IMG/VR virus record: IMGVR_UViG_3300008107_001196
Span: 1 to 24,927 of that record
Source of the DNA: a virus
Length of the DNA: 24,927 bases
Direction: 5' to 3' (one strand)
Shown: positions 1 to 24,927 of the stretch, in pieces
Position numbering within the stretch: the stretch's first letter is position 1
Layout: each line of letters begins with the position of its first letter
Notes under the pieces: generated by a model
Seen by the model: only the letters and a program-made list of their open reading frames with translations
Databases searched by the model: none
What the model was told of the DNA's origin: nothing
Position numbers and translations under genes: made by a program

Positions 1-293
1 GCCATCATATCAACTATCTCACGGACTGATTCCGTCTCCACAACAATTGCATGGACTTTCTCTACATTGAGTCTTTTAAGACTTTCTATGAGATGTTGTC
101 CATCAACAGTGAAATATTCTGTAATACCCGTAACAGCTTTTGTTTTTGCAATTACAGGAGTTCTCAACACACCAATTTTGTTAATAGACTTACTCAAAGT
201 CTTGATGTGTTTCTCAACCTTGTTTCTGTTGAAACTCAGTTCCTTTACCTTTTCTAATGGCACTGCCATATAACTGTGAATTTTAGCTTTCAT
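1..293 (-). CDS. ParB-like N-terminal domain protein, 3' end cut by window edge
   Basis: An open frame starts at an ATG at 293 and runs off the left edge, so only about 97 N-terminal residues are visible. The sequence has the ParB/sulfiredoxin-type layout: a KHIKTLSKSI helix followed by 'G-x-L-x-x-P-V-I', then a VDGQHLIESLKRL segment that matches the DGQHR box of ParB-like domains, here with His-Leu in place of His-Arg. ParB-like domains bind CTP or ATP and act in partition, transcription control or as nucleases. Phages often carry isolated copies of unclear role, so no specific function is claimed. Upstream lies an A/T-rich leader and, beyond that, a strong minus-strand terminator at 335-377, so this gene should start its own transcript. 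Confidence 0.65.
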   Translation of the reverse strand, partial: MKAKIHSYMAVPLEKVKELSFNRNKVEKHIKTLSKSINKIGVLRTPVIAKTKAVTGITEYFTVDGQHLIESLKRLNVEKVHAIVVETESVREIVDMM

Positions 294-334
294 TTGATTT
301 TACTTTTACTAAATTACTTATTTTGTTGCTTTGT

Positions 335-377
335 TAAAAAAAAAAATAAAATAAGAAGCCCGGGTGTTTCACCGGGC
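335..377 (-). terminator. Strong intrinsic terminator (minus strand)
   Basis: GCCCGGGTG at 358-366 and CACCGGGC at 370-377 pair around a three-base loop with one bulged G. Read on the minus strand, the stem is followed by TTCTTATTTTA and then a run of eleven T. It lies downstream of an ORF-free stretch (385-850) and would stop transcripts arriving from the VWA-like gene or starting inside that stretch, insulating the ParB-like gene. Confidence 0.85.
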
Positions 378-384
378 CCCTTAC

Positions 385-850
385 CACATCACAATTAATT
401 TACAAGAGGGCATAAGAACTCGTTACCATGACAATGGCACCAAGCACATAGTGCAATATTCTAATTAAAATCCAAGCATTTCAGCTTCTATCTTATGCTA
501 CCTGTATAAACGTTTGTAAATCATGTAAAGAGACTTTCCAATACCTCAGTATAATCTTAGAAGGGAATACACCCTCTTACCGATAATCATTAAATTTCTT
601 AAATTCTCTTGCTTTTCAATACCACACCTAGATAAAAAATCATCGGCACTTATGTATTAATCATCAATCATATCTAAAATCTTTAACTTTTATAACAACT
701 ACACTAGATTTAAATTTTTCTTCACGCCAGAGGTTGTGCTTGCCACAACGTACAGAATAATATCAAAATAAACTAATGCAGTAGGCTAATTTTATACCTC
801 GCGTAGTAAGCATTTACATCTATACTCACTTGCCTATACAAGCCTTGTAA
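385..850 (-). other. ORF-free stretch, possible structured RNA
   Basis: I find no open frame longer than about 16 codons on the minus strand and nothing convincing on the plus strand. No tRNA signature (GTTCGA-type T-loop) is present. Several small hairpins can be drawn: GTTGTG/CACAAC around a 5-base loop at 734-750; GCAC-ATA-GTGC near 443-453; CCAT/ATGG near 427-438; and the 13-base palindrome TACAAGCCTTGTA at 837-849 just after the stop of the neighbouring gene. The stretch ends in the strong terminator at 335-377. It may be a non-coding RNA, a long 3' UTR or a decayed gene; I cannot tell which. Confidence 0.35.
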
Positions 851-858
851 ATATATAA

Positions 859-1677
859 TCACTTGATAACCAATGACTTTAATGTCTCTGGTGTATCAAG
901 ACCATAATGAATTTTGAACAGTTTTGACTGTTGTTCATGTTTTCCAATAGTATCACAACCGCAATTATGTCCTTTTGTAAAGTGAGTGCAGAAGTGTATA
1001 TTGTATCCTTTGGGAAGATTTCCATAAGCTCCACCACAACCTTGAGTAAAAACAAGAACAGTTTTTCCTTTAGGTACATGTTTTTGCATATGATCCCAAT
1101 AATAACCATCATCATCAAAACGTAACATACATTCATTGTAAACACGGATGCCTTTGATTTTTTGAGCAACTTTAGCCATAGTATAATGAAATCCGTTATC
1201 ATTATTATTGTAACTAACTGCAGCATCTATGTATAAATACAGCTCTACTTTTTCATCGGGCACCATTCTCTTCTCTTCTAATGCTAGATGAGGTTGAGAT
1301 AGAAGCTTCATAAAAACTCTAGGATAATGTAATTTATCTTCTACTAGTATTTCAGTAGTAGCAAGACGTTTTAGTTCTCGCTCAATGAGTTTTTCTTTAT
1401 TTATTTCTTCTACTGATTTTTTATCAAAACCCGGAGTCTTTGAGTCTTTAGTTGATGCACCTTTACCAGCAGTAGGTATTGGTACTTTTTTTGGCTTAAG
1501 TTTTCTTGGATAAAGTTTACTAAGTCTTGTAGATAGAGATTGAATCATTTCATCACTGAGATCATCAATATTATCTGGGTTAACTGTGTACTCCTCACCT
1601 TTAAACTTATGGGTAAATTCTCCTTTGGTCTCAACTAAGTGTCTTGATATTAAAGGATCTTGTCTAAAATGTGGCAT
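859..1677 (-). CDS. VWA-like protein with degenerate metal site, putative MoxR partner
   Basis: This 272-residue protein has a charged, Lys/Pro-rich N-terminal half (residues about 1-110). Its C-terminal half resembles a von Willebrand A fold: strand VELYLYIDAAVSY (145-156), helix, strand IRVYNECMLRF (178-187), then strand KTVLVFTQG (205-213). In true VWA domains these carry the metal site DxSxS and a downstream TDG. Here they read D151-A-A-V-S155 and T211-Q-G, so the site is only partly kept. MoxR AAA+ ATPases are typically encoded next to VWA proteins, and a MoxR-type ATPase lies 73 bases upstream, which supports the assignment. A terminator at 1690-1722 separates the two, so this gene may have its own start of transcription. 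The C-terminal Cys/His residues (C214, C230, H231, H237, C239, C241) could bind metal. The family call is an inference from pattern and context. Confidence 0.5.
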   Translation of the reverse strand: MPHFRQDPLISRHLVETKGEFTHKFKGEEYTVNPDNIDDLSDEMIQSLSTRLSKLYPRKLKPKKVPIPTAGKGASTKDSKTPGFDKKSVEEINKEKLIERELKRLATTEILVEDKLHYPRVFMKLLSQPHLALEEKRMVPDEKVELYLYIDAAVSYNNNDNGFHYTMAKVAQKIKGIRVYNECMLRFDDDGYYWDHMQKHVPKGKTVLVFTQGCGGAYGNLPKGYNIHFCTHFTKGHNCGCDTIGKHEQQSKLFKIHYGLDTPETLKSLVIK

Positions 1678-1689
1678 AATTTTAAATTA

Positions 1690-1722
1690 AAAAATTAAAG
1701 GGAGTTTTACCTCCCTTTTTTT
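1690..1722 (-). terminator. Bidirectional intrinsic terminator
   Basis: AAAGGGAG (1697-1704) and CTCCCTTT (1711-1718) form a perfect 8-bp stem around TTTTAC. T-runs follow on both strands: TTTTTTT on the plus strand, AATTTTTT on the minus strand. It sits 28 bases after the stop of the MoxR-like gene and just before the VWA-like gene. Confidence 0.75.
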
Positions 1723-1750
1723 AAAACTAACTACGTAAACAATACTCTCG

Positions 1751-2614
1751 TTAGAGCATGGATCCTACATACTGAGCTGTATTCTTTGGATAACGCTTTG
1801 ATAGTGCATGTCTAAACAATCTTTGATCAGATTCCTCTTGGGACATCTTCCACAAAAATGCTCTAAACTTCATATCATAAGCAGTTTTTCTACCAATTGC
1901 TTGGGTACCAATGAAATACAACTCTTGTATCAAATCAGCTATCTGATTCTGACTAGGTTTCTTAGATACTTCTAAGGTCCTATATGCAAGAACCAGGTCA
2001 ATGAGGAAGTTAAACTTACTCTCATTGTAGTCTACAGACAACATCATCTTGACTTGTTGTATCAATTCTGATTTTACAGGGAAAGTAAATTCCCGAATCA
2101 TATTAATACGTCTGTCAAGTGCATCTTCCAACTCACGTCTCTTGTTAGAGGTAAGAACAACAAACAAGTTATTCTTATTACCTGTTACTATACCAGTGAT
2201 TGGGTCATTCAGCATACATTCCTGCATATAACTAAGCAAAAAAGTATCTACTGAGGGTTTGGCCTTGTCAACCTCATCTATCAACAGCACAACCTTGTGG
2301 TCATTAGACTTCCGCAATGCTTGTAGTAGATAACCATCTTTCATGGCTTCTCTACCCTTAGTTGCTTCATCAGTCATTGCGTCCACAAGAGTACCCAAAT
2401 CCCAGTTATATACCAACTGATCTGCTGCTACACCATCATAACAGGGAGCAAAGATCAATTCTGCCTCTAATTGAGTGGCCAAGTGTTTAGCAAAACTAGT
2501 TTTACCAGCACCCGGTTCACCAAATAAAAGCATACTAGGTATACAAACAGTGGGATTATTCAGAAGATATTTCACATACTGAATGTCAAGCTGTTTGTCA
2601 AGACTTAGTATCAT
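1751..2614 (-). CDS. MoxR-type AAA+ ATPase
   Basis: This 287-residue protein has a complete AAA+ core: Walker A GEPGAGKT (32-39), Walker B VVLLIDEVDKA (108-118), sensor 1 in LTSN (154-157) and the arginine-finger motif DALDRRI (164-170). Its compact form resembles the MoxR/RavA group, whose members remodel or activate protein targets using ATP, usually through a VWA-domain partner. A VWA-like protein is encoded next (859-1677). The start overlaps the upstream 163-residue gene by 17 bases in another frame, so the two are probably translationally coupled. The role in infection is unknown; assembly of a virion or replication complex, or attack on a host complex, are possibilities. Confidence 0.8.
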   Translation of the reverse strand: MILSLDKQLDIQYVKYLLNNPTVCIPSMLLFGEPGAGKTSFAKHLATQLEAELIFAPCYDGVAADQLVYNWDLGTLVDAMTDEATKGREAMKDGYLLQALRKSNDHKVVLLIDEVDKAKPSVDTFLLSYMQECMLNDPITGIVTGNKNNLFVVLTSNKRRELEDALDRRINMIREFTFPVKSELIQQVKMMLSVDYNESKFNFLIDLVLAYRTLEVSKKPSQNQIADLIQELYFIGTQAIGRKTAYDMKFRAFLWKMSQEESDQRLFRHALSKRYPKNTAQYVGSML

Positions 2615-3089
2615 CTGATCCTCCTAGTTTTTTATGAAGGTCATCCAAACTGCGCAAAAGATTTTTAAGAGGCTCAGGTATATCATCCTCAGCTTCTTTC
2701 ATTTGTTCATAAACCTTCATAAAGCCTAGAACAGCAAGAAAGAACATACCACATTCTCCTAACTCTTTCTCAACACGTTCAAAGATCTCAGATTTTGACA
2801 AAGATTTTACTTCTGAGTCCAAACTAGCTTTTATAAAGATTCTTTTTACATCTTCACTTGCTTTATCTACAGTTTCTTCAGAAATTCCAAGAGCCATCCA
2901 AAAGTTTGATTGGTCATGTTGGTAACCTGTTCTAAAATCACTGCTGGCTTTACTGCTAAAGCTTCCATTACCACCCTCATCAGGTAAGTTTGTAGCTGCC
3001 CACATAATAGCCTTGTTGTTGATCAAATTTGTAGGAGCATTAAACAATGCCTCCATAACTTGCTTTTTAAAGTTACTTCCTTGGTCCAT
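2598..3089 (-). CDS. Hypothetical protein coupled to MoxR-type ATPase
   Basis: This 163-residue acidic, helical protein matches no family I recognise. It has an N-terminal segment rich in Gly/Ser/Asn (residues about 30-55), a central helical region with DVKRIFIKASLDSEV, and a hydrophobic helix MFFLAVLGFMKVYEQM (about 115-130) that could be an interface or weak membrane segment. Its tail is charged. The gene overlaps the start of the MoxR-type ATPase by 17 bases and follows the 59-residue gene by 11 bases, so it belongs to the 3648-to-1751 operon. It may be an adaptor or substrate of the ATPase, but only position suggests this. Confidence 0.75.
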   Translation of the reverse strand: MDQGSNFKKQVMEALFNAPTNLINNKAIMWAATNLPDEGGNGSFSSKASSDFRTGYQHDQSNFWMALGISEETVDKASEDVKRIFIKASLDSEVKSLSKSEIFERVEKELGECGMFFLAVLGFMKVYEQMKEAEDDIPEPLKNLLRSLDDLHKKLGGSDDTKS

Positions 3090-3100
3090 TTTTAAGGTGT

Positions 3101-3280
3101 TTAATAAATGTTTTTGGATAAGATTTCAATTTCTTTCTCTATTCTAGCCTTATCATTACTAGTTAGAGATACCTGATTACCGGTAGTTTTACCATTAATC
3201 TTCTCAGGTTTGGTACCAACCTGTAACTGCTGCTGCAATCTTGCAAGAGCATTCTGCTTTCTGTCTATTGATTTGTTCAT
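3101..3280 (-). CDS. Small basic helical protein, 59 aa
   Basis: An ATG at 3280 opens a 59-codon frame ending TAA at 3101. The protein has a Gln-rich helix (ALARLQQQLQV, residues 11-21), a short Lys/Thr/Gly linker and a second charged helix (SNDKARIEKEIEIL), suggesting a helical hairpin. It sits 11 bases upstream of the 163-residue gene and 9 bases downstream of the 33-residue gene, in the same direction. That tight spacing and the absence of another gene in the gap support it. Function unknown. Confidence 0.6.
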   Translation of the reverse strand: MNKSIDRKQNALARLQQQLQVGTKPEKINGKTTGNQVSLTSNDKARIEKEIEILSKNIY

Positions 3281-3289
3281 ATTAGGATT

Positions 3290-3391
3290 TTAAACAATTA
3301 CTTTCATTATCAGCCACATAACAACGACTGATGCTGCACATAGGACTCCCCCTATGAACAGTAATACATCTTTTTTATTCTCTGACATCAT
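3290..3391 (-). CDS. 33-aa single-span membrane protein
   Basis: An ATG at 3391 overlaps the TAA of the upstream 85-residue gene by one base (TAATG on the minus strand), a common coupling junction elsewhere in this genome. The product has a charged N-terminus (MMSENKKD) and then one hydrophobic segment of about 24 residues, VLLFIGGVLCAASVVVMWLI. It ends shortly afterwards, so it is a minimal membrane peptide, predicted N-in by the flanking charges only weakly. Function unknown; the gene is too small for most gene finders. Confidence 0.55.
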   Translation of the reverse strand: MMSENKKDVLLFIGGVLCAASVVVMWLIMKVIV

Positions 3392-3648
3392 TAAAAATTA
3401 ATATTCATTAGTGACCTATACTTTTTTGGGTTACCACCTGCATCTACAATCTTTCTATATATACTAGAAGCCCAATACTCATTGATTTTTACATTATGAG
3501 TATCATTACTTTTAACATATTTCTTTATCCATACAGTAGGAATCATGATAGTACAATCACTTAATGTAAGTTTTGTGGCATTACCTATTCTCTCCCTACT
3601 GAGTGTACGGAGATTAAAATGTAATGATGGTGCTCTAAAATGTCTCAT
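3391..3648 (-). CDS. Hypothetical basic protein, 85 aa
   Basis: The frame runs from ATG at 3648 to TAA at 3391. The product is Arg/Lys-rich, with a strand-like segment TKLTLSDCTIMIPTVWIKKYV (26-46) and a Tyr/Lys-rich C-terminus. I recognise no domain. It starts the short operon 3648-to-1751: its stop overlaps the start of the 33-residue membrane protein gene. An AAGTTTAA sequence lies 7 bases upstream of the start, resembling but not matching the TTAAACTC element of the other minus-strand genes. Confidence 0.65.
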   Translation of the reverse strand: MRHFRAPSLHFNLRTLSRERIGNATKLTLSDCTIMIPTVWIKKYVKSNDTHNVKINEYWASSIYRKIVDAGGNPKKYRSLMNINF

Positions 3649-3709
3649 TTGATTAAGTTTAAAAGCAGTTTGTATACATGCTTAGGTATGTAGGGAAAGG
3701 GTAAAAACA

Positions 3710-3937
3710 TCATGGGAACATATCATCTATTTTCTCATGTATATACACGGTCACTAAATATATAGCTACTGGTGCCATAACACTAATATAAGCTGGGTGA
3801 GTCACTAATGATCTATAACCCTGCTTATCCCATGTAACAAGAAAAACACACACAGCGGGTGCTATGTACACAATAAGATCAAGTACTATATGTAATAGCA
3901 CAATAAGAAAAAACCGGGAGAATACATGTAACATCAT
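3710..3937 (-). CDS. Two-helix small membrane protein (paralogue 1 of 3)
   Basis: I chose ATG at 3937, giving 75 residues, over a TTG two codons upstream at 3943. There are two hydrophobic segments: about residues 5-32 (FFLIVLLHIVLDLIVYIAPAVCVFLV) and 48-65 (ISVMAPVAIYLVTVYI). A polar link between them contains WDKQGYRSLVTHPAY. The pattern P-A-V ... D-x(3)-Y-x(4)-T-x-P-x-Y is shared with the products of 4124-4339 and 6271-6486, so the three genes are paralogues. Host-membrane targeting early in infection would suit such genes, but that is a guess. The start lies 14 bases from a GCGTTTAA sequence. Confidence 0.65.
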   Translation of the reverse strand: MMLHVFSRFFLIVLLHIVLDLIVYIAPAVCVFLVTWDKQGYRSLVTHPAYISVMAPVAIYLVTVYIHEKIDDMFP

Positions 3938-3948
3938 ATACAATGGTA

Positions 3949-4095
3949 TTAGCGTTTAACTGTAAATGTCCCGGATACAAGTCCTGCTCTACCCACAACA
4001 AAACGGAGGGTAACTCTCTTATATCTAGTCCTAAGACTATCATAAGAACAACATAAAGAGGTATAACTCTTATTAGAAAAACTAATTTGTTTCAT
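3949..4095 (-). CDS. Putative 48-aa basic peptide
   Basis: ATG at 4095 opens a 48-codon frame ending TAA at 3949. The product is rich in Arg, Lys, Ser and Tyr and has no membrane segment. It fills the gap between two paralogous membrane protein genes, in the same direction. It is preceded by an AAACCCCCATTAATCAT sequence (minus strand) that resembles the TTAAACTC-type leaders of the other small genes. No domain is recognisable; coding status rests only on position and leader. Confidence 0.4.
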   Translation of the reverse strand: MKQISFSNKSYTSLCCSYDSLRTRYKRVTLRFVVGRAGLVSGTFTVKR

Positions 4096-4123
4096 GTTAT
4101 AAATGATTAATGGGGGTTTATAC

Positions 4124-4339
4124 TTAGTAATTATCTAACATCTCACCAAATAACATAATAACCACGAACAAGCATATAGTCCCGTAAAATAGAATATATG
4201 GCGGTGATGTAATCATAGAATGGTATACAGATGAATCCCATAGAATAAGTGAACACAAAACCGCGGGTATTATGTACAGCAAAGCAATAAGGGTAAAGAA
4301 ACAAATAAATAGAGCGGTAAATCTAAATAAAGGAATCAT
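4124..4339 (-). CDS. Two-helix small membrane protein (paralogue 2 of 3)
   Basis: This 71-residue product has two hydrophobic segments: about 5-33 (FRFTALFICFFTLIALLYIIPAVLCSLIL) and 49-65. The link is WDSSVYHSMITSPPY. The framework I-P-A-V-x(7)-D-x(3)-Y-x(4)-T-x-P-x-Y aligns without gaps to the products of 3710-3937 and 6271-6486. Both ends are probably on the same side of the membrane. Function unknown. Confidence 0.65.
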   Translation of the reverse strand: MIPLFRFTALFICFFTLIALLYIIPAVLCSLILWDSSVYHSMITSPPYILFYGTICLFVVIMLFGEMLDNY

Positions 4340-4498
4340 AATGGGGAATGGTATTAATGTGTGTATGAATATGAGCGGTAGTAGAGATAATGGTAATAAG
4401 AGATAAACAGAAAGAATAAGATACTAGAGTATATCTAATATCTTATCTAACTGTTCTCTATACACATATCAAACCACCATGATATTGTCACTGTGAGA

Positions 4499-4621
4499 TA
4501 ACTAGTTGATTATTAGCTATGAAATAATCAGAGTAATAGGGATTTTAGTAGTTATGGATAACACTAAAAAATGAAATGAGTGTATTTGCTATCAACAAAC
4601 ACACTCATTATCAACTAGTTA
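4499..4621. repeat. 12-bp inverted repeat flanking hairpins in a non-coding stretch
   Basis: TAACTAGTTGAT at 4499-4510 is repeated exactly, in inverted orientation, at 4610-4621. Between the arms lie a 7-bp hairpin (GATTATT 4508-4514 with AATAATC 4523-4529) and the long hairpin at 4575-4609. The surrounding 4340-4633 stretch has no ORF longer than about 14 codons on the minus strand and no other gene that I can support. Confidence 0.6.
4566..4609 (-). terminator. Probable terminator after the 155-aa gene
   Basis: AATGAGTGT (4575-4583) pairs with ACACTCATT (4601-4609). After one A-C mismatch, TTTG (4585-4588) pairs with CAAA (4596-4599) around a 7-base loop. On the minus strand, six T follow about 4 bases after the stem (4566-4571). 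It begins 25 bases after the stop of the gene at 4634-5101. Confidence 0.6.
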
Positions 4622-4633
4622 CGGTCAAAAACA

Positions 4634-5101
4634 TTAGAACTTGCCTAGTGTTTCATCTTCTTCCACTGAACTATGTTCAGAGATGGTGTCAAGCTTGAGG
4701 GTATTACCTGCAAGCATGAGAGCTGCAATCTGATTACCCAATGTGACCGCCATGTGAGGATACTTTTCAGCCATAGCCTGCATTGTATCAATCTCTGTGG
4801 TGTTCACACTGAAGCCAATCTTACCGTCTTCCTTGACATAATGGTTCAATGTAGCACTATTACCAATGAATTCATTGCTGTGGAACAGTGCCACACCATT
4901 TTCTTCCCTGTAATAGTTCACGCCGTCCTGACTTCTGAACCTTTTGTACAGCTCTAGCTCAGTAGGAGTAGCACCTACAAGGCCATAGCGGAACATTGTC
5001 TTTAGTCTCTTCACTTGATTACCTTGAGCATCAAGCACGGGCAAGCCGTTTTCAGTTACACTACTCAACTTCTTGTAACTGTTAATTAATTGTACTTTCA
5101 T
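4634..5101 (-). CDS. Acidic-tailed protein, paralogue of the 142-aa SSB-like protein
   Basis: This 155-residue protein aligns along its length with the product of 5406-5834. Shared positions include Tyr-x-x-x-Gly near residue 39-43, Lys-Arg after it, ENG (68-70) followed by a Ser, IGN (79-81), a Gly-x-x-Phe strand, and LG (120-121) followed by a C-terminal helix. It ends in an acidic stretch with a terminal Phe (VEEDETLGKF), reminiscent of the tips that phage and bacterial single-strand DNA-binding proteins use to contact partners. An OB fold cannot be shown from the sequence alone. Its leader carries an array of TACTTA repeats. A role in DNA replication is a possibility, not a conclusion. 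Confidence 0.7.
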   Translation of the reverse strand: MKVQLINSYKKLSSVTENGLPVLDAQGNQVKRLKTMFRYGLVGATPTELELYKRFRSQDGVNYYREENGVALFHSNEFIGNSATLNHYVKEDGKIGFSVNTTEIDTMQAMAEKYPHMAVTLGNQIAALMLAGNTLKLDTISEHSSVEEDETLGKF

Positions 5102-5144
5102 TTTGATATATAAATTTAAATTGGTTACATGTTTATTACGTTGA

Positions 5145-5200
5145 TACTTAGATACTTACATACTTAAAATACTTATATACTTAAATACTTTAAATACTAT
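5145..5200. repeat. TACTTA tandem array (main cluster)
   Basis: TACTTA occurs at 5145, 5153, 5161, 5170 and 5178, then as TACTTT at 5186 and TACTAT at 5195, with start-to-start spacing of 8, 8, 9, 8, 8 and 9 bases. A second cluster lies at 5305-5318. The array sits in the leader of the 155-residue gene, between two paralogous acidic-tailed genes. Such short phased repeats can be protein-binding iterons in an origin or an operator. Confidence 0.75.
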
Positions 5201-5218
5201 CATAGCTCACGTCACCCA

Positions 5219-5350
5219 TAATACAGGGTTTAAAAAATATGGCCGAGTTAGAGTAGTAGAAGTACCTGTTGCCCATGTGAGGCATTCAGTTCCTAACACC
5301 TTAATACTTAAATACTTACGTAGCTTATTGTCATTAATACAGGGTTTAAA
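5219..5350. repeat. 16-bp direct repeat TAATACAGGGTTTAAA
   Basis: An exact 16-base copy lies at 5219-5234 and again at 5335-5350, 116 bases apart. Both are followed by AATA-like sequence and GGCC and preceded by weaker similarity (AGCT...GTCA). Each copy lies downstream, on the plus strand, of a TACTTA cluster, so the whole TACTTA-plus-16-mer unit appears duplicated. The GGGTTTAAA part resembles the GAGTTTAA elements before other minus-strand genes, so the copies may be promoters for the gene at 4634-5101. Confidence 0.7.
5305..5318. repeat. TACTTA tandem array (second cluster)
   Basis: Two perfect TACTTA hexamers, at 5305 and 5313 (8 bases apart), repeat the pattern of the main array and again precede a copy of the 16-bp direct repeat. 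Confidence 0.6.
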
Positions 5351-5365
5351 GAATAAGGCCAGCAT

Positions 5366-5406
5366 AAAAAACAAGGGGAACAGCCGAAGCCATTCCCATT
5401 GTTCCC
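5366..5406 (-). terminator. Terminator starting at the stop codon of the SSB-like gene
   Basis: GGGAACA (5376-5382) and TGTTCCC (5400-5406) form a 7-bp stem. On the minus strand the stem begins with the last base of the TAG stop codon and is followed by CTTGTTTTTT. The intervening 17 bases can form a further small hairpin. Confidence 0.75.
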
Positions 5407-5834
5407 TAGAAGGGCTCTGTGCCATCATCCTCAGGCTCCTGATTAGCCTCAGGCTTAGCCTTCTCAATAGGCTTCTGTGGCATGAGCCTGTTAATTAGCT
5501 CAGAGCCAAGTGCTTTCATGAGGGCAGGTGATTGCTCTGACAGGGACTCTAAATCATCAAGGGCCTCAGTGTCAATGAACCAATTGCCTAGTTTTGAGCG
5601 CATTAACACCCCTGTATTGCCAATGCATTTACGCCAGCTATAATAGCGCAGTTCACCATTCTCAAGTAGCTGTGCACCCTTATTAGTGCCCTCTGCAATG
5701 TCACGCTTAAATTGCGCAATCTCAGCAGCATTACCGCTAACGGTATAGGCATATCTACGGCTGTTGGGTTGAATGCTGCCGTCTTTCATTTTGCGGTCCA
5801 TCTTGAATGAACCAGATTGTGTGATGTGTAACAT
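5406..5834 (-). CDS. Putative single-strand DNA-binding protein (acidic DDxxPF-like tail)
   Basis: This 142-residue protein has a globular part up to about residue 118, then a Lys/Pro/Glu linker (QKPIEKAKPEANQEP) and the tip EDDGTEPF. The layout of body, flexible linker and acidic tip ending in Pro-Phe is that of bacterial SSB, whose DDDIPF tip recruits replication and repair proteins. The body does not show an SSB signature I can recognise, but a paralogue with an acidic, Phe-terminated tail lies at 4634-5101. A phage SSB that loads host partners is a reasonable reading. A TTAAACTC motif lies 32 bases upstream of the start, and a terminator begins at the stop codon. Confidence 0.6.
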   Translation of the reverse strand: MLHITQSGSFKMDRKMKDGSIQPNSRRYAYTVSGNAAEIAQFKRDIAEGTNKGAQLLENGELRYYSWRKCIGNTGVLMRSKLGNWFIDTEALDDLESLSEQSPALMKALGSELINRLMPQKPIEKAKPEANQEPEDDGTEPF

Positions 5835-5866
5835 AAGTATAAAAGTATTAAATTATTGATATTCAA

Positions 5867-5874
5867 GAGTTTAA
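5867..5874 (-). promoter_or_regulatory. TTAAACTC element upstream of SSB-like gene
   Basis: GAGTTTAA on the plus strand (TTAAACTC on the minus) lies 32 bases before the start at 5834, followed on the minus strand by TTGAATATCA. The same octamer with similar downstream sequence precedes the genes starting at 6222, 6486 and 6729. A promoter or operator is inferred. Confidence 0.5.
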
Positions 5875-5879
5875 AAGAT

Positions 5880-6008
5880 TCAGAGTAATAGTTAACCTCT
5901 GATGCTACCATTGGACTGGATTAGGATTCCAAGGGATTTGATGTCTTGGACCTTACATACACGTGGTGTATGGTATTGGTAGGTTTCCAATAATAGAGGG
6001 TTTTAAGT
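5880..6008 (-). other. ORF-free cassette, possible small RNA
   Basis: Between the terminator of the 65-residue gene and the SSB-like gene's leader lies a stretch with no usable ORF. On the minus strand it begins with TTAAAACCCTCTATTATT (5991-6008), resembling the TTAAACTC leaders. It contains small hairpins (ATTGG/CCAAT, CCAAG/CTTGG) and ends with a 6-bp stem TCAGAG/CTCTGA (5880-5885 and 5897-5902) followed by ATCTTTT. It has the same cassette layout as its gene neighbours but without a protein, so a small RNA of roughly 110 bases is possible. A decayed gene is the alternative. Confidence 0.3.
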
Positions 6009-6010
6009 AC

Positions 6011-6036
6011 AAAAAAGGGGATGATTAGTCCCCTTT
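6011..6036 (-). terminator. Terminator with stop codon in its loop (65-aa gene)
   Basis: AAAGGGGA (6014-6021) pairs with TCCCCTTT (6029-6036); the 7-base loop holds the TAA stop codon (6025-6027), and T6 follows on the minus strand. The last codons (Lys-Gly-Asp) form the upstream arm. Confidence 0.85.
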
Positions 6037-6222
6037 AATAGTAACCCTAGACTTTATCCTGGTCCAGCTGTCATCCCTCTCTATCCTTATATAGGATACA
6101 TCAATGTGAGTGCTGGTGATATGCTCTGTGACTATATCACGGATCATAAATCCCTTATGTGCCTCACAGATAGATTTTTTAAGAGAATCATAACTCATTG
6201 GCTTATTCATTTCAATATGCAT
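6025..6222 (-). CDS. Hypothetical small protein, 65 aa
   Basis: The frame runs from ATG at 6222 to TAA at 6025. It appears soluble: an N-terminal helix (SYDSLKKSICEAH) followed by alternating strand-like segments (IRDIVTEHI, HIDVSYIRIER, TRIKSRVTIKGD), suggesting a small alpha+beta fold. I recognise no family. A TTAAACTC element lies 25 bases before the start, and the final codons form one arm of its terminator, so it is a complete one-gene transcription unit. This suits a small, early-expressed accessory protein. Confidence 0.7.
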   Translation of the reverse strand: MHIEMNKPMSYDSLKKSICEAHKGFMIRDIVTEHITSTHIDVSYIRIERDDSWTRIKSRVTIKGD

Positions 6223-6247
6223 GATTGTATAATTTACTGATTATAAG

Positions 6248-6255
6248 GAGTTTAA
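6248..6255 (-). promoter_or_regulatory. TTAAACTC element upstream of 65-aa gene
   Basis: TTAAACTC followed by CTTATAATCAGTAAATTAT on the minus strand, 25 bases from the ATG. The downstream part closely matches that of the element at 6519-6526 (TTAATAATCAGCAAATTAT). It directly abuts the U-tract of the neighbouring terminator. Confidence 0.5.
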
Positions 6256-6257
6256 AT

Positions 6258-6282
6258 AAAAAAGGGGAATTTATTCCCCTTT
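6258..6282 (-). terminator. Terminator with stop codon in its loop (71-aa membrane protein)
   Basis: AAAGGGGAA (6261-6269) pairs perfectly with TTCCCCTTT (6274-6282); the four-base loop contains the TAA stop codon (6271-6273). T6 follows on the minus strand. Confidence 0.88.
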
Positions 6283-6486
6283 CTTTTTGGTTACTATATA
6301 GTCTATAAAGGCTCCTGTAAGAAGGAAGCTTGTAATAAACATTACAGAACAATACAATGGCGATGTAATCCATCTCACATAGGTACCCAAGTCAAGGGAT
6401 ACCACAGATGCCATAACAGCTGGTGTAACGAATACAGCCATAAACACAATACATACCTTAAGGTACAGGGACATTAACTTTTTCAT
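6271..6486 (-). CDS. Two-helix small membrane protein (paralogue 3 of 3)
   Basis: This 71-residue product has hydrophobic segments at about 5-30 (MSLYLKVCIVFMAVFVTPAVMASVV) and 42-63. The link DLGTYVRWITSPLY matches the D-x(3)-Y-x(4)-T-x-P-x-Y framework of the products of 3710-3937 and 4124-4339. It ends in the basic tail KKKGE, whose codons form a terminator arm. It has its own TTAAACTC element 32 bases upstream. The function is unknown; three diverged copies in one cluster suggest a family kept under selection for a membrane-related role. Confidence 0.7.
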   Translation of the reverse strand: MKKLMSLYLKVCIVFMAVFVTPAVMASVVSLDLGTYVRWITSPLYCSVMFITSFLLTGAFIDYIVTKKKGE

Positions 6487-6518
6487 ATGATTTATAATTA
6501 TAATTTGCTGATTATTAA

Positions 6519-6526
6519 GAGTTTAA
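6519..6526 (-). promoter_or_regulatory. TTAAACTC element upstream of 71-aa membrane protein
   Basis: TTAAACTC followed by TTAATAATCAGCAAATTAT on the minus strand, 32 bases before the ATG at 6486. It is the copy most similar to that at 6248-6255. Confidence 0.5.
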
Positions 6527-6530
6527 GATC

Positions 6531-6560
6531 AGAAAAAAGAAAGGGCTTAAGCCCCTTTCT
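6531..6560 (-). terminator. Terminator with stop codon in its loop (60-aa gene)
   Basis: AGAAAGGGC (6538-6546) pairs with GCCCCTTTCT (6551-6560) with one bulged C; the loop TTAA contains the TAA stop codon (6547-6549). On the minus strand a T-rich tract TTTTTTCT follows. Confidence 0.82.
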
Positions 6561-6729
6561 TTCTGACAACTTCAAACAGGACCCCCTTATCATTTATAGA
6601 TGATTGGTACTTGATCAATGTACCAGAGGTGATCCAAGTGTTGAGCTTACTTTGAAACTTAGTGAGTTCGGAGAACTCAACGAACTCAATGTCAACACGG
6701 TAGGATGAATTACATGCAGTCTTTTTCAT
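6547..6729 (-). CDS. Hypothetical small protein, 60 aa
   Basis: The frame runs from ATG at 6729 to TAA at 6547. The predicted layout is strand (YRVDIEFVEF), helix (ELTKFQSKLNTWI), strand (TLIKYQSSI), strand (GVLFEVVRKKGA): a small alpha/beta protein of no family I know. It is the first gene left of the divergent region. A TTAAACTC element lies 31 bases upstream. A GGAGG sequence (6750-6754 on the plus strand as CCTCC) is about 20 bases from the ATG, too far for a normal Shine-Dalgarno site. Its C-terminal codons form a terminator arm. Confidence 0.65.
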   Translation of the reverse strand: MKKTACNSSYRVDIEFVEFSELTKFQSKLNTWITSGTLIKYQSSINDKGVLFEVVRKKGA

Positions 6730-6760
6730 AGCTATAAGATTTAAATTTCCTCCTGATAAA

Positions 6761-6768
6761 GAGTTTAA
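6761..6768 (-). promoter_or_regulatory. TTAAACTC element upstream of 60-aa gene
   Basis: TTAAACTC followed by TTTATCAGGAGGAAATT on the minus strand, 31 bases before the ATG at 6729. It is the rightmost copy, next to the GC-rich palindromic patch between the divergent gene blocks. Confidence 0.5.
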
Positions 6769-6783
6769 TACTGTACAACTGAC

Positions 6784-6848
6784 CGGGGGTACCCCACTCT
6801 GCCGGCAGGCCCGGGGGTGTGCTGTATAGGGATCCCTAACAGTGCACT
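6784..6848. promoter_or_regulatory. GC-rich palindrome cluster in divergent intergenic region
   Basis: Within 65 bases there are four perfect palindromes: GGGGTACCCC (6786-6795), CTGCCGGCAG (6799-6808), TAGGGATCCCTA (6827-6838) and AGTGCACT (6841-6848). There is also a direct repeat CCGGGGGT (6783-6790 and 6811-6818). The patch is much richer in G and C than the AT-rich surroundings. It separates leftward from rightward genes, so a control region, origin or packaging-related site is plausible. Nothing in the sequence decides between these. Confidence 0.5.
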
Positions 6849-6890
6849 ATTTATACAATAAAAATTTTAGGAAAAAATTATTTTTGGGTT

Positions 6891-6898
6891 TATCTTTG
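6891..6898 (+). promoter_or_regulatory. Candidate Bacteroidota-type promoter box before tail genes
   Basis: TATCTTTG fits the -7 consensus TAnnTTTG of Bacteroidota promoters. It lies only 4 bases before the ATG at 6903, so it would give a leaderless or nearly leaderless transcript. No clear TTG-type upstream element is seen at the usual distance. Confidence 0.35.
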
Positions 6899-6902
6899 AG
6901 GT

Positions 6903-7226
6903 ATGGCAGTAATTAACAGTATTCAGATTAAACAGGGTATACTTAGTATAGGTAGTAATCCTCTTATTAGTTACCCTAGGGGATTTCAGGGGAGTGTATC
7001 TTTTTTGTTTAATAACCCTATTGCTTATGATATTGAGATTAATGTTACCCGGGTATCTAATGGTACTACTGTTCAGTTGTATGCTTTGTCTCTAGATCCT
7101 GGGGATACTGTTAATGTTACTGAGTTGTTTCTGTTCCCATTAGATAGCATTGATGTGGTTACTAGTGTTGCCGGGACTAGTTATCAGATGTCTTATAGTT
7201 CTGTACCTTTTGCTAAGATTCCATAA
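6903..7226 (+). CDS. Small virion/tail-associated protein, hypothetical
   Basis: This 107-residue protein looks all-beta: alternating hydrophobic and Ser/Thr/Asn-rich segments (SVSFLFNNPIAYDIEINVTRV, TVQLYALSLDPGDTVNVTELFLFP, SYQMSYSSVPFAKIP) suggest a single beta-sandwich. It opens the rightward block. Its TAA overlaps the ATG of the next gene by one base (TAATG). Position at the head of a run of tail genes suggests a virion component. I recognise no named family. Confidence 0.65.
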   Translation: MAVINSIQIKQGILSIGSNPLISYPRGFQGSVSFLFNNPIAYDIEINVTRVSNGTTVQLYALSLDPGDTVNVTELFLFPLDSIDVVTSVAGTSYQMSYSSVPFAKIP

Positions 7227-7537
7227 TGAGTATTGGTGTAATTAAAAGTAATGGTTGTTTCTCTGGGGTTTCCCCGGTTACGGTATATAATGCTGCTGGC
7301 CTGGCTAAGTATATTAGTGGGTGCCCATCGGGACCACCGGCTGTTGTAGCCTGGGGTAGTATTACTGGTACCATTACTGCACAGACAGATCTTATAACAT
7401 ATCTTTCTACTAACTATGTACCTGTTACTAGGATCTTAACTATAAATGGGGTATCTTATGACTTGTCTGCCGATAGAACATGGACAATAACAACAGGTGG
7501 GGATTCATTATCTCCATTTTTATTAATGGGAGGATAA
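7226..7537 (+). CDS. Small tail-fibre-like protein with LTINGVSYDLSADR motif
   Basis: This 103-residue protein has an N-terminal Gly/Ser/Cys-rich part, then WGSITGTITAQTDLITYL and the motif LTINGVSYDLSADR (about 71-84) followed by TWTI. These modules are common in phage tail fibres. The same motif occurs in the 481-residue protein at 9543-10988. The frame ends 19 residues after the motif, in GGDSLSPFLLMGG, so it may be a short fibre or adaptor or the remnant of a longer one. It is coupled to the preceding gene by TAATG, and the next gene starts 1 base after its stop. Confidence 0.65.
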   Translation: MSIGVIKSNGCFSGVSPVTVYNAAGLAKYISGCPSGPPAVVAWGSITGTITAQTDLITYLSTNYVPVTRILTINGVSYDLSADRTWTITTGGDSLSPFLLMGG

Positions 7538-7538
7538 T

Positions 7539-7952
7539 ATGAAAAAAATTGACATGGGTAAATTTGTCCTTCTTATAGGAAAAGATGCTACTGAGATATT
7601 TGATTATTATGGTGTAGATGAGATGCACGGGCTTAACCGTAAAGATGCCCAGGAAGAAGAGATAGATAAGACTAGGGGTAATGGTGTATACATATATGGG
7701 TTTACTAATTATGACCCCAGAGATAAAAAGCTAGCAGCAAAGGCTCCATATAAACCTTTTTTGTTTCTTAATAAGAAGCATTTTAAAAAAAATTATACTG
7801 ATATAACTCTTGTTAATCATGAGGCTATGCATATGGCAATACTGCTTCATAACTGGGATATTAGAGATAAGGAAGAAGATGCTGTATCTCAGGCTGAAGA
7901 GTGGACTAATAAAATAGTTAAATTGTTGAACTTACATAAGTTTACCAAATAA
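7539..7952 (+). CDS. Small zinc metallopeptidase-like protein (HEAMH)
   Basis: This 137-residue protein carries H94-E-A-M-H98 in a helix (TLVNHEAMHMAILLH), the HExxH zinc-binding and catalytic motif of zincin peptidases. An acidic stretch follows (KEEDAVSQAEEW, 111-122) and could supply a third ligand. The N-terminal part is mixed. It lies between two small tail-protein genes, so it may be a virion enzyme, for instance acting on a host surface polymer or in processing a virion protein. There is no signal peptide. The motif is short but sits in a helix with the right hydrophobic pattern. Confidence 0.6.
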   Translation: MKKIDMGKFVLLIGKDATEIFDYYGVDEMHGLNRKDAQEEEIDKTRGNGVYIYGFTNYDPRDKKLAAKAPYKPFLFLNKKHFKKNYTDITLVNHEAMHMAILLHNWDIRDKEEDAVSQAEEWTNKIVKLLNLHKFTK

Positions 7953-7961
7953 TAAAAGAAT

Positions 7962-8291
7962 ATGCCAACAGTATATAAAACATTAGGACAGTCTAACCCA
8001 GTAGCTACAACAGAGACAGCTCTGTATACGGTACCGGCAGCTACCTCAACAATTGCCAGTTCTGTTATAGTATGTAACAGGTCAACGGTGTTGTCTACAT
8101 TTAGAATCTCAATTGCGATTGGTGGAGCATCTACTACTAATAAGGATTATATCTATTATGATTTACCTATAGGTGCTAATGATACGTTTATTGCTACAAT
8201 AGGTGTAACTTTGGCGGCAACTGATGTTGTAAGGGTGTATGCTTCAAATACCAATCTATCATTCTCACTTTACGGATCTGAAATAAGTTAA
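7962..8291 (+). CDS. Small tail-associated structural protein
   Basis: This 109-residue protein belongs to a pattern I know from many phages. It starts near VYKTLGQSNP, then TETALYTVPAATS, a strand block SSVIVCNRS, and ends with the LAATDVVRVYASNTNLSFSLYGSEI-type C-terminus. It is all-beta and probably a virion or fibre-associated protein. It is 9 bases after the peptidase-like gene and 1 base before the next gene, so all are likely co-transcribed. The family recognition is from memory of the motif pattern. Confidence 0.65.
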   Translation: MPTVYKTLGQSNPVATTETALYTVPAATSTIASSVIVCNRSTVLSTFRISIAIGGASTTNKDYIYYDLPIGANDTFIATIGVTLAATDVVRVYASNTNLSFSLYGSEIS

Positions 8292-8292
8292 C

Positions 8293-9543
8293 ATGGCACA
8301 AGGATACGCTTCATATAATATTATAGATTCAGCTGTTTCTATTAGGGACTCAGCTAACCTAGATGCTTTCTCTAGACTTAGGGTATCTAATCCATTGATT
8401 TTGTTCAATGCCCAACTTACTTATGATCTTGCTCCTATTATTTTAGAGCCGATTACAAATGGAACCGGTGCTACGGTAACTCATGATGCTACTAATAGAC
8501 AAGCTGTAATGACATTTAGCTCAACACCTACGGGTGGTAAAGCTTATATGCAGAGTTATGAGTATCTTCCCTATCAACCAGGTAGATCACAATTGATATT
8601 TGTAACCTTTAATATGATTGCCGGTGTGGCCGATACATTAAAGTTTGCTGGATACTCAGATGGTGTAAATGGTGTTGAGTTTCAGTTATCTGGAACCACT
8701 AAACAGTTTACTATATACTCAGCTACAGGAAGTGGTAATGAAACGGTTGCTCAGTCATCTTGGAATTTAGACAAATTAGACGGTACTGGTCCAAGTGGTT
8801 ATACACTTGACATTACCAAAACACAGATTCTTGTCATAGATATTCAAGCTCTTTATGTAGGTAGAGTTAGAGTTGGATTTGATATAGGCGGTCAGATAGT
8901 TTATGCTCATGAGTTTATGCATGCTAATTTATTTGTTCAACCATATATCCAATCTGCTAATCTACCTGTAAGATGTGGAATGACATGCACAGGTACCGTA
9001 AGTACAACAATGAATTTTATTTGTTCTGCAGTAATATCTGAGGGAGGTTCTGAAGACATTAATGTGTTTGGATATACCTTTCAGCAAGATTCAGGGGCAA
9101 TAAGTGTTGGTACCGGTGGGACTCATCTATTAAGTCTTAGACCAAAGACTACTTTTAACGGTATTACTAATAGAACAAGGGTGGCATATATAGATGTTGA
9201 GATTTATAATGCTGGTAATCAACCTGTTCAATGGCAGTTATGTGTAGGTCAGGCTATATCTGGAACTACAACATATAACAATGTCAACGCTACATACTCT
9301 AGTTCAGAATACAATGTGTTAGGTACATTAAGTGGTAGTCCTGCTATTGTAATTGATGGTGGATTTGTTGCATCATCTGGTGGAGCAAAGGGTGTCACCA
9401 ATACAGCAATTGTATCAAGATACCCTATAACCCTTGATGCTGCTGGATTACAAAGATCTTTAGGTACCTTGACACTAAAATGTACGTCATTGAGTGGTAC
9501 ACAGACTGTTTATGCCTCAGTAAAATTTAGAGAAATTAGATAA
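8293..9543 (+). CDS. Virion structural / tail protein (DAFSRLRVSNP type)
   Basis: This 416-residue protein starts with a segment containing NLDAFSRLRVSNPLILFNAQ (24-43), the signature N-terminus of a widespread group of phage virion proteins, followed by an all-beta body. YEYLPYQPGRSQLI (70-83) is another typical segment. The C-terminus (LTLKCTSLSGTQTVYASVKF) is beta-rich. There is no peptidase or lyase motif. The stop overlaps the start of the following fibre gene by one base (TAATG), so the two are probably made together. Confidence 0.7.
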   Translation: MAQGYASYNIIDSAVSIRDSANLDAFSRLRVSNPLILFNAQLTYDLAPIILEPITNGTGATVTHDATNRQAVMTFSSTPTGGKAYMQSYEYLPYQPGRSQLIFVTFNMIAGVADTLKFAGYSDGVNGVEFQLSGTTKQFTIYSATGSGNETVAQSSWNLDKLDGTGPSGYTLDITKTQILVIDIQALYVGRVRVGFDIGGQIVYAHEFMHANLFVQPYIQSANLPVRCGMTCTGTVSTTMNFICSAVISEGGSEDINVFGYTFQQDSGAISVGTGGTHLLSLRPKTTFNGITNRTRVAYIDVEIYNAGNQPVQWQLCVGQAISGTTTYNNVNATYSSSEYNVLGTLSGSPAIVIDGGFVASSGGAKGVTNTAIVSRYPITLDAAGLQRSLGTLTLKCTSLSGTQTVYASVKFREIR

Positions 9544-10988
9544 TGTCACAAGGATTTACAAAAGGAACCCCGATTGATACTGACCCTACTCTGTCACTTA
9601 ATAGTGATATTGTAGTTCCTTCTCAATCTGCCATAAAAACTTACGTAGATACTGGGTTAGCCACTAAGGTACCTACTACTAGGACATTAACTATTAACGG
9701 AGTTACTTATGACCTGTCAGCAGATAGAGCTTGGACAGTAGCTGGTGGTCAAGCACCAATTCAATGGGAAGATGAGGGTGTTGCTTTAGGTACCTCAGGT
9801 ACTGTTAATGAAGTAGACCTGGTAGGTGAGATGATAAAAGGTACTAGGGCGGTTGACAAGGTAACTATTACTGCACCATCTGTGGGTGAGAACTTAGTTT
9901 TACCTTCACTTGATCCTGCAAATGCTTTGTCAGCTCAGGTTGGAGCCTTTTCTCCTAATCTTATTTCATGGACAACAACTGGTAAACAAAACAATTTGTC
10001 ATTGACCGGTTGGAATGATGCCTGGAATGCTTCATTGGGTACCGGTAAAGCTACTGTTATTGATTATTCTGGGACAGCATATGCTATTTGTTCTGGAGTT
10101 GTGGGCGGTAGTAATGGTAGAACAATGATTATCAGCAACTCATCCAACAAGCTTGTAATATTAGAGAGTGAAAGTACTGATAGTTCTGTAGGAAATCGCT
10201 TCAGGACTATGGATGGGATAGCCTGTTTCCTTATGCCTAATGAAGCGGCTCTGTTTGTCTACTATAATAGTAGGTGGAACATGAGTGAGAAACAGAGATG
10301 GGACATTTTTGATGATTATACCGGTTGGGCTGGAGGTACAACACAAGCTTCTAATACTTTTTATTTAAGTGGCATATCTACTACTGCGTCTGGATTAACA
10401 TCTCAACAAGTTGGTTTAATTTCTATGCAACCTGCAGCAGCAGCCCGATCTTATGCACTATCTAATTTTAATGGGGGTTATAGTATACCTGGTTCTAGTA
10501 CCCCTAGTCTTGTTGTTAATCGTATAGCATTGAGTGCTTCTATATCTACTTTTGGTCGTTTAGCTATGGGCTTTGGTAGTATGGCAGCTACTGCTGGAAA
10601 CTTTTACACAGTAACAACAGGGGTATGTAATGGTGCTGTATTTGGATTTGCTTCTGATTCTGGTATTGCCAATGCTTCTACTAACTTTTTTATATACTCA
10701 GGACCAGGAGGTGCTGCTAATATTACGACCAACGGATTAGATTCAGGTATACCTATTTCTCAGGCTGTAAATAACTACAATAATTTTGCTGTATATACAG
10801 ATTTTGTAAACAACGTACATGATTTTTTCTATTCAAGAAATAATGGAGTTTACCAATATGTAGGTCAAAGAACCCAAGCTCCTACTTCAGGTACAGGGGC
10901 TATATGGTATGAAGGAACAAATGCATCAAGACCTACCATGTGGATAGATTATTCAGCACAGAAAACTAAAATAATATCAGCACGATGA
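9543..10988 (+). CDS. Tail fibre protein
   Basis: This 481-residue protein has a typical fibre N-terminus: DTDPTLSLNSDIVVPSQSAIKTYVD (12-36), which is the 'predicted fibre repeat' layout, followed by LTINGVTYDLSADR (49-62). The remainder is Gly/Ser/Thr/Asn-rich and beta-structured, with many aromatic residues toward the C-terminus, consistent with a trimeric receptor-binding fibre or appendage. The LTINGV motif is shared with the 103-residue protein at 7226-7537. The last bases overlap the next start (ATGA). No cysteine-rich or diversity-generating repeat was found. Confidence 0.75.
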   Translation: MSQGFTKGTPIDTDPTLSLNSDIVVPSQSAIKTYVDTGLATKVPTTRTLTINGVTYDLSADRAWTVAGGQAPIQWEDEGVALGTSGTVNEVDLVGEMIKGTRAVDKVTITAPSVGENLVLPSLDPANALSAQVGAFSPNLISWTTTGKQNNLSLTGWNDAWNASLGTGKATVIDYSGTAYAICSGVVGGSNGRTMIISNSSNKLVILESESTDSSVGNRFRTMDGIACFLMPNEAALFVYYNSRWNMSEKQRWDIFDDYTGWAGGTTQASNTFYLSGISTTASGLTSQQVGLISMQPAAAARSYALSNFNGGYSIPGSSTPSLVVNRIALSASISTFGRLAMGFGSMAATAGNFYTVTTGVCNGAVFGFASDSGIANASTNFFIYSGPGGAANITTNGLDSGIPISQAVNNYNNFAVYTDFVNNVHDFFYSRNNGVYQYVGQRTQAPTSGTGAIWYEGTNASRPTMWIDYSAQKTKIISAR

Positions 10989-11491
10989 TACAAATATTAA
11001 GACAAATACCAGTTTTATCACTTACAGCTATTCAAAACTGTACGTTAAATATTCATATTGAAGACTTTCAATTGACCGGTGGATATCGTATGGTTTCTCC
11101 AGAAACTCCAGAATATTTAGATGTTCTAAACCAGATTGTAGCTAAACAACAACAGGTAAACACATCTACTGGAGCAACCCGGATCTTTTATTTAGCAGAG
11201 TTGGCTGATTTAGTAGCACTTGAACAAAGCTTGCTTGTAAAAGATGAGGGTGAATGTATTGTAAGACTTAGGTATTCTGCTACTAATCCGGAAGATATTG
11301 AGATACCTTTCTTTGTTGATGGTCTTCAAAACAACTTTGTCTTCTATGTTTCTGATTTAAATGACATTATAGTTGATCCTCAGGCAAATGAATACTTAAC
11401 AATGAGAGAAAAGTCTAAGAGATATGTTTTACAAATATTAAAAGATTTAAACTTTTTAGGCCTTGCAGATAACGAATATTTACTATCTTAA
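10985..11491 (+). CDS. Hypothetical virion-associated protein
   Basis: This 168-residue acidic protein starts at an ATG overlapping the fibre gene's stop (ATGA). It shows mixed strands and helices, with two helices near the C-terminus (NEYLTMREKSKRYVLQILKDLNFL). I recognise no domain. Its position directly after the fibre gene suggests a fibre chaperone, base attachment protein or virion component. Confidence 0.6.
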   Translation: MIQILRQIPVLSLTAIQNCTLNIHIEDFQLTGGYRMVSPETPEYLDVLNQIVAKQQQVNTSTGATRIFYLAELADLVALEQSLLVKDEGECIVRLRYSATNPEDIEIPFFVDGLQNNFVFYVSDLNDIIVDPQANEYLTMREKSKRYVLQILKDLNFLGLADNEYLLS

Positions 11492-11512
11492 TTAAACAAA
11501 CCAATCAATATA

Positions 11513-11692
11513 ATGAAAAATCTATTTAAAAAAATCACACACTCTCTTCAGATGTATGACGGTGTGTGGAGTGTTCCCCTAGCGTTTATCGCTTTTTTCC
11601 TAGCTGGTAAGTACGGACTTGAATATTTTGGTTCTGCTTTAATATCAACAGAATATCTTCAGAAATTAAAGATCAAATTAAAACTCAATTAA
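11513..11692 (+). CDS. 59-aa single-span membrane protein, candidate holin
   Basis: An ATG at 11513 opens a 59-codon frame ending TAA at 11690-11692. The leader ATTAAACAAACCAATC resembles those of other rightward genes. The product has a basic amphipathic N-terminus, a hydrophobic segment WSVPLAFIAFFLAGKYGLEYFG (about 19-40) and a Lys-rich C-terminus. It lies 4 bases before the endolysin gene, the usual place of a holin, but an assembly-related membrane protein is equally possible. It is missing from a standard ORF cutoff of 60 codons. Confidence 0.6.
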   Translation: MKNLFKKITHSLQMYDGVWSVPLAFIAFFLAGKYGLEYFGSALISTEYLQKLKIKLKLN

Positions 11693-11696
11693 CAGT

Positions 11697-12275
11697 ATGG
11701 CAAAGAATCACGTTATATTTATTTGTTTACTTTTCATTTTTAGTTTTATTCCTATTAATAGTGTGGTTGCTGATGACGGTTACTGTGTCAGGGCTACCGC
11801 AAGCTACTATGTTGGAGTAAAAGAAAAAGGAGGAAATAACAAAGGATTTACCAGCAGGGAACTAAAGAACCTAATGGTAGCTGTTGGGTGGAAACCTGGC
11901 TATGCCTGGTGTAGCTTCTTTGTGATGGCTATGCTTAAGGAATGTGGTATACCAAATACTATCAATGGATGGGCACCGACTGCTTATAATAGTAAGGATG
12001 TAGTCTTTACTAATGGTAAGTTCTACAAATCATTTAATTCCAGAGATGTATTGGTAATGACCCTTAGTTATAATGATACAGGTAAGGGTAGATTTAAAAA
12101 CATAGGTCATACTGGTTTAGTAGATGCTGTGGGACAGTACTCTGTAAGGACTATAGAAGGAAATACAAACGAAAGAGGTACTAGAGATTCTAGATCTGGT
12201 GACGGTGTTTATATAAAGATTAGACCTTTAAACAAAAATATACATATTACAAGATGGGCAAAAGCGCACAGATAA
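11697..12275 (+). CDS. Exported CHAP-like endolysin
   Basis: This 192-residue protein begins with a signal peptide (MAKNHVIFICLLFIFSFIPINSVVA, cleavage after about residue 25). The rest matches a CHAP/NlpC-like Cys-His peptidase: EKGGNNKGF near 43-51, GYAWCSFFV with catalytic Cys72, NIGHTGLVDAV with His138, and EGNTN with Asn156. Such enzymes cut peptidoglycan peptides or the amide link. With its own signal peptide the enzyme could reach the periplasm through the Sec pathway without holin pores. The small membrane protein just upstream and the spanin-like genes just downstream complete a lysis module. Confidence 0.8.
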   Translation: MAKNHVIFICLLFIFSFIPINSVVADDGYCVRATASYYVGVKEKGGNNKGFTSRELKNLMVAVGWKPGYAWCSFFVMAMLKECGIPNTINGWAPTAYNSKDVVFTNGKFYKSFNSRDVLVMTLSYNDTGKGRFKNIGHTGLVDAVGQYSVRTIEGNTNERGTRDSRSGDGVYIKIRPLNKNIHITRWAKAHR

Positions 12276-12634
12276 CCAAAAAACTTTTACTAGTAATGGT
12301 TTTAACTATTCTAGGCACAATCTTTTTTTATAAGAGTTGTAATGATTCTAAGAAGATAGAAGCAATTGAGCAAATGCAACTCAAACTTGATACCTTGTAT
12401 AAAGTGTCTCAAGAAAAGAAGGAGAAACTGATTGATACTTTGATCATAGAAAAAACAAATGAAACAAAAACTGTTGAAAAACTTAAACAAATCAACAACT
12501 ATTATGAAAACAATGAGACTTTTATTGACACTATTCCTATTATTATCAGTAACGTCAAGAGTCCTTTCGCAAACCAAAAGCTTACAGAATGGAAGCTCAG
12601 GGAAGATACAGGGTACTACGATATACCTAAATAA
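12254..12634 (+). CDS. Putative inner-membrane spanin subunit
   Basis: This 126-residue protein has a short basic N-terminus, one transmembrane helix (LLLVMVLTILGTIFFY, about 11-26) and then a long charged, probably coiled-coil segment reaching to the C-terminus: the layout of Rz-type inner-membrane spanins. It starts 22 bases inside the endolysin gene. The next gene lies within it in another frame, as Rz and Rz1 genes often do. Spanins link inner and outer membrane in the last step of lysis of diderm bacteria, which agrees with a Bacteroidota host. Confidence 0.6.
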   Translation: MGKSAQITKKLLLVMVLTILGTIFFYKSCNDSKKIEAIEQMQLKLDTLYKVSQEKKEKLIDTLIIEKTNETKTVEKLKQINNYYENNETFIDTIPIIISNVKSPFANQKLTEWKLREDTGYYDIPK

Positions 12635-12992
12635 AGACACAACTATATGTCTTGATGGTGAGGAGTTTAGGGTTGTTCTTAAGATGTCTAATGCTGAAGA
12701 GTACTATCATTCAGCATATAATGTACATACAGAACAACTTATAAGTTTAAGGAAACAGGTTAGATTACTAGAAGAAGTTTTAGAGCTTAGTGATCTTCAG
12801 GCTGAGATAGTTGAGGCTATCAGGGTAGGTGATACCGGTGCAATAGAGGCAGCTAAACAAAAGTATGAGGACCATAAAAAACTCTTTAATAAAATTTCTA
12901 GGAAACTAGGTTTCTGGAAAACCGTTGCTATCATTGAGTCCGGGATAATTGTAGGTCTTACCACCACTGTTCTTATTCTAGCATACCTGTAA
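12504..12992 (+). CDS. Putative second spanin-type protein, nested start, C-terminal anchor
   Basis: The open frame reaches back to 12459, but ATG at 12504 gives a clean signal peptide (MKTMRLLLTLFLLLSVTSRVLS, cut before Gln). The mature part holds a central coiled coil (about residues 60-110) and one C-terminal transmembrane helix (TVAIIESGIIVGLTTTVLILAYL) at the very end. The first 131 bases overlap the upstream spanin-like gene in another frame, as in Rz/Rz1 pairs. No lipobox Cys is present, so this is not a standard outer-membrane lipoprotein. It may be a variant spanin or a membrane-tethered periplasmic partner of the endolysin. Product 162 residues. Confidence 0.55.
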   Translation: MKTMRLLLTLFLLLSVTSRVLSQTKSLQNGSSGKIQGTTIYLNKDTTICLDGEEFRVVLKMSNAEEYYHSAYNVHTEQLISLRKQVRLLEEVLELSDLQAEIVEAIRVGDTGAIEAAKQKYEDHKKLFNKISRKLGFWKTVAIIESGIIVGLTTTVLILAYL

Positions 12993-13058
12993 TTTTATTT
13001 TGTAGGCACTAGTTTTAGTACTATATTATATTATATATTTATTTGTACTTAAAGAATT

Positions 13059-13424
13059 ATGGAATCAGCTACAGTTTTGTTTGAAACTAGAGATGTGGTT
13101 ACAATAGTAGCAGGGGTAGCATCTCTCTCTGGCCTATACTATACCCTTAAACGTGCTGTTGATAAGCTATCAACAAACTTTACTAACATGCAGGAACACC
13201 ACTCTAGAGATATGTCTACATTAAATGAATCTTTAAAAGAAACTAAAGAAGACTTTAGTAAAAAAGAACAGAACATTTATGCTAGAATAAACGAAATTAG
13301 GGAGGAGCAAAAGTCTGCTAATGAAAGAATAGATGTTAAAATTGATGCTATATCTTCCCACATTACTGCAATGAACGCTGCTCTTGCAGAACTTACAGGA
13401 TATATTAAAGCTAAAAAGCAATGA
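13059..13424 (+). CDS. N-terminally anchored coiled-coil protein, possible lysis accessory
   Basis: This 121-residue protein has one weakly hydrophobic N-terminal helix (VVTIVAGVASLSGLYYTL, about 13-30) and then a long coiled coil (32-110) full of Lys, Glu, Asn and Ile in heptad-like spacing. This layout resembles small phage membrane proteins near lysis genes, of the hemolysin XhlA or holin-accessory type. The homology is not certain. It is the last gene before the terminator at 13486-13516, so it closes the tail/lysis transcript. Confidence 0.55.
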   Translation: MESATVLFETRDVVTIVAGVASLSGLYYTLKRAVDKLSTNFTNMQEHHSRDMSTLNESLKETKEDFSKKEQNIYARINEIREEQKSANERIDVKIDAISSHITAMNAALAELTGYIKAKKQ

Positions 13425-13485
13425 TGATTTGGTGTTTTGTTTGATGTTATGTTATGATTGTGTGTTAGTTATGTTTTACGTGAAA

Positions 13486-13516
13486 GCCCTCAGAAAAGTC
13501 TGGGGGTTTTTATTTA
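13486..13516 (+). terminator. Intrinsic terminator ending the lysis block
   Basis: CCCTCAG (13487-13493) pairs with CTGGGGG (13500-13506), with one T-G wobble, around a 6-base loop; TTTTTATTT follows. It lies 62 bases after the last lysis gene and just before a new promoter. Confidence 0.85.
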
Positions 13517-13520
13517 ACTT

Positions 13521-13551
13521 TTGGAAGTTTAAACTTTTATATATATATTTG
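13521..13551 (+). promoter_or_regulatory. Bacteroidota-type promoter before the packaging block
   Basis: TTG at 13521-13523 and TATATTTG at 13544-13551 are separated by 20 bases and match the -33 TTG / -7 TAnnTTTG layout of Bacteroidota promoters. A transcript would begin around 13557, about 27 bases before the ATG at 13584. A terminator lies immediately upstream. Confidence 0.6.
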
Positions 13552-13583
13552 CTTGTATAAATTAAAACATAAACAACACGACA

Positions 13584-13856
13584 ATGATTGAAAATGCAGA
13601 ATTTACAGAGGAGCGTGAGCTAACTCCAGAAGAAATCAAGGCTAAAACAGAAGAGATGCTAAACTTTTATAAAGAGCAGATTGACTTTATGAAGGTGCAA
13701 CTTGAGTTTGAGTCATTATCAGCTGACATTGAAGAAAACAGACTTAAGCGTATGGTAGCAATGATCAGACAAGCTCAACTAAACACTCCTCCATCTAATG
13801 AGGAAGCTGAGGGTCCTACAGAAGAGAGACCTAAAAAAAATCTCAAGAAAGTGTAA
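13584..13856 (+). CDS. Small coiled-coil protein, hypothetical
   Basis: This 90-residue, strongly charged, helical protein has a Glu-rich N-terminus, then a continuous helix from about 17 to 68 (KTEEMLNFYKEQIDFMKVQL...). Its Pro/Glu-rich tail ends in basic KKNLKKV. It is the first gene after the promoter at 13521-13551 and precedes DNA-related and packaging genes in the same direction. A role as assembly or DNA-bound cofactor cannot be assigned from the sequence. Confidence 0.6.
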   Translation: MIENAEFTEERELTPEEIKAKTEEMLNFYKEQIDFMKVQLEFESLSADIEENRLKRMVAMIRQAQLNTPPSNEEAEGPTEERPKKNLKKV

Positions 13857-13874
13857 TGCTATAATAAACCAACA

Positions 13875-14246
13875 ATGGCTATTGTAAATCAAGTTCAGAA
13901 ACGTATACGAATGGAGATTTGGGATATTACCAAGTTTCAGATATCTGTACATTGTAATTTAAACGATATACCTGTTTCTACCCTTGATCTAAATTGCTTA
14001 ACCCTTTTAGCATTATCTGGTGAGAGAGAACTTACAGAGTTTTGCAAGACTGCTGCCAGTAAAGAAATTTTCGGCAGCAGTCAATCTGTAAGAAATGCTG
14101 TAACCAAAGCAGAAAAAAGAGATCTTATTTTAAAAGAAGGGTCTAGCAAAAAAAAGATTAGAATCAATCCTAGTTTGAAAATACAAACTGAGGGGAATAT
14201 CCTTTTAGATTATAAAATTGTAAGAATTGAATCCAAAGAAATCTAA
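13875..14246 (+). CDS. Winged-helix-like hypothetical protein
   Basis: In this 123-residue protein, residues about 35-95 form a helix-rich region, LNCLTLLALSGERELTEFCKTAA ... SSQSVRNAVTKAEKRDLILKEG. It then turns into a beta wing (KKKIRINPSLKI), the order seen in winged helix-turn-helix proteins. Its leader AATAAACCAACAA is identical to that of the scaffold-like gene at 23671. Its end overlaps the next start by 20 bases. A DNA-binding or structural role in packaging is plausible. Confidence 0.6.
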   Translation: MAIVNQVQKRIRMEIWDITKFQISVHCNLNDIPVSTLDLNCLTLLALSGERELTEFCKTAASKEIFGSSQSVRNAVTKAEKRDLILKEGSSKKKIRINPSLKIQTEGNILLDYKIVRIESKEI

Positions 14247-14619
14247 AGTTATATTGAAAGATTTGTACTCTGAATTGGATTTGGAGGAATCTTTAGTAAA
14301 TGATGTTATTGACTTCTACTGGGGAAATGTCAGAAAATCCATAACATCCGTATCATACTGTAGAATAAACATAGAAAATATTGGAGTTTTTCAGGTTAGA
14401 AAGAAAACATTATTGAGTGCTATTCAGAAGTATGAGGCATTGATAAATAAGTTTAATAAACCAAATTTTTCTAATTACCCTAGATATCAGGCACTATCTG
14501 ATAGACTTGTTGTTCTAGAAAACACAAAAAAGGAATTAGAGGAAGAAGATGTGAGACGTAAAAAAATCAAAAGTGAAAAATATGGAAACACTACTGGAGG
14601 TTTGGAAGAAAAAGGGTAA
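14227..14619 (+). CDS. HU/IHF-like protein, putative
   Basis: The longest frame starts at TTG 14227, 20 bases inside the preceding gene, and gives 130 residues. A later TTG at 14254 is an alternative; no ATG is available before the domain. Residues about 10-65 resemble the HU/IHF fold: two helices (LYSELDLEESLVNDVIDFYWGNVRKSI), then strands SYCRINIENIGVFQVRKKTLL, echoing the V-x-I-x-G-x-G-x-F-x-V-R segment. A long charged helix follows, in place of the usual beta arm. IHF-like genes are known among the core genes of crAss-like phages, near packaging genes. The match is partial. Confidence 0.5.
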   Translation: MNPKKSKVILKDLYSELDLEESLVNDVIDFYWGNVRKSITSVSYCRINIENIGVFQVRKKTLLSAIQKYEALINKFNKPNFSNYPRYQALSDRLVVLENTKKELEEEDVRRKKIKSEKYGNTTGGLEEKG

Positions 14620-14899
14620 AATACTTGAGGGTATTAAAAACTCTATATTTAAGACAGAACATGTTGAAGAGATTGCGGAAAAAAGGAATCAAATATGTCA
14701 AAGTTGTGATGATATTGACAGAGGGGGTGACAAATGTTTTGCTCCCGGAACTCAACCCTGCTGTGGCGTATGCGGTTGTTCATTGCAGTTTTTACAAAGG
14801 TCTTTATCATCTGAATGTGAAGCAGGTAAATGGAAGGCTGTTCTTACTGAAAAAGAAGAACAAAAACTTAATAAAAAACTTGAAGAAAATGCCGGTTAA
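14582..14899 (+). CDS. Cysteine-rich zinc-ribbon-like protein
   Basis: I chose ATG at 14582 over GTG at 14573, giving 105 residues. A dense set of cysteines (ICQSCDDIDRGG..., KCFAPGTQPCCGVCGCSL, SECEAGKW) includes CxxC and CCxxCxC patterns and suggests one or two zinc sites. The N- and C-terminal parts are Lys/Glu-rich helices. It overlaps the preceding gene by 38 bases and the next by 11 bases. The 348-residue open frame that begins at 14625 in another frame is an artefact over this gene. Confidence 0.6.
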   Translation: METLLEVWKKKGKILEGIKNSIFKTEHVEEIAEKRNQICQSCDDIDRGGDKCFAPGTQPCCGVCGCSLQFLQRSLSSECEAGKWKAVLTEKEEQKLNKKLEENAG

Positions 14900-15671
14900 A
14901 TTTTTACCCACCGAACATAAATATGTAAGCATCGACCCATCTGAAAACATTCAATGGACCAGTGTTACTAGTGTTATCTCTAAGTTTAAGGAATACTTTG
15001 ATGCTGATGCTATAGCTGAGAAGTCCTCTAAAAATAAAAAGAGTAAATGGTATGGTATGTCTCCAGAAACTATCAAAGAAGCCTGGAAGAATGAGTCAGA
15101 CCGAGCTATCAATCTAGGAACCTGGTACCATAATCAAAGAGAATCTGATATACTTGGTTGTGATACTATTAGCAGAGATGGACAGGACCTTAAAATTTTT
15201 AAGTCTCTTGAGACAAATGGAATTAAAACAGCTCCTGATCAAAAGTTAAATTATTTAAAATCAGCCGGTATCTGTGGACAGTCAGATAGGGTAGAGGTAT
15301 TAAACAGTAAGGTAGACGTGTATGATTATAAAACAAACAAAGAGATTAAATTAGAATCATACAAAAACTGGGAGGGTATCTCTAAAAAGATGTTCTATCC
15401 TTTATCTCATCTTGATGATTGTAACTATAATCACTATGCTCTTCAGCTTAGTTTGTACATGTATATAATCATTAAACATAATCCTAAGCTCAAACCGGGT
15501 AAACTTATTCTAGACCATGTCATTTTTGAAGATGATGGGGTTGATAAAGAAGGAAAGAAAATTCACAGGCTTGACCTTGAGGGATATCCAATTATTAAAA
15601 ATGTTGAACGTTATGAGCTACCTTATCTAAAAGAAGAAGTCATTGCTATTATTAATCATATGTCACTATGA
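14889..15671 (+). CDS. PD-(D/E)XK nuclease, RecB/Cas4-like
   Basis: The chosen start is ATG at 14889 (260 residues); the open frame extends to 14625 but that part overlaps the Cys-rich gene. The core motifs of RecB-family nucleases appear in order: G77-T-W-Y-H81 (GxxxH), D133 in GQSDRVEV, D146-Y-K148 in VYDYKTNK, and Q186 with Y190 in ALQLSLY (QxxxY). This is a complete catalytic set, so an active Mg-dependent DNA exo- or endonuclease is expected. In this position it may process replicated DNA before packaging or act in recombination. Its stop overlaps the next start (ATGA). Confidence 0.75.
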   Translation: MPVKFLPTEHKYVSIDPSENIQWTSVTSVISKFKEYFDADAIAEKSSKNKKSKWYGMSPETIKEAWKNESDRAINLGTWYHNQRESDILGCDTISRDGQDLKIFKSLETNGIKTAPDQKLNYLKSAGICGQSDRVEVLNSKVDVYDYKTNKEIKLESYKNWEGISKKMFYPLSHLDDCNYNHYALQLSLYMYIIIKHNPKLKPGKLILDHVIFEDDGVDKEGKKIHRLDLEGYPIIKNVERYELPYLKEEVIAIINHMSL

Positions 15672-15862
15672 TGCTTCAACTTGACCCCATGATACCTATT
15701 AAAAGAGTATCAGATGACATGGAGGGTTACGCTTTCTTGGTTATAGACTATAGTCAGGAACATGACTTATTGTTCACCTGTGCTATGGATGATGGAGAAA
15801 TATGGACATTGAATAATAAAGAATTAAGATTTTGTAAGAACATAAGCCTAGAAAGAAAATAA
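15668..15862 (+). CDS. Hypothetical 64-aa protein, SH3-like pattern
   Basis: This 64-residue protein begins at an ATG overlapping the nuclease gene's stop and ends in TAATG, overlapping the next start. Alternating strands (IKRVSDDM, YAFLVIDYS, LLFTCAMDD, EIWTLNNKEL) suggest a small five-strand barrel of the SH3 type. No family is recognised. Confidence 0.55.
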   Translation: MMLQLDPMIPIKRVSDDMEGYAFLVIDYSQEHDLLFTCAMDDGEIWTLNNKELRFCKNISLERK

Positions 15863-16491
15863 TGCTAAACATCAACATCCCATCTTTTAAATGTCTTGTA
15901 AGATTATCACATCTTACAAAAAATGATAAGGACAGTAATATTTTTCATCAAGCTTATGCCTTTGGTGTACAGTCTGTTGTTAGTAAAATACTTACATTCC
16001 ACATAATGACTGATTATGGAATGCTTAGATCAAGAGTACCATTATCTGAAATATTTATTAAAGAACCAGAAAATGATATTCCTTATTACTATAAACAACT
16101 CTGGGATTGCTTTTCAGAAAATGTAGTTGTTACAAAGTTTGAATACTTACATGAAAAAAGATGTCAGGTTGTTCTAAGAGATAACAATAAAGTCTGGGCC
16201 ACTTACTTAATGACTGTTGATTGGTTTAATAATCCTTATTCAGATGAACCTTCTGATTATAAATGTGGGCACATTCTTGTAGCTGATGATGGATATCTTC
16301 TTTGTCAACCTAATAATAGAATATATTGGAAAGATTCTAATTGGGTTACTAAAGATTTTCCATTAGATCCTAAAGAAATAAAAGTAGATAAAAAAATGTT
16401 TTCTGTTGAAACAGTTGCTGATAGATGGATAGCTGAAGATACAGATAATTATTATTATAACATAAACAAAGATGATAGTAAAACTATTTGA
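15862..16491 (+). CDS. Conserved hypothetical protein, 209 aa
   Basis: This protein is beta-rich and aromatic-rich. The C-terminal half carries ILVADDGYLLCQPNNRIYWKDSNWV, a type of segment I have seen in uncharacterised phage proteins, and a Tyr-rich acidic tail. There are no catalytic motifs or membrane segments. It is coupled to the preceding gene by TAATG and overlaps the next by 20 bases, as part of the packaging-block operon. Function unknown. Confidence 0.6.
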   Translation: MLNINIPSFKCLVRLSHLTKNDKDSNIFHQAYAFGVQSVVSKILTFHIMTDYGMLRSRVPLSEIFIKEPENDIPYYYKQLWDCFSENVVVTKFEYLHEKRCQVVLRDNNKVWATYLMTVDWFNNPYSDEPSDYKCGHILVADDGYLLCQPNNRIYWKDSNWVTKDFPLDPKEIKVDKKMFSVETVADRWIAEDTDNYYYNINKDDSKTI

Positions 16492-16990
16492 CATATCTAA
16501 TGGCATTGTAGTTCCAACAGAACATTGCTATACTCTGACCACTTTAAAAAAGATAATGGACTCTCACCCAGATGATTATCTTAAAATCTATCAGTATCTG
16601 TTTTATATGACATGCCCTAATCCAGATATTAATCCTTTTTTTAATGTTGCAGAAATAGATAAAGAAGAAATTATACTACATGAAATAGATGCTGATTTCT
16701 CAACTGATGATTCTGATATCATAGCTGCTCTTAAGTTTTGTTCAAACATGTATGAAACACCTACCTCTAGAGCATATAAAGGAATCAAACAAATGCTGGA
16801 TAAATTAGGTACTTATATGGAAACCACTCTTATAACAGATGGTAGAGATGGAAACATTACAGCACTAGTAAATGCTGCTGCAAAATATCAACAGATTAGA
16901 GAGAGCTATAAAGGTGCCTATAAAGATCTTCAGGATGAACAAAAAAGTCAAGTACGCGGTGGGCAAGGATTAGCTTATGATCAAAATTGA
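16472..16990 (+). CDS. Conserved hypothetical protein, 172 aa
   Basis: This is a mostly helical acidic protein. Recognisable stretches are LTTLKKIMDSHPDDYLKIYQYLFYMTCP (23-50) and a C-terminal helical pair (KQMLDKLGTYMETTL ... ALVNAAAKYQQIRESYKGAYKDLQDEQ). It ends in the Gly-rich segment GGQGLAYDQN. It lies immediately upstream of the PhoH-like and TerL genes. An accessory role in packaging is possible only by position. Confidence 0.6.
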   Translation: MIVKLFDISNGIVVPTEHCYTLTTLKKIMDSHPDDYLKIYQYLFYMTCPNPDINPFFNVAEIDKEEIILHEIDADFSTDDSDIIAALKFCSNMYETPTSRAYKGIKQMLDKLGTYMETTLITDGRDGNITALVNAAAKYQQIRESYKGAYKDLQDEQKSQVRGGQGLAYDQN

Positions 16991-17035
16991 TAAAAAGAAG
17001 TTTTAAAAATATAAGATATTATTTATCTTTATATC

Positions 17036-17698
17036 ATGAGCAAATCAAACATTGAAAAAACTGCACCTAAAGGGGCTGTGAACTTCTCGATCACACTATC
17101 AGAAGAACAGAAAAAAGCCAAAGAGTTAATCATTACTAAGCCATATAATTTTGTTATAGGTAATGCTGGTTGTGGAAAAACTCTTGTTGCTGTACAAATA
17201 GCTTTGGATATGTACTTTAAAAGGCAAGTAAATAAGATTATCATTACTAGACCTACTATTTCTACAGAAGACAATGGTTTCTTACCGGGATCTGAAAAAG
17301 AAAAGATGGAACCTTGGTTAGTACCAATTAAATCTAACATGAGAAAAGTATACAATAAACCTGATGTTCTAACTAAAATGGAAGAAGAAGGTTCTATTGA
17401 GCTTGTTTCTCTTAGTCATTTCAGAGGTAGAACCTTTGAAAATGCCATATGTATTGTAGATGAGTTTCAGAATTTGACAAAAGCTCAACTACAAATGTGT
17501 GTAGGAAGACTTGGCAAAGGGTCAATTATGATCTTTACCGGTGACCTTCACCAAATAGATTTAAAGTATAAAAATGATTCTGCTATCCATGAGATTTCTA
17601 AAGTTGAAAAATCTTCTTTTGTAAATAAAATCTTTCTTACTGAAAATCATAGACATGAAGCTCTGACAGAAATACTTAGATTATTGAATGAATACTGA
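17036..17698 (+). CDS. PhoH-like ATPase
   Basis: This 220-residue protein has the complete PhoH layout: Walker A GNAGCGKT (42-49), TRP (71-73), GFLPG (81-85), a run ending in RGRTF (130-134), Walker B VDEFQN (141-146) and TGD (168-170). PhoH-family proteins are ATPases related to superfamily 1 helicases, and many phages carry one without a settled role. Here it overlaps the terminase gene by 11 bases, so its product is made together with the packaging motor. A TATCTTTA box (17024-17031) lies 4 bases before the ATG. Confidence 0.85.
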   Translation: MSKSNIEKTAPKGAVNFSITLSEEQKKAKELIITKPYNFVIGNAGCGKTLVAVQIALDMYFKRQVNKIIITRPTISTEDNGFLPGSEKEKMEPWLVPIKSNMRKVYNKPDVLTKMEEEGSIELVSLSHFRGRTFENAICIVDEFQNLTKAQLQMCVGRLGKGSIMIFTGDLHQIDLKYKNDSAIHEISKVEKSSFVNKIFLTENHRHEALTEILRLLNEY

Positions 17699-20600
17699 AA
17701 TCTATCAACATATTCCCACCTATGAAAATGGAGAATGGAGTTATACGGACTTTGAAAGCAGAAAAGACTTTTATGAGTTCTGTAAATCTATTTTCAAAGA
17801 ACCTGGGAGATATGAATTTGATGAAGTATCTGAGAAATTTAATGAACAGGCTAAACTCTTTGACAAGAATGGACTTTACTGTATAGCACCATCAGGTACT
17901 AAAGATTTCATAAAGTTCTGGGATACAGAAAAAGAGAAATGTAGGAAAGGTGTTATATACAAATCAAATGATAAAACCTGGTATATATCCAGGGATTATT
18001 ATATGTGGCTAAATTTCCTTCCTATTTTCAACAAAGAAATACAAAAGTACGGCTTTGCTGATGTAAGGGATGCACAGTATCATATGGCTCTGTATGAAAT
18101 CTTAGCAGAGCTTGACTATAAACACTGTGCTATTTTAAAGAAACGTCAGATTGCTAGCTCATACTTTCATTGTGGAAAGCTTATAAACCAGATATGGTTT
18201 GAGGAAGGGGTTACCCTAAAGATGGGAGCTAGTCTCAAAGACTATATCAATGAGAAGGGTAGCTGGAAATTCCTTAATGAATATGAGTCATTTCTAAACA
18301 AACATACTGCTTGGTATAGACCTATGAATCCAGACAAAGCAATGTTCTGGCAACAAAAGATTGAGATTGTAAATTTTGTAGGTGGTCAAAAAAGAAAAAG
18401 TGAATTAGGTCTCAAGGGTGTGATCCAGGCTATGTCATTTGAGAAAAGTCCTACTACCGGTGTCGGTGGTCCTACTAAATACTTCTTCCATGAGGAGGCT
18501 GGTATTGCCCCTAAGATGAATCAGACCTATGAGTACCTAAGACCGGCACTTAGATCAGGTATGATTACTACAGGTACATTCATAGCAGCAGGTTCTGTGG
18601 GTGATCTCAGTCAATGTGATCCTTTAAAAAAGCTGATCATGCACCCTGAAGACAATGATATATATGCAGTGTTTTCAGATCTTATAGATGATAAAGGTAC
18701 AATTGGAACAACCGGTTTATTCATTCCTGAGCAGTGGTCTATGCCACCCTATGTAGATAAGTATGGTAATTCTAAAGTAGAAGAAGCTTTGGAAGCACTA
18801 GATATACAATTTGCTGATTGGAAGCAGAAACTAGACCCCCAGGAATATCAACTCCGTATATCACAGCATCCTCGTAATGTAAAGGAAGCATTTGATTTTA
18901 GAAGTGTCTCTCTTTTTCCAGGACATCTTATATCAGCTCAAAATCAAAGGATAGAAGAGAAAGAATATCCATATGAGTTCCTTGATATTTACAGGAATGC
19001 TAAAGGAGAAGTTGCTGTAGAGACAACTAACAAGCTTCCTATCATTGAATTCCCCATATCAAAAAATACAGAGGATAAAACAGGTGTTTTGGTTGTATGG
19101 GAAAGACCTGATAAAAATGCAGAGTTTCTTACCTATTATGCATCTGTTGACCCTGTTGGAGAAGGTAAGGCTGAACATGTTGATAATATGTTATATACAC
19201 CAGAAGGTAGAAAAAGAATAGGCGATATTAAAATTGGAGATAAGGTTATAGGATCTGATGGAGGAGCTATTAATGTAATAGGTGTTTATCCACAAGGAAT
19301 TAAAAAAATGTGTAGTATAACATTCAGTGATGGACATAGTATTAAAGTATGTGAAGATCACTTATGGGATGTAAAACTAAATGGTGGAACAAAAGGATAT
19401 ATTACACTTTCTGTAAAAGATTTACTAGACAATACTAAAACAATTACTTATAATGGAACAGGTAGAAATAGTAAAAAAGAATATATAGTTTCCCCTTATT
19501 ATAAAGATAAGCAAAATAGAAATAAATGGTCAATACCAATAGTTAAACCTATTGGTTTTGATTCTGGTAAAAGATTACCTATCAATCCCTATTTATTAGG
19601 TTTGCTATTAGGTGATGGTGGCTTATCACAAAAGTCTATTAGATTTAGTACAGTTGATACAGAGTTAATTAATTCTATTGAGCATATTTTAGAAGATGAC
19701 TTATTAATAAAAAAGGTTAAAAATTCAAATTGTGATTACTCAATTGTTACAAAAGTTGGTTTAAGAAATTCATTAACTAAAAGATTAAAAGAATTAGGTT
19801 TAAAAGGTAAAAGATCTGAAGATAAATTTATACCTCAAGAATACATGTATGCAATGGGGTCTAGTAGATTATCTTTATTACAAGGGTTAATGGATACAGA
19901 TGGTTCTTATTCAAATCATGGAGCAGAATTTTATTCATCATCAAAAAGATTAGCTTATCAAGTTGTTGAATTAGTTCAATCATTAGGGGGAATAGCAAAA
20001 ATAAGATGTAAAAAAACAACTCATTTAGATTCTTATATTGTAAGAGTCTTATTACCTGAATATCTTAATCCTTTTATATTAACAAGAAAAAGAAAAATTT
20101 ATAGACCATCAAAAGTATTTAGTAGATATATAACAAACATAGAATACGTAGATGATGCAGAAGCTGTATGTATATCAGTTGATGCACCTGATAATCTTTA
20201 TGTTACTGAACATGCTTTAGTTACACATAATACAACAACATCAGAATCTCTATGTTCTATATATGTATATAAAACAGCAGTAGAGGTAACTAAAAATAAT
20301 GGTTCTGAGATTGAGACTTATGTAGAATCTGATAAAATAGTAGCTGCCTGGTGTGGTAGATTTGATGATATCAATAAAACTCATGAGAGATTAGAGATGA
20401 TAATTGAATGGTATAATGCCTGGACTATTGTGGAAAACAACATTAGCCAGTTCATTAACTATATGATTTACAGAAAGAAACAAAAGTATCTAGTACCTAG
20501 ATCTCAGATTCTTTTCCTTAAAGATATTGGGGCTAATGCCAATGTATATCAAGACTATGGGTGGAGAAACACCGGTACTTTGTTTAAGAGTCATATGCTA

Positions 20601-20969
20601 AGTTATGCAATTGAATATCTTAAGGAAGAACTAGATCATGATGTTACCTCTGAAGGAAAAGTAGTAAGGACAAAATATGGTGTTGAAAGAATACCAGACC
20701 CTATGCTATTAAAAGAAATGATAGCTTACAGAGATGGTGTTAACGTGGATAGACTAGTTAGCTTTGCAGCACTTATAGCTTTTGCAAAAGTTCAGCAAGC
20801 TAATAGGGGTTACAAAAAGCGTTATGAGGAAACAGATCTAGCTAAAAAATTGGATAACTCAAATAAATTCAGTAAATTAACTAAGAGCCCTTTCCGTAAT
20901 TTAGGAGGAAGTGGTTCAAAGAATGATACAATGAGAATTCCTAAACAGCCATTTAGAAATTTAAAATAA
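17688..20969 (+). CDS. terL: Terminase large subunit interrupted by an intein
   Basis: The frame is 1093 residues; removing the intein (495-848) leaves 739, a normal size for crAss-like TerL. The N-terminal ATPase part includes a Walker A-like region (AILKKRQIASSYF, about 148-160) and an acidic Walker B-like segment (KYFFHEEAG, about 264-272). The C-terminal nuclease domain begins with YYASVDPVGEGK, in which D488 is the expected first catalytic Asp of the RNase H-like fold. The intein follows directly after K494, and the protein resumes as TTTSESLCSIYVYK. TerL drives DNA into the prohead and cuts concatemers. The gene follows PhoH by overlap and precedes the portal by 1 base. Confidence 0.9.
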   Translation: MNTEIYQHIPTYENGEWSYTDFESRKDFYEFCKSIFKEPGRYEFDEVSEKFNEQAKLFDKNGLYCIAPSGTKDFIKFWDTEKEKCRKGVIYKSNDKTWYISRDYYMWLNFLPIFNKEIQKYGFADVRDAQYHMALYEILAELDYKHCAILKKRQIASSYFHCGKLINQIWFEEGVTLKMGASLKDYINEKGSWKFLNEYESFLNKHTAWYRPMNPDKAMFWQQKIEIVNFVGGQKRKSELGLKGVIQAMSFEKSPTTGVGGPTKYFFHEEAGIAPKMNQTYEYLRPALRSGMITTGTFIAAGSVGDLSQCDPLKKLIMHPEDNDIYAVFSDLIDDKGTIGTTGLFIPEQWSMPPYVDKYGNSKVEEALEALDIQFADWKQKLDPQEYQLRISQHPRNVKEAFDFRSVSLFPGHLISAQNQRIEEKEYPYEFLDIYRNAKGEVAVETTNKLPIIEFPISKNTEDKTGVLVVWERPDKNAEFLTYYASVDPVGEGKAEHVDNMLYTPEGRKRIGDIKIGDKVIGSDGGAINVIGVYPQGIKKMCSITFSDGHSIKVCEDHLWDVKLNGGTKGYITLSVKDLLDNTKTITYNGTGRNSKKEYIVSPYYKDKQNRNKWSIPIVKPIGFDSGKRLPINPYLLGLLLGDGGLSQKSIRFSTVDTELINSIEHILEDDLLIKKVKNSNCDYSIVTKVGLRNSLTKRLKELGLKGKRSEDKFIPQEYMYAMGSSRLSLLQGLMDTDGSYSNHGAEFYSSSKRLAYQVVELVQSLGGIAKIRCKKTTHLDSYIVRVLLPEYLNPFILTRKRKIYRPSKVFSRYITNIEYVDDAEAVCISVDAPDNLYVTEHALVTHNTTTSESLCSIYVYKTAVEVTKNNGSEIETYVESDKIVAAWCGRFDDINKTHERLEMIIEWYNAWTIVENNISQFINYMIYRKKQKYLVPRSQILFLKDIGANANVYQDYGWRNTGTLFKSHMLSYAIEYLKEELDHDVTSEGKVVRTKYGVERIPDPMLLKEMIAYRDGVNVDRLVSFAALIAFAKVQQANRGYKKRYEETDLAKKLDNSNKFSKLTKSPFRNLGGSGSKNDTMRIPKQPFRNLK
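19170..20231 (+). mobile_element. Class 3 intein with LAGLIDADG endonuclease inside terL
   Basis: The 354-residue intein spans TerL residues 495-848. The N-terminal block reads AEHVDNMLYTPEGRKRIGDI, with Ala where Cys or Ser is usual. Block B has H558-L-W560 (HxW), and block F has VCISVD with C828 at the F:4 position. The end is THN (H847, N848), followed by extein T849. Trp in block B, Cys at F:4 and Thr after the terminal Asn is the signature of class 3 inteins, which splice without a nucleophile at position 1. Two LAGLIDADG-type motifs, LLGLLLGDGG (636-645) and LLQGLMDTDG (730-739), indicate a homing endonuclease. By hand count 29 of 36 Leu codons are TTA, more uniform than in neighbouring genes. 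Confidence 0.93.
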
Positions 20970-20970
20970 T

Positions 20971-23559
20971 ATGCAAATATATAATGCCTTACAGGCTAAA
21001 GCCGGTGCCAAGACAGAGTACAACAAAATGGGTACTCTTAATCAACCTATTCAGTTTTTACCTAGATCTAAAAAAGATGAAGATTGGGCTGCTTGGTGTT
21101 TAGATTGGTTGGAGTGGCAAGGTCTTAAAATGGTACGTAGAAATGCCAGAAGACTTATGAAAAACTATAAGCTGGCTAAAGGTATTATAGATAGAAGTGA
21201 TTATATCATTGAGGAAGATAATGAGAATGCCGATTTAATTGATACTTTAACTAGAGATGATATATCTGCCTTAGAATTAAAGTTTTATCCCATTATTCCT
21301 AATGTGATTAACACTCTTACATCTGAGTTCTCTAAAAGAGTAACCCGTGTAACTTATTCAGCTGTAGATGAAAACTCTTACAATGAAATGTTAGAGCTTA
21401 AAAAGTCTCAGGTTGAGCAAGTTCTTATGTTTGAGGCACAGCAAAGAATGAACAGTAATATGATGGCTATGGGTATTGATCCAGAGTCAGAGGAGTACGG
21501 TCAAGCTATGGCTCCAGAAAATCTTAAAACTCTTCCTGAGATTGAGGCTTTCTTTCAAAAAGATTACCGTTCTATGGTTGAGCAATGGGCTGAGCATCAG
21601 CATAAAGTTGATGTTGAGCGGTTTGGTATGGATGAACTAGAGGAAAGAGGTTTCCGTGATTTGCTTATTACTGATAGAGAGTTCTGGCATTTTAAAATGA
21701 TGGAGGATGACTATGAGGTAGAGCTATGGAATCCTGTACTAACATTTTATCAAAAGTCACCAGATAGACGATATATGTCAGACTCTAACTGGGTTGGTAA
21801 GTATGATATGATGACCGTAGCTGATGTCATTGACAAGTATGGCTGGTTGATGACTGAAGAACAAATGGCTTCCATAGAACTTATCTATCCGGTAAGATCT
21901 GCAGGTTACCCTATTCAGGGATATCAAAATGACGGAAGCTACTATGATGGTACCAAATCACATGAATGGAACACTAACATGCCATCACTTGGTTACCGTC
22001 AGTTTACTTCTATGTGGGATAGCGCTGTTTATGGTGGTGATATTGTAAACTGGATTATGATGGAGAATGAAGATTACCTTGATTTAGGTATGTCTAATCT
22101 TCTACGTGTAACAACTGTATATTGGAAATCACAACGTAAGGTAGGTCATCTTACTAAGATTACAGAGTCTGGTGAAGTTATATCAGATATTATAGATGAA
22201 GACTATAAACCTATCTATTTGGGTATTGATAATAACCACATAGGGCCCCTCAAGTTTCAGTTTAAGGGTGAGAACTCACTCTATGGATGTAAGCTACCGG
22301 TAGAAGGATCTGTTTTTTCAGATAGAAATACCAGATCTACAGCACTTGTAGACCTAATGAAACCATTCCAAATTGCCTATAATATTGTCAATAATCAAAT
22401 TGCTGATATTCTTATAGATGAACTTGGAACAGTCATCATGCTTGACCAAAACTCTTTGCCTAGACACTCACTAGGTGAAGATTGGGGAAAGTCTAACTAT
22501 GCTAAAGCATATGTGGCCATGAAGAATTTTCAGGTACTTCCCTTAGATACATCTATCACTAATACAGAAAATGCATTAAACTTCAACCATTTCCAAAAAT
22601 TGGACATGTCACAAACTGAACGTTTGATGTCAAGGGTACAGCTTGCTCAATATTTTAAACAACAAGCTTTTGAAGTTATTGGTATTACTCCACAGCGTTT
22701 AGGTCAAGAAATAACCAGGCAAACTGCTACCGGTATAGAGCAATCTATCAACGCTAGTTATGCTCAGACTGAGACTTACTTTATTCAGCACTGTGATTAT
22801 CTTATGCCAAGAGTTCACCAAATGAGAACTGATTTGGCCCAGTATTATCACTCTACTAAACCATCTACCAGACTAAAATACATAACCACTCTAGATGAGC
22901 AAAAGAACTTCCAGATCAATGGTACTGATTTGCTACTACGTGAGTTAAACATTTTTGCTACTACCAAAGCTAACCAGAGAGCTATTCTTGAGCAACTTAA
23001 ACAACTTTCTATTACTAATAATACAAGTGGTGCAAGTATCTATGATTTGGGTAACATTATGAAGTCTGAGTCCATTGCTGAAGTTACTCATATCCTGAAA
23101 GAAAATGAGAAGAAAATGGAAATGAGAAGAAAAGAAGAAATGGCTCAGGAACAACAAATGCAGGAGCAAGCTCTTATGGCTAAAGCTGAGGAAGAAAGAA
23201 TGAAGCTTGAGTTTGAGGCTACTGAGAATGATAAAGACAGAAAAGCTAGAATTCTTGAGGCTCAGATTAAAGCAGCCGGTTATGGATCTATGGCAGATCT
23301 TAATGAAAACCAGCAATCTGACTACATAGATGCTTTAGACAGAATTCAAAAAACTCAGAACTATCAGGATACTATGAACCTTAATAGAGAGAAAGAGAGC
23401 AATAAAATTATTCAGTCTAGAGAAAAAATACAAGTAGAAAAAGAGAAGATTAATGCACAAAAAGAAATTGCTAATATCCAATTAAAAATTGCAGAAGAGA
23501 ACAAAAACAAGTATGATGTGTCCAAGAAAGATAAAGATAAAAATAAAAAATCTAAGTGA
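20971..23559 (+). CDS. Portal protein
   Basis: This 862-residue protein follows TerL by 1 base, the normal order in crAss-like phages. Residues about 1-680 are the portal body, with many charged helices and Trp/Tyr-rich segments such as EDWAAWCLDWLEW near the start and LNFNHFQKLDMSQTERLMSRVQLAQYF in the long-helix region. The last 170 residues form a very charged, Gln/Glu/Lys-rich coiled coil, as expected for an extended C-terminal tail. The portal ring sits at one capsid vertex, docks the terminase and later the tail. Identification rests on size, position and general character rather than a single diagnostic motif. Confidence 0.8.
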   Translation: MQIYNALQAKAGAKTEYNKMGTLNQPIQFLPRSKKDEDWAAWCLDWLEWQGLKMVRRNARRLMKNYKLAKGIIDRSDYIIEEDNENADLIDTLTRDDISALELKFYPIIPNVINTLTSEFSKRVTRVTYSAVDENSYNEMLELKKSQVEQVLMFEAQQRMNSNMMAMGIDPESEEYGQAMAPENLKTLPEIEAFFQKDYRSMVEQWAEHQHKVDVERFGMDELEERGFRDLLITDREFWHFKMMEDDYEVELWNPVLTFYQKSPDRRYMSDSNWVGKYDMMTVADVIDKYGWLMTEEQMASIELIYPVRSAGYPIQGYQNDGSYYDGTKSHEWNTNMPSLGYRQFTSMWDSAVYGGDIVNWIMMENEDYLDLGMSNLLRVTTVYWKSQRKVGHLTKITESGEVISDIIDEDYKPIYLGIDNNHIGPLKFQFKGENSLYGCKLPVEGSVFSDRNTRSTALVDLMKPFQIAYNIVNNQIADILIDELGTVIMLDQNSLPRHSLGEDWGKSNYAKAYVAMKNFQVLPLDTSITNTENALNFNHFQKLDMSQTERLMSRVQLAQYFKQQAFEVIGITPQRLGQEITRQTATGIEQSINASYAQTETYFIQHCDYLMPRVHQMRTDLAQYYHSTKPSTRLKYITTLDEQKNFQINGTDLLLRELNIFATTKANQRAILEQLKQLSITNNTSGASIYDLGNIMKSESIAEVTHILKENEKKMEMRRKEEMAQEQQMQEQALMAKAEEERMKLEFEATENDKDRKARILEAQIKAAGYGSMADLNENQQSDYIDALDRIQKTQNYQDTMNLNREKESNKIIQSREKIQVEKEKINAQKEIANIQLKIAEENKNKYDVSKKDKDKNKKSK

Positions 23560-23616
23560 TAGCTATAGGATACATTTTATTTTCTAGAAGCAAAAAATTT
23601 TTAAAGTTTAGGAATT

Positions 23617-23624
23617 TACATTTG
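23617..23624 (+). promoter_or_regulatory. Candidate Bacteroidota-type -7 box before the scaffold-like gene
   Basis: TACATTTG fits TAnnTTTG and lies 46 bases before the ATG at 23671. The upstream element is weak (TTTTT at 23598-23602), so this is only moderately supported. It would give the scaffold-like and downstream capsid genes an extra transcript. Confidence 0.45.
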
Positions 23625-23670
23625 CGTATATTAATACTGTAGATATTTAATAAACCAACAACAATTCATA

Positions 23671-24894
23671 ATGAGTACACCAGAAAACACTACTGTTGTA
23701 GAAACAGTTGACATAGACCTAGACAATATTTTGGGTATTCCGGGAGCAGATAGTATTATGCTTCCAGAAGAAAAAAAACCTAATGTATTTTCAACGGGAA
23801 GTGCAGACACAAAGTTCCTTGACAACCCTATAGAATCTAGTAATGATTCTGATAAAGAGAAAGAAGACAAAACTTCTTTTACTGATGTTTTAAAAGATGT
23901 AGATGAAAATGATGCATCTCTTTTAAATCAAAAGGAAGAAGAGGAGCAAAAGAAAACTCCAGGTAGATCTAAAATCTCAAAAGATGGTACAGTTGAGTTA
24001 GTTAAAAAACTAATTGATGCTGGACAGATTATTCCTTTTGATGATGAAAAATCTATTGATGAATATAGCATAACTGACTTTGAAGAACTCTTTCAAGCAA
24101 ACTTTGAAGAGAGAGAAAACAAAATTAGAGAATCTACACCAGCTGAATTCTTCCAATCTCTTCCTGAAGAACTTCAGGTAGCAGCTAAATATGTATCAGA
24201 TGGTGGACAAGATTTAAAAGGACTATTTAAAATTCTTGCTCAGGTGGAAGAAACATTTGAGTTAGATCCTTCTGAGGCTAGTCATCAGGAAAAAATTGTA
24301 AGAGAATATCTTACTGCTACAAACTTTGGAACAGCAGAAGATATTGAGGAAGAAATTGAAAGTTGGAAAGATAGAGGTGATCTAGAAAGTAAGGCTAACA
24401 AGTTTAAGCCAAAACTAGATCAAATGCAGGCTCAGGTAGTGCAACAAAAACTTGCACAACAAGAGCACTTAAAACAAAGACAAGCAGCTCAAGCTCAGAA
24501 ATATATGCAGAATGTATATGAGACCTTGAAGCCAGGAGAAATAAATGGTGTTAAAATAGACCGGAGAACTCAAGAGATGTTGTATGCTGGATTGGTTCAA
24601 CCCCAGTATCCATCAATTAGTGGTAGACCTACTAATATGCTAGGACATCTTCTTGAGAAATATCAGTATGTTGAGCCTAACCACGGGTTGATTGCTGAAG
24701 CACTTTGGTTGTTGGCTGATCCTGAGTCTTATAAGACTAAGATTAAAGAACAGGGTCAAAAAGAAACAGTAGAGAAAACGGCAAGAATGTTAAAAACAGA
24801 GGAGGCTAGAAGAACAGGTAATTCTGCTGTTGTAGAAAAAGAAGAGGTAAAGCAAAAAACAATAAAAAGAAATAACAACTTTTTTAAACGATAA
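23671..24894 (+). CDS. Putative head scaffolding / assembly protein
   Basis: This 407-residue protein has an acidic, low-complexity N-terminal third (DSDKEKEDK..., KEEEEQKK), then a helical, Gln-rich coiled-coil centre (about 255-285, LDQMQAQVVQQKLAQQEHLKQRQ) and a basic C-terminus (KQKTIKRNNNFFKR). Acidic, coiled-coil and basic-tailed proteins encoded between portal and major capsid genes are typical scaffolds. Its position directly after the portal, with the capsid gene expected next, supports this. The leader contains AATAAACCAACAA, shared with the gene at 13875. The remaining 33 bases of the window hold no feature I can name. Confidence 0.6.
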   Translation: MSTPENTTVVETVDIDLDNILGIPGADSIMLPEEKKPNVFSTGSADTKFLDNPIESSNDSDKEKEDKTSFTDVLKDVDENDASLLNQKEEEEQKKTPGRSKISKDGTVELVKKLIDAGQIIPFDDEKSIDEYSITDFEELFQANFEERENKIRESTPAEFFQSLPEELQVAAKYVSDGGQDLKGLFKILAQVEETFELDPSEASHQEKIVREYLTATNFGTAEDIEEEIESWKDRGDLESKANKFKPKLDQMQAQVVQQKLAQQEHLKQRQAAQAQKYMQNVYETLKPGEINGVKIDRRTQEMLYAGLVQPQYPSISGRPTNMLGHLLEKYQYVEPNHGLIAEALWLLADPESYKTKIKEQGQKETVEKTARMLKTEEARRTGNSAVVEKEEVKQKTIKRNNNFFKR

Positions 24895-24927
24895 ATAATT
24901 AAACTTAATTTTTTAAATCTAAATTAA

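Follow-up and report, generated by a model that had tools for sequence, protein, structure and literature searches.

Pairs of a MoxR-type AAA+ ATPase and a VWA-domain partner are widespread, and in NorQ-NorD, CbbQ-CbbO and RavA-ViaA the gene for an AAA_5/MoxR-like ATPase adjoins that of its (VWA) partner, as in the locus described here. In the case of NorQ-NorD, the two subunits form a 6:1 complex, and mutants in the MIDAS of NorD keep NorQ binding while losing client maturation (PMC9976466). The contacts between them are a NorD finger inserted in the pore of the ring and a hydrophobic C-terminus; judging from the residue numbering, this finger would lie ahead of the strands of the VWA core (PMC13036017). 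Viruses also carry such machines: in the Acidianus two-tailed virus (ATV), an archaeal spindle-shaped virus, the p618 ATPase binds virion proteins as well as its VWA partner p892, and has been proposed to act as a chaperone in tail development (PMC4124505); a MoxR-vWA pair with a metallopeptidase in jumbo-phage group 2.2 was suggested to act in virion assembly (PMC7824862); MoxR-VWA pairs are known from haloviruses (PMC7911831); and a Bacillus phage is reported to have a MoxR-type chaperone of two subunits (PMC2147016). Among the viral pairs that we found, that of ATV alone has interaction data.

The window considered here is a 24,927-nucleotide stretch of viral DNA (IMG/VR record IMGVR_UViG_3300008107_001196), whose rightward genes include PhoH, the terminase large subunit, the portal and a virion structural protein. 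The closest named relatives of the portal are in Leptolyngbya phage Lbo-JY46 (32%), csAssE-Sib, which is crAss-like, and several Crassvirales, and on this kinship of the portal the phage is a distant member of the crAss-like group. A first-pass annotation had singled out two leftward genes as a MoxR ATPase paired with a degenerate VWA-like protein. We compared the window with seven IMG/VR contigs (G001-G007) and found the ATPase gene followed directly by that of its partner in all eight records, even where the partner is only 27-29% identical; such pairing of genes is by itself no proof that their products bind. The module is larger than first described, comprising four genes rather than two (Table 1): the order 59-aa peptide, 163-aa protein, AAA+ ATPase and VWA-like protein is shared by the window and five of the seven contigs (G001-G004 and G007). 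G005 and G006 retain the ATPase, the partner and a divergent upstream gene; no copy of the 59-aa peptide was found in either.

Table 1. Features of the four-gene module, with positions in the window unless a contig of a relative is named.
Feature	Position	Strand	Basis or remark
Conserved 59-aa peptide, encoded at the head of the module	3101..3280	(-)	gene order, conservation
163-aa protein	2598..3089	(-)	17-nt overlap with the ATPase gene; homologues in the same place in close relatives
287-aa MoxR-like AAA+ ATPase (AAA_5)	1751..2614	(-)	ORF, motifs, profile matches
Terminator-like hairpin AAAGGGAGGTAAAACTCCCTTT, then AATTTTTTAA	1718-1697	(-)	between the ATPase and VWA-like genes
272-aa VWA-like probable adaptor without MIDAS	859..1677	(-)	predicted Rossmann-like core, residues about 142-272
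Residues 112-138 of the partner (VEDKLHYPRVFMKLLSQPHLALEEKRM)	1264..1344	(-)	most conserved stretch of the partner (per-10-residue conservation), predicted helical
D151-A-A-V-S155	1213..1227	(-)	place of the DxSxS MIDAS motif; D151 alone invariant in eight homologues
T211-Q-G-C-G215	1033..1047	(-)	corresponds to the strand end with the TDG-like MIDAS motif; Q212, G213, C214, G215 invariant
N238-C-G-C241 ... H247-E248	934..966	(-)	N238, C239, G240, C241, H247, E248 invariant
Genes for a conserved ~90-aa protein with a weak GroES/Cpn10-like match	L005 8990-9262; L008 11184-11462; L020 about 7724-8011; L004 9471-9734		downstream of the module in four relatives

Across the relatives, identity to the window's copies is 58-88% for the ATPase, 27-70% for the partner and 25-50% for the 163-aa protein, the figure of 25% resting on alignment and position. 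The ATPase and partner genes are under purifying selection: in close pairs, with dS of 0.7-1.9, dN/dS is 0.09-0.12 for the ATPase and 0.12-0.17 for the partner, and thus neither gene is decaying. Two very similar relatives (L009 3807-4586 and L010 6828-7607) showed about equal dN and dS (0.04 each) in the VWA-like gene and a dN/dS of about 0.12 in the ATPase gene, both from small counts. Searches of cellular genome contigs recovered no bacterial or prophage copy of the partner and, for the ATPase, generic AAA fragments only; neither protein had a profile-level match in six named phages whose portal or terminase genes are related (three Crassvirales genomes, Leptolyngbya phage Lbo-JY46, csAssE-Sib and bajarodcaudo virus 1).

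The 287-aa protein is, with good support, a MoxR-type ATPase, and the first-pass description of it as a complete AAA+ protein was correct. Walker A (GEPGAGKT, residues 32-39), Walker B (VLLIDE, 109-114), the sensor-1 TSN157 and DRR169 are all present, and both Walker motifs, sensor 1 and the arginine finger are invariant in the eight homologues; read by eye, the sensor-2 site has KPSQNQ and no clear Arg. Its best Pfam match is AAA_5 (9e-15), the group that includes MoxR, NorQ and GvpN-like proteins. Against NCBIfam, MadB_ATPase comes first (3e-21), followed by GvpN (6e-8); the score of 75.8 bits to the MadB model (NF047784), with its curated cut-off of 475 bits, makes the protein a relative rather than a member of that family. 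A conserved stretch of ~30 residues between the Walker motifs (residues 71-100) lies, by eye, at the expected place of the MoxR helix-2 insert, to which it may correspond. The nearest relative of the ATPase in a named phage is that of Acinetobacter phage MD-2021a (profile E 3e-18; 32% over 145 aa), which itself matches MadB at 2.5e-36. A gap of 15 nt separates its gene from that of a CoxE-type VWA protein (8.6e-8), in the same gene order as in the window, lending independent support to the MoxR-VWA style of the present pair. The VWA protein of MD-2021a, of 395 aa and with the motif FDVGGSM, has no detectable relation to the 272-aa protein.

The identity of the 272-aa partner is less immediate: it has no match in Pfam, PHROGs, NCBIfam, PADLOC or the sequences of the PDB, and no detectable sequence similarity to the partners in cellular MoxR-VWA pairs. 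With reversed and shuffled controls, hhalign comparisons to 12 CoxE-type VWAs scored no better than shuffles, and those to receiver domains likewise gave no signal, the family being too shallow for the method (Neff about 2). The VWA-like strand order claimed for it holds only as predicted secondary structure. The missing profile match is weak negative evidence, since one relative (G004) encodes a second MoxR-VWA pair (L080 11052-13502), an AAA_5 ATPase and after it a clear VWA protein, and the latter, with intact-looking ESGSM and SDG motifs that the 272-aa family lacks, also escapes Pfam.

An AlphaFold2 model of the partner, built from seven sequences, is of moderate quality (pLDDT 68.9, pTM 0.55). 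At the N-terminus it predicts a small alpha/beta part, from which a disordered linker (about 59-84) leads to a helical region (86-138) and then to an alternating beta-alpha core (142-272) that is Rossmann-like, with the Asp of DAAVS and the TQG at the ends of central beta strands; a core of another kind would have told against the proposed pair. In a VIA-align search with this model, the VWA domain of NorD, in complex with NorQ, takes the first three places among solved structures (Z 7.3, 7.0 and 7.0; 130-139 residues aligned at 3.4-3.5 A), the match spanning residues 87-272 and thus including the helical stretch ahead of the core. From Z 6.8 downwards come receiver domains, within 0.5 of the leader, and further Rossmann-like folds; as rows within Z 1 count as tied and every match has Z < 8, the NorD match is a pointer and not proof. 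Foldseek found no match with E < 0.001 in the PDB or BFVD, with several VWA proteins among the weak top matches from BFVD, where they carry no statistical weight. We accordingly regard the partner as probably a VWA-domain protein, an identity favoured by the model and short of proven; of the originally proposed pair, the ATPase stands firmly and the degenerate VWA half provisionally.

One alternative holds that the 272-aa protein is some other Rossmann-like alpha/beta protein, receiver-like or of a new fold, which carries a zinc-binding insert and works next to the ATPase as a dedicated adaptor or an enzyme. In its favor, such folds tie with VWA in the structural comparison and outrank it in the poor model (pLDDT 55.5) of a divergent homologue from L009 (28% identical), which does not favour VWA; moreover, the Cys/His motifs are the best-conserved part of the C-terminal half. 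We nonetheless consider it unlikely, if well short of negligible, given the pairing with a MoxR-like ATPase, the position of the Asp and TQG at strand ends, as expected, the NorD domain as top structural match and the clear VWA protein of G004 that Pfam misses as well.

The first-pass annotation had read DAAVS and TQG as a broken metal site, and this is confirmed, with D151-AAVS and TQG213 in the corresponding positions. Judging from the alignment, the MIDAS is gone from the whole family and not just from the window's copy: the TDG position is (T/S)QG, with Q in place of the Asp, in all eight homologues. What is kept instead is an invariant Cys/His motif, and NCGC...HE together with C214 might form a metal (zinc) site. 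The partner also differs from NorD in size, with 272 against about 640 aa, and resembles it in having a conserved extension ahead of a predicted C-terminal core, which best matches the NorD VWA, and a conserved, hydrophobic C-terminus. Residues 112-138, directly ahead of the first core strand, are a candidate contact with the ATPase ring; conservation of the protein is highest at residues 111-130. Given that NorD MIDAS mutants still bind NorQ, a partner without MIDAS could, by analogy, still work as a docking adaptor.

These observations lead to the proposal of a phage MoxR-VWA-like remodelling chaperone with a MIDAS-less adaptor, acting most likely in the assembly of phage proteins; taken as a whole, we would give this reading an even chance of being right. 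The AAA+ protein would probably form a hexameric ring, on which the minimal VWA-like adaptor would dock, probably via residues 112-138 and/or its hydrophobic C-terminus, so as to transmit the ATP-driven movement of the ring to a client. With the MIDAS absent and QGCG, NCGC and HE invariant in every homologue, client contact should bypass the usual Mg-bridged acidic residue and use another surface, perhaps around the putative Cys3-His zinc site. The two small proteins, of 163 and 59 aa, would likely serve as accessory subunits or as ones specific to the client, and the likeliest client would be a structural or assembly complex of the phage.

The hairpin between the ATPase and partner genes, as first reported, is present, and a GC-rich hairpin with a T-run recurs at this junction in six of the eight records, with stem letters changed and complementarity kept. 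With folding z-scores of -3.4 to -5.0, it stands out more clearly in five relatives than in the window, where the value is only -1.9. It had been taken to hint at separate control of the two genes, a view now weakened and which we judge less likely than attenuation. Hairpins end nearly every leftward gene (11 found in window 1-7000 (-) against 3.1 expected from shuffling, with no excess in the rightward arm), so that the one at the junction is partly house style of that arm; only about 19 nt lie between the hairpin and the following ATG, which leaves no room for a promoter; and in G005 and G006 the two genes overlap by 4 nt without a hairpin, which is hence not essential to the module. Partial read-through, leaving ATPase in excess over adaptor, is the simpler and likelier reading, and matches the 6:1 NorQ:NorD complex (PMC9976466). 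Thus, the hairpin would stop most transcription after the ATPase gene and yield several ATPase subunits per adaptor. A more ambitious form of the proposal envisages that these MoxR adaptors are a family of their own, their VWA MIDAS replaced by a Cys/His metal site, and that they work in a dedicated four-protein machine with the two small proteins in an environmental crAss-like clade, where a conserved terminator inside the module fixes the ratio of the subunits; this we put forward tentatively and consider doubtful in its entirety.

A role in assembly, which the first-pass annotation had suggested beside the dismantling of a host complex, is favoured by analogy with the viral MoxR-VWA pairs, together with a downstream gene in four relatives for a conserved protein with a weak GroES/Cpn10-like match (Cpn10 E 0.004 in one of three tested proteins), which hints weakly at a neighbourhood concerned with folding. 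The ATV system is alike in combining a viral MoxR ATPase, a VWA partner and further interacting proteins (there p387), and differs in the larger size of its proteins. The jumbo-phage system is likewise a phage chaperone with a VWA partner; there, the vWA protein has an N-terminal metallopeptidase, whereas here a HExxH protein is unfused, and found near the module or elsewhere in only three of the eight records. The main rival to assembly is that the same machine acts on a host complex, be it respiratory, envelope or defence, for take-over or counter-defence. Respiratory and metabolic complexes are targets of cellular MoxR-VWA pairs (PMC3893208, PMC10585395), and the module lies with small genes in the leftward arm, apart from the virion genes of the rightward arm and with a ParB-like gene nearby. 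No particular host complex is indicated, and the one viral pair with interaction data, that of ATV, touches virion proteins (PMC4124505); hence, we think a host client rather improbable, and retain assembly as the preferred role. As to the motor itself, Clp ATPases head its PDB sequence matches and NorQ comes lower and weak, so that its clade is not airtight by sequence; in PHROGs it matches a clamp loader (1e-14). An unfoldase or loader of the ClpX or clamp-loader type, with an unrelated neighbour sharing only the operon, is nevertheless very improbable: MadB, AAA_5 and GvpN score as well or better, a conserved stretch occupies what by eye is the MoxR helix-2 insert place, and the pairing with the partner is kept across deep divergence.

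Machines of this kind are already known in other viruses; what appears new is the small MIDAS-less Cys/His adaptor, the block of four genes and the lineage of phages that carries it, given that the literature searched contains no report joining crAss-like phages with MoxR, and that neither the six named relatives nor the cellular contigs yielded a counterpart. In such a compact pair, the two tasks of a VWA partner, to dock on the motor and to grip the client, would come apart, and the need for a MIDAS could be tested directly. The pair also points to a function for a module that is conserved in phages related to the crAss-like group, and, if the hairpin does set the subunit ratio, to a simple design for machines built from a ring and a single adaptor.

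Several further features of these phages were noted. PADLOC matches of the module were to generic AAA, and a defence system (MADS, IetA) was therefore dropped as a candidate. The terminase large subunit (window 17688-20969 (+)) has an intein-like insertion at about residues 490-850. The start of the ParB-like gene (window 1-293 (-)) is cut by the end of the window, with a complete homologue at L008 8365-9093. The small protein with an invariant HExxH, a putative metallopeptidase (window 7539-7952 (+), L005 4887-5333 and L008 3999-4382), shows the variants NHEAMH, NHEMTH and NHEMAH; its gene is 5' of the module and in the same direction in two relatives, and on the opposite strand amid virion genes in the window. 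Finally, G002 encodes a 932-aa virion-like protein (L027 382-3180) that combines Sortilin/BNR-like repeats with a canonical VWA domain (PF00092, 1e-6).
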